From the IMG/VR virus record IMGVR_UViG_3300025655_000035, positions 1 through 64,000 of that record: DNA of 64,000 nucleotides. The stretch is one strand, 5' to 3'. Positions 1 to 64,000 of this stretch are shown piece after piece; within the stretch, counting starts at the first letter, position 1; every line of letters starts with the position of its first letter. Source of the stretch: a virus. The position numbers and the translations under genes were made by a program. Below the pieces are notes generated by a model, which was not told the origin of the DNA, did no database searches, and was given only the letters and a program-made list of their open reading frames with translations.

Positions 1-870
1 TACTTGAATAATGTAAATACTACCTTGATAAAATCTGCTTAAATCTCCTCTTTGCCCTATTTGTCTTATTCTAAAATCTCCTGTCAGACTTCCTGTTACA
101 CTACTAACACTATTTTTATATGTTTGTATAATATTAGAACTATTTCTAGTTACTGTAACCATACTGGGCTTAGAGACATCCCAACTATATCCATTTAATG
201 TTATAGATTGGGCTGATGAGAATAGTCCTAAAGCGGAAGCATTGTTTATTTGTAAATAGTCTGCCCCATTATTACCTAATAAGACTTTAGCATTTGTTGC
301 TGTTGGTAATATAAATAAATTTAAAGTGAATTCACCTGTTAATGTTATAGTTTGATTTAACTGGATATAATCATCAACCCCATCAAAAACAATACTTCCT
401 CCATCATTACTATTAAATGTCGGACTATTAGTTAATGTTCCATTATTTCCACTTGGACTTACATCATACCACGTTGTTCCACTCCTCGGATAAGATGGTG
501 TAAATCCAGCATCTAAATTAAGAATCAAACCATCGGTAACTAATGGTCCTGGTTCATTATTAATTATAAACCTATCAGATAATGTTGCGTAGTAAGCCAA
601 ACATTGAGTGACAGTAGTAAAACTTTGTAATTCTATTTGATTAACAAGGCTAATCAACTGAGTATCGTTATTTGCAACATATATTGAAGGTCCTCCACTA
701 ACCTTATTAATATATATCGTATAACCATTTGTTGGCGGTGTTATTCCGTGATAATAACCTGTGGATGATGTGGGTCCTTTACCGACATCACCAACACCTA
801 AATAAAAATTACCAATTTTTAAAGACTCAGATAGTTGACCACCACTATTATATTTTACGGAAATTGCCAT
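1..870 (-). CDS. Tail/fibre protein with LamG-like domain (partial, C-terminus off left edge)
   Basis: Open frame from an ATG at 868-870 running off the left edge; 290 codons are visible. The N-terminus begins MAISVKYNSGGQLSESLKIG. Around residues 110-165 there is a GLILNLDAGFTPSYP ... WYDVSPSGNNGTL ... IVFDGVDDYIQL pattern, typical of LamG/concanavalin-like laminin-G domains that many Bacteroidetes phages carry on receptor-binding or decoration proteins. No signal peptide. It is separated from the upstream gene by an intrinsic terminator (893-915) and has an AT-rich promoter-like box right before the start (877-886), so it is probably transcribed separately as a late gene. The structural role is inferred from the domain type and from the tail genes at the other end of the window. 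Confidence 0.75.
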   Translation of the reverse strand, partial: MAISVKYNSGGQLSESLKIGNFYLGVGDVGKGPTSSTGYYHGITPPTNGYTIYINKVSGGPSIYVANNDTQLISLVNQIELQSFTTVTQCLAYYATLSDRFIINNEPGPLVTDGLILNLDAGFTPSYPRSGTTWYDVSPSGNNGTLTNSPTFNSNDGGSIVFDGVDDYIQLNQTITLTGEFTLNLFILPTATNAKVLLGNNGADYLQINNASALGLFSSAQSITLNGYSWDVSKPSMVTVTRNSSNIIQTYKNSVSSVTGSLTGDFRIRQIGQRGDLSRFYQGSIYIIQV

Positions 871-876
871 ATGTTA

Positions 877-886
877 TATAAATATA
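877..886 (-). promoter_or_regulatory. AT-rich late-promoter-like box (TATATTTATA)
   Basis: Sense-strand GTATATTTATATAAC lies between the terminator at 893-915 and the ATG at 870. The same core (ATATTTAT followed by A/T) stands before several other putative virion genes. It resembles the T4 late element TATAAATA, whose palindromic form is TATTTATAAATA. Spacing to the ATG is only about 6 nt, so a role in translation initiation is an alternative. Confidence 0.4.
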
Positions 887-892
887 CAAAAT

Positions 893-915
893 AAAAAAAG
901 GAGACCGAAGTCTCC
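893..915 (-). terminator. Intrinsic terminator with TTCG tetraloop
   Basis: On the minus strand a perfect GGAGAC-TTCG-GTCTCC hairpin is followed directly by seven T residues. UUCG is the classic extra-stable tetraloop. It ends transcripts of the 979-2746 gene group before the tail gene at 1-870. Confidence 0.85.
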
Positions 916-923
916 TTTAGGGC

Positions 924-968
924 CGACCAGATTTAGTCGATTCCACCACCTTGTTTTTCTAAACAAGG
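924..968 (-). other. Two further hairpins in the 3' untranslated region
   Basis: Between the stop of the gene at 979 and the terminator, the minus strand can form CCTTGTTT-AGAA-AAACAAGG (949-968, perfect 8 bp) and CGACTA-AATC-TGGTCG (924-939, 6 bp with one G-U). With the terminator this makes three consecutive stem-loops in about 75 nt. It may be a stabilising 3' end or a small RNA. It does not fold as a tRNA by eye. Confidence 0.45.
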
Positions 969-978
969 AAAACACACA

Positions 979-1473
979 CTACGAAAAATCAACACTACTT
1001 GACACTCGAAGACCATCAACAAGTTTGTCAACATGTTTTCTCCAATCAAGCCATGCTGGTTTCTCATTATTTTTGAAGTACTCTTCATCGGCAATTATAC
1101 CGTCCCAACTTAACGCCATTTCAATGAATTCTTCAGTATCTTGTAGTTCTCCGTATTCGTCAATTACTCGACCTGAACGAATAAACTTTAACAACTCTTC
1201 TTTGTTTGAGTAGTATTTGTTATTATGGAAATTCCAACAGAACTTCCAACCCATACTTCGTTTACCTAAATGAATGTTAACCTCGTTTAAAAACTCATCC
1301 CAAGGATTACACCTATCCCAATCATATTCACTAGACTCATCTTTAATTGTCGCAAATCCACGCCCAATTAGAGATACATCAAACCAGTCTAAACGAGAAA
1401 CTCTATCACATAACTTTTGATGTCTTTCCATCATTTCTTTAGATGCTGGAATTCTGTAAAAATTTGTTCCCAT
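979..1473 (-). CDS. Conserved-type phage protein, function unknown
   Basis: 164 aa, soluble, charged, rich in Trp and aromatic residues (for example HLGKRSMGWKFCWNFHNNKY near residue 68 and a SGRVIDEYGE stretch near 100). I recognise this pattern from uncultured large phages but know no function. No signal peptide, transmembrane segment or catalytic motif is apparent. The start MGTNFYRIPA is 1 nt downstream of the preceding gene's stop (1475), so the two are probably co-transcribed. Its transcript ends at the three-hairpin region at 893-968. Confidence 0.65.
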   Translation of the reverse strand: MGTNFYRIPASKEMMERHQKLCDRVSRLDWFDVSLIGRGFATIKDESSEYDWDRCNPWDEFLNEVNIHLGKRSMGWKFCWNFHNNKYYSNKEELLKFIRSGRVIDEYGELQDTEEFIEMALSWDGIIADEEYFKNNEKPAWLDWRKHVDKLVDGLRVSSSVDFS

Positions 1474-1474
1474 T

Positions 1475-1699
1475 TTATTTTAATATTTTATTAGTTAACG
1501 TATCGATTAAAACTTCATTTTTTTGTGTTGTATCAATAATAGAGTTATAAAATTCTTTGACTTTTACACCCGCAACAATAAAAGTTATAACCAAAAAAAT
1601 AAACACCGCTTTAATTATTTTTTTCCAAAACTTAAAAAAAAGATAAATTAGTAATATCACTGATATTAAAACCCCAAATAACATACTATCTATATCCAT
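1475..1699 (-). CDS. Small membrane protein
   Basis: 74 aa. Two hydrophobic helices are visible: roughly residues 5-24 (LFGVLISVILLIYLFFKFW) and 28-46 (KAVFIFLVITFIVAGVKV), then a short polar tail. It sits between two phage genes with gaps of 1 and 8 nt, so it is probably part of their operon. A holin-like or membrane-anchored role is possible, but nothing specific supports it. Confidence 0.55.
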   Translation of the reverse strand: MDIDSMLFGVLISVILLIYLFFKFWKKIIKAVFIFLVITFIVAGVKVKEFYNSIIDTTQKNEVLIDTLTNKILK

Positions 1700-1707
1700 A
1701 ATTTAAA

Positions 1708-1983
1708 TTATTTAGTTACCAACGCCTCAATTTTACTTTTCATGTGGTCAGCCAACTCGTACTCATTGGTTGAGGTTACGATGATTGAATCTTCCAAGAA
1801 ACGAAAAGGAATATTAACCAAGAAATCAGTTCCATTAAAAAAAGTTAAGTTGTTTTTTAATTCTAAACATCCTTGAACCATCTTCAAAAACAATTTGAAT
1901 TGTATGTTATCAACAAAGGTCTCGTTCAAAAGGGTCCCAAACTTTTCGTTCTCGATACGGATTTTATATACTACTGTGTTCAT
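1708..1983 (-). CDS. Hypothetical phage protein
   Basis: 91 aa, soluble, mixed alpha/beta composition, no recognised motif. A TATCTTTG box (2001-2008) lies 17 nt upstream of the ATG, matching the Bacteroidetes -7 consensus TAnnTTTG, so this gene probably opens a short transcript with the two genes downstream. Confidence 0.6.
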   Translation of the reverse strand: MNTVVYKIRIENEKFGTLLNETFVDNIQFKLFLKMVQGCLELKNNLTFFNGTDFLVNIPFRFLEDSIIVTSTNEYELADHMKSKIEALVTK

Positions 1984-2000
1984 ATGTCTGATTATTTATA

Positions 2001-2008
2001 CAAAGATA
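2001..2008 (-). promoter_or_regulatory. Bacteroidetes-type -7 promoter box TATCTTTG
   Basis: Reads TATCTTTG on the minus strand, 17 nt before the ATG at 1983. It matches the TAnnTTTG consensus known for Bacteroidetes primary sigma factors. No clear -33 TTTG is seen at the expected distance. Confidence 0.5.
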
Positions 2009-2011
2009 CAA

Positions 2012-2746
2012 CTATTTTTGGATTCTGCCTAATCCTTCCACCAAATTTTTCAAATTTCCATCAGTTTTGATGTTAACTTTTTCAACAACGAATACAAAAG
2101 TATCGTTCTCAGGGTTATGAATGAATCCAACTTTAACACTGGTTTCGTTACCGTTATGGATTGTAAACTTACTATTGTTACGATAATCCGTTTCGATATA
2201 GTTCCATGGATATTGTTTACACAATTCTTGGTATGCACGTTTGTTAAGGTTTTTTCGTACTTCTTCTCTTTTTTGAGCATCAAACCTACCATTAATAAAT
2301 TCGAGAATTTTTTTAGCAACAGTCGCACCATTTTTACAGTAACGACCATCTTCATAATTTATTTGAGTTCTAACTTTATAACCCTCATTACGACTACGGT
2401 AAGAGTTTCTCGGAGATACGTAATGTTCTGACACATCAATTCTAATACTAGTTCTTGACGTGTTATCAGGAAGTTTACCAGCATAAATGATTTCACAATC
2501 ATTATATGGTAATTCTAAAACCTCAACAGGAAACTGATTAACATAAACGGTAAACTTTTCGGTTCTTGTTTTTTTAATTAATTCAAAGTCATTTGAAACT
2601 TTTTGCATGTGAGAGAAATACAAATCAAAAGCATCTTCTTTTTTCTTGTACTCATCAGAACGACGTTTTATCGCCAATAACATACGATTTTTTTCGTTAT
2701 CGTAACTTTTTTTAAGAACTTCTTTATTTGTATTGGTTGTGGTCAT
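2012..2746 (-). CDS. Hypothetical phage protein with N-terminal coiled coil
   Basis: 244 aa. The first 60 residues are charged and helical (NKEVLKKSYDNEKNRMLLAI onward). The rest is mixed, with a HYVSPRNSYRSRNEGYKVRT region near residue 110. No transmembrane segment or catalytic motif seen. A host-type promoter box (2767-2774) stands about 20 nt upstream. Its stop is just upstream of the next gene's own promoter box. Function not recognised. Confidence 0.6.
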   Translation of the reverse strand: MTTTNTNKEVLKKSYDNEKNRMLLAIKRRSDEYKKKEDAFDLYFSHMQKVSNDFELIKKTRTEKFTVYVNQFPVEVLELPYNDCEIIYAGKLPDNTSRTSIRIDVSEHYVSPRNSYRSRNEGYKVRTQINYEDGRYCKNGATVAKKILEFINGRFDAQKREEVRKNLNKRAYQELCKQYPWNYIETDYRNNSKFTIHNGNETSVKVGFIHNPENDTFVFVVEKVNIKTDGNLKNLVEGLGRIQK

Positions 2747-2766
2747 ATTCTCTGTGTTTGTGAATA

Positions 2767-2774
2767 CAAAGATA
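2767..2774 (-). promoter_or_regulatory. Bacteroidetes-type -7 promoter box TATCTTTG
   Basis: Minus-strand TATCTTTGTA, about 20 nt before the ATG at 2746. The box is identical, including the following TA, to the one at 2001-2008. No matching -33 element seen. Confidence 0.45.
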
Positions 2775-2781
2775 TAAAAAA

Positions 2782-3219
2782 TTACTTAATTTGCCTCATA
2801 ATTTCTCGTTTAATATCCTTTTCTTTTAAACTTTCCCTCTTATCGTAAAGTTTTTTACCTTTACCCAACACAATTTCCATCTTTAGTAAACCTCTTTCAG
2901 TACTAAAAATCTTATAGGGTACCAATGTTAAACCTTTTACCAATTCTTTTTGTAGTTTAACCAACTCTCGTTTCTTCATTAAGAGTTTACGTTCACGAAG
3001 TGGTTCGTGAGTATAGGATTGTTTGTATTCAGGAATGTTCATTCCTTTCACAAAAAGTTCACCATTATTAAAATAACAATACGCATCAACCAATGAAACT
3101 TTACCACCACGTATTGATTTAACTTCAGAACCCATTAATTGAATCCCAACAGTAAAAGTATCCTCGAAGAAATATTCGTGACTCACTTTACGATTTACTA
3201 TGTTGACTTTGGATTTCAT
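2782..3219 (-). CDS. smpB: SsrA-binding protein SmpB
   Basis: 145 aa, close to the usual 145-160 aa. SmpB binds tmRNA and delivers it to stalled ribosomes in trans-translation. Diagnostic family features are visible: the N-terminal NRKVSHEYFFEDTFTVGIQL, the GSEVKSIRGGKVSLVDAY segment, the NIPEYKQSYTHEPLRERKLL segment, and the C-terminal GKGKKLYDKRESLKEKD tail that mimics the anticodon arm. It is intact and probably functional. No tmRNA gene was found nearby. It has its own promoter with both -33 and -7 boxes (3224-3254) immediately after a terminator, which suggests independent host-like expression. SmpB in a phage is unusual; horizontal acquisition from a host is likely. Confidence 0.93.
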   Translation of the reverse strand: MKSKVNIVNRKVSHEYFFEDTFTVGIQLMGSEVKSIRGGKVSLVDAYCYFNNGELFVKGMNIPEYKQSYTHEPLRERKLLMKKRELVKLQKELVKGLTLVPYKIFSTERGLLKMEIVLGKGKKLYDKRESLKEKDIKREIMRQIK

Positions 3220-3223
3220 AATG

Positions 3224-3254
3224 CAAATATAGTAAAAAAATAAAAAACCCCAAA
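3224..3254 (-). promoter_or_regulatory. smpB promoter, TTTG-N19-TATATTTG
   Basis: On the minus strand TTTG (3251-3254), exactly 19 nt, then TATATTTG (3224-3231), then the smpB ATG 4 nt downstream. This matches the Bacteroidetes consensus TTTG-N19/21-TAnnTTTG. The short leader suggests a leaderless or near-leaderless mRNA. The -33 box overlaps the 3' end of the terminator of the upstream gene. Confidence 0.65.
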
Positions 3255-3278
3255 AAGTTTCTACACTTTTTAGGGTTT
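3232..3278 (-). terminator. Intrinsic terminator after Nudix gene
   Basis: AAACCC(C)AAAAAGT pairs with ACTTTTT(A)GGGTTT around a 6-nt loop (3245-3278) with a single mismatch. On the minus strand it is followed by a T-rich run (3232-3247). It separates the Nudix gene from smpB. Confidence 0.75.
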
Positions 3279-3349
3279 AAAGTTTTCCAACCATTAAAGA
3301 AAGGGGGTTTGGCTGTGTATCACATAAATATTCTGTTTTTTTGAAAAGT

Positions 3350-3775
3350 CTACTTTTGGGTTAAAATTTTCACAATTAATTTGTAAAGTTGGTCATTTTT
3401 ATCCTCTATTGGTAAATTTTCTAAATTAAAATAACCGCATTCCGTATGTTCTTCACCGTCAGATGCATTTTTTAAATCAGGGTTAATCCTTTTGTCCGTG
3501 TCCATTTGAAACACATACATTAACCCTTTATTGTATGAGCCATCCCTATTACTTCTAGTGACAAAACCAACCAAACTTAACTTGTTTTCTAACTTGAGAT
3601 TAGTTTCTTCGTAAAACTCTCGTTTTGCACCATTCATTGGTGATTCACCATCTTCTAATTTACCCGCAGGTATGGACCAAACACCTGGTAAAATTCCCTC
3701 GTTGTTTCTTTTACATAATAAAACACTATCATTATGCTTAACAAGAACACCAACATATCTTTTAACTATTTTCAT
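3350..3775 (-). CDS. Nudix hydrolase
   Basis: 141 aa single-domain protein. The Nudix box GX5EX7REUXEEX is complete: G38-KLEDG-E44 ... R52-EFYEET-N59, with Asn in place of the usual final Gly. These enzymes hydrolyse nucleoside diphosphates linked to other groups (oxidised dNTPs, NDP-sugars, ADP-ribose or capped RNA). The substrate cannot be read from the sequence. It is divergent from the DUF192 gene at 3796, with about 20 bp between starts, and ends at a terminator. It may sanitise nucleotides or process nucleotide cofactors during infection. Confidence 0.9.
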   Translation of the reverse strand: MKIVKRYVGVLVKHNDSVLLCKRNNEGILPGVWSIPAGKLEDGESPMNGAKREFYEETNLKLENKLSLVGFVTRSNRDGSYNKGLMYVFQMDTDKRINPDLKNASDGEEHTECGYFNLENLPIEDKNDQLYKLIVKILTQK

Positions 3776-3795
3776 TCTTTTTGATATTTATGTTT

Positions 3796-4146
3796 ATGAT
3801 AATAAATATAAATAATAACTCATTTAAAGTAAAATCTGTTTTTACCGAAAAAGATGTACAAACAGGGATGATGGGTAGAAAATTTAATTCTACCTTTAAT
3901 GGTATGTTATTTTTAATGGATAAAGGTACCCACTGTTTTTGGATGAAGAATTGTATAATACCTTTAGATATTATTTTTATTAAATCAGACAAAATTTCCA
4001 AAATACACCATAACTGCAAACCTTGTATGGATAGTGAATGTGAAAATTATTGTGGAAACGGTGATTTAGTTTTGGAATTAGAGGGTGGTACCTGTAAAGA
4101 TTTAGGTATAAAAGAAGGTGATACTTTATATTTTAACCTTCATTAA
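3796..4146 (+). CDS. DUF192 family protein
   Basis: About 116 aa matching the DUF192 pattern: KSVFTEKDVQTGMMGRKF, then GMLFLMDKGTHCFWMKNCII (the family's F-WMKN-T/C-I-PLD core), PLDIIFI and a C-terminal LELEGGTCKDLGIKEGDTL. The family has no settled biochemical function. Most members are exported, but no signal peptide is visible here. In-frame starts exist at 3781 (TTG), 3790 and 3796. I prefer 3796 because an AT-rich box (3783-3791) overlaps the earlier ATG. Two extra Cys pairs (CKPCMDSEC) suggest disulphides or metal binding. Its 3' end overlaps the convergent DHH gene by 14 bp. Confidence 0.85.
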   Translation: MIININNNSFKVKSVFTEKDVQTGMMGRKFNSTFNGMLFLMDKGTHCFWMKNCIIPLDIIFIKSDKISKIHHNCKPCMDSECENYCGNGDLVLELEGGTCKDLGIKEGDTLYFNLH

Positions 4147-5536
4147 TCTTATCCTGTAATACTTTAACAAACTCGTTTTGAATCATTTTCGTAAATTTTA
4201 CGTATGGTGAGTCATCACTTTCGGGGTTGTATTTATATTTACCTTCAGGTGGTCTTTTAGACCTTCCTAAATACCCAAGTCCTGATATATTAGTAATACA
4301 CTTATGTCCACCACTATTTGACTGTATTAAGTCCCAAGCATTGATTGTTACTTTGTCCAAGATTTCTTTTTCATCTTCACTTAAATCGGTAAATGGTTTA
4401 TCCATAATTTTACCAATATGAGTTAAAATCTCTTTACCATTATCGATGGTTTTAAAACTATTACCATATAAGGCAACAAAATCTTTAAATGTAAATCCAA
4501 CCGACATTTCACCAAAACCTTTTGATGATTCAGAAATCCATTTAATTGTTGAAAGTGGTATTTGTCTATCTTTTAATTGTGATTCCCATTTACCCAAAAC
4601 TTCTTGCGCAATTTCACCTAAATTAACACCTTTTAATTCTCTTTCTTTTTTAAATGGGTTACAAGACGCTTGTACCAAACCTAATGGCCAAGCGATAACT
4701 AAAAAGTCAGCGTCTGGGTTATTTTTATAAGGTGTATATCTATCGTAAGAACCTGGTTTCATCATAGAACCACCACCATATTGTACAATAATATTTCCTA
4801 CGACATTTACATTAGGGTGTGACTTCATTTGTTCAATATACCCCTCTCTATATTTTTGTAATTCTTCAACATCCGCATAACCTTTTTCAATCATAATTCT
4901 TTTGATATTCATTACAATATTCAAAAGTGATGGTGTTGACTTCATAACCAACTCTTCAAGAAACCCTGGTTTGTTTTTAAATGCTAATAATAGTTTGTTG
5001 GTTACTAAACCTAATGCCATTTTGTTTTTAGTGACAGGTGAGTTTTTGTCTAATTTAAATAAATAATTAATTACTTCATCAACACTAACGTCATTTGCCG
5101 CATAATTAGCAGAGTCTACCATGGATATTAATTGTATATCTTCAGGGCTAAAAATATCTTTTGGTGAAACAACTTGGGATATTGTCTCGACATTTGAACG
5201 TGACGCTCTAAAAGAGGTTGACTTAGTGTCTTCAGCACCAGCTTGTCTATCATGATGGTCAGTATGAATAACAAACATTGGTTTACCATGTGCAAAGTCA
5301 ACTAACACAGGCATTATATCTCCTTTAGCATCGTTCTTTTTTATAGCAAACTCTTTATCGCCGTATTGGATGACGTGAGCGTCGACTACTTTGATTCCAT
5401 TATCTTCAAGATATTTTTTCATAGCTAAAGCGGTTGTTACTCCATCCAAGTCTTGGTGAAAATATATTTCCGCTTTTGGGTATCTTTTAGCTAATTTGTT
5501 AATATCTCTTAACCCACTTTCTTTTAATAATTTCAT
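4133..5536 (-). CDS. DHH-superfamily phosphoesterase
   Basis: 467 aa. DHH hydrolases are Mn-dependent nucleases or cyclic/oligonucleotide phosphodiesterases (RecJ, NrnA, GdpP types). Visible motifs are H27-x-D29-x-D31 (FHQDLDG), an acidic D80 in LVDFAHG, and the signature T92-D93-H94-H95. Further family-like Asp residues follow (SMVDSANYA, about residue 150). A C-terminal SGGHKC segment resembles the GGGH of DHHA1 domains. The substrate is unknown. It overlaps the upstream gene by 1 nt. The N-terminus MKLLKESG resembles the leader of several putative virion proteins here, so packaging in the head is a possibility. Confidence 0.82.
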   Translation of the reverse strand: MKLLKESGLRDINKLAKRYPKAEIYFHQDLDGVTTALAMKKYLEDNGIKVVDAHVIQYGDKEFAIKKNDAKGDIMPVLVDFAHGKPMFVIHTDHHDRQAGAEDTKSTSFRASRSNVETISQVVSPKDIFSPEDIQLISMVDSANYAANDVSVDEVINYLFKLDKNSPVTKNKMALGLVTNKLLLAFKNKPGFLEELVMKSTPSLLNIVMNIKRIMIEKGYADVEELQKYREGYIEQMKSHPNVNVVGNIIVQYGGGSMMKPGSYDRYTPYKNNPDADFLVIAWPLGLVQASCNPFKKERELKGVNLGEIAQEVLGKWESQLKDRQIPLSTIKWISESSKGFGEMSVGFTFKDFVALYGNSFKTIDNGKEILTHIGKIMDKPFTDLSEDEKEILDKVTINAWDLIQSNSGGHKCITNISGLGYLGRSKRPPEGKYKYNPESDDSPYVKFTKMIQNEFVKVLQDKINEG

Positions 5537-6675
5537 TAAACAACAAATTTTGCGGGTCCACCTAACAATGAACCAATTAATGACATAGCTGAGTCTTGTT
5601 TAACTCCTTTACCAATTGACTGACCAGCTCGGTCAGTTAAACTTTGGTCTGTTTGAGTGGGTATCGAACCGCCCATTTCATCGTTCCATAATTGTTGTGC
5701 TTGTTGTGTTTTTAGATATTCTTGGTACTTTTCATCAGCATTTGGTACTGAAGTTAATAACTCATCAGGACCAACAAAATTACCTAACCCTAACCAATCT
5801 AAAAACCCTAAGTAAAATTTACTTCTTCTCATCAATGACCTTGTCGCGGGATTTCCACCAAAAATTCTTGGTACACCAGCAGCAAATTTTTGTCCTAAAG
5901 TAGCGTCTGATTTCATAAACTTAAGCCAAGAATTACCAACATCTTTATAACCTCTAAACATTTTACCTTGGTCTTTAGCCATTTGTTTTAATAAAGTTTC
6001 TTTTTCAAGTGCAGTTAATCCTTTTTCTACATTCACTAATTTACCACCTTTCACAACTTCAGATGGTAATTTTAACTCTTTACTAGCCTTTGAAAATATA
6101 TTTACATATTCTTCTACTGACCTAACTAGTCCTCTACCTAATCCAGGTACTCTTCCTATAGAATTTTTAAGTAGGTCAACTAATTTGCCACCCCAACTTG
6201 GTGCCTTTTCAACCATTTTAGCGATAGGACCACCAGCAACTTTGGCGGTTTCCGCAATTTTAGCCGCGTCACCCGCTAATGCCGCCGATTTAAACGCTTT
6301 AGTGGCTCCTCCACCAATTTTTAACACCCCAACAACAGGTTTTGCAACAACATCACCAAGATAAGGAATTACAGAAACCCAAGATAAAATTGCAAATAAT
6401 TTATCACCTTGTCTCCAATAACTAATACCGTTAACTAAATCAACAACCCCCGTTGGGTCAAATATACCAACAATATCCCCAACAGTATTATACCATTTAG
6501 ACTCATTAATTAATTTTGATTTTTTAGGATAAATGGTTTTTAACATTTCCACAACAATTCTTTTGTCCTTATTAGATAGTTTCTCCCACTTTTCAGACAA
6601 TATGTTGTTAAATTCCTCCCTATATATTTCAATTATCTTATTTTTTAATTCGTTTTCTTTTAATAAAGTTGCCAT
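5536..6675 (-). CDS. Putative virion-associated protein with hydrophobic pore-like region
   Basis: 379 aa. A charged helical N-terminus (MATLLKENELKNKIIEIYRE) is followed by a hydrophobic, Gly-rich central region (about residues 65-150) with GDIVGIFDPTGVVDLVNG and SWVSVIPYLGDVVAKPVVG. Patterns of this kind occur in pre-toxin regions of polymorphic toxins and in phage ejection proteins. The C-terminus is Gln/Gly rich. An AT-rich late-type box lies 14 nt upstream (6690-6699), just after a terminator, so it starts its own transcript. A membrane-inserting ejection protein is my inference; no homolog is certain. Confidence 0.6.
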   Translation of the reverse strand: MATLLKENELKNKIIEIYREEFNNILSEKWEKLSNKDKRIVVEMLKTIYPKKSKLINESKWYNTVGDIVGIFDPTGVVDLVNGISYWRQGDKLFAILSWVSVIPYLGDVVAKPVVGVLKIGGGATKAFKSAALAGDAAKIAETAKVAGGPIAKMVEKAPSWGGKLVDLLKNSIGRVPGLGRGLVRSVEEYVNIFSKASKELKLPSEVVKGGKLVNVEKGLTALEKETLLKQMAKDQGKMFRGYKDVGNSWLKFMKSDATLGQKFAAGVPRIFGGNPATRSLMRRSKFYLGFLDWLGLGNFVGPDELLTSVPNADEKYQEYLKTQQAQQLWNDEMGGSIPTQTDQSLTDRAGQSIGKGVKQDSAMSLIGSLLGGPAKFVV

Positions 6676-6689
6676 ACGATATTTTTTAT

Positions 6690-6699
6690 TATAAATATC
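6690..6699 (-). promoter_or_regulatory. AT-rich late-promoter-like box GATATTTATA
   Basis: Sense GATATTTATAATAAA, 14 nt upstream of the ATG at 6675 and immediately downstream of the terminator at 6705-6733. This terminator-then-box order is the same as at 877-915, which supports promoter function. Confidence 0.5.
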
Positions 6700-6704
6700 A
6701 CGAA

Positions 6705-6733
6705 AATAAAAAAGAGGACTTTATTTGTCCTCT
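6705..6733 (-). terminator. Intrinsic terminator overlapping the methyltransferase stop codon
   Basis: AGAGGAC-(AAATAAA)-GTCCTCT on the minus strand (6713-6733) is followed by a run of T. The loop contains the TAA stop of the methyltransferase gene, so the last codons form the upstream arm. Confidence 0.8.
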
Positions 6734-7584
6734 TCTGTGAATTCAATCTTAACTTGTTTTTTCTCGTTAACAAAATGTTGGACTCGAGCTCTCGCAATTT
6801 CTACGTAATTTGGCGATAATTCTATTCCCAACCATCTACGGTCTAAGGTTTCCGCAGCAACCAAACTAGTACCAGAACCCGCGAACGGGTCTAAAACAAC
6901 ATCATTTTTATATGTTAATATTTTGATTGCCTTTGTTGGGATGTCCATTGAGAAAGTTGCCTTAGTTAAAGTCTTCGTGTCTGCAAAATAATTCCATTGT
7001 CCAAACACCAAATCAATGAACTCTCGTTTCTGTGCTTCTGTATAGAATGTTTTGTTTCTCATATTACCATTCTTATCTTCAACCTCACCAAGTTCACCAA
7101 CCCATTCAGGTGTTCCTTTCACTTTCTTAATATGATTCTTTTTATATGCTAATACAACACATTCTTTTGGATTATAAATATATGGTGCTGATGGACTCAT
7201 CCAAGAACCCCAAGCCGTAGTACGACTTCTGTGTGGTGATTCTTCTTCAAGGTCAATAATCCCGAAGAACTTATATCCAATTTTCTTCATAATCTGCCAA
7301 ACCTCACTAACTATGAAGACACGACCACCTTTGGCTTGTCGGTTAATCTCGTAAGGAATGTTTAAGGCGATACGTCCATCGTCTTTTAAAACTCTAAAGG
7401 CTTCACTCATCCACTTTTCAGTAAACTCAAAATATTCTTCAACCAACATATCATCTTGGTGAACATCGTAATCAATTCCAACTCCGTATGGTGGTGATGT
7501 AACAATAAGGTCAACACTTCCCTCAGGGAGTGTTTTCATAACCTCAATACAATCCCCATTAATAATTTTACCAGTCTCTATCAT
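6721..7584 (-). CDS. DNA methyltransferase, beta class (N6-A or N4-C)
   Basis: 287 aa. Transfers a methyl group from SAM to an exocyclic amino group in DNA. The catalytic motif IV TSPPYGV (residues 29-35) comes first and the SAM-binding motif I DPFAGSGTSLVAAE lies near residue 235. This circular order defines the beta class. TSPPY is common in N4-cytosine enzymes, but the target base cannot be decided here. No restriction enzyme gene is adjacent, so it is an orphan enzyme that probably protects phage DNA from host restriction. It ends in a terminator built into its stop codon. Confidence 0.93.
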   Translation of the reverse strand: MIETGKIINGDCIEVMKTLPEGSVDLIVTSPPYGVGIDYDVHQDDMLVEEYFEFTEKWMSEAFRVLKDDGRIALNIPYEINRQAKGGRVFIVSEVWQIMKKIGYKFFGIIDLEEESPHRSRTTAWGSWMSPSAPYIYNPKECVVLAYKKNHIKKVKGTPEWVGELGEVEDKNGNMRNKTFYTEAQKREFIDLVFGQWNYFADTKTLTKATFSMDIPTKAIKILTYKNDVVLDPFAGSGTSLVAAETLDRRWLGIELSPNYVEIARARVQHFVNEKKQVKIEFTEEDK

Positions 7585-7614
7585 ATAATATTTTTAAAAA
7601 GTATAGATGATTTT

Positions 7615-7812
7615 TTACTTAGATTCAACCATGCCATAGGCATCACAATCAATTTTTTCAGTTGACTTACAACCAACCAATGACATTATAAAAAGAATAC
7701 CAAACAAAATGGTTAGTATTAACATTGAGTAAAACCCAACCTTATGTGAGAAATCAACTTGTTGTTTTGACTTACCTTGCCAGTCCTCTCTATTCCATTC
7801 CATTTTATTCAT
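7615..7812 (-). CDS. Small single-pass membrane protein
   Basis: 65 aa. One transmembrane helix at about residues 27-47 (VGFYSMLILTILFGILFIMS), then VGCKSTEK, which could be a lipobox-like Cys but sits too far from the N-terminus for a normal signal. The ATG at 7812 overlaps the TGA of the upstream gene as ATGA, so translational coupling is likely. Function unknown. Confidence 0.55.
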   Translation of the reverse strand: MNKMEWNREDWQGKSKQQVDFSHKVGFYSMLILTILFGILFIMSLVGCKSTEKIDCDAYGMVESK

Positions 7813-8048
7813 TTTTTAACATGTTCTAATTGGTCTTCGTTGAAAATGTGTAATAATCCATATTCATCCATTTCACCAACCACTCTGATATCACCTTTAA
7901 TTGTTTTAAAGACCCCAACAATTGTACATGGAAACGAATACCCCTTTGGTTTAACCGCTTTATCACCAACCTTAAATTTTGACTCTTTTGTAATACCCAT
8001 ATCACCGTCAGACAATTGTGGGTCATCCCATAATTCTTTATTTTCCAT
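7809..8048 (-). CDS. Small phage protein with SH3-like GDxxxKPKGY motif
   Basis: 79 aa. The core KFKVGDKAVKPKGYSFPCTI followed by VVGVFKTIKGDIRVVGEMDE and a LLHIFNEDQLEHV ending recurs in uncultured phages, probably a small beta-barrel. Function unknown. Overlaps neighbours at both ends (4 nt and 11 nt), so it is part of a tight operon with DUF3310 and glutamine synthetase. Confidence 0.6.
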   Translation of the reverse strand: MENKELWDDPQLSDGDMGITKESKFKVGDKAVKPKGYSFPCTIVGVFKTIKGDIRVVGEMDEYGLLHIFNEDQLEHVKK

Positions 8049-8313
8049 TTTCTATAAGTTGAATTTTTCTTTCTATGTACCAAATAGCCTTTTTTAAGTC
8101 TTGTATTTCTTTATCACTACCTTTTTTACCAGCTCTAGCAATATACTTATAAGCATTACCAAGATGGAAATCCAAATTTGTCGCCTCAATAACTTTAATT
8201 ACTTCATATACATTACCTTCACCGCCATAATGTTGTGGGTGGTTCACTTGTTCATTTATATTTGAATTACATTGACAGGGTCCTTTACCCTCACATACAC
8301 AACCCATCCCCAT
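8038..8313 (-). CDS. DUF3310 family protein
   Basis: About 91 aa. The DUF3310 signature is clear: NHPQHYGG, YEVIKVIEATNLDFHLGNAY, KYIARAGKKG and DLKKAIWYIERKI. The family is almost confined to phages and has sometimes been called nucleotide-kinase-like, but its activity is not established. The N-terminus has an extra Cys-rich piece (MGMGCVCEGKGPCQC) that may bind metal. I start at 8313, 1 nt after the glutamine synthetase stop; an upstream ATG at 8334 would overlap that gene. Confidence 0.85.
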   Translation of the reverse strand: MGMGCVCEGKGPCQCNSNINEQVNHPQHYGGEGNVYEVIKVIEATNLDFHLGNAYKYIARAGKKGSDKEIQDLKKAIWYIERKIQLIENGK

Positions 8314-8314
8314 A

Positions 8315-9529
8315 TTAATTTTTATTATTTTCAAACTTTATCTCGGTAGAATCAATATTAGATTTAGAATTCATCATTTCTTTAGTCAATTCATAATTAT
8401 CTTCATCCCTGTACTCCTTTAAAAGTTCTTCAGGATTTAAAAACCCATTATATTTTGAAGCAATCTCATCAAAATTTTTTGTACTGACGTTTGTATACAT
8501 ATTATGGTGAGCAACTGATAATTCGTCAGCCATTTCTAAACTAATAATAATTTCTTTAATTATTTCATATGGGTCAGCATTTGAAGCGGGTCTTCTGTCT
8601 TCTAAATAACCTTTCCATTCTTTTGCAGTATTCCTTGGGACTCTAATTGACGCACCCCTGTCGGCAATACCCCAACTAAATTTATCTATTGATTGAGTTT
8701 CGTGTTTACCAGTTAACCTCATATCATTATCAGACCCGTACACTTTAATATGAGCGTCTTTTCTTGTTTCAAAAGATTGGAATATTGCTTTAAAGTAGTC
8801 TTCCCCACCTTTTTCTCTCATTTTTTCAGTCGAGAAGTTGGTATGTAATCCTGAACCATTCCAATCCGCATATTTACCAAATGGTTTTGGGTGGTATTCA
8901 ATTTGGTACCCATATTGTTCGGATAATTTTTCCATAAAATATCTAGACACCCATAAATCATCACCAGCCTTTTTACTTCCCATAGAAAATACTTGATATT
9001 CCCATTGTCCTAAAGCAACCTCAGCGTTGATTCCAGTTATGTTAATACCATAATTCAAACACATTTCTAAGTGTTTTTCAACAAAATCTCTACCAACAAC
9101 ATTTGTACCCACACCACAATAGAACTTACCTTGAGGTTCAGAATTAAATGTGTGACCTAAAATAACACCTTGTTTCCCTTCTTTAATAAAATATTCTTGT
9201 TCAAATCCAAACCAAATGTCTGAATCATCATTAATAACAGCTCTACGATTTGATGGGTGTGGAGTTCCATCAGGATTCATTACTTCACAAAAAACATAAA
9301 TCCTATCTAAATTGTCATTTCTATAAATTCTGACAGGTTTTAAAATACAGTCAGAATCGTGACCTTCAGCTTGTTGTGTTGACGAACCATCAAAATTCCA
9401 CTCTGGTATATTCTCCAATAACGATTTAATATCTTTAAAAAAAATATTTTTATCTACAACTTTAATTTTACTCCTTAAATTTGGTTCTGGTGTATAACCA
9501 TCAAGCCAAATATATTCTAATTTTATCAT
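8315..9529 (-). CDS. glnII: Glutamine synthetase, type II (GSII)
   Basis: 404 aa; GSII enzymes are usually 330-380 aa, and the excess is a C-terminal tail. Makes glutamine from glutamate, ammonia and ATP. GSII motifs are intact: WNFDGSSTQQAEGHDSD, FGFEQEYF (metal/glutamate-binding Glu), YCGVGTNVVGRDFVE, GINAEVALGQWEYQV, DWNGSGLHTNFST, LTGKHET, FSWGIADRGASIRVPR and EDRRPASNADPY. GSII occurs in eukaryotes and some bacteria including Bacteroidetes. Its position inside a phage operon (4-nt overlap upstream, 1-nt gap downstream) makes it an auxiliary metabolic gene, probably boosting nitrogen assimilation or glutamine supply for nucleotide synthesis. The identification rests on many conserved blocks. 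Confidence 0.95.
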   Translation of the reverse strand: MIKLEYIWLDGYTPEPNLRSKIKVVDKNIFFKDIKSLLENIPEWNFDGSSTQQAEGHDSDCILKPVRIYRNDNLDRIYVFCEVMNPDGTPHPSNRRAVINDDSDIWFGFEQEYFIKEGKQGVILGHTFNSEPQGKFYCGVGTNVVGRDFVEKHLEMCLNYGINITGINAEVALGQWEYQVFSMGSKKAGDDLWVSRYFMEKLSEQYGYQIEYHPKPFGKYADWNGSGLHTNFSTEKMREKGGEDYFKAIFQSFETRKDAHIKVYGSDNDMRLTGKHETQSIDKFSWGIADRGASIRVPRNTAKEWKGYLEDRRPASNADPYEIIKEIIISLEMADELSVAHHNMYTNVSTKNFDEIASKYNGFLNPEELLKEYRDEDNYELTKEMMNSKSNIDSTEIKFENNKN

Positions 9530-9792
9530 AATTTTGAAATATAATATTTACCTATTTTAATTGTTTTTATTTTTCCAATTCTTTCTAAAAAACTTTGTGT
9601 TGTTGTGATTTTTAATCCACATTTATTCTCACCAAATTTAATATATGACATATTTTCATTATAACCAATAAGAATATGGTAATCACCTAATGTAATTATT
9701 TTTTGCGTACCTAACCCATCAATCTTGAATCTTCGATACTTTAACCACGTAGTATCCTTCCGATATTTGGCTTTCTTCAATTTGGTTTTCAT
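9526..9792 (-). CDS. Hypothetical small basic protein
   Basis: 88 aa, Lys-rich N-terminus, then beta-rich (QKIITLGDYHILIGYNENMS). No motif recognised. It overlaps the upstream gene by 74 nt in another frame and meets glutamine synthetase through ATGA. The overlap is long for this genome; the true start could lie further in (no later ATG until residue 49), or the pair could reflect a frameshift. Confidence 0.45.
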   Translation of the reverse strand: MKTKLKKAKYRKDTTWLKYRRFKIDGLGTQKIITLGDYHILIGYNENMSYIKFGENKCGLKITTTQSFLERIGKIKTIKIGKYYISKL

Positions 9793-9928
9793 TTACTAGT
9801 ATATTTAAAATTTTTTGTGTCTCTTCAACACTTTCTCTCAAAATATATTTTGAGATGTATGAAATATGCACAGGTTGTCTTAATTTAGACATTAATAGTT
9901 TATTCTGTTTTGGTGTCATACTTTTCAT
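9719..9928 (-). CDS. Small protein with winged-helix-like sequence
   Basis: 69 aa. The pattern KLRQPVHISYISKYILRESV ... ETQKILNILVNENQIEESQ ... YYVVKV looks like a small winged helix, in which a helix-turn-helix is followed by a beta wing. It could be a phage regulator, but the similarity is visual only. Overlaps the flanking genes by 29 nt and 74 nt. Confidence 0.5.
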   Translation of the reverse strand: MKSMTPKQNKLLMSKLRQPVHISYISKYILRESVEETQKILNILVNENQIEESQISEGYYVVKVSKIQD

Positions 9929-10106
9929 TTAGTTTATTTTTAATCTCATCATCAGTTAAACCTTTATCATACCAATGATATACATCTGACGCTAAACCAT
10001 CCATAAAAATGAAAGCGTCGGCTCTAAATAACTCATCAAGAGACCTACCTTCATTAAGGTATCTATTGATTGTATCCATACTAACAAATCTTTTGTGAAA
10101 TCCCAT
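9900..10106 (-). CDS. Hypothetical small phage protein
   Basis: 68 aa, acidic, helical (TINRYLNEGRSLDELFRADA ... YDKGLTDDEIKNKLNEKYD). The C-terminal repeat of short helices resembles small DNA- or protein-binding adaptors, but no family is assigned. Located 9 nt after the upstream gene's stop. Confidence 0.5.
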   Translation of the reverse strand: MGFHKRFVSMDTINRYLNEGRSLDELFRADAFIFMDGLASDVYHWYDKGLTDDEIKNKLNEKYDTKTE

Positions 10107-10115
10107 AACCTAAAT

Positions 10116-10898
10116 TTAAGAAATAAATTTTTTAGTTTCAATAGTTTTTACCCTACTTTGTTGATTAATAAACGACATAATTTTTCTTTTTGAGATTGGT
10201 AATAAAGTTTCGTCTATTGGAAATATATCTTTACACTCAATTTCAAATATTGGGTAAGTACTTTCATTATTCTTTTCGTAAGTTTTAGAAACTTTGGAGA
10301 TAATTTCGTGAATCGATAAATCATTTTCCTCACCAAAATAAACTAACTTTGTGGTTGTTCTATTTTGGTTTTTAGTTTTATAAACTTTAGTTATTTTATA
10401 ATTCCAAATATACAAACCACCTTCACTGCGGTAATAAAAAAATCCAGACTTACTTTTAATATTATTTTTATTCTTCTTTAATACAACATCAACAGCATTA
10501 TAAACAACGGACCATATTGATTTTGCGAAACCAAAATAATCATGAAGTTGTGGTTGACTATTTTTTAATATTTCATGATATTCAACTATTTCATCCTCAG
10601 ACAATACGGGTATATCTTTAACTTTTAAATCACTAATTAATAACTCATCGTCATTAGTTAAAAACTTTTTATCAGTATATAAAATTTTATTTTGATTAAT
10701 TAATGTTTGGATATTACCCAAATGTAAAGACAATTCAATAAACATCGGATAAACTTCCATCCGTTCTAAGTGTTTATTAAGTTTTTGGAAATAATCTAAT
10801 AAAACGTATTGTTTTTGTTCGGCATCTAATATACCATCAAATAACCAATCAGTATCCATTAAAAACTCAACCTTTTTATTTTTTTTTCTTTTTTCCAT
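10116..10898 (-). CDS. Conserved-type large-phage protein, function unknown
   Basis: 260 aa, soluble. It begins with a short Lys run then EFLMDTDWLFDGILDAEQKQ, and contains SGFFYYRSEGGLYIWNYKIT and a YPIFEIECKDIFPIDETLLP segment. I recall this general pattern from uncultured phage genomes but no function. No transmembrane segments or catalytic motifs are obvious. A 41-bp gap separates it from the virion-like gene upstream. Confidence 0.6.
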   Translation of the reverse strand: MEKRKKNKKVEFLMDTDWLFDGILDAEQKQYVLLDYFQKLNKHLERMEVYPMFIELSLHLGNIQTLINQNKILYTDKKFLTNDDELLISDLKVKDIPVLSEDEIVEYHEILKNSQPQLHDYFGFAKSIWSVVYNAVDVVLKKNKNNIKSKSGFFYYRSEGGLYIWNYKITKVYKTKNQNRTTTKLVYFGEENDLSIHEIISKVSKTYEKNNESTYPIFEIECKDIFPIDETLLPISKRKIMSFINQQSRVKTIETKKFIS

Positions 10899-10939
10899 CC
10901 TTATTAGAAATATAAAAAGGTTTATTAAATTATGTAGTC

Positions 10940-12136
10940 TTATTCAACTCTCATCACATAATAAAGGACACCGTCCTCACCTGTTACAGAATCGTAAGTA
11001 CCATCGTAACTATTCATAATACCCCAACCATCGTCGTCAACTAAACCTTTGGCTAATTCATCTTTATCAACAAAATTTTGTAACTCCAACCCAAAATCTC
11101 TAATGTAATAAACAGGGTCTCTTTTAACTAGACGTATTAATTCATCAACTTTATTATCAACCATGTCTTGAGTGACTTCGTCAGGTGTAATATCATCCTT
11201 CTCTGATTCTAAATCATCTATTAGGTTTTGGAAGTCATCATATAATTCATCGTAATCTTCGGCTTCGGTATCTAACTCTTGTTGTTGACGTTCATAATCT
11301 TCAATCTCAGATTCAATTTCACTAATTCTTTTTTCTTGTTTAGGTGTTAATTCGTAATCATCTTCATCAAAGTAAATTTCAGGATTACTCCATACATCAT
11401 CTTCATAATAATCTTGAAAATATTCGGCGACATAATCACCATCAATATAGTTATCAATATAATCTTGTCTAAACCCATCTAACCCAACATCCTCAATATA
11501 GTCTTCCGCATATCTTAATGCCGCAGCGTCCATCTCATCTTCATCACCAACAGCATACGATGCGTTTTGACCTAAAAATTCAAAAACTTGTAAACCATAG
11601 TGGGCGTAAGTCTCGGGAATGACATCGTAAACATCAGATTCTTCATCATCAATATCACCCACCTCATTCAAATACGTAAATAAAGCATTTGCTTTTAACC
11701 CAACCTCATCAGCGTTTTCAATACTCCATTCTTCATTTTCTCTTCTGTCATAAGCACTAGCCCTTTTCCTTCTTAGTATTTCAGCGTCAATCTTTCTTTG
11801 TAAAGGAGTATTAATTTTGCTAACATAACCTCTAACTTGCGTATCACCTAAATCACTAATGTTTGTATTATTAATACTTAAACTACCGTTAATATTTGCA
11901 ACATTACCAAGTGAATCCGTTGGTGTGTTTGATAAGTTAACATCACCTTCAATCCATAAAGGTTTACCTTCAAATCTTGGTAAACGAGAAATACCTTTTC
12001 CGTGATAACCAGAAAGTTTCATCAATTCCATATATTCATTCGCACCAATCTTATAATATTCACCTTCGGTTTGTTCAACCAATTGTTTGATTAGATTACG
12101 GAACTCACTCTCATTAAGTCTAACTTTTTTACCCAT
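10940..12136 (-). CDS. Putative injected virion protein with leader peptide and LRR-like turns
   Basis: About 398 aa from MGKKVRLNESEF; a longer start at 12151 would lie in the promoter-like region. The leader KVRLNESEFRNLIKQLVEQ is the clearest example of a leader family found on several proteins here. Residues about 40-95 carry LRR-like short repeats (WIEGDVNLSNTPTDSLGNVA, INGSLSINNTNISDLG). The C-terminal half is extremely acidic and helical, with a coiled coil near residues 260-320. The LRR-plus-acidic layout is common in uncultured marine phage proteins. Virion packaging is inferred from the leader and the late-type box at 12140-12149. Confidence 0.65.
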   Translation of the reverse strand: MGKKVRLNESEFRNLIKQLVEQTEGEYYKIGANEYMELMKLSGYHGKGISRLPRFEGKPLWIEGDVNLSNTPTDSLGNVANINGSLSINNTNISDLGDTQVRGYVSKINTPLQRKIDAEILRRKRASAYDRRENEEWSIENADEVGLKANALFTYLNEVGDIDDEESDVYDVIPETYAHYGLQVFEFLGQNASYAVGDEDEMDAAALRYAEDYIEDVGLDGFRQDYIDNYIDGDYVAEYFQDYYEDDVWSNPEIYFDEDDYELTPKQEKRISEIESEIEDYERQQQELDTEAEDYDELYDDFQNLIDDLESEKDDITPDEVTQDMVDNKVDELIRLVKRDPVYYIRDFGLELQNFVDKDELAKGLVDDDGWGIMNSYDGTYDSVTGEDGVLYYVMRVE

Positions 12137-12139
12137 ACT

Positions 12140-12149
12140 TATAAATACC
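12140..12149 (-). promoter_or_regulatory. AT-rich late-promoter-like box GGTATTTATA
   Basis: Sense GGTATTTATAAG, ending 3 nt before the chosen ATG at 12136. A second candidate, TATTTTTG (12151-12158), fits the host -7 consensus loosely. The very short spacing is a weakness for the promoter reading. Confidence 0.3.
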
Positions 12150-12244
12150 ACAAAAATAAAATAATTTTATTGGATAATTTACATTTAATTTGATGTTAGT
12201 ACTATTTATTAGTATAATAAACCAATAATTAAAACTTTAATACC

Positions 12245-12409
12245 ATGGGTTGCGGATGTAAAAATAAAGCAAATCAAACACAAAGTGTTTCAAGTCAACA
12301 GCCAAGCCAAAACCAAACTTTGGCTCAGGTTCAAGCACAACAAACAAACAACGCTTCGATTCAAGAGTCAATTCGTAAAGTTGTTGAAAAATACTACAAC
12401 AAAAAGTAA
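12245..12409 (+). CDS. MGCGC-type 54-aa phage peptide
   Basis: Begins MGCGCKNKANQTQ, followed by a Gln/Ser-rich spacer and a C-terminal amphipathic helix (SIQESIRKVVEKYYNKK). Small proteins of this exact build (MGCGC, low-complexity spacer, helix ending in KKYYxK) recur in uncultured phages; function unknown. The Cys pair could bind metal. The C-terminal helix resembles the leader found at the N-terminus of putative virion proteins here. It has its own terminator at 12439-12460 and opens a plus-strand pair. Confidence 0.6.
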   Translation: MGCGCKNKANQTQSVSSQQPSQNQTLAQVQAQQTNNASIQESIRKVVEKYYNKK

Positions 12410-12438
12410 TTTGTGGTATTTTGAGTAATTTTTAGTTT

Positions 12439-12460
12439 AAGGAGGTAATACCTCCTTTTT
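12439..12460 (+). terminator. Intrinsic terminator after the 54-aa gene
   Basis: AAGGAGG-TAATA-CCTCCTT followed by TTT, perfect 7-bp stem, 30 nt after the stop at 12409. Confidence 0.75.
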
Positions 12461-12510
12461 CTATTTATATATTATTTTTTTTTGGTTATTAATTACTAAA
12501 AATAGGTTAT

Positions 12511-13335
12511 ATGGGTTTTATAAATTTAAATTCAAATAGAGGTTTAGTTAATTTACTCGCTGATTATATAATGATAGAGATTAGTGAAAAGGATAAATAT
12601 GATACCATTATTGAGGTAACGGATTGTGGTAGATTTTTTGTGATTAATGGTATGACATCAAGAAAAGATTTATTAAATATTTCAGACTTATTAAATAAGT
12701 TTAAAACTGAATATGAAAGTTTGGTTAATAGTTTGGGTTATGATAATTTTAATATTATTGATTTAGTTATATATGATAATCAATTAATTAAGAAAGAAGA
12801 ATTTTGGTTTGATTTTTATAATACTAATAGACCAATATTTTCAGACAAGATAATTAATTTTTTAAACTCTGATTTAAGTAAACTAAAATACCAAAAATTG
12901 GAGGATGGTCACAATTTAAATGTTGAATTGGATTTCTCTGAGGAAAATACTAACAGTTTAAATTATTTTACTTACACGCCGATGACCATTTCATCTGAAT
13001 TTCCTCATGGTTATAGTTTTAATATGGGTAGAAACCATTACTATTATTCCGAATACGTTGTCAATCAACTATTCACAACATTAATGTGTAATAGAATTTC
13101 TTTTAGGTCTTCAACAAAAATAAACAGTGATGGTGATTTAAACATAGAAGTTTTAACTAATTCAATTTATTCAAACGATAAAATAAAATCTCTAATACTT
13201 GATGTTTTTAATTTTGACTTACATAAATTTAAAAAACTAATTTCAGAGTACAATTATATAGAAGATTTAACAAAACCACTATCTGAAAAACCTTGGTTAA
13301 AAAAAGACCAGTTAAAAAACATTATAATGTTTTAA
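12511..13335 (+). CDS. Hypothetical phage protein
   Basis: 274 aa. The N-terminal part has NLLADYIMIEISEKDKYDTI and a GRFFVINGMTS turn. It vaguely recalls the first domain of S-adenosylmethionine synthetase, but the catalytic motifs of that enzyme are not present, so I do not assign it. The central part is aromatic-rich (PHGYSFNMGRNHYYYSEYVV). It overlaps the convergent gene at 13332 by 4 bp. Function unknown. Confidence 0.6.
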   Translation: MGFINLNSNRGLVNLLADYIMIEISEKDKYDTIIEVTDCGRFFVINGMTSRKDLLNISDLLNKFKTEYESLVNSLGYDNFNIIDLVIYDNQLIKKEEFWFDFYNTNRPIFSDKIINFLNSDLSKLKYQKLEDGHNLNVELDFSEENTNSLNYFTYTPMTISSEFPHGYSFNMGRNHYYYSEYVVNQLFTTLMCNRISFRSSTKINSDGDLNIEVLTNSIYSNDKIKSLILDVFNFDLHKFKKLISEYNYIEDLTKPLSEKPWLKKDQLKNIIMF

Positions 13336-13856
13336 ACTCGTTTTGAATATGAAACAACTTGGTAAAAATCTTTTTTACCGCCACAATAGTCTTTAACTAA
13401 TTCTAACAATGTTTTAAACATAAAGGCGTTGGGAGTTTGTTTTTCACATTTAATAAACAACTCAATCATCATCGAAATAAAGTCTATACTGAAAGCTCCT
13501 AAATTATCCAAACCAAAATACACGTCGGTAAAATAATCAGTATATTGTAGTTCATAGTTATTCCTTTCCTCAACAGATTTAAAAGGTTCTATTCGGTCAT
13601 ACAATTCCAACCAATCATTAATAAATTTACTAACATCATCTTTATCGTGTTCACATTTAAGAATTAGGTCAACAATCCAATGAGTGTGTGATGGGGCTCT
13701 CAATCTAGATGAACTTGATTTGTATTTAACAATATAATCCAATTCTGGATTATGTCCACGACTACCTTGATAAATACTTATGTATCCACCATTAGATAAT
13801 TCCCAAGTTTTTAATGGATGATGAATTACACCATCTTTTTTAAAAGATAACGACAT
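13332..13856 (-). CDS. Hypothetical phage protein
   Basis: 174 aa, soluble. Begins MSLSFKKDGVIHHPLKTWEL with a beta-rich first 60 residues (YISIYQGSRGHNPELDYIVK) and a helical remainder. No motif recognised. A TATATTTG box (13861-13868) 4 nt before the ATG suggests a very short leader, as at smpB. Confidence 0.6.
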   Translation of the reverse strand: MSLSFKKDGVIHHPLKTWELSNGGYISIYQGSRGHNPELDYIVKYKSSSSRLRAPSHTHWIVDLILKCEHDKDDVSKFINDWLELYDRIEPFKSVEERNNYELQYTDYFTDVYFGLDNLGAFSIDFISMMIELFIKCEKQTPNAFMFKTLLELVKDYCGGKKDFYQVVSYSKRV

Positions 13857-13860
13857 GTAA

Positions 13861-13868
13861 CAAATATA
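13861..13868 (-). promoter_or_regulatory. Bacteroidetes-type -7 box TATATTTG
   Basis: Same box and same 4-nt distance to the ATG as smpB. The region 19 nt further upstream reads TTTT rather than TTTG, so the -33 match is partial. Confidence 0.4.
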
Positions 13869-13885
13869 TTAAAATTTTTGTTAAT

Positions 13886-13908
13886 AAAAAAATCCCTTAC
13901 GGGATTTT
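13886..13908 (-). terminator. Intrinsic terminator after glutaredoxin
   Basis: AAATCCC-GTAA-GGGATTT on the minus strand, followed by TTTTT; it begins 2 nt after the glutaredoxin stop. Confidence 0.75.
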
Positions 13909-13909
13909 A

Positions 13910-14191
13910 TTATTTAAAGTGTTCTTTAATTATATTAACACCTTCATCAATTTCATTAAAGTCTCTGTCAGGTGTGAAGGTTTTAGTTGTTGGGTTATCT
14001 TCAGGTGATTCAATAATCATAAACGCTGGGACATATTCATTTTCCGTAACTTCAACAAATAAATCATATTCCTCTTCATAAATATTAATATCCCTATCAA
14101 CGAATTCAATACCAGCCTCGTTTAATTTTTCTTTCATTTCAACACAATATGGGCACCCCTCCATTGTGAATAATACTAACACTTTATCCAT
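13910..14191 (-). CDS. Glutaredoxin-like protein
   Basis: 93 aa, thioredoxin fold. The active site C13-P-Y-C16 is the classical dithiol glutaredoxin motif. A YVPAF segment supplies the cis-proline. Reduces disulphides, and in T4-like phages such proteins donate electrons to ribonucleotide reductase; no reductase is in this window. Overlaps the thioredoxin gene start by 8 nt and ends at a terminator. Confidence 0.88.
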   Translation of the reverse strand: MDKVLVLFTMEGCPYCVEMKEKLNEAGIEFVDRDINIYEEEYDLFVEVTENEYVPAFMIIESPEDNPTTKTFTPDRDFNEIDEGVNIIKEHFK

Positions 14192-14507
14192 TTAAAACAT
14201 CATTAACAACATCTTTTATCTGAGCTTCCATAAGTACACCTGATTTAGAAAAAGACTCATTACCATTATTAAAGACTTTAATGGTCGGTATAGCTCTAAT
14301 ACCTAAAGTAGATGCCAATTCTCTATTTTCTTCAACATTTAATGTGTACATTTTTACTTCAGAATCATCTGAATTAATCTCATTAGCAACTTTCTCAAAA
14401 ATTGGTTTCATCATTCTACATGGTCCGCACCATGGTGCCCAAAAATCAACTACAATTTTTTCACCATTACTAATTTTTTCTTTTAATACTTCTTGTGTAA
14501 TTTCCAT
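14184..14507 (-). CDS. trxA: Thioredoxin
   Basis: 107 aa, normal length. W26-C-G-P-C30 active site within VVDFWAPWCGPCRMMKP, and the cis-proline motif AIPTIKVF. General protein disulphide reductant; with the adjoining glutaredoxin it could feed nucleotide reduction or keep phage proteins reduced. Tight operon with 2-nt and 8-nt junctions. Confidence 0.95.
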   Translation of the reverse strand: MEITQEVLKEKISNGEKIVVDFWAPWCGPCRMMKPIFEKVANEINSDDSEVKMYTLNVEENRELASTLGIRAIPTIKVFNNGNESFSKSGVLMEAQIKDVVNDVLNG

Positions 14508-14509
14508 TT

Positions 14510-14827
14510 TTACTTATTTTTTTTTAAATTATGAATTGTAAAATCAACTATATTAGATTTATCAACCCCACTTAATATAAATATGTGGGAATTGTCTTTA
14601 ATATATAATAAAATACCTGTTGGGTCATATTCTAACAATACGTCTAAGTACGTAATATTACCGTCCTCATTAACGGTTTTAACTTCCCATAATTTATGGT
14701 ACTTCTGTATAGTTTTAACTATAAAATCTTCTGGTGTATATGGTGGTTCAACAGAACATATTGATGGATATGAACCAAATTTTTTCATAAAACTATCTAT
14801 ACAATGTAATGGTATTTCGTTTCTCAT
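14510..14827 (-). CDS. Hypothetical phage protein
   Basis: About 105 aa from MRNEIPLHCIDSFMKKFG. I chose the ATG at 14827 because it sits 1 nt after the upstream stop; an ATG at 14854 would run into that gene. Mixed alpha/beta, no motif recognised. Co-transcribed with thioredoxin and glutaredoxin. Confidence 0.6.
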   Translation of the reverse strand: MRNEIPLHCIDSFMKKFGSYPSICSVEPPYTPEDFIVKTIQKYHKLWEVKTVNEDGNITYLDVLLEYDPTGILLYIKDNSHIFILSGVDKSNIVDFTIHNLKKNK

Positions 14828-14828
14828 A

Positions 14829-16619
14829 TTATATAAAAGGTAATTCACCACCATCTAGTTGTAAATATTCATTTACATTTACTTCTTCACCCCAATTTAA
14901 ACTGGCACTATACATTGGTTTCAACACCCTATCATATATATTATCCATATGTAATAATATTGTAGGTTCACCAACAACCATCTTGGTGTGAATTTGTCTT
15001 TTATTATGTTCCAAAACACCTTCAGGTAAATCAAATATTTTGTCATCAACTAACTTTTGAACCCTTTGGTCCAATATAGTAAGATATGGATTCCACATGT
15101 CATCCAATCTGGTATTAAACCTACCCAAACTCTGAACTCTCTTTAGTTCAACTATCTTTTCACCATTATGTCGTATTTGATATTCAATGGTGGCTCGTTC
15201 TTTACCATTAACATCACCCATTCTAAGTGATATGATAACTGACGACTCTCTCTTGATATATGTCTTCACGCAATTGGACTGGTGTGTGGACTCCATATTA
15301 TACTGACTACTATTCAAAAGTAACACTGGGTGAGCAACCTCATCAATACCTAAAATAACTCTCTCAACTTCTTCTTTGAACTTGTGAGGATAAATTCTGT
15401 GGAACGTCCCTTGATTTAAATAATCAATCTTTTCAGACCAATCCATATGTTCCTGTAAGAACGAGTCGTAATTATTAGATTTCCATTTAACATTTTCAAT
15501 ATCTCGTAATCTAGTATAAAACCTGAAGTGGTCATTGAATGTTGATTGAGCAATATCACCTGATATAACTAACTTAAGTATTTCAAACGCGTTCTTACGT
15601 TCAACAGGTCTTTCTTGTAATATCTTAATTCTCTCAGGATTAACACCATATGTAATGTGACCTAAATCATTGTCGATAATACTTTTGATTGTTTCATCAT
15701 CCAATGACAAAATAAACTTCTCGCCAAAAACATTTTGAGTATCGAATAATCCAGTTAAGTTAGTTGTTTTTGTAGTATGCAAAATTCTTTTTAACTTATC
15801 ACCTTTAATCCCATTAAGTTTCATGTAGGCCTCAATGTACTTAAATTTGGTTTTCTTTAAATGTTTTTTGGTAACAGCAGGAAACGAAGTTCTAAATATT
15901 TTCCAATTGTTAGAATATTTAATACCATTATGGTCTAAGTACAACTTATACATTAACTCATCAGAATTAAGATTAGTCTCCAATGTTTTAATTGGTAAAT
16001 AACTAAAGAACGTTTGGATAACCTCATTAACGAATTGTGATAGACTTCCAGGGTCTTTGGTGGTGATTCTACCTTCAGGTATAAAATAAGAGTATAGAAC
16101 AGTTCTGAGATGGGTTTTCATACAATTCATCGGTTCACCATAAAAGGTGTTCTTAACAATCCTCTTAGAACACTTTCTTTTCTTGTGGTAATTGGTCATG
16201 TGACCATAGTAAACCGAACCTTCCTTTTCATTAAACCCCACGTATCTTATACCAGTGTGTTTAACAAAATAAGGCTTACCGACTTTTCTGATATTGGAGT
16301 AAGTAAATACTTTAAGGGCAGTCTTACCTTCTTGTCGTTCAACAACAACAATAACCCTCTCGTATAACACAGTGGCTAATGGATTACCGTAGTTGGTTAA
16401 AAAGGTTTCCTCGTCTTTTTTCTCGTGGTCCAAAACAAATTTACGATATTTTGGATGATAGTCTTTAGGTTCACCTATTAAATCAACAATATCCCCAAAT
16501 AAATCATCTTTATTTAAATCAATGTTTCTTTTAACCACAACAGGGTTAAAGTCATTGGTGTCTTTATGGAGACCAGTGTAATGACGTTCAAATACTTTCT
16601 TATATAAAGTTTCCCTCAT
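14829..16619 (-). CDS. PcfJ-like protein
   Basis: 596 aa. The C-terminal third resembles the PcfJ family: ESTHQSNCVKTYIKRESSVI, then SLRMGDVNGKERATIEYQIR and a Q-S-L-G-R-F-N motif, equivalent to the family's HCV-x-Y ... ATIE ... Q-x-G-x-x-N pattern. PcfJ was first noted on conjugative plasmids and is common on phages; its activity is unknown. The N-terminal 350 residues are unassigned and Lys/Arg-rich. It heads the thioredoxin operon; a terminator of the previous gene lies just upstream. Confidence 0.6.
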   Translation of the reverse strand: MRETLYKKVFERHYTGLHKDTNDFNPVVVKRNIDLNKDDLFGDIVDLIGEPKDYHPKYRKFVLDHEKKDEETFLTNYGNPLATVLYERVIVVVERQEGKTALKVFTYSNIRKVGKPYFVKHTGIRYVGFNEKEGSVYYGHMTNYHKKRKCSKRIVKNTFYGEPMNCMKTHLRTVLYSYFIPEGRITTKDPGSLSQFVNEVIQTFFSYLPIKTLETNLNSDELMYKLYLDHNGIKYSNNWKIFRTSFPAVTKKHLKKTKFKYIEAYMKLNGIKGDKLKRILHTTKTTNLTGLFDTQNVFGEKFILSLDDETIKSIIDNDLGHITYGVNPERIKILQERPVERKNAFEILKLVISGDIAQSTFNDHFRFYTRLRDIENVKWKSNNYDSFLQEHMDWSEKIDYLNQGTFHRIYPHKFKEEVERVILGIDEVAHPVLLLNSSQYNMESTHQSNCVKTYIKRESSVIISLRMGDVNGKERATIEYQIRHNGEKIVELKRVQSLGRFNTRLDDMWNPYLTILDQRVQKLVDDKIFDLPEGVLEHNKRQIHTKMVVGEPTILLHMDNIYDRVLKPMYSASLNWGEEVNVNEYLQLDGGELPFI

Positions 16620-16633
16620 AGTATAAATTTAAA

Positions 16634-16661
16634 TAAAAAAAGGGGGAGTTTCAACTCCCCC
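16634..16661 (-). terminator. Strong intrinsic terminator after DUF932 gene
   Basis: GGGGGAGTT-GA-AACTCCCCC on the minus strand (16642-16661), a perfect 9-bp GC-rich stem followed by TTTTTTT. Confidence 0.9.
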
Positions 16662-16668
16662 ACTGTGA

Positions 16669-17424
16669 TTAACACAACTCTTCAGCAATTTCCCAAAGTT
16701 TAGTATTCACTTGGTTCACAGCCATGATGTTTTTCAACCCGCGTAACCCTGTCTTGCGACCTCGAGACGATTTGTACTCAACACCACCACGTACAAACTT
16801 TTCTTGGACTACGTTAAAGACATTCCATAAGGTATTATCTTTATCTTCTTCCCTAATAGGGTTAAGGATTGACATAACATCAAGTGACGATGGTACAGAG
16901 CCAGCTTTCCAACGAACATCAACAGCTTTTTCAATAAAGTTGACACGTTCAACCTCACTCAACTCACGACTCATCATTCGGTCTACAGAGCTTTGAATCT
17001 TGGGAAGACGACCTGCAAAACTCTCAGTTAATCGTTTTACATCGTCCAAGTCAAATCGGCTGTGACGTAGGTTAAACGCCTCAGATAGCGATGTGGGAAC
17101 TGTTAGACCATTACTACAAACCAATCTGTGTAGACCCGCACTTACTGAAAATGTCGCCATTCCATTGTGTGAATTACGGATAATCGCTTCAACCAAAGAG
17201 TCACCAACCTTAGGTAACTCACCGTTACGGAAACGAAGTTCGTGTAGTGCGTGATTTCCGCGACCCATCTGTTTTACAGACGCCAAGTTCCATCCTTCCA
17301 TTTGGAAGTTCTCCATAATCTCGTTGGTTGGTACAAATACGTATCGGTTAGATAACTTAGGTGAAGGTGATGTTGCAAATACTGATGGTGCAACTTCTTT
17401 AATCAATTCGGGTGTATAAATCAT
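16669..17424 (-). CDS. DUF932-like phage/plasmid protein
   Basis: 251 aa. Resembles the DUF932 (phage/plasmid-like protein, TIGR03299) group: an N-terminal YVFVPTNEIMENFQMEGW, then HELRFRN, NSHNGMATFSVSAGLHRLVC (the N/D-S-H-x-G-x-x ... G-R-L-V-C-x-N-G core) and SNGLTVP. Function is not established, although these proteins are often abundant in phages and plasmids. It has a full host-type promoter (17448-17479) and a strong terminator, so it is a monocistronic, probably early and highly expressed gene. Codon use looks less A/T-biased than in its neighbours. Confidence 0.8.
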   Translation of the reverse strand: MIYTPELIKEVAPSVFATSPSPKLSNRYVFVPTNEIMENFQMEGWNLASVKQMGRGNHALHELRFRNGELPKVGDSLVEAIIRNSHNGMATFSVSAGLHRLVCSNGLTVPTSLSEAFNLRHSRFDLDDVKRLTESFAGRLPKIQSSVDRMMSRELSEVERVNFIEKAVDVRWKAGSVPSSLDVMSILNPIREEDKDNTLWNVFNVVQEKFVRGGVEYKSSRGRKTGLRGLKNIMAVNQVNTKLWEIAEELC

Positions 17425-17447
17425 ATTAATTTGTTTTAATTATAACA

Positions 17448-17479
17448 CAAAGATATGTATAATTTTTTAAAGTACCAAA
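17448..17479 (-). promoter_or_regulatory. Promoter TTTG-N20-TATCTTTG
   Basis: TTTG (17476-17479), 20 nt, TATCTTTG (17448-17455), then 23 nt to the ATG at 17424. Both boxes and spacing match the Bacteroidetes consensus. Confidence 0.65.
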
Positions 17480-17767
17480 TCAATTCATACAAATATCACC
17501 AAATTTTGTCTTTTCAAAAACACCATTAACTTTTGTTTCAATATTATCAGTTTTTACCACATCAATTAAACTAACAACAATATCAATTATTTGTGTTCTA
17601 GTTAAAGACACATCATCACCCTTCTCATCATTTAAATAACAAACTTCTTTTACTTTATTATAAAAAAGTTCTTTATTTATTTCACCTATAAGTTCTTTTA
17701 GGGAGTTAGGATTGTTATCGAAAAATGTTTTAAATTGGTTAAGGTATATTTCAACATCAACATTCAT
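17480..17767 (-). CDS. Hypothetical phage protein
   Basis: 95 aa, acidic, helical (VDVEIYLNQFKTFFDNNPNS ... QIIDIVVSLIDVVKT). No motif recognised. Lies 28 nt downstream of the LRR gene and ends at the DUF932 promoter region. Confidence 0.55.
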   Translation of the reverse strand: MNVDVEIYLNQFKTFFDNNPNSLKELIGEINKELFYNKVKEVCYLNDEKGDDVSLTRTQIIDIVVSLIDVVKTDNIETKVNGVFEKTKFGDICMN

Positions 17768-17795
17768 GACCTTATTTTTTTTAAAAATAATAAAA

Positions 17796-19178
17796 TTAGT
17801 TCACATAGTAAAAACCACCACCCTCATCTGAAAGTTTTTCTCTCAATCTTTCAGGTATTTTAACATTAGGATTAGTGTCTTTCAAATTAATGAATGCTAA
17901 TCCAGGAATATCCGCAATACTTTCAGGTAATGACTCCAAATTTTTGTTGTTTGGTAAAGCTAAGAAATTAAGATTTTGTAAAGAACCAATACTATTGGGT
18001 AATTTTTTAACTATGTTTTGGAAAAGTAACGCTTGTAAATCTTTGAATCTACCTAAAGTTTCAGGTACAGTTAACGCAATATCTTCTTTTGATTTATTAT
18101 TAATTAATAAGTGTTCAATATCTTCAGGTAATGATTCAAATAATTCATCAAACCCATAAAGAGCAACAAATTTACCTGCCGAACTGTCAGGGTAATTAAT
18201 TTCAACCTTTTTACCACCTCTATTAACTAAACCTTTAGCAAATTCAAACTTAAAATATTCTTTCAACCCTTCTTCTTCTTTATTTAAGAAATCAACTAAA
18301 TTAATTTGTCTGTCTCTTGGGTCCATGTATTGATTAGATGGAAAATGGAATTGGTATCTTAATGCTGGTAGACCTGAAACATCACCATATTCTTTCTCAG
18401 TTTCAAATTTTTTACCTGTATTAGGTATAATAACATATAATGGTCCGTCTTTGATATATCCGTTAAAGTAAGATAAACCAGGTGATGATGTACACCATCT
18501 TGTTTCACCTTTTGATGGTTCTTGGTATGAACCACCGTAGAATTGAGCTGCATCCTTACCTAATTGACCTTGGTCAGAAATACGAGCCACAGTCCAATCA
18601 CTACCACGGAATACAATTTCAGCACCAGGATGTTCGTATGTTTTAGAAGCTTCTTTCTTCTCTTCTTTAGTTGCTTTTGTTTTCTCTAAACTAAAGTCTT
18701 TAACTTGGTCGTAAAGAGTCTCAGGAGTCAATTTGTTAATATCTCTAAACTCTTGAGGTAAACGGTTCTTAAATCTTTCGTATTTCTGTAAGTCACCTGT
18801 TACCTTATATAAGTCCTCCATAAACAAACGTTGGAACTCAGCAAGTGCTGATTTATATTGAGGCGAACTTGGGTCAACGTCAGGACCAACATTTAATTTA
18901 GGTGACACAAAATTTTTCAATAACCACTGAGTATACTTACCAACTTTAATTTTTTCCATATCCTGAACACTCAATGATTCAACATCAACACCTTGAGGGG
19001 ATTTGGTTGTAGGGTCAGCGAAAATAATTTCTTTTAGGGTATTAAAGTCCATAATACCTTTAGCCTTTTTACCTGGTTCAGGTTTAGCTTTAGGTGATGG
19101 CTTAACTAATTTGTCATATAATACTTGGAATCGTGATTGCTCAACAATTAATTTTGAAAGTAAGTTAGTAAATCTCAT
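17796..19178 (-). CDS. Leader-bearing protein with WCT domain and leucine-rich repeats
   Basis: 460 aa. The N-terminus MRFTNLLSKLIVEQSRF fits the leader family seen on other putative virion proteins. The middle (about residues 190-300) has a domain with GETRWCTSSPGLSYFNGYI, DGPLYVIIPN and RYQFHFPSNQYMD, a pattern recurrent in phage proteins of unknown function. The C-terminal 110 residues are leucine-rich repeats (LPNSIGSLQNLNFLALPNNK, LESLPESIADIPGLAFINL). LRRs usually mediate protein binding, so this is a candidate injected host-interaction protein. A late-type box lies 15 nt upstream. The function of the WCT domain is unknown. Confidence 0.7.
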   Translation of the reverse strand: MRFTNLLSKLIVEQSRFQVLYDKLVKPSPKAKPEPGKKAKGIMDFNTLKEIIFADPTTKSPQGVDVESLSVQDMEKIKVGKYTQWLLKNFVSPKLNVGPDVDPSSPQYKSALAEFQRLFMEDLYKVTGDLQKYERFKNRLPQEFRDINKLTPETLYDQVKDFSLEKTKATKEEKKEASKTYEHPGAEIVFRGSDWTVARISDQGQLGKDAAQFYGGSYQEPSKGETRWCTSSPGLSYFNGYIKDGPLYVIIPNTGKKFETEKEYGDVSGLPALRYQFHFPSNQYMDPRDRQINLVDFLNKEEEGLKEYFKFEFAKGLVNRGGKKVEINYPDSSAGKFVALYGFDELFESLPEDIEHLLINNKSKEDIALTVPETLGRFKDLQALLFQNIVKKLPNSIGSLQNLNFLALPNNKNLESLPESIADIPGLAFINLKDTNPNVKIPERLREKLSDEGGGFYYVN

Positions 19179-19193
19179 TTCTATGTTTTTATT

Positions 19194-19204
19194 AAATAAA
19201 TATC
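19194..19204 (-). promoter_or_regulatory. AT-rich late-promoter-like box GATATTTATTT
   Basis: Sense TTTGATATTTATTTAATAAA, 15 nt upstream of the ATG at 19178; same core as at 6690 and 28922. Confidence 0.4.
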
Positions 19205-19228
19205 AAATAAAGCGAAAATATCCAAATT

Positions 19229-20068
19229 TTAATAATTCATAATCAACAACTCTTCACCCATGTTTTGTGAGGTACCTTTTTTAGCTGCGGCCGCCTTAGC
19301 AAATTCTTTTTTAACCCAAGTATATTCGTCTTCAGGAAACCATTCATGTAATAGTTCAAAATCATAGTAAGATAAACTAAATTTACCATTAATTTTCCTC
19401 AATACGTTTGCCAGTCTTTCGTGGTCATCTCGGTCAAAGTCGTGGTTAGAGTAATAGTTTTCAGTCTTCCAATACGGTGGGTCCAAATAGAAGTATGTTG
19501 TTGGACTATCGAACTCCTGAATCACATTTGCAAAGTCACCAAGTCTAAAATGAGAAATCTTTTTGAAATGGTCAAGCCAGTCAGGTTTAGAAAGTTTGTC
19601 TCGGAATGTAAGATACTTTGATTTGTACTTACCTTTAAGGTCAATAAAGTTAGATGTCTCAGGTTTAGACCCACTGAATACCTGTGTTAGGATGTAAGCA
19701 TACTTAGCCGCAACATCATAATCGGGGTAATTGATTGTGAATCCCTCACCATATAACTCAGACTGAAACTCTTTGAATTGTTCTTTGTAAATAGGTGGAG
19801 TGACCTCAACATCTCGTTCTTGACACGGAATACGGTTTACCGCGTTTAACAAAACGTCAGGATTCTGTAAACACATAAATAAATTGTAATTCAACGGATT
19901 GAAGTCATTGTAAACCACCCTCTTTAGGTTAGGGTATTTTGACAAATCCATATTAAAGAAACACCAGAACATTCCTCCGAATGTCTCAACATACGTTTCC
20001 ATATCTGTAGGGTAATGCGGAACAATCCACTTACCAATTTTACTTTTACCTCCTATATAACTCAACAT
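19229..20068 (-). CDS. dam: DNA adenine methylase, D12 class (Dam-like)
   Basis: 279 aa. N6-adenine methyltransferase of the alpha class, in which the SAM-binding motif precedes the catalytic one. YIGGKSKIGKWIVPHYP (motif X/I region, residues 4-20), VETFGGMFWCFFNMD (motif I, G-G usually followed by S/G) and the catalytic DPPYWKTENYYS near residue 200 are present. Target site not readable; GATC-type sites are common for the class. An orphan enzyme, probably for anti-restriction or gene-timing use. Codon use is more G/C-rich than in its neighbours, which hints at acquisition. Confidence 0.9.
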   Translation of the reverse strand: MLSYIGGKSKIGKWIVPHYPTDMETYVETFGGMFWCFFNMDLSKYPNLKRVVYNDFNPLNYNLFMCLQNPDVLLNAVNRIPCQERDVEVTPPIYKEQFKEFQSELYGEGFTINYPDYDVAAKYAYILTQVFSGSKPETSNFIDLKGKYKSKYLTFRDKLSKPDWLDHFKKISHFRLGDFANVIQEFDSPTTYFYLDPPYWKTENYYSNHDFDRDDHERLANVLRKINGKFSLSYYDFELLHEWFPEDEYTWVKKEFAKAAAAKKGTSQNMGEELLIMNY

Positions 20069-20122
20069 AAAAAATGATTTTGTTTAAGTATAAGAAAAAA
20101 AAAGGTAAAAGGCAAATGGATT

Positions 20123-22567
20123 TTATAATTTATATCCAAATCTAACCGAAAATTCTTGACCTGTTCTATAACTATTAGTTGTAATTAGTCCAATATCGGT
20201 CATTTGTTGTAGTTTGTATTCAGTGTTAAATAAATTGTTAATTCTAAAAGACATTACAAATTTATCTTTATTAATATTATAAACCATATTCACAAAATGT
20301 TGTGGTGTTTGGTAAATATCCCCCAATCCAAATACACCAACAGAGTTTAACTTAGTACCAACATAATTATAAACTATACCAATATTATTATTTTTATTAA
20401 TCATGTAAAATACATCAAAATTAGTCATAAATTTTGATGACCCTTGTAATGGTCTGTTAATATTAGTAACAACGACAGATGATGAAGTGTTTTCTGATGT
20501 AGTAATATTTGAATATAGGTAAGATGAATTAAAATCAAATTTAAAATTCTTAATACTTTTTTTAAAATCGAATTCACCTCCATATACCATAGATTGTAAA
20601 CTATTTTGATACGTCTCTAATCGACCACTTGCCGTAGCAACATTAACTTTTTCAATAGGATTCTTTATTAATTTATAGTACATAGTAAAACTAACTATCT
20701 CAGTTTTAGATGGATAAAATTCTAAATTTAAATCTCCATTATATACGGTAGAATTTATTAAATTAGGATTACCTTGTATTTTTGAACCCGCAAACACCTC
20801 GGTATATATGAACGGAGTCATTTCACGAAATCTAGGTCTTATTGTTGTAACCGCACCACTACCTCTTAATTGCAATTTATTTGTAATTTTATATTTTACA
20901 TTCAAATAAGGTAATATTTCAAAATTATCCAATATACTATATTTTGTGAATACAGGTGATAACTGGTCTTTATATTCAACTAATTGATATATTTTTTCAA
21001 ATCTAGACCCAAAACTTAAATCTATTTTATCATTATTAAAATCACTTTTATAATACCCACTATGATTTCTAATCACCCCATTAACTTCTGAAGCAGGATT
21101 ATTAACCCAAAAACTTTCACTATTTTCACCATTAATGAACATGAACGGGTTGTTAGGGTCAACACTAACGTTTTCATTATTAACACCTAATAAGTCGTAA
21201 TACTCCTGTTGATAATTAAAGTAGTTATTGGTAATCATATAGGAATAACCAAATTCGTGTAATGTTTTTCTTATATGGTATTTACCAGTCAAACCTAAAT
21301 TAATACGACTTTCTTTATTCTGACTCCAAAAGAAATGATTATCCAATTTATCAACGTTATTGAATTGATAATTACCATCATATAGGTAAACAAATTGGTT
21401 TCTACCGTTTTCACCACTATTGACCAATGATAGTCCACCAATACCACGGATTTCAAATTTATCTTTTTTTAATTCAAATTTAATTTGTTCTGTAAATAAA
21501 TTATGGTTTGTTGGTGTAATTCTTATAGTGAATAAATCAGTATTATAATCAAAATGAGAACCTAAAGTTGTTCTATAAGATTTTGAGTTTTGATTAATAA
21601 ATAATGTAGTGTTACTAACTTCTAAATCTTTATGATTAAAATCTAAAACCATTATCGCTGATGGTGTAAGTTGTTGAAGTTTTTCAGTAAAATTATAATC
21701 TAAAATACTATTCCCTTGTTTATTGGCCAATCTAATAACACCATTAGTGTTTTGATTATCTTGGTTTAAATTAAAATTAACTAAAAGTCCGAACTTTTTT
21801 AATTTATTATTACCAAAACTAATGTTTAAACTACTATTAGGTGTTGGTGTTAAAGTATTAAAAGAACCTTTATAATTAACCGTGAAATGTTTTCTAACAT
21901 TAGGTGTGGTAATGTTTATTTGTGCTCCAGCGACATTACTCCATTGTTCTGAGGAGTATGTTTTTTTAACTTTAATATTATCAATAACACTTAAAGGTAA
22001 TATTGATAAGTCAATGTTTTTTCTATCGGAATTATTTGACGGGATTGGGATACCGTTTAATGTTATTTGATTATATCTATCGTCTAAACCTCTAACATTT
22101 AATCTGCTATTTGAAAAGGTTATACTTGTTAGCTTTTTTAACCCGTCCTCAGCGTTTGAGATTCCTTTTTTTGACATCTCCATCCCCCCAATTGAAGATT
22201 CGATACCCACAAGTTTTTTTCTTTCGAGTAATAATACAGTTTCACTTGCATTATTTTTTTTACTTTTAACAGTAACTTCCCCAATTGTTTGGGCTTCAGT
22301 AACCATTACAACATTTAATACACCTTTACCAGTTTTGATTGTTTGTTTTTTAAAACCAATAAAACTAAATGTTATCGTACAACTATCAGTAATATTAAGA
22401 CCGTATTCACCATTATAATTAGTTAAAGTATTACCTTGTTCTGATTTAACATGAACGTAAGGTAGTGGTTGATTTGTTTCATCCACTACCTTACCTGTTA
22501 ATGTTTGGGCTAATGTGGTGTGTGTGAATAATACACACACCACCATATATAAAAGTTTTTTAATCAT
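20123..22567 (-). CDS. TonB-dependent outer-membrane receptor
   Basis: About 814 aa from MIKKLLYMVVCVLFTHTTLAQ, a clear Sec signal peptide. This start overlaps the upstream TGA as ATGA; the ATG at 22588 is less likely. Then a carboxypeptidase-regulatory-like domain (LTGKVVDETNQPLPYVHVKS ... FSFIGFKKQTI, residues 22-90), a plug domain with RGLDDRYNQITLNGIPIPSN, and a large beta-barrel rich in alternating aromatic strands to the C-terminus (RTGQEFSVRFGYKL). This is the SusC/FecA-like Bacteroidetes type, which imports large or scarce nutrients across the outer membrane using TonB energy. Such a gene is exceptional inside a phage. Substrate unknown; coupled to the beta-helix lipoprotein gene. Confidence 0.93.
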   Translation of the reverse strand: MIKKLLYMVVCVLFTHTTLAQTLTGKVVDETNQPLPYVHVKSEQGNTLTNYNGEYGLNITDSCTITFSFIGFKKQTIKTGKGVLNVVMVTEAQTIGEVTVKSKKNNASETVLLLERKKLVGIESSIGGMEMSKKGISNAEDGLKKLTSITFSNSRLNVRGLDDRYNQITLNGIPIPSNNSDRKNIDLSILPLSVIDNIKVKKTYSSEQWSNVAGAQINITTPNVRKHFTVNYKGSFNTLTPTPNSSLNISFGNNKLKKFGLLVNFNLNQDNQNTNGVIRLANKQGNSILDYNFTEKLQQLTPSAIMVLDFNHKDLEVSNTTLFINQNSKSYRTTLGSHFDYNTDLFTIRITPTNHNLFTEQIKFELKKDKFEIRGIGGLSLVNSGENGRNQFVYLYDGNYQFNNVDKLDNHFFWSQNKESRINLGLTGKYHIRKTLHEFGYSYMITNNYFNYQQEYYDLLGVNNENVSVDPNNPFMFINGENSESFWVNNPASEVNGVIRNHSGYYKSDFNNDKIDLSFGSRFEKIYQLVEYKDQLSPVFTKYSILDNFEILPYLNVKYKITNKLQLRGSGAVTTIRPRFREMTPFIYTEVFAGSKIQGNPNLINSTVYNGDLNLEFYPSKTEIVSFTMYYKLIKNPIEKVNVATASGRLETYQNSLQSMVYGGEFDFKKSIKNFKFDFNSSYLYSNITTSENTSSSVVVTNINRPLQGSSKFMTNFDVFYMINKNNNIGIVYNYVGTKLNSVGVFGLGDIYQTPQHFVNMVYNINKDKFVMSFRINNLFNTEYKLQQMTDIGLITTNSYRTGQEFSVRFGYKL

Positions 22568-23715
22568 CGTGTCCAGCCATTCATCCATTCACTTCCTGAA
22601 CCAATTGTTGTATCAGGTATAAACCAACCATCATTCAATGTCATTATCAACCCATCAAATGAAGAACAATCTTTAAAATTTGTACCGTTACCAGTAATTG
22701 TAGAGTTAGCTACAAACAACTCACCATTAACTACGTGGTTCAATGATGTTTCTTCCGATACACGAACTCCGTACTTTGGGAAACCTGTAACATATGCGTA
22801 ATAGATTTGACCTTTAGTACCTTCTCTTAATCTCATACCAGTATTCAACCCATCCCCATCATCAACACCATTTAATGTGATGTTAGCCAATGTTGGATTT
22901 GAATATGGCGCTAATGTATTATCATCAGAGTTGTTATCAGCTTCGATACCTCTATCTCCACCGTCAACACCTTGTTGAACGTACCAGTATTGTCCTTTTC
23001 CTCTCCAACCATGAGTCCAATCGAATGCGTCATCTTGGTTATGTGTTGAAACCGCATATCTTACATTCACAGTTCCACCAAAAAATTCAATACCATCATC
23101 AGAGCCTTTATACGCTTGGATATATTCAACGACGGTACCCGAACCAACACCATTAAATGAGAATCCATTTAATTCATTATCTGTACCTAATATTTTACCT
23201 GCATATTCAACTCTAACATATCTTAAAACACCTGAATTATCTTCGTCATTATTACCACCGTAAATACCTGTACCACCTTCACCCTCTGCGGTTAACCCAG
23301 TATTTAATTTAGCCTTACCATTTATGATAATACCTCCCCAATCACCGTATGTTGGGTTATCTTTTAAGGGCGTGAAAACAATAGGATTAGTGTTAGAACC
23401 TTCAGCCATAATTTTACCACCTTGCTTGATAGATAAAAACGTGGTTACATTTATATCAGCATAAATTGTTTGACCACCGTTTATGGTTAATTTTGTGTTA
23501 TCATCAATAAAAACACCACCAGATAACAACCAATTTTTATCTGAACTAAATGTTAAATTTTCATTGATGGTACCCTCAACCTTATTATAGGTTACACCAT
23601 TAATAACAGTTTCACTGATAATATAGGTTTTATTGTTAGGGGTAATTATCTCTTTATCACAAGAGCTAAACATCATTAATACTGACGATGCAAAAAGAAC
23701 TAAAATTTTTTTCAT
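22564..23715 (-). CDS. Exported beta-helix lipoprotein, partner of the TonB receptor
   Basis: 383 aa. Signal peptide MKKILVLFASSVLMMFSSC with a lipobox-like Cys at 19. After a short linker the body has Gly/Asn-rich repeats typical of right-handed parallel beta-helices (GDWGGIIINGKAKLN, GVLRYVRVEYAGKILGTDNE, GTVVEYIQAYKGSDDGIEFF). Proteins with this pattern are widespread in Bacteroidetes and are often encoded beside TonB receptors. The 4-nt ATGA overlap with the receptor gene shows they are translated together. Role as a surface-exposed substrate-binding partner is inferred. Confidence 0.8.
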   Translation of the reverse strand: MKKILVLFASSVLMMFSSCDKEIITPNNKTYIISETVINGVTYNKVEGTINENLTFSSDKNWLLSGGVFIDDNTKLTINGGQTIYADINVTTFLSIKQGGKIMAEGSNTNPIVFTPLKDNPTYGDWGGIIINGKAKLNTGLTAEGEGGTGIYGGNNDEDNSGVLRYVRVEYAGKILGTDNELNGFSFNGVGSGTVVEYIQAYKGSDDGIEFFGGTVNVRYAVSTHNQDDAFDWTHGWRGKGQYWYVQQGVDGGDRGIEADNNSDDNTLAPYSNPTLANITLNGVDDGDGLNTGMRLREGTKGQIYYAYVTGFPKYGVRVSEETSLNHVVNGELFVANSTITGNGTNFKDCSSFDGLIMTLNDGWFIPDTTIGSGSEWMNGWTR

Positions 23716-23859
23716 AATATATTTTTTAACAATATATAGATATGAAATTCAATTAAACATCAATAAAAAAATATGATAACCATAAAATAACCTTATGTTA
23801 ACATGACACAATATTTTACATTATATTAGTTTTAGTATATATTTAAATAAAAAGTTATT

Positions 23860-24006
23860 ATGGAAACTACAGAAAAGAAAAATTGTAAAACTTGTAAAAA
23901 ATTTACAACAACTCATTGGTCTATGATAGTCCTTTCTTTTTATGTTTTATTTGCAGCCGTATATGGTACAATAAAACTAATTAAAGAACTATCAGCCTTA
24001 TTTTAA
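23860..24006 (+). CDS. Small membrane peptide with CxxC
   Basis: 48 aa: METTEKKNCKTCKKFTTTHW, then one hydrophobic helix (SMIVLSFYVLFAAVYGTIKL) and a short tail. The CKTC pair near the N-terminus might bind metal. The stop at 24006 abuts the convergent dnaJ stop at 24007. Short, but start, hydrophobic pattern and exact fit in the gap support it. The 144 bp before it hold an AT-rich tract and no other gene. Confidence 0.55.
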   Translation: METTEKKNCKTCKKFTTTHWSMIVLSFYVLFAAVYGTIKLIKELSALF

Positions 24007-24924
24007 TTAAGGTCTATCAAATCTAACAAACAATTTAACAAACAAATCCCCAATATTGGAGTACCCTTTACCCTTGACTCGTAAGGGTTTAGACGTGTCA
24101 AAAGTTTTTGGTAGTTTTACTGATATACTACCTTGTGGGTGTGGTATTTCGACATCATCTTTTTCCAAATCTTCTTTACTAAAGTAAGCGTTATATACTA
24201 AATCATCACCAATCTTTTCAAAGTTATTTTGTTGAGTTGTCCTAACTCTAATTACTAAATTACCGTACATGCCGTCATGGTAATCACCTTTACCTTGTAA
24301 TTTCAAGAATTGACCGTCATCAATTCCATGAGGTAATTTAATTTTAATCGTTTCTGTCATTGTTTTTGTTGTTTTACCATGACAAGTACCACAAGTCTTT
24401 GTATAAACATAACCAGCACCTCTACAATTATTACAAGCCTGTCTAACAACTTGATTAAACATACTACCACCTATTTTATGAATTGTAAATCCCTGTCCAT
24501 TACAAACTTGACAAGTCACTCTATCACCACCACCACCATTACACCCATTACACTGATGTTCTCTATCATACGTGATAATTCTATCACCACCCAAAAATGA
24601 ATCAACCGCACCAACAATAATTTCAATTATTTTATCAGGTACTGCTCGTTTTCTTTGTGAATATCCTCCATTAAATAAATCTTCGAATGGATTAAATCCT
24701 GAGGATGCGAATGGGTTATTTCTTCTGGCGTCGTATTGTCTTTTTTTATCATCATTACTTAAAGTGTCATAAGCCTCAGATATTTGTTTAAATTTATCTT
24801 CAGAACCTCCTTTATCAGGATGATGTTCAACCGCCAATTTTCTATAAGCTTTTTTAATTTCATCTTGTGTCGCCGATTCGCTGACCCCAAGTATATTATA
24901 AAAATTATTCTGATTACTCATCAA
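24007..24924 (-). CDS. dnaJ: DnaJ (Hsp40) co-chaperone
   Basis: 305 aa, shorter than cellular DnaJ (about 375). J domain with H35-P36-D37 in KLAVEHHPDKGG, a short G/F linker (NPFASSGFNPFEDLFNGGYS), four zinc-binding CxxCxGxG-type repeats (CNGCNGGG, CQVCNGQG, CNNCRGAG, CGTCHGKT) and a C-terminal substrate-binding domain (IKLPHGIDDGQFLKLQGKGD). It stimulates DnaK ATPase. No DnaK gene is here, so it should recruit the host chaperone, for example for replication or head assembly as with other phages. Initiation may be at either of two adjacent ATGs. Confidence 0.95.
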   Translation of the reverse strand: MMSNQNNFYNILGVSESATQDEIKKAYRKLAVEHHPDKGGSEDKFKQISEAYDTLSNDDKKRQYDARRNNPFASSGFNPFEDLFNGGYSQRKRAVPDKIIEIIVGAVDSFLGGDRIITYDREHQCNGCNGGGGDRVTCQVCNGQGFTIHKIGGSMFNQVVRQACNNCRGAGYVYTKTCGTCHGKTTKTMTETIKIKLPHGIDDGQFLKLQGKGDYHDGMYGNLVIRVRTTQQNNFEKIGDDLVYNAYFSKEDLEKDDVEIPHPQGSISVKLPKTFDTSKPLRVKGKGYSNIGDLFVKLFVRFDRP

Positions 24925-24960
24925 TATTTATTTAGATATAGATTATATTATATTTTAGTA

Positions 24961-25614
24961 ATGGAAACTAAAGAAAGATTTCTCATAGTTCTTTTTAAAA
25001 ATAAAACAAAAAAGAAAATAATCAACAAATTTAAAACTCATAAAAGAGCCAAAGAATTTTTTGATAGATTGGTTAATCAAAGTAATCAAGTCGTGTTTAA
25101 TAAAGAATACGAAAATGGCTTTAAATCTAAATTTGAAATAGCTTTATTAGAGAGGACTTCGGGAACGTTACTACCTATGTTTTTAAAAGACGAATTTGGT
25201 AGACAGGTCAAAATTGAATTGGACGATAGTGATTACACAATCATTAAAATTGAAGGGTATAACGAGGAAGAATATATTCTTGATTACAGTAATTCTAAAA
25301 AAATTTCAGTCTCTGAGTTTATCAAAACTTATTTAGACCCTATAGGTTTTAAACTTATCTCAAAACTAAATAATAAGGTTATTGTACAAAATGACGACCA
25401 ATTTAATCTATTTACGTTGAAAAATAATGATGACTCGTCCAGATTTTTGGATTCACTATCAAACTATTTTATGGAGTTGGGTAGGTCTGATTGTATGTTT
25501 GTTAAAGATTATACTACTCAGCAGAGGAAGTATCTTTACCAACTTCTTTCTGAGAAAGGCTTTTCAAAGTCTTACCTTGTTCGTCAGTCAACGACTCATC
25601 CATCAAAAACATAA
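24961..25614 (+). CDS. Hypothetical phage protein
   Basis: 217 aa from METKERFLIVLFKNKTKKKI. An in-frame open stretch extends upstream to 24784, but that part is antisense to dnaJ, so the ATG at 24961 is preferred. It begins beta-rich and basic, and the C-terminus is helical. No motif recognised. Its last 100 bp overlap the convergent gene at 25514. Confidence 0.6.
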   Translation: METKERFLIVLFKNKTKKKIINKFKTHKRAKEFFDRLVNQSNQVVFNKEYENGFKSKFEIALLERTSGTLLPMFLKDEFGRQVKIELDDSDYTIIKIEGYNEEEYILDYSNSKKISVSEFIKTYLDPIGFKLISKLNNKVIVQNDDQFNLFTLKNNDDSSRFLDSLSNYFMELGRSDCMFVKDYTTQQRKYLYQLLSEKGFSKSYLVRQSTTHPSKT

Positions 25615-25816
25615 ATCTAGTGTTTGATATTTCAATTGCAAATTGTTTGTGGTGATGGTCGATAGTTCTAAAATTACTCTGAACTTTTTTAAAATCATCA
25701 ACGCCTAATTCAATTGCCACGGCGGTTTTTGATGTAGGGAATAGTTGGTCTATACCGTCAGTAATTAAAGCTAATTTTTCAATTATCCCATCAATACTTT
25801 TTTGATTCTCTTCCAT
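25514..25816 (-). CDS. Small conserved-type phage protein
   Basis: 100 aa. GIIEKLALITDGIDQLFPTS ... VAIELGVDDFKKVQSNFRTI then HHHKQFAIEISNTRFMFL. Part of a three-gene cassette (25514-26356) that I recognise as recurring together in uncultured phages, though no function is known. It has a long 101-bp antisense overlap with the plus-strand gene. Confidence 0.6.
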   Translation of the reverse strand: MEENQKSIDGIIEKLALITDGIDQLFPTSKTAVAIELGVDDFKKVQSNFRTIDHHHKQFAIEISNTRFMFLMDESLTDEQGKTLKSLSQKEVGKDTSSAE

Positions 25817-25974
25817 AATGATATTTTTTCAGGTTGTTTAGGTAAGATTTCTTCTTTTTTGAATTGTTTTATTTGTTTAATAAAATCTTCTTTTTCTCGT
25901 TCTAACTGTATTTTGTCTTTAATCTTCTCCTTCTCCAACCATTCTAATTCCTTCAAGTTCGTCTTCTCTGTCAT
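25783..25974 (-). CDS. Small coiled-coil phage protein
   Basis: 63 aa, almost entirely charged helix (LEWLEKEKIKDKIQLEREKE ... IKQIKQFKKEE) with a C-terminal SLWKRIKKVLMG that could touch a membrane. Overlaps its upstream and downstream neighbours by 56 nt and 34 nt, typical of this compact cassette. Confidence 0.55.
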   Translation of the reverse strand: MTEKTNLKELEWLEKEKIKDKIQLEREKEDFIKQIKQFKKEEILPKQPEKISLWKRIKKVLMG

Positions 25975-26356
25975 CTAATTTTATTTTACTATCTTTTATT
26001 TCAAATTGTAGACCTTTTAGTTTTGTTAAATTTTGTTTTTCAAAAATTGATTTTAACTCCTCAACTTTATTTTGGAATAGTTTTTCTTTCTCTTCTCTTT
26101 CTAAATTATATTTTATAATTCCTTTAATATTGGATGATGTTAATTCGATTTCTTTTTCTTCAATCTCACTAACAAAAGAAAACATTCTATGGTTTTGTAA
26201 CGTTGACTCTTGTTCAACAATTTTATCTTCAACAATGTACTTTTTAGGTAACTTCCAAGTTGTTGGGAACGCAATGTCAAAACTTAAATAATTTTTTATT
26301 TTTCTTACTGATTGTATGTAAGGTAATAATTCGGAAAATTCTTTATATAAACTCAT
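25919..26356 (-). CDS. Conserved-type phage protein with coiled coil
   Basis: 145 aa. The N-terminal half (LYKEFSELLPYIQSVRKIKN, YLSFDIAFPTTWKLPKKYIV) is followed by a coiled coil (REEKEKLFQNKVEELKSIFE) and a K/D/E-rich tail. Recurs in uncultured phages with the two small genes downstream. Possibly a scaffold or DNA-processing accessory; not established. Confidence 0.62.
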   Translation of the reverse strand: MSLYKEFSELLPYIQSVRKIKNYLSFDIAFPTTWKLPKKYIVEDKIVEQESTLQNHRMFSFVSEIEEKEIELTSSNIKGIIKYNLEREEKEKLFQNKVEELKSIFEKQNLTKLKGLQFEIKDSKIKLDDREDELEGIRMVGEGED

Positions 26357-26357
26357 T

Positions 26358-26546
26358 TTAAACTTTAATTATATAGGTTATAATATATGATAATGATAAA
26401 CCAAAAAATATAAGTTCCCTCCCATTAAGAACTAATCTTGTGGGAGGGTTTTGTAATAGGGCACTTATAAACCTAAAAAATGTTCTACAAACATTTAATA
26501 ATGAAAATATAAAGACAAATAAATATATACTTTCAATACTATACAT
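26358..26546 (-). CDS. Possible small membrane protein
   Basis: 62 aa with two hydrophobic segments (IYLFVFIFSLLNVCRTFFRF and LIFFGLSLSYIITYIIKV). Its ATG overlaps the TAA of the histone-like gene as TAATG and its stop is 2 nt before the next gene, which supports it. Against it, a GC-rich stem-loop (26417-26448) lies inside. Moderate to low confidence. Confidence 0.4.
   Translation of the reverse strand: MYSIESIYLFVFIFSLLNVCRTFFRFISALLQNPPTRLVLNGRELIFFGLSLSYIITYIIKV
26417..26448. other. GC-rich stem-loop inside a small ORF
   Basis: CCCTCCCA (26417-26424) pairs with TGGGAGGG (26441-26448), and the loop can extend with AAGA/TCTT. Striking in an AT-rich genome. It is followed by TTTTG on the plus strand, but no plus gene ends here. 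It may be an mRNA structure or a terminator for transcripts coming from the histone-like gene. Confidence 0.45.
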
Positions 26547-26722
26547 TAGTTATTTGTTTTTTTCTCCTCAAGAATTTCACCTCTTAATTGTTGTAGTAAC
26601 GCTTTCAACTCCTGTGCAGTTTTTCTAGCTCTAGTACCCGCACTTTTGTTTCCTTTGAAGAATTTTGTTGCATCAACCGATAATTCTTCAGTCATTGTTT
26701 TGATTTTTTCTAAAGTTTCCAT
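26546..26722 (-). CDS. Histone H1-like (Hc1-type) peptide
   Basis: 58 aa. METLEKIKTMTEELSVDATK then FFKGNKSAGTRARKTAQELK. The G-N-K-x-A-G-x-R-A-R-K motif is the hallmark of the Bacteroidetes/Chlamydiae histone H1-like family. These bind DNA non-specifically and may compact it. In a phage it could condense phage DNA or modulate the host nucleoid. Start at 26722. The next small gene starts within its stop codon. Confidence 0.75.
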   Translation of the reverse strand: METLEKIKTMTEELSVDATKFFKGNKSAGTRARKTAQELKALLQQLRGEILEEKKTNN

Positions 26723-26798
26723 TTTTCTTTTTTATTGATTTATCTTTAATGTTAAACATAATTTTTTTTGGGTTATAGTAAACACTATAAAGGATTTT

Positions 26799-27266
26799 TT
26801 AAATTTTAAGACTTCTGTCTAAAACTTTATATACTGTGGATATCATATCTAAATCAGATTTAGTGAATGGTTTTTTAACATCAAATAAATCGTTAAAAAA
26901 ATTACCGATAGAGTTTCTAACATTTTGTTCTTTTTGATTGTAAAATATATTATTAAAAAAAGATTCAAAATATTCATAATGTTCACCTTTAGGTTTAAAA
27001 GTGATGTCTTCTTTTTTGAAATTATCAATCACCTTATTCCAACACCATTCAAAGTGTTTTTTATTATCCTCATCACTCATATTTATTTTAGTCTCATTAG
27101 GCATGTTATTTTCACCTAAATAAGTCTGTACAACAATTATATTTAATGAATGTGAAAAATCTGAAAACAATTCCAGTTTTTCAGGTATAATGTTATTAAC
27201 CCTAAACCATATATCAACATCCTCAGGATTTAAAGGTTTGGTTATATAATTAAAAAAATTCTCCAT
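26799..27266 (-). CDS. Hypothetical phage protein with hairpin-sequestered start
   Basis: 155 aa, soluble and helical, from MENFFNYITKPLNPEDVDIW. No motif recognised. The start codon and the next codons form the 3' arm and U-tract of a stem-loop (27259-27285) that looks like the terminator of the preceding 531-aa gene, so translation is probably poor from a read-through transcript. Confidence 0.6.
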   Translation of the reverse strand: MENFFNYITKPLNPEDVDIWFRVNNIIPEKLELFSDFSHSLNIIVVQTYLGENNMPNETKINMSDEDNKKHFEWCWNKVIDNFKKEDITFKPKGEHYEYFESFFNNIFYNQKEQNVRNSIGNFFNDLFDVKKPFTKSDLDMISTVYKVLDRSLKI

Positions 27267-27285
27267 AGATTTGGTCTATGGAGAA
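27251..27285 (-). terminator. Terminator-like hairpin containing the start codon of the next gene
   Basis: TTCTCCATAGA-CCAAA-TCTATGGAGAA on the minus strand (perfect 11 bp), followed by TTTTTTT. It starts 28 nt after the stop at 27314. The ATG of the gene at 26799-27266 lies in the 3' arm. Confidence 0.7.
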
Positions 27286-27313
27286 ATTATAATTGATAAT
27301 ATTTTATTGTAAA

Positions 27314-28909
27314 TTATTGTGTCTTTTGATTGTAACCTATTAAAGACTTCATTCTGTCAAACTCCTCATTTAACTTCTTACCACCTTTAGGTTCAATTGA
27401 CTCTAACTTAGTCATGATTTTACTACCTTCGTCCTCACCAGCGTTGTCGTTAATAACAGGTTGAGGGGCTTTATTGTAAGCCTTTCTTTTAATTTTAGCT
27501 AATAAATTATCTTTTCTAATTTTATTACGTTTTTTATTAACGTCTGATTTACCAGTGTTTGCCCAATCAGGGTTATTTCCTGTTTTAGACGACCCTTCAA
27601 TGTTTGCTGTTACCCATTCTTCATTTGGGTTTATACCGTCATAATCTAAGTTTTCTAAACCAGCCGCAGTAAAGTTATCAATATAATCTTCAACAGCTCC
27701 TGATGGTATATATGCTTTCTTCTTCATTTTACCTAATTCACCATTACCTTTTGGGAAGATGTCAGGATTCATATCATAATCACCCATAGAACCGTCTTTA
27801 AGATAGTCTTTCATTTTTTTAACAACAGATTTTAAATAGTCATCATTTTCTTTACCATCTTTAGCGTGAACTTGTTTATATTTTTCAAGACCCTTAGGAT
27901 TTCCCATTTTTATGTTATTTCTAACTTCTTTTTCTTCTTTTATGATTTTTTCAATTAAATCAATAATTTGTTCTTCACTTAATCTTAAGTTATTGTGTTT
28001 TTTAGATTCTTGTAAGTCTTTACACTTATCAGAATTCATGTTTAGATATAACTGAGCTTGTTTTTTATGTTTTTTACTTTTCATAGCTTTTTCAACACAA
28101 TCACAAGTTACTTTTCCATTACAAAAAGATTTTAATCCACCTTTTTTCATGTCAATATCTTGAATCCACTTTTTATCCGATTCTGTAACGTCATATTTTT
28201 TACCGTCAACTTGGAACTCGTCTTCACCACTAGCCTTTGCCTTAGCCAAAGCCCCTGTGAACGCGTTACCTTCTTTCTCTTCACGTTTTCTTAACATCTT
28301 AAAATCTTCAGAATCTATTCTACCATTACGATTTTTATCTAATTTTCTTTGACCACCATGAAGTTTTTCTGTTATTTCACGACTAAGTTTTTTATGGTAC
28401 TTACAAGACTCTTCATTGTATTCATCGCTTTTACTATCACAAAATCTATTAACCCTATCTAATGGGTCACCATCGTCGTCCGCACCTAAAAGTTCTAAAT
28501 CAGTTTCATCTTCAGTATTATCTTCTTCAACATAATCAAATGATGACCCTGGATTTTCTAAATCACCAACCATATCTGATTCGTACATATTACCACATTC
28601 ACAAGTTTCACCTTCTTCGTACACTTCACCTTCCATAGCCATTGGTTTCCCACATTGTTCACATGTTTCACCTTCTTCTAATTGGGTCCAATCAGTTTCA
28701 ATTTCAATATCACTATCATCTAATAAATCAGAACTCATTAATGCTTCAATTTCTTCATCACTCATTTTAGCAACACTTCTACGATGACCACGTTCTTTAT
28801 GTTCCATATCTTTAATACGTTTAGCTAAGTTGTCGGCTTTTTCTTCAATAGTCTCATTGATAACCTTACCGATTAAATTATCTATATAAGTCTGATTCAA
28901 TTTTTTCAT
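27314..28909 (-). CDS. Acidic putative head-internal or scaffold-type protein with leader
   Basis: 531 aa, very hydrophilic. The leader MKKLNQTYIDNLIGKVINE begins the protein, and a second leader-like helix LRLSEEQIIDLIEKIIKEE occurs internally near residue 310. It carries two CxxC pairs (CEQCGKPMA, CECGNMY), a calcium-loop-like DKNRNGRIDSEDF near residue 190, and many Lys/Asp/Glu stretches. Acidic, low-complexity composition is common in scaffold and internal head proteins. A late-type box lies 12 nt upstream (28922-28932) and a terminator follows. Role inferred. Confidence 0.6.
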   Translation of the reverse strand: MKKLNQTYIDNLIGKVINETIEEKADNLAKRIKDMEHKERGHRRSVAKMSDEEIEALMSSDLLDDSDIEIETDWTQLEEGETCEQCGKPMAMEGEVYEEGETCECGNMYESDMVGDLENPGSSFDYVEEDNTEDETDLELLGADDDGDPLDRVNRFCDSKSDEYNEESCKYHKKLSREITEKLHGGQRKLDKNRNGRIDSEDFKMLRKREEKEGNAFTGALAKAKASGEDEFQVDGKKYDVTESDKKWIQDIDMKKGGLKSFCNGKVTCDCVEKAMKSKKHKKQAQLYLNMNSDKCKDLQESKKHNNLRLSEEQIIDLIEKIIKEEKEVRNNIKMGNPKGLEKYKQVHAKDGKENDDYLKSVVKKMKDYLKDGSMGDYDMNPDIFPKGNGELGKMKKKAYIPSGAVEDYIDNFTAAGLENLDYDGINPNEEWVTANIEGSSKTGNNPDWANTGKSDVNKKRNKIRKDNLLAKIKRKAYNKAPQPVINDNAGEDEGSKIMTKLESIEPKGGKKLNEEFDRMKSLIGYNQKTQ

Positions 28910-28921
28910 TTTGATTTTTAT

Positions 28922-28932
28922 TTATAAATATC
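28922..28932 (-). promoter_or_regulatory. AT-rich late-promoter-like box GATATTTATAA
   Basis: Sense GATATTTATAAATAAAAATC, 12 nt before the ATG at 28909; contains the exact T4 late core TATAAATA. Confidence 0.5.
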
Positions 28933-28945
28933 CAAATATTTCAGT

Positions 28946-30028
28946 TTATTTATTGTTTTTAATTTTTTCATATTCATAAGACAGAATTGTTTTAATAACA
29001 TTTTCGCTTATGTTATGTTCCTTACTTACCTTGGTTATAACTTTTCTGACTGTTTCGTTTTCAAATATTTTTAATGATTTAATATCTCCCTGATTACAAT
29101 ATGGAAATTTTTTACACTTTTTCTTAACTTGGACGAATTTGCCGCCAGGTATTAAAGGTTTTGACGCACCTCTCCAATCTTTTTTATTTGTTGATTTGGC
29201 CCACATTTTGGGTGTTGAGTATTGCCCTGAAGATGATGAAGTTGTCGCTTCTTTAGTTTCAACTTTTTTTAACTTATCATAGTAATTTGGGGTTTCTGAT
29301 AGATGGTCCATGGCAATTTCTTTAGCCTTACTTCTACTTTTGGTGTGTTCCATTTCAGTTTTAATACCTTTAGTTAATTGTTTTTTTAATTGTAAAATCA
29401 TTTTATCAACTTTTTCTCTTCTAGTTGACTCATTTTTTTCTTTACCAACATGTTTTTTAGCAATATCCTCAATAGATAGGTTGTCCGCTTTACCACCTTT
29501 TAAAGATTCCTCATAAACAAACCCACCTTTAACTTTTTTCTTTGGTTGTTCATCTTTAAACATACTATCCATTCTTTTTGGTTCTGAGAATAAAGGTGAT
29601 TCAAATCCACCAGCAGCACCTGAGCCAGTCGCTTCTTTAGGTTCTGTTTTTTTCTTTTTACCCTGACAATGAGCTTTTTGACTAAATCCTTTTGGATTGT
29701 TACAATCAATACTATTTTTATATTTTTCACTCCATTTTTCATTGGTCTCCTCGTTTTCACCCATTATAGGCCTCATCATAGTGATTTTACCTATAGGTTT
29801 TTTCATATTTTTTTTACCAATCAATTTGTCAGTTTTCATTTTTTTAAAAGGTTTTCTAATTATTTGTTCATTATCTTCCTCTTCATTTGTTGAGGATATG
29901 GCTCTAACCATGTCGTTTGCCGCCATTACCGCGTCAGAACCTCTACTTAACGCACCACTATTACTCATTTCATTAGAGAATGCATTTTTTATTTTGTCTG
30001 ACATATTATTTTCAATTAATTTACGCAT
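28946..30028 (-). CDS. Putative virion protein with DUF5661-like segment
   Basis: 360 aa, basic and hydrophilic. Short leader MRKLIENNMSDKIKNAF. Around residue 95-125, WSEKYKNSIDCNNPKGFSQK followed by AHCQGKKKK is a motif I recognise from uncultured and T4-like phages. Near residues 180-250, SIEDIAKKH ... KGIKTEMEHT ... AKEIAMDHLSETPNYYDKL matches the DUF5661 pattern. The C-terminus has KKCKKFPYCNQGD then a helical end. Possibly an internal head or DNA-associated protein. Overlaps the upstream gene by 8 nt. Confidence 0.6.
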   Translation of the reverse strand: MRKLIENNMSDKIKNAFSNEMSNSGALSRGSDAVMAANDMVRAISSTNEEEDNEQIIRKPFKKMKTDKLIGKKNMKKPIGKITMMRPIMGENEETNEKWSEKYKNSIDCNNPKGFSQKAHCQGKKKKTEPKEATGSGAAGGFESPLFSEPKRMDSMFKDEQPKKKVKGGFVYEESLKGGKADNLSIEDIAKKHVGKEKNESTRREKVDKMILQLKKQLTKGIKTEMEHTKSRSKAKEIAMDHLSETPNYYDKLKKVETKEATTSSSSGQYSTPKMWAKSTNKKDWRGASKPLIPGGKFVQVKKKCKKFPYCNQGDIKSLKIFENETVRKVITKVSKEHNISENVIKTILSYEYEKIKNNK

Positions 30029-30266
30029 TTTTCAATCTTGGTTCCCAATAACTTCTTTGAGTCCACATAAAATTATAAAACTCTCGGAAAACTTTTATGG
30101 TTATGTCTTTAATATCACCATTTAATTTACCTCTCTTTATTTCTTGAGCGATTAATTCCACCATTTTTTGTTCGTGTTGTCTCATAGTTTGTGAGCCAAG
30201 GAAATCTTTGATTTCTTTTCTAACAATAGTTTCAATCTGTCTTTTATCAGTATCTGTTAAGGCCAT
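30021..30266 (-). CDS. Small conserved-type phage protein
   Basis: 81 aa. ALTDTDKRQIETIVRKEIKD then FLGSQTMRQHEQKMVELIAQ and a C-terminal EFYNFMWTQRSYWEPRLKNA. Recurs in uncultured phages, function unknown. Overlaps genes on both sides by 8-10 nt, beside the lysis-like genes. Confidence 0.62.
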   Translation of the reverse strand: MALTDTDKRQIETIVRKEIKDFLGSQTMRQHEQKMVELIAQEIKRGKLNGDIKDITIKVFREFYNFMWTQRSYWEPRLKNA

Positions 30267-30685
30267 GTTATGATTAATATTGTTGTTGATATTATTCCAA
30301 TAAAAGAACCTATTTTATATAAAAAATTTTCAGTTTTCTTTTTCTTCAGTTCTTTGGATAGGCTTTCTGTTAATTCTTTAGAAATTTCTAATTGTTCATT
30401 TTTCATTAAAATGATACTTTGGCTGTTACTATCTTTCATAGTTAGTAATTGAATGATACTATCTTTTTCAGACTCTCTTTCTTTTAATAGTTCTACTTTA
30501 TCTTGAGTTAACTTTAATTCTTCCTCGCACCCATCCAACCTAATTAAATCTTTAACGACTTGTTTGGCAACATCTTGACTTAAAACCACTTTTGTGGTAT
30601 CAGTTTTAATTCTTACCGTATCTGTTTGCGAAAAACAATTCAAGCTCGTTAAGGCCAAAATTGTTAACATTATTAATTTTTTCAT
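30257..30685 (-). CDS. Putative spanin or lysis-associated protein (signal peptide, coiled coil, C-terminal TM)
   Basis: 142 aa. Signal peptide MKKLIMLTILALTSLNCFSQ with cleavage probably after FSQ, as is common in flavobacteria. A long coiled coil follows (LKLTQDKVELLKERESEKDS ... LESLSKELKKK-like) and a C-terminal hydrophobic helix (KIGSFIGIISTTILIITWP). Its first 80 nt overlap the upstream coiled-coil membrane gene in a different frame, the Rz/Rz1-like arrangement of spanin genes. It lies close to the endolysin. Function inferred. Confidence 0.55.
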   Translation of the reverse strand: MKKLIMLTILALTSLNCFSQTDTVRIKTDTTKVVLSQDVAKQVVKDLIRLDGCEEELKLTQDKVELLKERESEKDSIIQLLTMKDSNSQSIILMKNEQLEISKELTESLSKELKKKKTENFLYKIGSFIGIISTTILIITWP

Positions 30686-30947
30686 TTGTATTATTTTTAA
30701 CTATTGTTATTGTTTTATCAACTTTTTCAATTTTATTAGTTATATAATTAACCTCAGCGTTTACACTATCAATTTTTTTATAGATTCTAGTATTAATTTT
30801 ATCTAATGAGTCAATTTCAATCTGAACTTTTTTTATTTTACTTTCATAATTTTTAACATTTGTGTTAACTGAATTTAAATTAAATAAATTAACTATTAAT
30901 AAAATTGTAACGATTAGTAATAATATAAACTCTTTAGTTATTTTCAT
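30606..30947 (-). CDS. Putative inner-membrane spanin-like protein
   Basis: 113 aa. N-terminal transmembrane helix (FILLLIVTILLIVNLFNLNS) followed by a periplasmic-type coiled coil (KIKKVQIEIDSLDKINTRIY ... ITNKIEKVDKTITIV). The layout is that of inner-membrane spanins such as Rz. Its 3' 80 nt are shared with the next gene in another frame. Near the endolysin at 31542. Assignment rests on topology and gene arrangement only. Confidence 0.5.
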   Translation of the reverse strand: MKITKEFILLLIVTILLIVNLFNLNSVNTNVKNYESKIKKVQIEIDSLDKINTRIYKKIDSVNAEVNYITNKIEKVDKTITIVKNNTNEKINNVNNFGLNELELFFANRYGKN

Positions 30948-30952
30948 AATAA

Positions 30953-31558
30953 TTAATCTTCAACATTTTTAGTTTTTTTGCGTGATGCTAAAATTTTAGC
31001 CCATTTTGATTTAAACTTTTCATAATAACTTTTAAGTTTTTCAACCATTTCTAAAAACTTTTCATCAGTTTTAATCATATCACCATTAATGTAGATACCA
31101 TTGTCTTCACCAATAGAGTAAAAGAATTCAACATCAAAATCTATTATTTTACCTGACCACTCAACATTATTTGGGTATACATTTAAATTATTAAAGTCCA
31201 CTAAATCAGAAACTTCCTCAACAAACTCATCCATCGTCTCCTGAAACGCTAATTTTTCATCAGTGGTTAACTCTAATTCTGTTTGGTCTTTACCATGTAA
31301 GACTAAAACCCCACCAGATATTCTATAACCTTGTTTTTTATCATCATTTGATTCTGTTTCATCCTCAATAGTGTCTTCAACAGATTTAGTTATGTTAACT
31401 TTTTTTGTTACATTATCATTAGTTAAATCAACACCTTGCTCAATCAATAAACCATATTGACTTTTAATGTTCCTATAATCTTCAGCCATAACTGAACTAG
31501 TTAACATTTTTCTAGATGCACTTAACAATTTTTTAATTTCATCATGTGAGTTGTTCAT
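30953..31558 (-). CDS. Conserved-type large-phage protein, function unknown
   Basis: 201 aa, acidic. The core YRISGGVLVLHGKDQ ... LAFQETMDEFVEEVSDLVDF ... LNVYPNNVEWSGKIIDFDVE ... SIGEDNGIYINGDMIK is one I recognise as well conserved in uncultured T4-like phages of Bacteroidetes. An N-terminal helical part ends in LLIEQG, like the leader ends of other proteins here. Probably a structural or assembly protein. Overlaps the endolysin gene by 17 nt. Confidence 0.65.
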   Translation of the reverse strand: MNNSHDEIKKLLSASRKMLTSSVMAEDYRNIKSQYGLLIEQGVDLTNDNVTKKVNITKSVEDTIEDETESNDDKKQGYRISGGVLVLHGKDQTELELTTDEKLAFQETMDEFVEEVSDLVDFNNLNVYPNNVEWSGKIIDFDVEFFYSIGEDNGIYINGDMIKTDEKFLEMVEKLKSYYEKFKSKWAKILASRKKTKNVED

Positions 31559-32147
31559 CTTCTATATTTTTTAAAAATTCATTAAAGTTAAATGATGGAT
31601 TAACATCAGTAAAAATTGTATCAAAATTACTTCTACTAACCACACCTTCATATTTTTCTATTCCATTTATTTTAGTATTATGTCTGATTAACTGTGGTTT
31701 TATTTTAGTCTCCTCAAACAACATTAAACATAATTCTTCGGTTTTTTTAACCTGAATTTCTGTATAAGGTTGCCAAAAGTAATACTCACGCCACTTTTTT
31801 TCAAACACTTTACCTTTATAAATATCACCAATCCAGTTAACGTAATAATCTTTTAGTGGTTCTTTTTGTAACCAACCTAAATTTTCTAAAGCAATTATAA
31901 TGGAGTTCCTATTAATATTAGGTTCTTTAAAGTAATTTGTGTGTTCTGTGTTACCTAATAGTTGTAACACTAACCCATCTCTAGTAACCAAATAATTAGG
32001 TATTTTATTATATTCCCCATTATACCTGTATTTTAATGATGCGAGATATTGTAATTTTTCTCTTGAGGTGTGGGTTAATATAATTTGATTTTTTTTCTTT
32101 TGCTTACCTGATGGTTTAAATTCTCCGTATTTTACAATGTCAACCAT
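31542..32147 (-). CDS. N-acetylmuramoyl-L-alanine amidase (endolysin, Amidase_2 type)
   Basis: 201 aa. Zn-dependent amidase that cuts the bond between muramic acid and L-alanine in peptidoglycan. Pattern: the first zinc histidine in IILTHTSREK (H26), PNYLVTRDGLVLQLLGNTEH, the SIIIALENLGWL strand, WQPYTEIQVKKTEELCLML, and the IRHNTK histidine near residue 160. No signal peptide, so it needs a holin or similar for export. It lies next to spanin-like and multi-pass membrane genes, forming a lysis cluster. Some residues deviate from canonical Amidase_2, so substrate range is uncertain. Confidence 0.82.
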   Translation of the reverse strand: MVDIVKYGEFKPSGKQKKKNQIILTHTSREKLQYLASLKYRYNGEYNKIPNYLVTRDGLVLQLLGNTEHTNYFKEPNINRNSIIIALENLGWLQKEPLKDYYVNWIGDIYKGKVFEKKWREYYFWQPYTEIQVKKTEELCLMLFEETKIKPQLIRHNTKINGIEKYEGVVSRSNFDTIFTDVNPSFNFNEFLKNIEDEQLT

Positions 32148-32177
32148 TAATTAATGGATATAGATTTTATCAGGTAA

Positions 32178-32924
32178 TTATGATTTTACATAACTCAATC
32201 TTTTAATACCGTCATCAGTTGTTGTAGTTGTGGTTGTTTCATAAACTGGTACCTCAACTATCTTTTCTACAGGTACCTCAACTATCTTTTCTATTTCAAC
32301 AATTTTTTCTACAGGTACCTCAACTATTTTTTCTACAGGTACCTCAACTATCTTTTCTACAGGTACCTCAACTATCTTTTCTACAGGTACCTCAACTATC
32401 TTTTCTACAGGTACCTCAACTATCTTTTCTACTTCAACAACACCATCATGTGTACTAACCTCATCGTTATCTTTATATTTTATAAAAAAATGTAATGAAG
32501 TTAATGATATTATAGGTAGTAAACCGCCTTCTAAAAACGCTAACCATCTTTTTAATGAGATAACATCATCAATGTCTGAACCTAAATTTTCCCACACAGG
32601 GCCAGTTAGTTCTACCCAAGATTTAAATAATTCACCATTAGAATCAATTTCTTTAAAAGAATAAAATATGTTACCAATCATTTGAATGAATGTAACTAAA
32701 CCGAACATGAACCATACTCCACCTTTAATTCTATTAGTCGCCGCTACAAGTGCGGTCATTGCTCCAACTTCAATTGCTATAGATAGATATATAGCCCAAG
32801 TTATTGGGTTAGCAATATCATACCAAGAAACTACGTGTGATATTGAGATACCCGCGACCAATAATATGGGTACCAAAAACATAGCTCTGTTTGGATTATT
32901 TTTTATCCAATTTAGAGTCTTCAT
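32178..32924 (-). CDS. Multi-pass membrane protein with EKIVEVPV repeats
   Basis: 248 aa. Four probable transmembrane helices in the first 160 residues (for example MFLVPILLVAGISISHVV, AIYLSIAIEVGAMTALVAA, WFMFGLVTFIQMIGNIFY, GGLLPIISLTSLHFFI). Then eight EKIVE units spaced mostly by VPV, an extended amphipathic rod, and a Thr-rich end. The repeats are near-perfect at the DNA level. A membrane anchor with a rigid spacer is suggested. A holin role is possible because of the neighbouring endolysin. Overlaps the upstream gene by 4 nt. Confidence 0.6.
   Translation of the reverse strand: MKTLNWIKNNPNRAMFLVPILLVAGISISHVVSWYDIANPITWAIYLSIAIEVGAMTALVAATNRIKGGVWFMFGLVTFIQMIGNIFYSFKEIDSNGELFKSWVELTGPVWENLGSDIDDVISLKRWLAFLEGGLLPIISLTSLHFFIKYKDNDEVSTHDGVVEVEKIVEVPVEKIVEVPVEKIVEVPVEKIVEVPVEKIVEVPVEKIVEIEKIVEVPVEKIVEVPVYETTTTTTTDDGIKRLSYVKS
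32248..32433 (-). repeat. Tandem 24-bp coding repeats (VPVEKIVE)
   Basis: Near-identical 24-bp units reading GGTACCTCAACTATCTTTTC plus 4 nt on the plus strand, with one irregular unit in the middle. They encode the EKIVEVPV array. Such tandem arrays can expand or contract by slippage. Confidence 0.85.
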
Positions 32925-33214
32925 TGTCTTTCAATGATAGAAATTTCCTTATCAATTTCAGATTGACGATTAACATCCATCATTTTTCTGTCAGTAGCCT
33001 GAATCATTCTTTTTTCCGACTTCAATCCTTCAATCTTAATTTCTTTTTTAATTTGAGTTTGTAATGAATCTATCCTACTATTAGTAGATTCTATCTTGTC
33101 TTGAACTTTTTCTATTCTACTATTTGTAGAACAAGTTTTCAAGAAAATAATTAAAACTAAGAATGTCATAATTCTAACACCCCAATTATCAATAAATTTT
33201 AAAAATGCTTCCAT
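32921..33214 (-). CDS. Membrane-anchored coiled-coil phage protein
   Basis: 97 aa. N-terminal hydrophobic helix (IMTFLVLIIFLKTCSTN), coiled coil (RIEKVQDKIESTNSRIDSLQ) and a KEIKIEGLKSEKRMIQATDR segment that I recognise as recurring in uncultured Bacteroidetes phages. Function unknown; spanin-like topology. It follows the sigma-gene terminator. Confidence 0.6.
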   Translation of the reverse strand: MEAFLKFIDNWGVRIMTFLVLIIFLKTCSTNSRIEKVQDKIESTNSRIDSLQTQIKKEIKIEGLKSEKRMIQATDRKMMDVNRQSEIDKEISIIERQ

Positions 33215-33235
33215 AACTTTGTTTTTTTTTATATA

Positions 33236-33275
33236 AAAGTAAAAAACCTTCTATTATAATAAATAGAAGGTTTTT
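33236..33275 (-). terminator. Intrinsic terminator after the sigma-factor gene
   Basis: AAAAACCTTCTATT pairs with AATAGAAGGTTTTT around a 6-nt loop (about 33242-33275), 14-bp stem, followed on the minus strand by T-rich sequence. Stops the 33284-34658 transcript. Confidence 0.85.
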
Positions 33276-33283
33276 GTATTTTG

Positions 33284-34084
33284 TTACATATACTCAAACA
33301 ATATAGATGAGTCGTTCCTCAACTTTCTTAGAGCTTTTTCTTTAATTTGACGAACTCTTTCTTTAGTTAGATTAAAATCACCGCCGATATCTTCTAGTGT
33401 CCTTGGTGTGCCACTTAATCCAAAATAATCTTCAATAATACATTTTTCACGTTCATCTAACGCCTCTAATAGATTAAATAGTTGTGACTTTAACATATCT
33501 TTGGAATTAAAGACCTCATCAGGCATTTCAGCGTCAGGGTTCTTAATAACATCAATTAAAGTATCACCATCTTCATTGATATTCATATCTAAGTCAATCA
33601 TTGATGGTAAAATTAAAAATTTATCATCCAAAGTACCACCAGTATTTTCAACCTCTTTTTTAGCTCTATGTAGGTCCTGAACTACATTAACAGGTAGTCG
33701 AATAGTTCTAGCATTATCATTCAATGACTGCAAAATTGATTGTTTAACCCACCAAACCGCATAAGAAATAAACCGAAGGTTTTTACCCCAATCAAAATTT
33801 TGAATTGCCTTCATTAACCCTAAATTACCCTCAGCAATCAAATCAGGAAAATCTAATCCTTGATTTTGATATTGTTTTGCAACTGTAATAACAAATCTTA
33901 AGTTACCTTCTAAAATCTCTTTATTGATTTTATCTCGTTCAAACTGAGTTAAATTACCCGAATTAATCATTTTAGCCAATTCTTTCTCCCTTTCAGGTGT
34001 CATAACTTTAATTCTACGAATATCTTTAAGGTAGTGTTGAATCTCGTCTTGATTAATTGGAATTGTTGAGTTTTTTTCTTTCAT
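33284..34084 (-). CDS. RNA polymerase sigma-70 family factor (RpoD-like)
   Basis: 266 aa. Region 1.2 (INQDEIQHYLKDIRRIKVMT), region 2 core and -10 recognition (LIAEGNLGLMKAIQNFDWGK, RFISYAVWWVKQSILQSLND), region 3 (RTIRLPVNVVQDLHRAKKEV) and region 4 helix-turn-helix (RTLEDIGGDFNLTKERVRQI) are all present. Region 1.1 is absent, as in Bacteroidetes RpoD (about 286 aa). It directs RNA polymerase to promoters; here it could drive the AT-rich late-type promoters or mimic the host factor. Transcribed with the gene at 34089 from a host-type promoter at 34682-34712. Confidence 0.94.
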   Translation of the reverse strand: MKEKNSTIPINQDEIQHYLKDIRRIKVMTPEREKELAKMINSGNLTQFERDKINKEILEGNLRFVITVAKQYQNQGLDFPDLIAEGNLGLMKAIQNFDWGKNLRFISYAVWWVKQSILQSLNDNARTIRLPVNVVQDLHRAKKEVENTGGTLDDKFLILPSMIDLDMNINEDGDTLIDVIKNPDAEMPDEVFNSKDMLKSQLFNLLEALDEREKCIIEDYFGLSGTPRTLEDIGGDFNLTKERVRQIKEKALRKLRNDSSILFEYM

Positions 34085-34088
34085 ATAT

Positions 34089-34658
34089 TTAAATTGTTTT
34101 TGAGTACTTGTCTAAAATTTTCTTTTCTTGTTCGGTTAATGATTTAATTCCTTTGTCGCTAATTTTATCTAAAATATCGTCGACACTTGGTTCTATTGGT
34201 TTTTGTTTTAGTTTTTCTAATTCATCATCATCATCATCATCATCGTAATCCCCATCATTATATTTATCTTTCATACTTTGAAATAAATTTTTAGGTATTT
34301 CGGGTAGTTCGTCTAAAGTCATGTTTTGTGCCATAGTCTCAAGACCTGACATAGTTTCACTATTATTAACATCAAATAAGTGTTCTAAAATACCTTTTGG
34401 TAATTTTACTGACATTTTGTCATCATTATATGGTAACAGGAAATAAATTAGATTTGTGTCACCAAATATAATATCTAAAAATTCTTTAACTTCATTTAGT
34501 GTTTCTAAAGATTTGAATGTAAAAACTCCTGAAGTTTCACCATAATAGTATTTAACATTTTCAGAATTAGAAATGTAAGACAATTCTTCAGCAATGTTTT
34601 TTATAAAACTTGATTGGTCATTATGTTCCCCAAAAACAAAAAAAATATAACTATTCAT
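34089..34658 (-). CDS. Phage protein with C-terminal DUF6576-like motif
   Basis: 189 aa. An alpha/beta N-terminal part (YIFFVFGEHNDQSSFIKNIA ... FLLPYNDDKMSVKLPKGILE) is followed by a run of Asp residues and a C-terminal VDDILDKISDKGIKSLTEQE module that matches the DUF6576 pattern seen in Bacteroidetes (usually at the end of rhomboid-like proteins). Function unknown. It lies 4 nt upstream of the sigma gene and shares its promoter, so it might modulate sigma activity. Confidence 0.6.
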   Translation of the reverse strand: MNSYIFFVFGEHNDQSSFIKNIAEELSYISNSENVKYYYGETSGVFTFKSLETLNEVKEFLDIIFGDTNLIYFLLPYNDDKMSVKLPKGILEHLFDVNNSETMSGLETMAQNMTLDELPEIPKNLFQSMKDKYNDGDYDDDDDDDELEKLKQKPIEPSVDDILDKISDKGIKSLTEQEKKILDKYSKTI

Positions 34659-34681
34659 ACCCTATTTTTTTAATCTTAATA

Positions 34682-34712
34682 CAAAGATACAACTTTTTTC
34701 ATAACTACCAAA
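34682..34712 (-). promoter_or_regulatory. Promoter TTTG-N19-TATCTTTG for the sigma operon
   Basis: TTTG (34709-34712), exactly 19 nt, TATCTTTG (34682-34689), then 23 nt to the ATG at 34658. Full match to the Bacteroidetes consensus, so host polymerase could express the phage sigma factor early. Confidence 0.7.
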
Positions 34713-34713
34713 A

Positions 34714-37083
34714 TTATTGTGAAACATAGCTAATGTTTTCGTCTTTTCTAATTTTGATTATATTATCTGCCCAGTTGTTTACCAATGGATTATGAGTAAT
34801 AACGAAAATCTTTTCAAAATATTCTTTAATCTTAGTAAAGAATTCAGAAACCATTTCCAAGTTATCGTTTGAAATCTTACCGAACACCTCATCAAAAACG
34901 ATAATGTTTGGTTTTGGTAAAGAACATATCTTACTCAACACCGCTCTCAACGCTAGTGATGCGATTGTTCTTTCGTAACCTGAACCTGACGACATTAACT
35001 TCTCAACCTGAGTGTTGTTATCAATCATTAGGAACTCAACTTCATTCTTTTCATTAATTCTAATCTCAAGTCTGAAATGTGAACTATCTTCAAGTAGTCG
35101 TTGTAACTCACTATTGATTAATGGCATCATTGTCTTCATGATTAATTTTGAAATACCGTTCTTACCATAAATCTCCAAAAACACTTTGTAATACTTTTCT
35201 TTCTCAGCCTCCTCAGCAATTTTGATGATGAGGTTTTTGTTAGTTTCAATCTTTTCAGTTAGAGACTTAATCTGATAAGTGTTGTTGTCAATATTTCGTT
35301 GGGTTTGGACTTTTTCTCTTTCGAGTTCTTCAAGTCTACTACCCGCCTTAATCAACATAGTATCAATCTTATTGTTCTCAGCAATCTTGTCCTGAACCTC
35401 GTTATATCGTTCAAGTTTAACTTTCAATCCTTCAATCTTAAGGTCAATACTTTCAATACTAACTTCATACTTATCTTTGATAAGTTTGTTTTTTTCATAC
35501 TCATCAAACTCTTTCTTAAGTTGTACGAAACTTTGTTCTTTGCGGGTTAAATCCTGCATTAACCCATCTTTTTGGGTTTTTTTCGTGATTAATCCATCAA
35601 GTTCCGCAATTTTGGCGTTGGTGATTGCCGCGTTCATTAACTCAATACCACAGTGTTCACATTTGATTCCACCCTCAACAGACGACTTTAACGTATTAAT
35701 TGCGGATATTTCCGTATCAATACGTATCACTTCTTTTAAAAGTACGTTAATCTCCTCCTTAACCTCATCGTGTTTGTCTTCGTGATAGAATGAAGATGGT
35801 TCAACAACTTTAACCTCGTTCAATTGAGAAACGACCTTTCTCTTATCTAAATCCAAACCATTGATGTCCTCTTGAAGTTTAGTTGGGGACAATAAACTAA
35901 TCTCTCTATCAATGTTGTGCTTACCCTTCAGTAAGTTGTCACGATAGTCTTGACCCTTTGCGATTTTTTCACCAGTCTCAATCAACGATTTTTTAAATTC
36001 CTCAATACCATTATTTAAGTCAACAATCTGACCTTTATATGTTTCAATATCGGTCTTTAATTGTTCACTATTATATACGTTGGACATCATCGTCTTTGAG
36101 AACTCACTATAGATTTCCTTAGCGGCATCTTCCTTACGTTTCAAGAAGTCTAACCCCATGAAACGAGACAATACCTGACCACGAGCCGTAGGTTTTGAGT
36201 CAATTAAGTCCTCAAGGTTGGTGGCGGTGGTTAGAATTGTCATTAAGAAGTCCTCTTTGGAACCAATAGAAGTTTTGATGAAAGCTTCGGTCTCACGTCT
36301 TTGTTCACCAGTGAAGTTTAAAAGACTACCGTCAGCTAATTTCTTAAAGAAGTCCAATTCAGTTTTTACATTCCAATCACCACTCTTAGATTTCTTGCGT
36401 TCAATATTACGGACGATGATATACTCATCACCATCAATAATGATTTCGCCTTTAACCTTTACGTGATTTTTGTCTGTAAATCTGTTGAACACTTCTTCGG
36501 CTTTGGATGTCTTTGTTGTTTCATTAAAGAACAAAAACAATAAAAGGTCAACGCTCAGAACCGTCTTACCACCAAAGTTAGGTGGATTCGATTCGACAAC
36601 ACTAATACCATCACACTTTTCAAAATCAATCTTTTGGTTCTCACCATAAGAAAGGAAGTTTGAAAACTCGATATTCTTAATAAACCATCGTTTAAATGGA
36701 GTTGCCTCAGTCTGAGATAAGATTAGTTTATTATCAACAACAGAATTTAATTCAAGGATTTTATCTAAGTACTCCTCTTTACCCTTAGTTTCCAAATATG
36801 ATTTCACCAACTCAATTTGGTAGTTCTCATCCAAAATGTTGAATGATATATCTACGTTGTGGGTGGTGTCCTCACTGACTTTGGTCTTAGTGATAACATT
36901 TACATTTGTTGTTTGGTATTTTTTTTGGAAGTAGTGACGAACACTTTTAATCTTCTCTTGTGTGAAGTTTTCCGCACTATCTTCCCATACCACTTGTACG
37001 TAGGGATTTTCAAACTTAGTAATATCCAAATCTTTTATCATTATTTCGTAATTGTATTCTATTGGCGGATTAAACAAATCCAT
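34714..37083 (-). CDS. Recombination nuclease ATPase subunit (gp46/SbcC/Rad50-like)
   Basis: 789 aa SMC-like ATPase. The ATPase head begins near residue 135 (FIKNIEFSNFLSYGENQ), Walker A region NPPNFGGKTVLS at about 166-176, long coiled coils broken by a zinc-hook CEHCG near the middle, the signature LMSSGSGYERTIASLALRAV, and Walker B IIVFDEVFGKI. With gp47 it resects DNA ends for recombination-dependent replication. Two oddities: a 134-residue N-terminal extension absent from T4 gp46, and a Walker A lacking the usual first Gly. Four genes separate it from gp47. Confidence 0.9.
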   Translation of the reverse strand: MDLFNPPIEYNYEIMIKDLDITKFENPYVQVVWEDSAENFTQEKIKSVRHYFQKKYQTTNVNVITKTKVSEDTTHNVDISFNILDENYQIELVKSYLETKGKEEYLDKILELNSVVDNKLILSQTEATPFKRWFIKNIEFSNFLSYGENQKIDFEKCDGISVVESNPPNFGGKTVLSVDLLLFLFFNETTKTSKAEEVFNRFTDKNHVKVKGEIIIDGDEYIIVRNIERKKSKSGDWNVKTELDFFKKLADGSLLNFTGEQRRETEAFIKTSIGSKEDFLMTILTTATNLEDLIDSKPTARGQVLSRFMGLDFLKRKEDAAKEIYSEFSKTMMSNVYNSEQLKTDIETYKGQIVDLNNGIEEFKKSLIETGEKIAKGQDYRDNLLKGKHNIDREISLLSPTKLQEDINGLDLDKRKVVSQLNEVKVVEPSSFYHEDKHDEVKEEINVLLKEVIRIDTEISAINTLKSSVEGGIKCEHCGIELMNAAITNAKIAELDGLITKKTQKDGLMQDLTRKEQSFVQLKKEFDEYEKNKLIKDKYEVSIESIDLKIEGLKVKLERYNEVQDKIAENNKIDTMLIKAGSRLEELEREKVQTQRNIDNNTYQIKSLTEKIETNKNLIIKIAEEAEKEKYYKVFLEIYGKNGISKLIMKTMMPLINSELQRLLEDSSHFRLEIRINEKNEVEFLMIDNNTQVEKLMSSGSGYERTIASLALRAVLSKICSLPKPNIIVFDEVFGKISNDNLEMVSEFFTKIKEYFEKIFVITHNPLVNNWADNIIKIRKDENISYVSQ

Positions 37084-37085
37084 TA

Positions 37086-37307
37086 TTATTCTTCAGTGGT
37101 TGGTGTGTCTTCAGGTGTAATTACTTCAAAAGGAACTGATTCTCCATTAACATTAACATTTAAATCATCCCCAAATTGTTCTTGTAATTTATTCATTTGT
37201 TTTTCAAACATTTCCTGATAAACTTTTTGCATTTTCTTTTGGTCAGCCTTAATTCTTTGATTTCTAGCCGCGACTTTTTTTCTGTGTTCTTTTGCTTTTT
37301 TTCCCAT
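37086..37307 (-). CDS. Small basic helical protein
   Basis: About 73 aa from MGKKAKEHRKKVAARNQRIK, Lys/Arg-rich with a helical middle (KVYQEMFEKQMNKLQEQF) and an acidic C-terminus. I chose the ATG at 37307; the open frame further upstream overlaps the neighbour. Nucleic-acid binding is plausible from composition. Lies 2 nt before gp46. Confidence 0.55.
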   Translation of the reverse strand: MGKKAKEHRKKVAARNQRIKADQKKMQKVYQEMFEKQMNKLQEQFGDDLNVNVNGESVPFEVITPEDTPTTEE

Positions 37308-37503
37308 TTTTTTCTTTTTTATTTTGTTCTCTATAATCAATAATAAATCCCGCGGCAACAATCAAGTTCATACCGAAAGACATTATAATTTCATGAATAT
37401 CTTGATAGACGGTTGTCATTAAGTGAACGTGACCCACCATCCAAAATGGTATTGATAAGTTCTGACTAATCCATACTACAGTATACTTTAGAAAATTTTT
37501 CAT
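37264..37503 (-). CDS. Small membrane protein
   Basis: About 79 aa from MKNFLKYTVVWISQNLSIPF. Two hydrophobic segments (residues about 5-25 and 40-60, SFGMNLIVAAGFIIDY), then a Lys-rich C-terminus. The ATG overlaps the upstream stop as ATGA. Overlaps the next gene by 44 nt. Function unknown. Confidence 0.5.
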   Translation of the reverse strand: MKNFLKYTVVWISQNLSIPFWMVGHVHLMTTVYQDIHEIIMSFGMNLIVAAGFIIDYREQNKKEKNGKKSKRTQKKSRG

Positions 37504-37841
37504 GATGGTCGGTTTTCTTCGAACCATTCAACCATCGCGTTAAACGCCCATACAAATCCTGACGCTAACATTCCGTCAAAAAACCAAGATATAAACGGTG
37601 AAGTTCCGATTATGGTGTTTGATGGTGACATAAAAGCTAATGACAAGAAGAATCCTACCCAAGTACTAGTACACATCATACAACCCAATAAGTCAGAAAT
37701 AAACTGACCGACCCCGTTGAATGGTGCGTATTGATTACTTCCCCATCTTTTGAAGAAGCTCCTTAGTCCATTAAAAATGGACCCGTAAACAAGAATGTTA
37801 GACATTCCATACGATATTAATAACCAAATTAAAATATTCAT
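37500..37841 (-). CDS. DUF1360-like small membrane protein
   Basis: 113 aa. Four hydrophobic stretches, with ISYGMSNILVYGSIFNGLRS and a conserved-type LLGCMMCTSTWVGFFLSL, which resembles the C-x-x-C-x-x-x-W-x-G segment of DUF1360-type proteins common in phages. Role unknown, possibly a membrane-associated host modifier. Confidence 0.6.
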   Translation of the reverse strand: MNILIWLLISYGMSNILVYGSIFNGLRSFFKRWGSNQYAPFNGVGQFISDLLGCMMCTSTWVGFFLSLAFMSPSNTIIGTSPFISWFFDGMLASGFVWAFNAMVEWFEENRPS

Positions 37842-37842
37842 A

Positions 37843-38646
37843 TTATAAATTTTGTGTTAAGTTTGAACCTTTTAGATAAGCCGCCCCAATATTTTGTGTT
37901 TGACTACCAAATTGTGTTATTTTATCCTCAAGTTCGTTTATTTTTTTATTTTTTAATAATAATTCTTTTCTAAGATTCTGTAAAGTTTCTTGTAACATAT
38001 TTACTTTATTATTATCAACATGAACCTCAGGTTTAGACTTAAGTTCATCTAAAGTTTGTCTAAGTTCATCTAGTTCTTCAACCTTTTTAGACATTTCATT
38101 TTGGAAAATATTTTCATTTTCAGTGGTTATAGTGGAAAATTCTCGCTTAATTGACTTAATTTCATCTTCTTTAATGGAAATTTTTTGTCTAAGTTCATCT
38201 AGTTCTAAATCACTTTTAGACATTTCATTTTCCAACTTGTGTATTTTTAACACGAGTTCATTTTTTTCCTCAACTAACTTGTCAACTTTACCACCAAGTT
38301 CCTTGACTTGTTCGTCATCGGTGATGTAGACTTCTTTTTCAACCACCTTCTCAACGGGTACTTCTTTCACAACCTCTTTGATGACAACTTTCTCAACGGG
38401 AACTTCTTTAATCACCTCAACGACCTTTTCAACGGGCACTTCTTTGATAACTTCAACAATTCTTTCAACCTCTTTGATGACTTCCACAGTAACTTCCCCA
38501 CTTACTTCCCCACCTAAAAGTCCGTATTTTTTAATATCAAATCCTTGTTTAAAACAATCTTGAATGAACTTATTAATGTCTGTGATACCATTGACCATAC
38601 AGAACTCATAAATCTCTTTATTGTTTTTAACTTCGACTGAATACAT
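37843..38646 (-). CDS. Coiled-coil protein with EVPVEKVVE repeats
   Basis: 267 aa. After a short N-terminal domain (VKNNKEIYEFCMVNGITDIN ...) there are imperfect repeats VIKEVPVEKVVEVIKE (about residues 55-105), then a long coiled coil to near the C-terminus. The repeat is related to the EKIVEVPV array of the membrane protein at 32178. No TM segment. Might bridge or tether; function unknown. Sits between gp47 and the membrane genes. Confidence 0.6.
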   Translation of the reverse strand: MYSVEVKNNKEIYEFCMVNGITDINKFIQDCFKQGFDIKKYGLLGGEVSGEVTVEVIKEVERIVEVIKEVPVEKVVEVIKEVPVEKVVIKEVVKEVPVEKVVEKEVYITDDEQVKELGGKVDKLVEEKNELVLKIHKLENEMSKSDLELDELRQKISIKEDEIKSIKREFSTITTENENIFQNEMSKKVEELDELRQTLDELKSKPEVHVDNNKVNMLQETLQNLRKELLLKNKKINELEDKITQFGSQTQNIGAAYLKGSNLTQNL

Positions 38647-38648
38647 TG

Positions 38649-39428
38649 TTAGGCGTTGGATAGTTTTTCGGTTCCGTTGATAATATCGTCAAATGATTTC
38701 ATTTTAAATGAAAGAAATGGTCTTGGGTTTTCCAAGTCAACAAATTCGTAAGTGTCTTTATTAATATCATAAATACCAAACCCATGTTTTCTTATTGTTT
38801 CCCCATAATTTTGTTGGATTGTAGACCCAACCATGTAAGCTTTCTTTTTATTGGGTATATCAAATACTTGTCGCTTATGTATATCCCCACATAAAACCAA
38901 GTCGACACCATCGAATTTAGATGAATCAAAACCACTCTCAAATTTATATCCGATATCAGTAGATAAACCAATAATAGGTCCGTGAAATAAACCAATTTTA
39001 ACCCTATCTGTTTGAGGAATTTCTGGTGGTAAGTTATGCTCCATAAGCGAATAAACCACCCATTCAACATTTGAATCTTCATACGTACCTCTGTTTTTAT
39101 AATATACAATATTTTCATTTTGTAGTGAATCAACAATTGGTGTTAACGCATCCAATCTTTGCGAATTATTTTCTAAAAAATCATGGTTACCAATAATAAT
39201 AATAGTTTTTGCAATTTTAGAACATTCAGTTAAAACCCATGAAACCATCTCGATAAGTTCAGGTGTCATTTGATTTTTTGAGTGTACTAAATCACCAGTA
39301 AAAACAATTCGGTCAGGTTTAATTTCTTCAAATTGCGACAACATGTCGCGAATAATGTCGCGATACAAGTCGTGGTCTTTAAAAAGACGAATATGTAAAT
39401 CTGAAAAGTGTACTAATTTATTAATCAT
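38649..39428 (-). CDS. Recombination nuclease catalytic subunit (gp47/SbcD/Mre11-like)
   Basis: 259 aa calcineurin-like metallophosphoesterase. Metal-binding motifs D10-x-H12 (FSDLHIR), GDLVH near residue 46, GNHDF near 79, and later histidines in LFHGP and CGDIHKRQ. Forms the nuclease complex with the gp46-like ATPase at 34714. Length matches small phage Mre11 homologs without extra C-terminal domains. Confidence 0.92.
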   Translation of the reverse strand: MINKLVHFSDLHIRLFKDHDLYRDIIRDMLSQFEEIKPDRIVFTGDLVHSKNQMTPELIEMVSWVLTECSKIAKTIIIIGNHDFLENNSQRLDALTPIVDSLQNENIVYYKNRGTYEDSNVEWVVYSLMEHNLPPEIPQTDRVKIGLFHGPIIGLSTDIGYKFESGFDSSKFDGVDLVLCGDIHKRQVFDIPNKKKAYMVGSTIQQNYGETIRKHGFGIYDINKDTYEFVDLENPRPFLSFKMKSFDDIINGTEKLSNA

Positions 39429-39662
39429 TTAAATTTTTTTTGTGTCACAAGTTACTTGCCATGGTGGTACTGAAGGGTCATCAGTTCTAATTATCGGATT
39501 AATTGGTACTGGAACCGTATATGGTTTTGATATACCAAAATTATCACTTTCTTTAACTTCACCCATCTTTTCAACTATAGGTGCAATATCAATATGTTTA
39601 TTTTCTAATTTATTAGTTAAATAACCATCTAACCAATAATAAAATTCTTTATAGGTCATCAC
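39429..39662 (-). CDS. Small conserved-type phage protein
   Basis: 77 aa. MTYKEFYYWLDGYLTNKLEN at the start and a Pro-rich end (PWQVTCDT). The YxEFxYWLxGY motif recurs in phage proteins of unknown function. Adjacent (0 nt) to gp47 and overlapping the next gene by 4 nt. Confidence 0.6.
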   Translation of the reverse strand: MMTYKEFYYWLDGYLTNKLENKHIDIAPIVEKMGEVKESDNFGISKPYTVPVPINPIIRTDDPSVPPWQVTCDTKKI

Positions 39663-39877
39663 TTATCAAATAATTGGAAGTCATCATTAACATGGCCACA
39701 ACTTTCACACATATAGGTTGGGAAAGGTACTAAAGTGTCTTCTGAACTACCAGTTAATAACTTTGGAACTTTTTTTATCAGTGTAACTTCTTTAAAAAAC
39801 TTACCGTCACACTTCTCACAAACAACGGTCTCTTGTTGTTTTAAATCAATTTTTGGTTTGATAATATCGTCATTCAT
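39659..39877 (-). CDS. Small zinc-ribbon protein
   Basis: 72 aa. Two CxxC knuckles, CEKCDG near residue 19 and CESCGHVND near 55, separated by a beta-rich middle, make a probable zinc ribbon. Could bind nucleic acid or a transcription complex; this is inference. Part of the gp47 operon. Confidence 0.65.
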   Translation of the reverse strand: MNDDIIKPKIDLKQQETVVCEKCDGKFFKEVTLIKKVPKLLTGSSEDTLVPFPTYMCESCGHVNDDFQLFDK

Positions 39878-39880
39878 ATT

Positions 39881-40129
39881 TTAATAATTTACAATTTCTT
39901 CTTCCTCATTTGAGTATTTTTGTTTAATCATTTCAGTGTTGAACGTAAATTCGTCCGCTAGTGTAGATTCACCGCCACCTTTGATGTTTTCTTCATACAT
40001 AATGCTGTTGAAGTATTCAAGGATTTCCTCGTCTGTTTTTCCTTCTAATTCGGGGTAATCTTTCATGTTAACCTCGATAGGTCCGTAGGATTCAAAAACC
40101 GAATACGTTTTTGTCATATAAATTTTCAT
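39881..40129 (-). CDS. Hypothetical acidic phage protein
   Basis: 82 aa from MKIYMTKTYSVFESYGPIEV, acidic C-terminal half with EYFNSIMYEENIKGGGES. No motif recognised. About 100 bp upstream contain a perfect 16-bp palindrome (40176-40191), so it may be separately regulated. Confidence 0.55.
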   Translation of the reverse strand: MKIYMTKTYSVFESYGPIEVNMKDYPELEGKTDEEILEYFNSIMYEENIKGGGESTLADEFTFNTEMIKQKYSNEEEEIVNY

Positions 40130-40175
40130 GTTATAATATAATTTATGTTTATTTTAATTGTTTCATTGTCCCAAG

Positions 40176-40191
40176 TGGTATTATAATACCA
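40176..40191. promoter_or_regulatory. Perfect 16-bp palindrome, possible operator
   Basis: TGGTATTATAATACCA, perfectly symmetric, in the 102-bp gap between 39881-40129 and the PD-(D/E)XK gene. Could bind a dimeric repressor or form a small hairpin. There is no T-run, so a terminator is unlikely. Nothing else is recognised in this gap. Confidence 0.4.
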
Positions 40192-40231
40192 TGCAAGTGT
40201 AATATAGCTTTCCATCTTAAATTATAGTTGT

Positions 40232-41095
40232 TTAAATTTTATTTGTCAAATAGTTTTCCATTTTCATATCTAAAACGGTGGTAATCACTTCTTTAGGAAC
40301 TCTAAACTCTTCGTAATCACCATTTTCTTTTAGAAGAACAACAATACAACCCAACAATTTAATGTTCTCGTATTTACTACCTTCCAACATCTTATTCAAT
40401 AACTTACCATACAAAGGTAACTGAACAAAGTAGTGACCAAGAGCGTTATCAGGTTGTTTGGTGAAAGGGTATTTCATCGGTTTGGTGAACTGATTACTTT
40501 CAAAGTTTTTAGGTTTGTTTGTTTTCCAGTCAGTAATGATTAGACCAATCTCACCATCTTTACCAATGATTAACCACACCTTATCGGGTTGTCCTGTATA
40601 ACCTAACTCAGGGTGACCTAAAACAATCTCCGTGTCAAGTAAAACCGCCCCACGTTCAATCATAACCTGAAGGTAGTCTTTACCAGCACTAATCATACTA
40701 TCGCTCTTAATAATTTGAGTGAAATCACATTCAAATATTGGTTCACGAACACTTTTGTAATCACCAAACAACCCAATAGTTTCCTTCTCTAAAAAGAAGT
40801 GGGTTCTACTTCCCATGTTGGTAGAATAAGTTCCCGCAAGAGCCCACTCTTCTTTCAATTGTTCTGCGTAGACCACATCACCTTTAGCTTTCTTCAAAGC
40901 AGCTTCTTCGGTTGGGAATTCGGTATAGAACTTCTTTAGTACTTTTGAAACAGATGGGAAGTCATTTCTTACTTTACCATCTTTATCTTTCATAAAATAA
41001 ATGTGGTCTTCCTCAATAAAGGAAAGACCTAACTCTTCTCTTTTTTTGTCTAAAATATCTCGTATTTCAACGGCAATTTGTTTTAAATCAATCAT
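40232..41095 (-). CDS. PD-(D/E)XK nuclease (RecB/Cas4-like)
   Basis: 287 aa. Active-site pattern: Glu in LDTEIVLGHPELGYTGQPDK, where the GxPD motif supplies an Asp, then ITDWKTNK (the D-x-K motif) and YFVQLPLYGKLL (the Q-x-x-x-Y motif). An N-terminal EEDHIYF ... DFPSVSKVLKKFY segment is often seen in phage exonucleases of this class. Expected to degrade or trim DNA in recombination or replication. Directly downstream of primase with a 1-nt gap. Confidence 0.85.
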   Translation of the reverse strand: MIDLKQIAVEIRDILDKKREELGLSFIEEDHIYFMKDKDGKVRNDFPSVSKVLKKFYTEFPTEEAALKKAKGDVVYAEQLKEEWALAGTYSTNMGSRTHFFLEKETIGLFGDYKSVREPIFECDFTQIIKSDSMISAGKDYLQVMIERGAVLLDTEIVLGHPELGYTGQPDKVWLIIGKDGEIGLIITDWKTNKPKNFESNQFTKPMKYPFTKQPDNALGHYFVQLPLYGKLLNKMLEGSKYENIKLLGCIVVLLKENGDYEEFRVPKEVITTVLDMKMENYLTNKI

Positions 41096-41096
41096 A

Positions 41097-41999
41097 TTAA
41101 TATTTCATCTTATAGTAATAATTGTCTATCTGACCTTTTAAGTCGCAGACATCTTTATCTTGGGGTAATTTTAAAATCTTTAACCTTCCGTATAAATCAC
41201 CACCGTTTAATTCATTATATAGTTTTATAGCGTCGTTCCAAGCATCACCATCTAAAGCAATTGTTACAACACCCTTAGACTTATTGTATAGTGAATCGAA
41301 TAACACAGAACTCATGTGTTTACCTAACATAGGGATACTATTAGGTAGAAAGAATCCATCAAAAACACCCTCCACTAAAAATATATCCTCATCCCAATTA
41401 ATCAAATGTTCGTTGAAGATGATTTTGTCTTTCTCAGCTTCAGGGTTTTTGTATTTGGCTTTGGTGTTGGGGTCCCAACTCCTTGCAATATAATACGTCA
41501 ATTCTCCGTTCATATTGTACGAGGGGACAACAATTCTTCCTTTGTGTGAACCTTTGTCACAGAAACCAATACTATATTTTTCAATCATTGTATCAGTTAT
41601 TCCTCTGTTAATCAGGTAATTATATGCTTGTCTCCTAATAGGATAAATAGGACTTGAGTCTTTAAACAAAGTAAAACTTTCAGGTAATTTTAATTTTGGT
41701 TTTTTCTTTTCAACTGGTTTATCAACTTCAGGTTGTAAAACTTTATAAACTTTTTTTTGTTTTCTATTACCAAATTTATCAAATAATTTACCTAAGGGTC
41801 CTTTTGTGTTATTAACATCACCACAACTCCAACATTTATATACGTGTTGGTGATAATTAACTTCTAAATTACCTTTATGTCTGTCCTCATCGCACACGGG
41901 ACAATCGAAGGCTATTTGACCCTTCGATTCATAATGTTGTTTTTCTTCACCCAAAATTTCTCTGAGTAACTCAACTAATATTTCCGCATCATCAGACAT
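41097..41999 (-). CDS. DNA primase with CHC2-type zinc finger and Toprim domain
   Basis: 300 aa. Zinc motif C33-P-V-C36 ... H50/H52 ... C56-W-S-C59, then a basic linker, then the DnaG-type fold with MIEKYSIGFCDKGSHKGRIV, and a Toprim domain with VEGVFDGF (catalytic Glu) and IALDGDAWN (metal-binding Asp pair). Makes RNA primers for lagging-strand synthesis. The helicase is not in this window. The ATG follows a loose TATTTTTG box by 2 nt (42002-42009), so the mRNA may be leaderless. Confidence 0.9.
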   Translation of the reverse strand: MSDDAEILVELLREILGEEKQHYESKGQIAFDCPVCDEDRHKGNLEVNYHQHVYKCWSCGDVNNTKGPLGKLFDKFGNRKQKKVYKVLQPEVDKPVEKKKPKLKLPESFTLFKDSSPIYPIRRQAYNYLINRGITDTMIEKYSIGFCDKGSHKGRIVVPSYNMNGELTYYIARSWDPNTKAKYKNPEAEKDKIIFNEHLINWDEDIFLVEGVFDGFFLPNSIPMLGKHMSSVLFDSLYNKSKGVVTIALDGDAWNDAIKLYNELNGGDLYGRLKILKLPQDKDVCDLKGQIDNYYYKMKY

Positions 42000-42059
42000 T
42001 ACAAAAATATAACCACAATTATTATATTAATCAACCTTCACAAGTTTTTCATTAGTATT

Positions 42060-42067
42060 ATATTTAT
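42060..42067 (+). promoter_or_regulatory. AT-rich late-promoter-like box ATATTTAT
   Basis: TATTATATTTATTTAATAAG, 19 nt before the ATG at 42087; opens the plus-strand tail-gene island. Confidence 0.35.
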
Positions 42068-42086
42068 TTAATAAGATAGTAAAAAT

Positions 42087-42302
42087 ATGCCAATTGACAT
42101 AACAATAAACAATATTTCAGGTGCATCACCATATGATATTTATCTATGTGATAATCCTGTAACCGTATGTGTATATATTAACACAATTTCAACAGTACCA
42201 TATGAGTTTGAGGCCCCATCGATTATGTCAAATGAAAATGATTTTAATTTAAAAATAGTTGATAATAACGGTTGTACCGTATACCAGACATTGAATATAT
42301 AA
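42087..42302 (+). CDS. Small beta-sandwich-like tail protein
   Basis: 71 aa. PIDITINNISGASPYDIYLC ... CVYINTI ... YEFEAPSIM ... FNLKIVDNNGCTVYQTLNI. The start closely resembles the N-terminal part of the tail gene at 48259 (ITITGGTSPGPYNIYY), so this is a stand-alone version of a domain found on other tail proteins here. Probably a tail decoration or adaptor. 2-nt gap to the next gene. Confidence 0.65.
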   Translation: MPIDITINNISGASPYDIYLCDNPVTVCVYINTISTVPYEFEAPSIMSNENDFNLKIVDNNGCTVYQTLNI

Positions 42303-42304
42303 AA

Positions 42305-45091
42305 ATGAGTTGTCCTAATATAATAGCACTAAGATGTTGTAGCGACCCTTTGGTCATCATAAAACCTTGTTCACCAACTATTGATGGAAAACCTTGGCAA
42401 TCATTTATTATTGGGGAAACATATTCAGACTCAAATGGTGTTTGTTGGGAAGCGGGTGATTTTACTCCAGTAAATTATTATAACTCAGTAAACGATTATT
42501 ATATTGAAATTAGTTGTTCGGATTGTCAGTCAAAATATTCAGGTGATTGTAGTATTTTAAACCCAATATCTGGTGAAAGTTGTTATTGTATTAATGTTGT
42601 AATAACTGATGAGGATATATCGAATGCTAATGGTAATATGTATGGACCTGACAGTACCGTAATTGTTAACTATATCATTTGTGATGATTCAGAAGTTAGT
42701 ATGACATATACCCATGCTGGGACATATTATTTATGCGGGACATTAATAGACCCTCCGTATTACTTTGCTAATGATTCTCAAACCGTAGGTAGTTCTTCCG
42801 CAACACAAACTCTTAATAACTGTTTAACTGCTGAGGATTGTTTTATATCGGAAAGTCCGACACCTACCCCAACACCAAGTATAACACCAACACCAAGTAT
42901 AACACCAACGTCAACTATAACACCTACTCCAACACCAACACCATGTCTTTGTCAATGTATACAAATTGACTCGGTTTTATCTTTTACCGCAACTGGTAAC
43001 ACAGATACTAATTTAAATAATAAGGCATTTTATGTTTTTATAGATTGTAGTGGTAATACCACAACAATTATCGATAACAATGTAGGTTTCTTTTCGGTAT
43101 GTACACAAGATGGTCAATTAGTTGAAGCGTATTTTTATAAAGATGATGCCGAATATAGTTCATCAGTATTTCCTTGGGAGCCAATTCCTGATTATACAAT
43201 TAGTTATGCGGAAACTGGTCCTTGTTGTTCTCAATCAGATTGTGGTGAACCTGTACCAACATTAGTCCCAAGTCCAACTCCTACTCCAACTCCTACGGTT
43301 ACACCGACTAATAGTCCAACTCCTACGGTTACACCGACTTCAACACCAATACCATCACCAAGTAATACTCCTACGGTTACACCGACTAATAGTCCAACAC
43401 CTACGGTTACACCGACTAATAGTCTAACACCTACGGTTACTCCAAGTGTTACACCAACTAAAACACCAACTAACACACCAACCGTAACACCAACCGTAAC
43501 ACCAACATCATCAGTTACACCGACCTCGACACCAACTAATACGCCAACACCAACACCAACACCCGTTGATTGTTTTGAAAACTATTGTTTATATAATACA
43601 GGTAATTCTGATTGGGATGACCAATTTACAAGTGGTGGTACTTACGATGGATATACTTATTGGGTAGGTGATACAACAGGGTTATTTATCTATTATGATA
43701 CGACAAATAGTCAGTGGTGTTTATCATCATCGTTAGGTGGTACTTGTTTACTTTCAGGTAAATCACCTTGTGTTTCACAATGTCCTGATTTATGTCATGA
43801 ATACTTTAGTGCTGGAGTTTGCCCTACACCAACCCCAACTCCGACACAACCATGTAATGTTGATTTTGAAGCATTGTTTGATTGTGAATATACACCAACA
43901 CCAACTCCAACTCCTACAGCTTCTGTTACTCCTACAGTAACACAAACTCCAACACCATCAGATTATTGTTCTGTTATTGGTGTTGACGCAACAATTAATT
44001 CATACACCCCAACACCTTCACCAACACCAAGTATAACACCATCCAATACACCATCTGTTATAAGACCTTGTACTTTTGTTGGTGATGTTACTTTCAATAC
44101 GATAGATGAAATAATTAAGTGTCCTTATAGTAAACAATTCCAAGATTGTTATAACGGAATGATGTACTACACAACAAATGAAATAACTAACCCTGGTGGT
44201 GAAACAATTGAGCCGTTTATGGTATTTGAAGCCTTAGTTGATGGTGAATCAAGATGTGTATCTTATATTGGAGATAACCAAGACACTATTGGTATTAACC
44301 AAATTGAGTTAAGGTTTGGTCCGTTTGGATACTCTAATTTGGGTGATTGTATAAATTGTAATCAGTTTGCAAGTCCTACACCAACATCAACAATCACGCC
44401 AACACCAACACCGACACCAACAGTAACACCAACACCAACACCTATTGGGGATGCGTATTATATATACAGAAGATGTGATGACACTACAATATATGTTGTC
44501 CAAACTTCACCAGGCCCTGTAACAATACCAAATTATTCATTTAATAATTTAATTGATAAAAAATGTTGGTCTTTCGTAAGTGTATCATCTGGTATACCGT
44601 CACTTAACCCATCATACACTGTTATTAATTATACTGGTAATTATTTCACATCTATTGGTGGTGCAGTATACGAAAGTTGTAGTGGATGTACCAATTCATT
44701 AACAACAACGACAACAAGTACTACCACGGAAACTCCAACATCATGTACTATAAATTATACACATACTAAATCATCGATTTGTGCTAAAACAGTTGGTAAT
44801 ATTATGGTTAACGGTATAATTAAGTATGGTTTCTCAACCTCCTTACTACCAGGTATTTATACAGGTAGTTTTACTGTTAATATTGGTGATGTAATAACGT
44901 TTAATTTTGGGACTATCTCCTCAACACCATCATGTGAGTTATTAAATTCTACAATAGATTTATATGATAACTTTGGTTTAATAAGTGAAAGTGCTGAAAA
45001 CGGCACCCCAATAAATACAATATATACTAATGTAACAGTAACTCAAGAATGGTGTAATGATACTCTAATATTAGTTAGTAACGCTGTGTAA
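42305..45091 (+). CDS. Large tail/fibre protein with Pro-Thr linkers and Cys-rich domains
   Basis: About 928 aa from [15 protein letters not shown], with the ATG 2 nt after the preceding stop. Composed of small Cys-rich, beta-type domains separated by at least five linkers of (P-T/S/V)n, the longest near residues 320-420. Each linker contains runs such as [15 protein letters not shown]-terminal domains (about 820-928) are non-repetitive. No signal peptide. A modular tail fibre or spike with extended linkers is inferred; receptor binding is plausible. Confidence 0.7.
43258..43566 (+). repeat. Pro-Thr-rich coding repeat array
   Basis: Imperfect tandem repeats of CCAACTCCTACGGTTACACC and TAATAGTCCAAC units, encoding [10 protein letters not shown]. 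Smaller arrays of the same kind occur near 42857, 43888, 44008 and 44372, and in three minus-strand tail genes. Confidence 0.85.
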
Positions 45092-45121
45092 AAAAAAAAT
45101 ATCGTCTAAAAAGACGATATT
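45090..45121 (-). terminator. Terminator between resolvase and tail gene
   Basis: AATATCGTCT-AAAA-AGACGATATT, perfect 10-bp stem (45098-45121). The A-run at 45090-45099 gives the U-tract for minus-strand transcripts of the resolvase. On the plus strand it would serve only weakly for the convergent tail gene ending at 45091. Confidence 0.75.
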
Positions 45122-45147
45122 CCTTATTATCGGTCATTTAAACGATA

Positions 45148-45747
45148 TTACCAAATACCTTCATTTTTCATATAACCTAACACACAACAATAAGCATCTG
45201 TTTGGTCAAAATTTTCTTTTTTAAGAGTATTATTTCTAGTATATTGCCATTGGATTTGTGGCTCTCTTTTTGCAACTAATTCCCAAATAATCATTTTTTT
45301 ATCACAATCTTTTGGGTACCTACCAAATAAAACATACTTATTTTTATCATTGGGTTGGACTAAATGTGGGAAAGCGTTTTTTCTAGAATTATAAGTTGAG
45401 ATAAATTCGGGAACAATACCTAAAATTCTATAAATTTTTTCAGTAATTAATGTATTATATCTTAATAGGGTTTGAATCGTATAAATGTTATTACTATTTA
45501 AAAGTGGTTCTTCGATAACGACTTTAGTAATACCAAAATTTTTATATTGTTGTAGTTTAATTTCAAAAATATCACTTTTTAATAAAAGTTCTTTTATTTT
45601 ATTTTCCTCTTTTGGTTTTGGTACAGGAGAAATATGTGTTAATTCTAATAATTCTTTCGTAGTAATGTCGAATAATGCCCATCCAATTGTTTTTGTGGAG
45701 ATGTCCAAACCTAAAACTTTAGGACTTTCTTTTAAATTTTTATTCAT
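45148..45747 (-). CDS. RuvC-like Holliday junction resolvase / RNase H-fold nuclease
   Basis: 199 aa. RNase H-like fold with acidic triad candidates D15 (VLGLDISTKTIGWALFD), Glu in KVVIEEPLLNSNN near residue 80, and Asp in FDQTDAYCCVLGY near 185. The GWALFD ... IEEP pattern matches RuvC-type resolvases used by phages to resolve branched DNA before packaging. Its presence among tail genes is consistent with late expression. 8 nt after the upstream tail gene, so probably in the same transcript. Confidence 0.8.
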   Translation of the reverse strand: MNKNLKESPKVLGLDISTKTIGWALFDITTKELLELTHISPVPKPKEENKIKELLLKSDIFEIKLQQYKNFGITKVVIEEPLLNSNNIYTIQTLLRYNTLITEKIYRILGIVPEFISTYNSRKNAFPHLVQPNDKNKYVLFGRYPKDCDKKMIIWELVAKREPQIQWQYTRNNTLKKENFDQTDAYCCVLGYMKNEGIW

Positions 45748-45755
45748 ATAGGATT

Positions 45756-48230
45756 TTAAAAATCAAACTTTATCAAAAACTGTTGTATACCTTGTCTTAA
45801 TACAGGTGATTGTAGTTTTGATATAATCATAAGTGTCTTATCGGAATCGTAAAGACCAATTTCCGTAATATATGAATTGTCACCAGAAGTCCAAGTAGGG
45901 TTAGAAGTTGTTTGAAACTCAGCTTGACCTAAATTAATTTTATATTTCATTTCATATATTGTGGCTTGAATGTCCGTTTCAAGCGCCCCATAAAAATAAT
46001 ATTCATCACCAAAATTAAGTTGTTGGTCTGAATAATTGGATGGTGTTAAATCAATATAGTCACTTAAGTCATAATAAGGTGCGTTATCATAATCTTCTTG
46101 TGTTATCGTAAATGTTGTGCCAGTAATTCCATTCTGTGTTATATAACCATTAACAGTTGTTGCGGTTAACTGATTGGTTACATCAATTATTTTCCAATCT
46201 GCAGAATCAGGTCTTGTATCACCAGAAACTTTTTGACAAATAACTTCAAACTTATTCGCGTAAAAACCTTGTTCTAAATTACAATAAGTTGGGCATGTAG
46301 TTGCTGTGGTTGTAGTTGTTGTGGTGGTAACAGATGAAGGTTGTGCTAAACATCCAAACTCGTCACCAAACCTCATTGCAACATTTTGAGAAGTGATTGG
46401 TTGGCAATCGATATTAGGACCTTGAATTCTTTGGTAATAATTACAGTGTAGAGAATCTGTAAATCCACTAGTATTTGACAATCTATAAGTTACGTACATA
46501 TAGTCACTAGAACCTGTTAAAACCCCAATGAATGATTGTCCTTCACTGTTACAAGTATTAGGTGTTACTAAAGTTAATTTAGGTGCAGGTAAAGTCCAAT
46601 TTCTATTTGATTTATAAGACATTGCTGCAATTATTTCTTCATCATCAATAACAATAATTTTTTGGTCAGGGAAAACCTTACCAACTCTACTTGGGAATCC
46701 GTCGTCGTTAGGATTATCATCCCACAAATGATAATATCTAATACCTGGAGAATTCATGTCAATATTTTTAGTTGACTGAATGTACTGCACTTGGAATAGG
46801 TCATAATCATCAAATCCTGGTGGGTCAACCCAAAAAGTTTGTCCGTTACAACAATCAGGATTTTTATGCCACATTAACCAAGGTATATGTAACCTAAAGT
46901 TTCTTGCTTGACCTGTAGTATCATTAACCGTATTGTCATATGGTTCTAATGCAAATTTTTCTCCGTAGAAGAAGTCAATTGTTTGATTTGTATAATGAAT
47001 TATTGCAATCGCTTTTTGTTCTTTAGGTTGTACGGTTACTCTTTCATCAAATGAATTGTAGTAGAATACTGAACTAGTATCGGTTTGACCACTACTTGAC
47101 GCATAACCTAAATATTCTTTAGTTCCTAAATAATTTATAGAACCAAATTCTGTATAATCTTTATGTGTTGTTGGTTCTAAACCAGCGGGATTTTCAGACC
47201 AAGGAATATTCATATTCCAAATTTTAACATCAAAAGCGTCTGTATTACAAACTGATTCATAATTAATAACATCATCGTTCCAATGTATCGATGGTGTTAT
47301 TGAATCATACAATGATGTCATGTTAGGCGGATAGATTAATGTTCTGGCAAAACATTCTGATGAATAAGACGAAAAATCAGGTGTCGCCCTATCTAAAGTA
47401 TATTCATCTAAACAAATTGCTACTATTCGATAAGTCATTATATTATAACAACTACTCATAGAAACCAAACAGTCAGGTGGTGGGATTGGTGGACAAGCTC
47501 TACTTGGTGTTGGTGTTGGGCAAAATGTTGCTGACGGTGTTGGTGTTGGTGTTGGTGACTCACAAGGATTACCATTAGTTGGTGTTACTGATGGGGTAGG
47601 TGTTGGCGAAGTATTAATTGTTGGAGTTACTGATGGGGTAGGTGTTGGTGATGGTGTAATAGGGTATTCGCAATCACAATTATAATACCCGTTACCATCA
47701 TAATAAATTGTAATTAAATCACCAACCGCAGGTAATCTAACAATATCACTATTACAACCTGAATAAACCAATTTAATTGTTGTACCACCTGTTAAGGTTG
47801 ACATATCAACAATATAATTTGAGTTAATTACGTAGAAATTATTTGTTAATGCACTCCAATTAATTGTACTAGCAGTTGTGTCACCAGTGAAAAACCCTCT
47901 CATTACGGCAGTGTTATAAACAGGACTCACGTCAGAGCTCATAAATGGTATCCCATATGTATTACCCGTTGTTCCATCAACATAATAAGGATATTTAACA
48001 TTTTGTTTGTTTGATTGTGGAGCACCAACACTATTTTGCGAATTAAAATTAGGTTCTAAAATATTAGTGTTTGTTTGATTATAACTTGATGGTAAAGTAT
48101 TATATGACACTTCACTATCACCTATTTGAAAATAAGATATATTAAAATTACCTTGCGATAGTTTTAACCTACCAGCATCGGTTAATCTTGTGTTTATTAA
48201 ACCTGAAGTATTTTTTAAAATATATCCCAT
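45756..48230 (-). CDS. Large baseplate/tail protein with Pro-Thr linker
   Basis: 824 aa. N-terminus [20 protein letters not shown] followed by [16 protein letters not shown], a phage tail motif I know from uncultured Bacteroidetes phages. A PT-rich linker at about 195-245 ([13 protein letters not shown]) leads to a large beta-rich middle with WHNPDC-type Cys pairs, and the C-terminus ends [20 protein letters not shown] then a short strand. That ending resembles virion proteins of this lineage whose N- and C-termini pack together. Structural role strongly suggested by position. Confidence 0.72.
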
Positions 48231-48233
48231 GAC

Positions 48234-48245
48234 TATAAATATATC
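48234..48245 (-). promoter_or_regulatory. AT-rich late-promoter-like box GATATATTTATA
   Basis: Sense GATATATTTATAGTC, 3 nt before the ATG at 48230. Same core as the other late-type boxes, but spacing is very short. Confidence 0.3.
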
Positions 48246-48258
48246 ATATTAGTTTTTA

Positions 48259-49536
48259 TTAAAATATTGAACCATTACCAGAAGTCCCACTAGTCCCTGA
48301 AGTTAAAATTGCTACACAACAAGAACAACCGTTTATCCTTATTTTATCAATAGTATATGTATCAGTAGCCTCGGCAACCAAACATTCCGCATTAGACCAA
48401 TTAACCGTTGTTGTTGTGTCTATAGATATAGCATCACCATATCCCATAGTAACAGAACTCCAAACATCATTTGTTGTTTTTTTATAAACCATATTACTTT
48501 GACAACCTGGTAAAGTATTTGTTGAGAAACTAACCCCGACGGTACTTAATGGACTACCCTGAGGTATCGAATTTTTATTCAACACATTATTATTTATTAA
48601 ACTTGCTGTTGTTGGTCCTGGTGATGAATTAAGCACATTTGTATGTAACACATCAAAGTTTATTGTAACACCTGATGGTAAAGGTGGTGTTACAGAAATA
48701 ACCGTGTTATATTGTTTAGTTAATGAATAAGGTGTACTACTAGTAACACTAGATGTGGTCACTACATTCAAACTATATGTTGTATATATTTCAGAATTAG
48801 TTAATTGTACCGTTGAATAGAATGTATTATCTAAATCGTCCATAACAACCGCAGTGTAAGTTCCCTCACATAAGTTATTGAATATTGGGGAATTACTGTA
48901 GGTGACTCCATTATCAATTGAGTATTGATATGGTGATTGCCCGTTAGATGGTACTAACACAATACTACCATCACATTCACAAGTTGGTTGGTTTATGTTA
49001 ACATACAATGATAATGGTAAAACTGAATCACATCTACCAGAATATGATGTTAAGTCTCCTTGACCTCCACCGATAGTATACCAACCTGAAATAGGTGGAT
49101 AAGTCGAATTAGAGACAATTTCATATCCAAAAGTGTTACCACTAACTTTCCATTTATTTATCGTACCATCCCAAATTACTAAATAAGACTCATCGTCCGA
49201 TATCCAAGATTGGTAACCGTTATATAGTCCGTTGCTATTGAAGTGGGTAATGGTGTCGGCATTTATAACTAAACAGAAGTCGTATGTTGTTGTTGCACTC
49301 TCAATAAATAATTCTTGATATAACCTACAATCTGTGTTGTATAAATAAAGAATAGTTGCGTCATCGGGAACTGTTACATAGTATCCAGAAACTAACTCAT
49401 TTAATGTAACACCTGTTGCTGGTGTGTAATAAAGATATTTCAACGCAATATGGTTATTATCTATTGAATTATAATAAATGTTGTAAGGGCCAGGTGAGGT
49501 CCCTCCAGTAATTGTTATGTTATAATTTTGACTCAT
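48259..49536 (-). CDS. Tail protein with SprB-like repeat
   Basis: About 425 aa from MSQNYNITITGGTSPGPYNI (ATG at 49536, 5 nt after the upstream stop). The N-terminal domain is paralogous to the 71-aa protein at 42087. Around residue 200-260 a SprB-like repeat (TCECDGSIVLVPSNGQSPYQ, EGTYTAVVMDDLDNTFYS) appears. The C-terminus has a CSCC cluster and GTSGTSGNGS. Likely a tail adhesin or decoration protein. Confidence 0.68.
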   Translation of the reverse strand: MSQNYNITITGGTSPGPYNIYYNSIDNNHIALKYLYYTPATGVTLNELVSGYYVTVPDDATILYLYNTDCRLYQELFIESATTTYDFCLVINADTITHFNSNGLYNGYQSWISDDESYLVIWDGTINKWKVSGNTFGYEIVSNSTYPPISGWYTIGGGQGDLTSYSGRCDSVLPLSLYVNINQPTCECDGSIVLVPSNGQSPYQYSIDNGVTYSNSPIFNNLCEGTYTAVVMDDLDNTFYSTVQLTNSEIYTTYSLNVVTTSSVTSSTPYSLTKQYNTVISVTPPLPSGVTINFDVLHTNVLNSSPGPTTASLINNNVLNKNSIPQGSPLSTVGVSFSTNTLPGCQSNMVYKKTTNDVWSSVTMGYGDAISIDTTTTVNWSNAECLVAEATDTYTIDKIRINGCSCCVAILTSGTSGTSGNGSIF

Positions 49537-49541
49537 ATTTA

Positions 49542-50522
49542 CTAAATTGCGGTTATACAGGAACAATCGGTATATGTTGAATCTACTACAAAATTACCAA
49601 TACCCTCGTCAAATCTTGTTACTTCATAACAAGCGTTTATCACACTACCACCAGGCCATTTCACTTTAACAAAGTCCCCAATAGATACCAATCCATTATT
49701 GGGGATTCTTTTAATATCTAAATAATCTTCACAATTTCTAACCAACAAACTTCTCCAAGAAGCACTAGGTGATGGTGTAGGTGTTGGTGTTTTGGTTGGT
49801 ATTGGGTTTGCGTTAGGTGTTTTACTAACTGTAGGGGTTACAGTTGGAGTTGGTGAAACATTTGGGGTTGGTGTTATAGTTGGGGTGGGTGTTGGTGTAG
49901 TAGTTTGTGTTGGTGTTGGTGTTGGTGATGGTTGTGTTTCAAAATTAGAAACGACTGCCCCAAAATCACAATTATTTTCTGAAGTTAATTCACAACTTGT
50001 GGTCGCACTAAAATCTCCGTAATAATCAATAACTGTTACACTATAAGTTCCGATAGTTAGGTTTTGAATTGCGGGAGCAATATTTCCATTACTCCAAATT
50101 ATAGTATATGGTGGTGTCCCTCCTGTTATTGAAACGGACATTTCACCATCATCAGATGTTTGTGACGATGGATTTGACGTTACACATTCAATCGTCATCG
50201 GAAATATAGTAACCACATTACACTCATTTACAGGTTGAGCTTGATACTGTATTGGTGTTGGGGTTGGGGTTTCGCAAGGATATTCATTAACACAATCACT
50301 ACAACTATTTCCAAACCCAAGTAAACTTGTTGGGTTTGAGTAGATTGTCGAACCTGTCGGTATTTGATAATCAATAACTTCACCGCAAATAGTGGTATCA
50401 TCCAAGGTAACCGCAACAATATCACCATTAGTCCAAGCACTGATATAGGTTACTTCTACACCAAAGTAATTATCCTCTTCATTCGTGTACTGACAGCACT
50501 TTTTAAAATAAAGTATTTGCAT
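49542..50522 (-). CDS. Tail protein with SprB-like repeat and Pro-Thr linker
   Basis: 326 aa. Cys-rich N-terminal domain ([20 protein letters not shown]), a SprB-like repeat ([15 protein letters not shown] ... [13 protein letters not shown]), a PT-rich linker near residues 200-255 ([20 protein letters not shown]) and a small C-terminal Cys domain. Same modular kit as the genes at 42305 and 51776. Has an AT-rich late-type box upstream. Likely a fibre or adhesin subunit. Confidence 0.68.
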
Positions 50523-50533
50523 TAGTTATTGAT

Positions 50534-50550
50534 TATAAATATAAATAATC
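50534..50550 (-). promoter_or_regulatory. AT-rich late-promoter-like box, duplicated
   Basis: Sense GATTATTTATATTTATAATC, about 12 nt before the ATG at 50522; two overlapping copies of the (A/T)TTTAT core, symmetric. Confidence 0.4.
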
Positions 50551-50553
50551 GCC

Positions 50554-51519
50554 TTATTGTTTTTTGACTATCTCAACCATAAGTTCTATGTATTTTTTTG
50601 TAGAACTATTACTATCAACATAATCGAAAAAGTTTATATCCTCTTTTAACTTGTCTAAAGGATTAATATTTATGTAATCACCTTTAAAAAATTTAGTATT
50701 CTTCAAATCAGCTGTCACACCCGCCATGTGTAAGATAGGTTTTTTATCATAAACCCTAATGTCATCAGTCGCCCAAGAAAAATCCAATTCTTTAGTAATT
50801 TTAGTTTCTTTATCAAAATACCATAAATTCCACAACAACGACCACATTTCCGCAGTCCAAAATTGTATTTGACCAGGGTTGATTGGGAATCTTTTTTGGT
50901 AATCTAACATTTGGTTATACAATGGTGTACAATCCATATAAATTTTTTCCCACATCATCCAATCTGTTTTTTTAATTATATATTGACCCCCACCTGAATT
51001 TTTTTGGTTACACTCAATACATTCAGGTGTTACCCCAATGACATCACACATTTCATTTAATAATTGTAATCTATATGAATTTGGGTGATGTTTTTCATAT
51101 CTATCACAACAATCTTTAATGTATTCATATCCTATATACCCAATCGTGTCTGATAGATAAATTATATCATCTTTAAGTAATTCTTCAAAATTAGGTAACT
51201 CCCTGAAAATAATATCCGAATCATGAAGAAAAAAACTATTCCCATATTCAGGATATTCTTTTAACCATTTATAAACCAAAAAAGGTTTTATACTTGGTAT
51301 ATAATTTTTATCCTCTCTATCATCCAAATAGTGATGTACGTTAATACCCAATTTTTTTAATTCTAACGATTCTTTAGTTGGTTCAATATTTGGTGTTACA
51401 ATACCAAACAAAACATGTATTTTATTTGGGTTAATACCCTTATTAATAAAATTCTCAACATAGACTCTTACCTGCCAATGAAAATATGGGACATCTGGTT
51501 GTGAGGTTACAAAAAGCAT
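50554..51519 (-). CDS. Glycosyltransferase-like protein (GT-A type)
   Basis: 321 aa. N-terminal LFVTSQPDVPYFHWQVRVYV, then NSFFLHDSDIIFRELP, a D-x-D motif in the place where GT-A enzymes bind metal and nucleotide-sugar, and later IECNQKNSGGGQYIIKKTDW (acceptor-side) and PILHMAGV. No signal or TM segment. Could glycosylate phage tail proteins or host surface sugars. Placement among PT-rich fibre genes makes tail glycosylation a reasonable guess, though not shown. Confidence 0.65.
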   Translation of the reverse strand: MLFVTSQPDVPYFHWQVRVYVENFINKGINPNKIHVLFGIVTPNIEPTKESLELKKLGINVHHYLDDREDKNYIPSIKPFLVYKWLKEYPEYGNSFFLHDSDIIFRELPNFEELLKDDIIYLSDTIGYIGYEYIKDCCDRYEKHHPNSYRLQLLNEMCDVIGVTPECIECNQKNSGGGQYIIKKTDWMMWEKIYMDCTPLYNQMLDYQKRFPINPGQIQFWTAEMWSLLWNLWYFDKETKITKELDFSWATDDIRVYDKKPILHMAGVTADLKNTKFFKGDYININPLDKLKEDINFFDYVDSNSSTKKYIELMVEIVKKQ

Positions 51520-51596
51520 AATTATTAGTTTATTAAAATTAAATATAGATGAGTCTATTTGTTAATAAATGGTCTTTTAGGTAATATTTATTATAT

Positions 51597-51773
51597 ATGA
51601 AGTTGTTAAAAACAATATATAGATTAGTTGAGGACTCTAAAAAATCATTAGACTTAGCTTGTGAAAAAGGTGTAAGTGAAAAGGAGTTAGACCGCTTAGA
51701 AAAAAATTATAGCGACTCATTAAAATTAATGAGATTATACGAAAGTTTGTCTAAAAAAAATTCTGAAAAATAA
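51597..51773 (+). CDS. Small helical phage protein
   Basis: 58 aa: MKLLKTIYRLVEDSKKSLDL then CEKGVSEKELDRLEKNYSDS and a Lys-rich end. Amphipathic helical throughout. The first residues match the leader MKLLKxxxxxxxED/E pattern of other proteins here. An ATATTTAT box lies 4 nt upstream. It stops 2 nt before the convergent tail gene's stop, fitting the gap exactly. Confidence 0.5.
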   Translation: MKLLKTIYRLVEDSKKSLDLACEKGVSEKELDRLEKNYSDSLKLMRLYESLSKKNSEK

Positions 51774-51775
51774 TC

Positions 51776-54340
51776 TTAACATCCTTCACCAATCAAAGCG
51801 TAAACCTCAACACCCGTTGTTGGGTCACAATAATATATTTGTAGTCCTAAAACAAAGTATCCCGTATATGGAGTGGTTAATGTAGTATCGGTATATAGTA
51901 TGGTGCCAGCATCAAACGGATTAGTAACTGACGTATTTGTATAGACGTTTAATATTGAATATCCAGAATTATAACATGCTGTTTGGTTACCAATACAAAT
52001 ATCTTCACAAGTTCTGATTTGCCAAGTTAGATAAGATAATGGTGGTGTACTTGTCGGTGTGGGTGTAGGTGTAGGTGTTTTAGTTGGCGTAGGTGATGCG
52101 TTAGGTGTTTTAGTTGGTGTAACAGATGGCGTTACCGTTGGTGTTGGTGTTACATCAGGTGTTCTAGTTACCGTTGGTGTTGGTGTAGGCGTTACATCGA
52201 CATCACAATCAACACATGATATATCATAATGTATTTTTAAATCTATTAAAACTTGAGTATCAGATATTGAAATATCTGAATTACAATCGCTAATTATTTT
52301 AATACTATTAGTCTCAGCATCAATAATTACCGAACCAATACCTTCGAGCCCCATTAATAATTGTTCAATAGTTGTATACCATAAATTATCCGATGGATAT
52401 TCGTTAAGTGTTGTTGCGGTAAAGAAATTTTTAGTTATATATGTGTCACCTAAAGTAACGTCAATTTGAAAAATTGCTTCGTTTAAAACACAATTAACAT
52501 CGTTGATTGTTAAATCGTGAAACCCTTCGTTTAACATTTCTCTTAAACCTTTCTTAATTTGAGTGCCGTTATTTGCAAAATCAGTATCACATATGGTGTA
52601 AGATTGGTAAGTTGAGATTGTATTTGTACCTATCAATGTAATATTTTTTGTTTTACTACACCCATCGCTATCGGTTATTGATAACGAATAAGTCCCCGCG
52701 CTTAAATTTGTAACGGTTAACCCAGTTTGTCCACCAACATTTGTACTCCATTCCCACGTAAATTCAGGTTCACCCGTTGTTATAAAAGAATTAATACTTC
52801 CATTATTACCTGCAGTAGGATTTTCACCAACTAAGATAAAATCAATGTTATTTGAGAAATCTACGGTGTAAGTTTCACTAAATGTACACCCAGTACTATC
52901 ACTAATAGTTACTACATAAACACCTCCCGCTAAATTCGTAAAAGTATAACCACTTTCACTAGTTGGTCCATACGTAAATCCACCAACTTGGTATGTGTAT
53001 GGAGATGTACCCCCCGTAACATTAATTTCTAAAGAACCATTTGGTAAATTACAAGTAGTTCCTGTTGTTGAAACTTCGGTATTAATATTTGTAAGGTTGT
53101 TAATAGTATAAGCACTTATAAAAGTACAAACACCGTCTTCAATTCTTAAATTATAAGTTCCTGCAGATAAATTTGTAAATTGCCATGTCTGACTATTAGT
53201 ACTTTGTGATACACTACCACCACTAGGATAAAATAGTGTGTAAGTGTAGTTTCCTGACCCACCAAAAACTTGGATTGGGTTTAGCGACCCTCCATTATTT
53301 CCACATATTGTAGGATTTACTGTAACATCGGTAATTGTAAATCCACCAGGTGGTATTACACTAGTTGACGCAGTAAAACTACATAATCCAGCATCGGTAA
53401 CTTGTACTGTAAATATTCCTGAAGCTAAATTAGTAAATTCATATGATGGTTCAAAAGTTATCTGTATTGTTCCGTTTGAACCTGAATAGTAGTATGGTGC
53501 GGTGCCGCCAGTAATGTTTACAGTGACTCTACCGTCTGAAGCAAAACAACTAGGATTTTCTGTGACTAAAGAACCCAACCCAATAGGTTCTACTTGTTGC
53601 ACAAGTGCTGATTTAGTAACTGCACATCCGTTATAATCCGTGACAGTAACACTATAAGTTCCTGAAGTTAATCCTGTAATACTTGATGTTGTTTCACCAT
53701 TATTCCAAAGGTATGTAAATGGAGGGTTTCCTGTTTCACCTGTCACATATAATTTACCAGAACTTACTGCACATCCCGCATCATTAACAATATAAAAACC
53801 GTAATCAAAATTGGTTGAGTTTTTAACAATACATGTTTGTGTTTTACCAGTACATCCACCCCCGTCATCAACTACAATGTAGTACGTGTCAGCTGATAAG
53901 AAATTACTAAACTCATAAACATCGGACAATGAGGTTGCGGAAACAATAAACTCGTTTTCATCATTATATAAACTAAATGTTGCCTCACCATAATAATTTG
54001 TGGTGGACGCGGTAATACTTCCATTATCTAAACCGCAAGTAGTATTATCAATCGCCGTTATTGATGCACAAGTACCACTAGAAATATAAACGTTAACTGC
54101 TAAACTTGTATTAGTTGGTGTACAACTGTCTATAATATTAAATGTATATGTACCAGCAGATAATGTGTCTGCAGAAAATTGGGTAACACCTGACCCTAAA
54201 GCTATTGTTGAGGTATAGGGGCTAATCCACTGTATTGTGTAATCAGGTGCGTCACCATAGATATCAACAATAAATTCACCTAAATTACTGTTGGTACAAT
54301 CACCAGTTATTGATATACTATATCCTAAATTACAAGCCAT
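51776..54340 (-). CDS. Large tail adhesin with multiple SprB-type repeats
   Basis: 854 aa. At least six repeats of a 75-85 residue unit ending in GTYSVTVTDYNGCAVTKS-like sequences (also GIFTVQVTDAGLCSF, GTYNLRIEDGVCTF, GVYVVTISDSTGCTFSET, GTYSLSITDSDGCSKTK). This is the SprB repeat found in the gliding adhesin of flavobacteria. Then a non-repeat domain, a PT-rich linker near 715-775 and a Cys-rich C-terminus. Probably the main host-recognition or adhesin protein of the tail. Abuts the next gene by 1 nt (TAATG). Confidence 0.8.
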   Translation of the reverse strand: MACNLGYSISITGDCTNSNLGEFIVDIYGDAPDYTIQWISPYTSTIALGSGVTQFSADTLSAGTYTFNIIDSCTPTNTSLAVNVYISSGTCASITAIDNTTCGLDNGSITASTTNYYGEATFSLYNDENEFIVSATSLSDVYEFSNFLSADTYYIVVDDGGGCTGKTQTCIVKNSTNFDYGFYIVNDAGCAVSSGKLYVTGETGNPPFTYLWNNGETTSSITGLTSGTYSVTVTDYNGCAVTKSALVQQVEPIGLGSLVTENPSCFASDGRVTVNITGGTAPYYYSGSNGTIQITFEPSYEFTNLASGIFTVQVTDAGLCSFTASTSVIPPGGFTITDVTVNPTICGNNGGSLNPIQVFGGSGNYTYTLFYPSGGSVSQSTNSQTWQFTNLSAGTYNLRIEDGVCTFISAYTINNLTNINTEVSTTGTTCNLPNGSLEINVTGGTSPYTYQVGGFTYGPTSESGYTFTNLAGGVYVVTISDSTGCTFSETYTVDFSNNIDFILVGENPTAGNNGSINSFITTGEPEFTWEWSTNVGGQTGLTVTNLSAGTYSLSITDSDGCSKTKNITLIGTNTISTYQSYTICDTDFANNGTQIKKGLREMLNEGFHDLTINDVNCVLNEAIFQIDVTLGDTYITKNFFTATTLNEYPSDNLWYTTIEQLLMGLEGIGSVIIDAETNSIKIISDCNSDISISDTQVLIDLKIHYDISCVDCDVDVTPTPTPTVTRTPDVTPTPTVTPSVTPTKTPNASPTPTKTPTPTPTPTSTPPLSYLTWQIRTCEDICIGNQTACYNSGYSILNVYTNTSVTNPFDAGTILYTDTTLTTPYTGYFVLGLQIYYCDPTTGVEVYALIGEGC

Positions 54341-57300
54341 TAACTACAAACAATATTAAAGTTTATTCCCACGTTTAATTTAAAATTCAATCCAACATCA
54401 GACAATGAACATATCATATTATATATTACCACTGTGTCATCTGTACTTAAATAGTAATCATAACCATAATTTTTTAAATCATTTAAAGCTTCCAATAAAG
54501 CTAAATCCCAATCATTAGTTGATGGTGAACTTAAAGTTGGGTCTAAATATCCAACCCCATTAAAGAATGAATTTTGTATAATAGTTATATCGTCAATTTT
54601 TAATTCTACAAACCATTCAGTGTTTAAAGTATTTAATTGACAATCATTTAATACATAACCATTTTCAGTTAAATAGTTATTTAAAACCTCACCTAAAACA
54701 CCATTAAAACTTGTAATAGTATTACTTTCATACCAAGGGTATTTACCACATTCTACAACTTGGATATCGCAGTCATATCTAAATATACTTGTGGTTAATT
54801 CACATGGTTTACAAGGTATTGGTACTAATTGACAACCTTCTTGTCTTCTCCAAACAAATTTTTGTCTATGAAATATTGAGTTTTCATATTTGACGCCAGT
54901 GTTCCATATTGTTGTTGCTGGTATCATCTGTTCTACTAACCTAACCCAATAATCACCCATACCTTCAACGTACTCAATCATTGTTTTATACGTAAAATTA
55001 TTATTCTCAATATTGACAAGTTGTTCTGATTCTAAATATTTCCAATAAATCGATGCTAATGTTGGGTATCCACCAGTTTTACCGTCAGTGGCGAATTGCC
55101 TATTTCTAACATTAATCATATTTTTCCAAAAAGATTGGGCAAATTCAAAAAAGGTTTTTCTTTTTGGTTGAGGATTAATTACGGTCCAATCTATACCACC
55201 TTTTTGAGGATACAGTTGGGTTGGATTTGGGTCGCAATATGTTGGTGCAACATACCCCATACCTTGATTAGGTATTGGGAAGTTATATTGTCTAGACATA
55301 TACCAAACATCATAAGCCAATCCTTGAGCAGGATTCATGAATAAATCAACATTTTTAACATTTAATACTAATCGTTCATCATCAACATTATATAACGCAT
55401 TTAAATTAGCATCTAAGTTAGACCTTAAACCTGTTTCATTTTCAGTCCAAGATTTATTGTTATCAACTTTAGGTGTTAAATAATATCCCAAACTCATGAA
55501 TGGGAATTTTCTAAACTTATTCAAATAAACTTGACCATATGTGTATGGTATTAGGCTAGTTTGATAATTAGGGTTTGAGCCAGTAAAAACGCTCGTTGTT
55601 AGATTAACTTCCTCAGGTGCTCTGTGTTGTGGGGTTTGTTCAAACCAACCACTACCAATCTGAAAGAAATACGACTCACTATCCTCAATTGCCCTTGGGT
55701 ATCCTTCATCATCCATAGGATATTCATCTAAAGTAATGTTTACGTCTTGTATTACTGTTTCAGTAGTAAATCCTGTGTAAGTAACTCCAAAAATTGAGAA
55801 GGTGTTACCTTGTTCTAAAGTTGGTAACTCTTGTACATATGTACCACCAGATATATTAAAATACTGTGTGTCGAATTGTGATAAATTTATTTTTTGGTCC
55901 GCTAAATAAACATATTCATTAAACTCAACCAAAGCTTCAGGTGCACCAATTAATGTTAATAATACTTCAATTGATTTTCTAGTACCTTTGGATTTGAATA
56001 AGTAAGCCGAATTTAATATTAAATTTCTGTAGTATTGATAGTTTAACTCATCGGGAGTATTAGATTTAGAAAGCCCTGTAAATTGTGATGCGTCATTATT
56101 TTTTTGACCAAAAACAGAACTTAAAAAATCGTCTTTAGTTATTGGCGACATATTAATTGACCAACCTAAAGTTTGTGCCAAATTTTTTAATAGTTGTGAT
56201 GGTATATCATTACCAACATTATAGTTAACCGAATTAATATATGCTAAGGCATCAATAAACTTTTTAGTTTCATCAAAACTTCTACCATAAATCTGAAGTA
56301 TTTTCTCCATTTTTTGGTCCGAAGTATCAAACTCTTTAAACGCGTCTGTAATAAAAAATCTAGAAACTAAATTAGTTGTATATAAATCAAAAAATTCACT
56401 TACCTCATTTAATGAAACTAAATAAGTTTCAAAAGATTTTGTCACAATATCAATATTCCAAGACCCATATAGCGGCCACGTAATTGGTAAATACTCAGTA
56501 TAATAACCACCCGTTTCAGTTTGTTTTGGTACTTGGAATGTTGCAGTATATATTGGTGATATTTCTCGATTTAATAGAAATTTCTCAACCTCATCTAATT
56601 CTTCATTGAATATTTTATTAACTTCGTAATCATTTGGTCTAACAACTAAATTATCGTAAATCACAGTTTGATTAGAAAATGGATTACCCTCAACCGTAAT
56701 ATTTAAGGTACCTGTTGAGGTTGTTTGTGTCGGTACAATACTTAAAACACTATAACCATTACCGCTATAATATAAAGAATATTTAGAATATTGTAATGTC
56801 ATATCCCTTAAAGGTGATACTTGGATTTCTCGTAATTCTAAATTTCTGGTTGAGTTTAATGAAAAATCAACATCAAACGGGTTTCGTAACTTAGACACAT
56901 CCAAATCAAATGATGTTTGATTAAAAGTATCGTTATATACTATATTTGTTGCGGTAGCTCCCGTAACATAGTTAATACCCATAAATGTCGATTCAATAGC
57001 CGCGGGAAACTTACTAATAATGGTTTGTACTGACGATGATAGTCTTTTAACCATCGAACCATATAAAGTAAAATTAGTTATTTGTGATAAATCAAAATTA
57101 GGGTAAACTTTAAAATTATTTTCAAATATTGCTTTAGACTGAGCAACACTTTGTACACCCATACTTTCCAAACTAATTGGGTTTGAAAATGTACCTGTAT
57201 TAAAGTTCCTGTTACTTTTTTCATTGATTGCGGTTGTAAATTGAAAATTACCTTGCGTTAACCCACCTCCAGACACTAATTGGAATCCAACTAAATCGTC

Positions 57301-57360
57301 TGAAAACGTACCTGCTCCTGTGGCAGATTGTGGAGGACAAGTGTATTTTTTAACCGCCAT
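54340..57360 (-). CDS. Large baseplate/tail wedge protein
   Basis: 1006 aa. Around residue 340-440 there is EKILQIYGRSFDETKKFIDA ... LAYINSVNYNVGNDIPSQLL and RNLILNSAYLFKSKGTRKSI ... EVLLTLIGAPEALVEFNEYV, a pattern seen in P2-gpI-like or baseplate-wedge proteins of large phages. C-terminal Cys-rich domains follow (CQLVPIPCKPCELTTSIF). No signal peptide. It is central in a chain of genes joined by 1-nt overlaps. Exact T4 equivalent not assigned. Confidence 0.72.
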   Translation of the reverse strand: MAVKKYTCPPQSATGAGTFSDDLVGFQLVSGGGLTQGNFQFTTAINEKSNRNFNTGTFSNPISLESMGVQSVAQSKAIFENNFKVYPNFDLSQITNFTLYGSMVKRLSSSVQTIISKFPAAIESTFMGINYVTGATATNIVYNDTFNQTSFDLDVSKLRNPFDVDFSLNSTRNLELREIQVSPLRDMTLQYSKYSLYYSGNGYSVLSIVPTQTTSTGTLNITVEGNPFSNQTVIYDNLVVRPNDYEVNKIFNEELDEVEKFLLNREISPIYTATFQVPKQTETGGYYTEYLPITWPLYGSWNIDIVTKSFETYLVSLNEVSEFFDLYTTNLVSRFFITDAFKEFDTSDQKMEKILQIYGRSFDETKKFIDALAYINSVNYNVGNDIPSQLLKNLAQTLGWSINMSPITKDDFLSSVFGQKNNDASQFTGLSKSNTPDELNYQYYRNLILNSAYLFKSKGTRKSIEVLLTLIGAPEALVEFNEYVYLADQKINLSQFDTQYFNISGGTYVQELPTLEQGNTFSIFGVTYTGFTTETVIQDVNITLDEYPMDDEGYPRAIEDSESYFFQIGSGWFEQTPQHRAPEEVNLTTSVFTGSNPNYQTSLIPYTYGQVYLNKFRKFPFMSLGYYLTPKVDNNKSWTENETGLRSNLDANLNALYNVDDERLVLNVKNVDLFMNPAQGLAYDVWYMSRQYNFPIPNQGMGYVAPTYCDPNPTQLYPQKGGIDWTVINPQPKRKTFFEFAQSFWKNMINVRNRQFATDGKTGGYPTLASIYWKYLESEQLVNIENNNFTYKTMIEYVEGMGDYWVRLVEQMIPATTIWNTGVKYENSIFHRQKFVWRRQEGCQLVPIPCKPCELTTSIFRYDCDIQVVECGKYPWYESNTITSFNGVLGEVLNNYLTENGYVLNDCQLNTLNTEWFVELKIDDITIIQNSFFNGVGYLDPTLSSPSTNDWDLALLEALNDLKNYGYDYYLSTDDTVVIYNMICSLSDVGLNFKLNVGINFNIVCS

Positions 57361-58268
57361 TATTGTGTTATGTTTGTAAAGTTTTTACTATAATCAATAT
57401 TATTACCTCTATCTTGTCTAACTTCATACAATAACTCATTAAATTGGTCTCTAATTTCATATAAGTTATATTGTCTGTATATGTTGTTGTTAGTATCATA
57501 CATGGTGTATATACCATCATCAATAGATTTAGTTTGATTACCAAATAATGCGATTGCCAATGTTGAGAAATCATGTTCCGCAATCTCAATATCCAAGGTT
57601 ATTGGGTTGAAGAAGGTATTAGTTATTATAATATCTTGGTCTGGTTGTCCAATATATGGTGTGGCGTTTGGTTTATTTGTAGGTGAAGATGACGGTGATA
57701 CAGTACAAAAAATAAGATTTGTGTTATTATCCGTATATCGATATCTAATTGCTTTTTGTGACGTATTTGTTAAATTTTGTACGACAGGCTCACAGAAAAA
57801 AGATGATGTAATTATTCTAAAAAAGTTTGGTACTTTTGTTCCGTCAGAATTTAAATATTCTATTCTGAAACCGACTAAACCTTGATTAACAAACTTATTT
57901 CTGTATTGTGAAGGAACGTTATTTAAATCAATTACTAAACCTTTAACATTTGGTAGTGCAGATAATACACCACAATCAGTAATACTTGTTCTAATTTGAG
58001 CGGGTCTAATGAATAGTGTGTAAATACCGATTTTATTGAATTGGTCGGCGGGTAATTTTAAGTTATACAACCCCCCTAAAATTTCTATATTAGGATTACC
58101 CCCAGTATTAGCATTATTATAGTAAGGTCGTAAAATGGTTGTCGCATCAAGTTTTGTTAAAATGAAATTTTCAGTATCATCTCTTGATGGTGTGTAATTT
58201 AAGATAATCTCCACGTCTTCTGGAGATACATCAGCTGGTCTTATAGTTCCGTATGTTCCTGTTGCCAT
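57360..58268 (-). CDS. Baseplate/tail protein
   Basis: 302 aa. MATGTYGTIRPADVSPEDVE start, ILNYTPSRDDTENFILTKLD, and a C-terminus NLYEIRDQFNELLYEVRQDR. Beta-rich middle. I recognise the MATGTYGTIRPADVSP start as typical of a structural protein in uncultured large phages, but the role within the baseplate is unknown. Late-type box upstream; overlaps the next gene by 1 nt. Confidence 0.68.
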   Translation of the reverse strand: MATGTYGTIRPADVSPEDVEIILNYTPSRDDTENFILTKLDATTILRPYYNNANTGGNPNIEILGGLYNLKLPADQFNKIGIYTLFIRPAQIRTSITDCGVLSALPNVKGLVIDLNNVPSQYRNKFVNQGLVGFRIEYLNSDGTKVPNFFRIITSSFFCEPVVQNLTNTSQKAIRYRYTDNNTNLIFCTVSPSSSPTNKPNATPYIGQPDQDIIITNTFFNPITLDIEIAEHDFSTLAIALFGNQTKSIDDGIYTMYDTNNNIYRQYNLYEIRDQFNELLYEVRQDRGNNIDYSKNFTNITQ

Positions 58269-58278
58269 TTTATTTTAT

Positions 58279-58290
58279 TTATAAATATTC
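58279..58290 (-). promoter_or_regulatory. AT-rich late-promoter-like box GAATATTTATAA
   Basis: Sense GAATATTTATAAATAAAATA, about 10 nt before the ATG at 58268; contains the T4-type TATAAATA core. Confidence 0.5.
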
Positions 58291-58301
58291 TTTTTATTTT
58301 T

Positions 58302-59483
58302 TTATGAGATGTTAATGATGTTGAAAAATCCATATCCGTATTTTTCAAGGTCACCAATATTATTAATTTCACCCAATCTTTCAATTCTTTCTAACGCTGA
58401 CAGCTTACCTCGTTCTATGTATACATTACTTTGGACTTCAGCCTCATCAATAACATTTAATAGAACTTCATTTTTTGTAATTGCCGAACATATAACCATA
58501 TCAGATGTTAATCCTGAAGACTGAACCGAAAATATTGTTGTACCATCACTATAATCATAGTAATCAATATCATTAACTGTATATGCAGTATATAAACCGT
58601 TTTGATATTCCCCCCAAACAATACCAACACTACCAGATGTACCAGTAACTGGTACCCCCAATTTAAATTTACCACCCCATAGTTGATTCTTTTTACCATA
58701 AACCTCTAAATCACTTAATGTTGATTTTGAGTATCCTGTCACGGTAAATGGTACGGTAGTAAAATTTGTAATATCATTTAATTGAGCATCACATGTCGCG
58801 TCACCACTAAAAATATAATCATACGACAACATAGTTCCTGACCAATTACCTCCAGCGGGTTGGAAGTACGCAGTACCATTTGGATTAGTTATTGTCACGT
58901 AGTCGAATGGTGTTGTTATTGTTTTCTGAACTATATTTGAACCCCATGGACTCATACCAGACATTGTTATGGTAAATTCACCATTTTGTGAATAGGTATG
59001 ATTGTAAAAATTTGGGGCGTTTGAAGTTATTGTTTGTATCGGGGTTCCATCACCCCAATCGACGTAGTAATTTGAAAAATCTAAATACTTTTTAAACTCA
59101 GTTTCTGATGTGTTATAAAAATAATATTCATATGGTGATAATGTGTTGGCTGAAAATAAAAAGTTAGTCATGGTTTCTTTTTGTAAAACCATACCATCAA
59201 ATACATTATAATAACCAATATCAGTAATTGTTTCAGTTAGAATAACGGGTACTGTAAGACCTGTTAATATAGAATCACCATTGGTTCCTCCTGAAACTAT
59301 ATCGGTCATAGATGAATAAACATAGGTATATCCTGAGATATATTTTGTAACCTCTCGAGTTATAATATCACAACAATAAGGTATTAATTCCGTATCAACA
59401 TATGGTTCATACAAATTAACCTTGAAAATGTCGTTACTAATAAATTCAGGCGATATTCTTATATGATAAGTTCTATCTTCCAT
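58302..59483 (-). CDS. Tail protein with PKD-like domain
   Basis: 393 aa. Near residues 140-185 YYVDWGDGTPIQTITSN and HTYSQNGEFTITMSG form a PKD-type beta-sandwich. The rest is beta-rich, ending with a helical IERGKLSALERIERLGEINN then GDLEKYGYGFF. Structural; PKD domains usually mediate protein or glycan contacts. Joined to the upstream gene by a 1-nt overlap. Confidence 0.72.
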   Translation of the reverse strand: MEDRTYHIRISPEFISNDIFKVNLYEPYVDTELIPYCCDIITREVTKYISGYTYVYSSMTDIVSGGTNGDSILTGLTVPVILTETITDIGYYNVFDGMVLQKETMTNFLFSANTLSPYEYYFYNTSETEFKKYLDFSNYYVDWGDGTPIQTITSNAPNFYNHTYSQNGEFTITMSGMSPWGSNIVQKTITTPFDYVTITNPNGTAYFQPAGGNWSGTMLSYDYIFSGDATCDAQLNDITNFTTVPFTVTGYSKSTLSDLEVYGKKNQLWGGKFKLGVPVTGTSGSVGIVWGEYQNGLYTAYTVNDIDYYDYSDGTTIFSVQSSGLTSDMVICSAITKNEVLLNVIDEAEVQSNVYIERGKLSALERIERLGEINNIGDLEKYGYGFFNIINIS

Positions 59484-60292
59484 TATGGGTTAACATATTC
59501 GTACCAATTTATTGTTGTTCCGTTACCAACTCTATTGTTTGTTGTAATATCAAACATTTGATATGTTTTATTTGTATAATCTAACACAACTTTATAGTAA
59601 AATTTTTCAGAATCGTTGAATAAAAATTTATCGGGTAATGACCCTTGGGGGACATTCATCATCTTAACAAATACACCAAGTCTCGCGTCAAAAAATTTAC
59701 AAGTCATGTAAAATGTATTAATGTCAATAAACTCTTTTTTTCTTAACCAATATAAATAAAATCCTTCGGTATCACCCCCAACAAAGTCTAGTGTCATTGA
59801 TGGTTTTTTAATATTAACGTTTGGTTGATAAGGTATAAATGGAACACTTTCTGTGGCTCCTTGTTGTACAGGTAAGATTACTGTGAAATAGTTAGTTTGA
59901 CTAGTACCACTATTAGTGTCATAAAAGTCTAACTTAAAAAATGACTTAGTAAAAGGATTCTCATAATAGTATACTTGGGCTTTACTAAAACCTTCAGTTA
60001 GATAACTATTTTCCCAATCACTAGAAACTGAAGTTGTTATTGTTGCGCCAGTATTAAAGAAATAAAAATCGTATTTAATCTCAGTCTTTTCTAATTGTCC
60101 GTATGAATCATGAGTAAATCTTAATACTTCAAAGTCATTTGGTACACCAATAATTTCTTTAATTACATCTTTTTCATATACCTCAATACTATCGTCACGG
60201 CCATAAAAATCCCATTTAAGCTCTATTGGTATGTCAATAGTCTTAGTATTACCATCTAATATGAATTTAAATTTATTACTCACAAGGGTCAA
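59483..60292 (-). CDS. Tail/baseplate protein
   Basis: 269 aa. Begins MTLVSNKFKFILDGNTKTID, with IELKWDFYGRDDSIEVYEKD and FMTCKFFDARLGVFVKMMNV-like strands (the printed sequence reads YMTCKFFDARLG). Beta-rich, no enzyme motif. Its first bases overlap the upstream gene by 17 nt. Position in the tail operon supports a structural role. Confidence 0.65.
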   Translation of the reverse strand: MTLVSNKFKFILDGNTKTIDIPIELKWDFYGRDDSIEVYEKDVIKEIIGVPNDFEVLRFTHDSYGQLEKTEIKYDFYFFNTGATITTSVSSDWENSYLTEGFSKAQVYYYENPFTKSFFKLDFYDTNSGTSQTNYFTVILPVQQGATESVPFIPYQPNVNIKKPSMTLDFVGGDTEGFYLYWLRKKEFIDINTFYMTCKFFDARLGVFVKMMNVPQGSLPDKFLFNDSEKFYYKVVLDYTNKTYQMFDITTNNRVGNGTTINWYEYVNP

Positions 60293-62066
60293 TTACTGGG
60301 TCGTTTATTAATATCTGTTCTTTATAATTAGTTCCTTCAGGTATTATTCTAAATATGATATCTTGATATGGGTAATGTGTGCCATTCATAAATGGGTAAG
60401 TAATACCTAAACCACTCGAGTCGATAAACCCATATGGGTAAATGTCTCTCCATATAAATTGATTATCTTTTTCAGAAAAATAAGAGTAATCAGGAACATC
60501 AGCAACAAATCGTTTATCACCACTTTCAATATAATCAGAATAAACTCTAAGTTTTATTGGTGTGTGTGGTTGGTAATAGTACCCAAATGGGTTTGTTGTT
60601 GGTACTTGGTCCATCGAAAACATATACCTGTTAAATGTAAATTTGTGAAATAAATTAGATACAACTCTTTCATATTGTTCAGAATCATTCCATTCACAAA
60701 AATCCCCATCCAAAACGTCGTCTTTTTTCAATGACCTTATATAAGTAAAAGGTATTGGTCCTCCGTTTGGTCCACCAGTATTACCCATATTTGTATTATA
60801 AACATCTACAGGAAATGGTGTATCTGAATCACTATTAAATCCATCCCACCAAGGACTAGGTTGGGACCCGATTAATGGTAAGTTAAATTCATACCCCTGT
60901 TTTAAACCAATATAGTCAACCCCATTACTTTTTTTCCTACCAAACATTAGTCCAAAGTAACCCTTCCACATTGTTGTAAAAAATAACTCGGTTATTGGTC
61001 TTTTTTGATTATCCAATAATGGTGATATATTAATATCAGTGTTAAAGGTTAATGTATAACATTGTGAACCTTCTTTAATAGAAACTCTTGCAGTTTGATT
61101 CGGGGTATACCCACTACTTTCATATTTTTTACTATCACCAAAAATATTTAAATCAAAACCTGCGTTAACCATAACGGCATCACCAGAATTAGTTAGTATT
61201 TTGTGTTTTCTTACATAATATTCAGACGTAGTGTCATTGGGATTATTAATATCAATAATTCTTTTAAAAGTACCTTCAACACCATTTGAAAATGTACCAC
61301 CTAAAAACCCTACGTTAATTATATTAACTACATACTCATCACTACCTGAAGCCCCATCACCAAGACTATATACTTGAAATGTGTCGGTACCAAAGTAATT
61401 AAAACTTAATTTAACAAACTCACCAACTAACATTCCATGTTTAACGGGACATCTTAATGCTACTATGTCTAAACCTTTATAAGTAGTATTAAACACAACA
61501 AACGGTATCCCGTCACCACATGTCCATTGTAATAATTGACCACTTTTAGGTTCAATAGCCTCCATATATTTGTTATAATCATTTTCATAAGCGTAACTCA
61601 TAAAAAAGTTCCAATTATATGTTGAGGCACTTTTAGATATAAAAGTTATATGATTATTTGGTGGTTGTGTATACCCAACAATATTGTAATCAGTTCTAAC
61701 AAAATCAAATTCATTATATTGGGGAAGTCCTGTCCAACTAACCGTTTGTGGGGATGTTTGACACTGTGATATAGTTGCAGCTTCTTCGTTTAAGTAATAT
61801 AAATTATTTTCAAATGGGGTGTAATTAGTGAACCCACTATAAGAATTTTTAAATAATAATGTAAATTTACCTGTTGGCCTAAAGGTGGTACTAGCCTGTC
61901 TTTCATCATCATAAACCTGCTCTAATGAAATGTTAATACTTCTATCAAACTCAACATTTTCTTTAAAAGTTTGTATAAACGGCACCTTAAATCCTAAGGT
62001 GGTATCAGGTGCTGATTTATACCTTAATGACCCTAAAACAACTCTAGTATCGATTCTATTACCCAT
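60276..62066 (-). CDS. Large tail/baseplate structural protein
   Basis: 596 aa, MGNRIDTRVVLGSLRYKSAP at the start, beta-rich with many aromatic residues, no signal peptide or TM segment. Several NTNMGNTGGPNGGPI-type loops. No enzyme motif recognised. It joins the flanking genes by 1- and 17-nt overlaps. Likely a baseplate or fibre-anchoring component. Confidence 0.65.
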   Translation of the reverse strand: MGNRIDTRVVLGSLRYKSAPDTTLGFKVPFIQTFKENVEFDRSINISLEQVYDDERQASTTFRPTGKFTLLFKNSYSGFTNYTPFENNLYYLNEEAATISQCQTSPQTVSWTGLPQYNEFDFVRTDYNIVGYTQPPNNHITFISKSASTYNWNFFMSYAYENDYNKYMEAIEPKSGQLLQWTCGDGIPFVVFNTTYKGLDIVALRCPVKHGMLVGEFVKLSFNYFGTDTFQVYSLGDGASGSDEYVVNIINVGFLGGTFSNGVEGTFKRIIDINNPNDTTSEYYVRKHKILTNSGDAVMVNAGFDLNIFGDSKKYESSGYTPNQTARVSIKEGSQCYTLTFNTDINISPLLDNQKRPITELFFTTMWKGYFGLMFGRKKSNGVDYIGLKQGYEFNLPLIGSQPSPWWDGFNSDSDTPFPVDVYNTNMGNTGGPNGGPIPFTYIRSLKKDDVLDGDFCEWNDSEQYERVVSNLFHKFTFNRYMFSMDQVPTTNPFGYYYQPHTPIKLRVYSDYIESGDKRFVADVPDYSYFSEKDNQFIWRDIYPYGFIDSSGLGITYPFMNGTHYPYQDIIFRIIPEGTNYKEQILINDPVIDPCE

Positions 62067-64000
62067 TATAATACAATTTTATTTGTGTCAATCCATTTAG
62101 CGGTAAACCTATCAAACGCCGTTTTACCTCTTTTTAATCCAAAATAAAAATGGAATGGTCCTCCAACGCTAACCACCCTATCATTAGGACTATTTAAATC
62201 CCATGTATTAACATTACCTGAAATATTACCACTACCATCAACATTATAAATATACCCTTTAAAAAAGTCGCTTTGATTGGTGTTATTTGTTCTAAAGTAT
62301 CTTGAACTAGTGCTACCAACAACATCAGCCCTATCCATTAATTGATATTGATGACTAAAGAAACCATTACCCGATATTGGTACGGTGTACCATTCATTAA
62401 CTTGTTCCCCAAATATACTATCGACAGGGTTCTTTTTTATATTCCATTGATAAAACGGTACCTCTTGGGTGAAAACTCTAAAATTACTAAAAGTACAAGA
62501 GTTTGTTATAGGTAAAGTTGGGTTTATGATTGTTCTTTTAGGTGTTATGAAATCTCTTGTTTTAGTATCTGAACTAAAGAAAACACCAAAAATTTGGTCA
62601 GTAAACGAGGTTAAGGTGTTAATATAGATTGGGTCTTGACCTGAAGGATTATCAGGATAATTCGCCGATTCAAATGGTGCCACCCCTAATTCTGAATTAA
62701 CCGAAATTGCTTGTGCGTAATCTGCGTCAATCATTGAATTAGGTCTTGAGAAATAAGTTAAAATATTATTACCATTCATTAATGCGACTAAAAAGTCTTC
62801 ATTAGCAAGTCTAGTTATTATAAATAAATTTAATAACTCACTAACATCTGAATATGACGTATTAACTAATTTATTAACCACATAACCATCATAATCATCT
62901 GACATTACGAGTTCCTGTTGATAGTATGTCCTTGGTCCTAAATCCATTAAAGTGACGGGATATTGTAAATTATAACTATTACCTCCATAATCACCAAAAA
63001 GACCATTTAACGGTGGTGATGGTGGATTTTTACCGACAAACTCAGAAGTATTATAATTATACGGGCTAGACCTGTAATAAAAATTATATGTCGGGTGTAA
63101 TCTTATTACATCTCCACAATATCTATAAGACGCTTGGTTTGGTTGGTCAGCCAAAGGGCTACTATATGTAACATCATTTCTAAAACTGAACGCATAAAGA
63201 GTACCATTAACCCAATTATTTGTGAATATGTGTCCAAAAACATTTCTACAAGCACCAAATGTTATTTGTAATCTAGAAACCCATTCGGTTAACAGGTCAA
63301 AATCTTTTAATATTGATAATATTGGTACTGATACAAGCACATAACATCCACCATAGTTAAATATTTTTGCACCACCAGGTCCTTTATAACAATCATCTGT
63401 TTCAGGTAATATTGTTATTTCACCACCACCATTAGGTAACATTACAGATTTGTAACACCCTAACGGAACCATTGACCCACAACTAAATGAATCGATTACA
63501 GAACTAATCAATAATGGTTCATCAGTATTATCACTACTATCAGCAGTTGCTCCTGTCATTATTGGTGACTGACCTAACCCAGTCCCTGTGTTACCAATAA
63601 CACCACCATTATCTGTAATATAATAAGCAGTAAAATTAAGATTAGTATGTAAAGGGAAACTATTAGTTAAATTATCATTTAATGTGGTTGATGTTGGTAA
63701 TCTATCTGACCTCATAACAATTTTTTCGTTATTTGAGGGGTTTAACTGATAATTTAAAATTGTTGATGATGGGTATCTAGGGGCGTTATACCTTAAAACA
63801 TAATTACCAGATGGTATTATTGGGTCTGAGGAAGATGACCCCGCTATTATTGATTGTAAATTAGTGGGAGGTAAAGTACCAAAAAACCCGCTACCACCTT
63901 CAACCACTTCATTAGGTAAATACCCCCTATTATTTATAGCACTATTTGTGGTAAACGATAATGATAGAGGTAGTGTCGCATTATTTGGGGACGTTAACTC
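62066..64000 (-). CDS. Tail/baseplate protein (partial, N-terminus off right edge)
   Basis: The frame is open to the right edge; a GTG at 63907 is only an internal codon, because the same frame continues upstream through 31 more codons (ending in SFTTNSAINNRGYLPNE). 644 codons are visible. Beta-rich with Gly/Asn/Ser loops (LPPTNLQSIIAGSSSSDPII), a GGAKIFNYGGCYVLVSVPIL core, and a C-terminal YFGLKRGKTAFDRFTAKWID. No enzyme motif. Structural by context and overlap with the next gene. Confidence 0.68.
   Translation of the reverse strand, partial: ELTSPNNATLPLSLSFTTNSAINNRGYLPNEVVEGGSGFFGTLPPTNLQSIIAGSSSSDPIIPSGNYVLRYNAPRYPSSTILNYQLNPSNNEKIVMRSDRLPTSTTLNDNLTNSFPLHTNLNFTAYYITDNGGVIGNTGTGLGQSPIMTGATADSSDNTDEPLLISSVIDSFSCGSMVPLGCYKSVMLPNGGGEITILPETDDCYKGPGGAKIFNYGGCYVLVSVPILSILKDFDLLTEWVSRLQITFGACRNVFGHIFTNNWVNGTLYAFSFRNDVTYSSPLADQPNQASYRYCGDVIRLHPTYNFYYRSSPYNYNTSEFVGKNPPSPPLNGLFGDYGGNSYNLQYPVTLMDLGPRTYYQQELVMSDDYDGYVVNKLVNTSYSDVSELLNLFIITRLANEDFLVALMNGNNILTYFSRPNSMIDADYAQAISVNSELGVAPFESANYPDNPSGQDPIYINTLTSFTDQIFGVFFSSDTKTRDFITPKRTIINPTLPITNSCTFSNFRVFTQEVPFYQWNIKKNPVDSIFGEQVNEWYTVPISGNGFFSHQYQLMDRADVVGSTSSRYFRTNNTNQSDFFKGYIYNVDGSGNISGNVNTWDLNSPNDRVVSVGGPFHFYFGLKRGKTAFDRFTAKWIDTNKIVL

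Follow-up and report, generated by a model that had tools for sequence, protein, structure and literature searches.

Why would a phage carry the genes of a complete outer-membrane transporter? The question is raised by a cassette at positions 20123–23715 of the window, by which we mean the whole stretch of DNA analyzed: 64,000 nucleotides that make up almost all of the 64,071-base IMG/VR virus record IMGVR_UViG_3300025655_000035. A preliminary description of this DNA had proposed a phage-borne TonB-dependent receptor (TBDR) coupled to a beta-helix lipoprotein (LP) at these positions and had named three possible benefits to the phage: import of a scarce nutrient, exclusion of superinfecting phages, or altered surface binding of rivals. 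It had also called a complete TonB receptor very unusual for a phage. Unusual it is, but not unique, since a TBDR has been reported in the megaphages Mar_Mega_1 and LR745206 (PMC9723777).

Two intact genes encode a lipoprotein and a TonB-dependent receptor

Both open reading frames were found intact on the minus strand, with LP (22564–23715, 383 aa) transcribed first and TBDR (20123–22567) second. Although the mechanically called TBDR frame runs from 22588, the signal peptide, MIKKLLYMVVCVLFTHTTLAQ, begins at 22567. With the start at 22567, the TBDR gene overlaps the LP stop codon by ATGA (22564–22567, minus strand), and direct reading of the sequence confirmed the overlap (GGACACGATGATTAAA). 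The overlap likely couples the translation of LP and TBDR, consistent with the coupling proposed earlier. The cassette is flanked by two phage genes that the preliminary description had recognized and that Pfam confirmed, both on the minus strand: dnaJ (24007–24924; PHROG 14336) and a Dam-type D12 methyltransferase gene (19229–20068; PHROG 56). The contig further encodes a phage-type sigma factor, SbcC/SbcD, a primase, an exonuclease, and a RuvC-like resolvase. Searches of the window record for PHO4, PstS, and PhoH found none of them; a 217-kb relative and LR745206 do have PhoH.

LP carries a signal peptide with a lipobox that ends at Cys19, a residue invariant in 48/48 aligned homologues, and is 38–74% identical to its 47 aligned relatives. 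TBDR has a signal peptide of its own, bearing out the export signals first noted for both genes, followed by a CarboxypepD_reg-like domain, a TonB-box-like segment (IGEVTV), a plug, and a barrel. Pfam matched CarbopepD_reg_2 (1.3e-9) and Plug (2.2e-9). The PF00593 barrel model did not match TBDR in the Pfam search, the barrel being too divergent, and the match to TIGR01782 (NCBIfam) was sub-threshold. The barrel was recovered by an AlphaFold2 model built from 40 sequences (pLDDT 88), which has the plug-plus-barrel fold of a TonB transporter; its best PDB match in Foldseek was the TonB transporter PhuR (E 3e-25), and the Bacteroides receptor-lipoprotein complexes XusA-XusB and BtuB-BtuG were among the matches. 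The domains and lipobox read at first from the letters alone are thus borne out. The AlphaFold2 model of LP is a right-handed beta-helix (pLDDT 94). A sequence search of LP against solved structures gave no match, and a fold search gave weak beta-helix matches only, none below E 1e-3. Because these fold matches are weak, we assign no catalytic function to LP.

The phage TBDRs are shorter (732–841 aa) than their bacterial relatives (about 900–1000 aa). The TBDR of phage L003 has no N-terminal extension and keeps the TonB-box-like segment directly after the signal peptide. Both genes are under purifying selection: among the four nearest phages, pairwise dN/dS, taken from pairs with finite dS below 2, was about 0.11–0.16 for LP and 0.24–0.28 for TBDR, values that are rough because dS is near saturation. 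These ratios point to maintained function of both proteins.

The pair recurs in several phage lineages

In a separate assembly, IMGVR_UViG_3300025647_000036, gene content and gene order on either side of the cassette are identical, and the proteins match at 99–100% identity. A local misassembly is thus very unlikely. Profile searches found further phage contigs with the pair: IMGVR_UViG_3300031857_000010 (217 kb, with two near-copies); 3300009149_003803 together with 3300024262_000036; 3300021964_009080 (13 kb), where the pair adjoins an amidase-type endolysin; 3300020460_000014 (77 kb, hereafter L095), where genes for the terminase large subunit, tail sheath, and tail tube lie a few kb upstream; the megaphage LR745206 (634,780 bases); and, from a single-cell assembly of Prochlorococcus, a contig with a tmRNA gene adjoining the pair. 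At least five other phage lineages therefore carry LP followed by TBDR, which supports the proposal of a phage-borne cassette. The genes next to the pair differ in every phage lineage. All seven phages place LP ahead of TBDR. In six of them the start of TBDR either overlaps the stop of LP or comes 1 base after it; LR745206 has a short gap there. No TBDR of this kind other than the cassette copy (L008) was found in LR745206.

Two short faecal contigs labeled "Bacteriophage sp.", MT837092 and MT838075, carry similar genes, and both were set aside as phage examples. MT837092, the one of the two included in the trees described below, falls with Parabacteroides and Bacteroides (gut Bacteroidales) in both, a grouping that probably marks it as bacterial. 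We also looked, by a DnaJ search, for a related phage without the cassette as a source of an empty site; its sole match was the near-identical contig, which shows no empty site.

The bacterial relatives are linked to phoBR

Such pairs had been described as known from Bacteroidetes genomes, and TBDR and LP are indeed adjacent in 71 of 78 bacterial loci, in the order TBDR then LP and usually tens to hundreds of bases apart. A PhoB-like regulator diverges from TBDR within 700 bases in 33 of the 69 loci with enough flank, and 24 of those loci also have a PhoR-like kinase. For the four regulators tested, PhoB was the best-scoring NCBIfam family, with scores below the curated cut-offs. Of 61 Flavobacterium genomes, 57 had matches to the LP-family profile, at most five in any one genome, and all 14 of the Flavobacterium loci fetched show the divergent order phoR-phoB / TBDR-LP.

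This is the arrangement of the PUSIV locus of F. johnsoniae (Fjoh_0543 PhoR, Fjoh_0544 PhoB, Fjoh_0545 TBDT, and Fjoh_0546 lipoprotein FII), in which phosphate depletion strongly induces the TBDT and FII (PMC8115612). Among the exoproteins of phosphate-starved F. johnsoniae, FI, which is related to FII, is the most abundant, and FI and FII have both been reported as relatives of Caulobacter crescentus ElpS (PMC8115612). ElpS (CC0170) is a surface lipoprotein made upon phosphate starvation that its authors link to the neighboring TonB receptor CC0171; the two have been linked only to starvation and phosphatase activity (PMC2996285). By family and synteny, the closest bacterial relatives of the phage pair are this phosphate-starvation pair of Bacteroidota (PUSIV, with ElpS/CC0171 as its Caulobacter counterpart), and LP is an FII/ElpS-like homologue of the phoBR-adjacent Bacteroidota lipoprotein. 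We infer the tie to Fjoh_0546 and CC0170 from protein family and from the 14/14 identical gene neighborhoods in Flavobacterium.

The likeness to PUSIV is one of family and synteny for the TBDR and beta-helix lipoprotein pair, and of a Pho-linked promoter, the induction by phosphate depletion being that of the bacterium (PMC8115612). Unlike PUSIV, the phages have no phoBR beside the pair, a reversed order (LP then TBDR, overlapping or nearly so), and a shorter receptor. On these comparisons the phage pair is a homologue of the Bacteroidota pair that stands outside the PUSIV locus proper. ElpS and CC0171 resemble it as a phosphate-starvation surface lipoprotein adjoining a TonB receptor, but they are proteobacterial and ElpS release depends on type II secretion; they were compared by description (PMC2996285).

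A Pho-box-like site lies upstream of the phage lipoprotein gene

Direct repeats of 11 bases are the binding sites of PhoB-type regulators. Three direct repeats of 11 bp, GTTAACATAAG-GTTATTTTATG-GTTATCATATT, read from 23802 down to 23770 on the minus strand, form a predicted Pho box 55–87 nt 5' of the start codon of the phage LP. Two promoter tests were built on bacterial promoters only, with the phages left out of training. Identical four-base words at a spacing of 11 were found 113 times upstream of bacterial TBDRs versus 33.6 times in shuffled sequence; among the other spacings from 7 to 15 none was enriched, with a slight excess at 10. A model of tied half-sites 11 bases apart (consensus ATGTTAAC) was then trained on 20 promoters of the nearest bacterial clade, and its likelihood peaks at period 11 (107 versus 31–49 at other periods).

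The best site of this host-trained model in the whole 64-kb window lies at 23786–23804, just upstream of LP, with a score of 17.6. In phages L092, L093, L095, L003, and L013, the best model site of the whole stretch likewise lies just 5' of LP. When set against the rest of the intergenic upstream regions that span 60 bases or more, the promoter of LP ranked first in six of seven phages (of 20, 11, 12, 11, 7, and 6 regions); that of LR745206 scored 12.4, below one of 26 such regions. The product of these ranks, about 6e-8, overstates the evidence because the phages are related and the results are not fully independent. A Pho-box model trained on all hosts performed unevenly (p 0.20 for the window, 0.81 for LR745206, and at most 0.008 for the other five phages), probably because half-site words differ among clades. 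We used the nearest-host-clade model in its place, a choice that may be questioned. A similar motif, TTTAACA, has been reported for PhoP in Riemerella (PMC9603813).

The phage copies group together and appear to move between phages

The LP proteins of six phages form one clade (SH-aLRT 94) with LR745206 just outside it, and a single clade of all seven was not rejected (AU p 0.37). In the TBDR tree, the same six phages again form one clade (support 100), and all seven phage copies fall to one side of a branch with weak support (61). Both trees resolve the same internal groups (window, L092, L093, and L003; L095 and L013), and thus LP and TBDR traveled together. Given the differing flanks and the grouping of phage copies in both trees, the cassette appears to travel between phages. 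We lean toward a specific history, in which a phage-specific mobile outer-membrane phosphorus-uptake cassette was captured once, with its Pho-box control, from a phoBR-linked locus of Bacteroidota. Its genes would afterwards have been rearranged and shortened as it spread among large phages that are only distantly related, one of them a megaphage of more than 600 kb.

A candidate function in phosphorus uptake

What does the cassette import? Phosphorus is the most likely nutrient, given the phoBR synteny of the relatives and the Pho-box-like promoter. We consider it likely that with this cassette the phage carries its own copy of the outer-membrane system that Bacteroidota deploy under phosphate starvation, in which a TBDR and an ElpS/FII-type LP under a host-type Pho-box promoter import phosphorus compounds. 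Of the three benefits named at the outset, nutrient import is thus favored, and superinfection exclusion and altered surface binding gained no specific support. In a phosphate-starved host, phosphorylated host PhoB would bind and turn on the phage promoter. LP and TBDR, translationally coupled, would both be exported; at the cell surface, LP may bind an organophosphate or phosphate itself, which TBDR would then import using TonB energy. The imported phosphorus would feed phage DNA synthesis. The phage would benefit from a pair that is made alongside the host's own, so that the phosphorus supply continues as host expression fails.

The main rival is superinfection exclusion or receptor replacement, in which the host pair would be covered or replaced by its phage counterpart and rival phages or bacteriocins thereby blocked. 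TBDRs are classical phage and colicin receptors, and among near phages TBDR has diverged more than LP (49–54% versus about 73% identity), which could reflect surface escape. Yet a host-type Pho box is unexpected in an exclusion gene, which should be on early in every infection, and the plug, the TonB-box-like segment (even in L003, for all its missing extension), and the lipoprotein partner are all retained; we judge exclusion unlikely. In a further alternative, TBDR would sense external phosphorus and alter host gene expression without importing any nutrient. Some TBDRs do act as sensors via N-terminal extensions, but the annotated flanking genes of the window pair are those of DnaJ and Dam, with no FecR-like anti-sigma gene, and L003 is entirely without such an extension; purely regulatory use is very improbable.

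A SusC-like receptor that boosts sugar uptake during infection is what a published report proposes for the TBDR of Mar_Mega_1 and LR745206 (PMC9723777). This SusC reading is in keeping with the CarboxypepD_reg-like domain, which occurs in SusC proteins, and with the LP beta-helix, a fold that resembles polysaccharide-active enzymes. There is, however, no SusD partner, LP matches no Pfam SusD family, the SusC/RagA model TIGR04056 scores 53 bits against a cut-off of 368 and matches the N-terminal extension only, and the sister bacterial loci are linked to phoBR. We therefore reject a SusC/SusD system and regard carbohydrate import in general as quite unlikely. The chance that host contamination or chimeric assembly stitched a bacterial pair into a viral contig is tiny. 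The record is metagenome-derived, and the faecal contigs carry a similar pair, one of them (L009, MT837092) grouping with gut bacteria; but the separate assembly has identical flanks, at least six phage lineages have the pair among phage neighbors, one of them near terminase and tail genes, and the gene order and overlap are unlike those of bacterial loci. Contamination and misassembly are contradicted by these independent contigs and were rejected.

Relation to known phage and bacterial systems

Among phages, phosphorus genes are known best from cyanophages, and their products work in the cytoplasm or periplasm. Control of such genes by PhoBR and the presence of a TBDR in megaphages were already known; we found no earlier description of the LP-TBDR pair in phages in the open-access literature searched, by which measure the lipoprotein partner, the phoBR-linked identity, the Pho-box promoter, and the spread among phage lineages are new. 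The pair and its Pho-box-like switch suggest that the virus helps its host to take up phosphorus during infection. If true, this would be the first phage system known, in the same literature, at the outer-membrane step of phosphorus acquisition. It would extend the idea of phage phosphorus genes to the Bacteroidota, whose members break down organic matter on a large scale, as well as to jumbo phages and megaphages, and it makes the role of ElpS/FII-type lipoproteins testable.

The closest phage parallel is cyanophage pstS, which, with other Pho-box genes, is a phage phosphorus gene under host PhoBR (PMC10976474). PstS is periplasmic, whereas the pair described here, from phages of Bacteroidota, would combine a surface lipoprotein with active transport across the outer membrane. 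The LR745206 receptor belongs to the cassette, and the published megaphage "SusC" would be reinterpreted as a phosphorus gene; the accessible part of that report describes neither a lipoprotein partner nor the promoter (PMC9723777). BtuB-BtuG and XusA-XusB of Bacteroides also combine a TBDR with a surface lipoprotein partner, but their lipoproteins have other folds and their ligands are vitamin B12 and siderophores.

Relatives of the lipoprotein and of its contigs

A relative of the beta-helix lipoprotein that lacks a lipobox (31% identity) is encoded in two other IMG/VR contigs, L004 (10001-13130) and L005 (9824-14601). Close by, these contigs encode proteins whose CHU_C and Por_Secre_tail domains mark them for type IX secretion, as though the viruses exported cargo via this system of their host.

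L013 (QCKH01000014), a phage-like contig that carries the lipoprotein-receptor pair, is filed under the Prochlorococcus AG-409-L21 single-cell assembly. L013 looks like a Bacteroidota phage, and this resemblance suggests that the contig contaminates the Prochlorococcus AG-409-L21 reference genome.

When the whole window was scored with the Pho-box model, the runner-up match (30254-30272, score 16.3) was located where two overlapping genes join, not in a spacer.

Other genes of the window phage and its relatives

The window phage encodes SmpB (2782-3219), and a tmRNA gene lies immediately ahead of the cassette in L013 (1-329): these are trans-translation components carried by phages. In the 217-kb relative L092, no fewer than 13 tRNA genes form an array (2495-4040). 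The window phage also harbors a glutamine synthetase-like gene (8315-9529) with both the Gln-synt N and C domains, possibly a nitrogen-metabolism auxiliary gene. Near the cassette, a MarC-family membrane protein gene is found immediately downstream in the 77-kb relative L095 (13639-14217), and patatin, Nudix, and NAMPT-like genes are found ∼3–7 kb ahead in megaphage LR745206 (L008:11915-15643).
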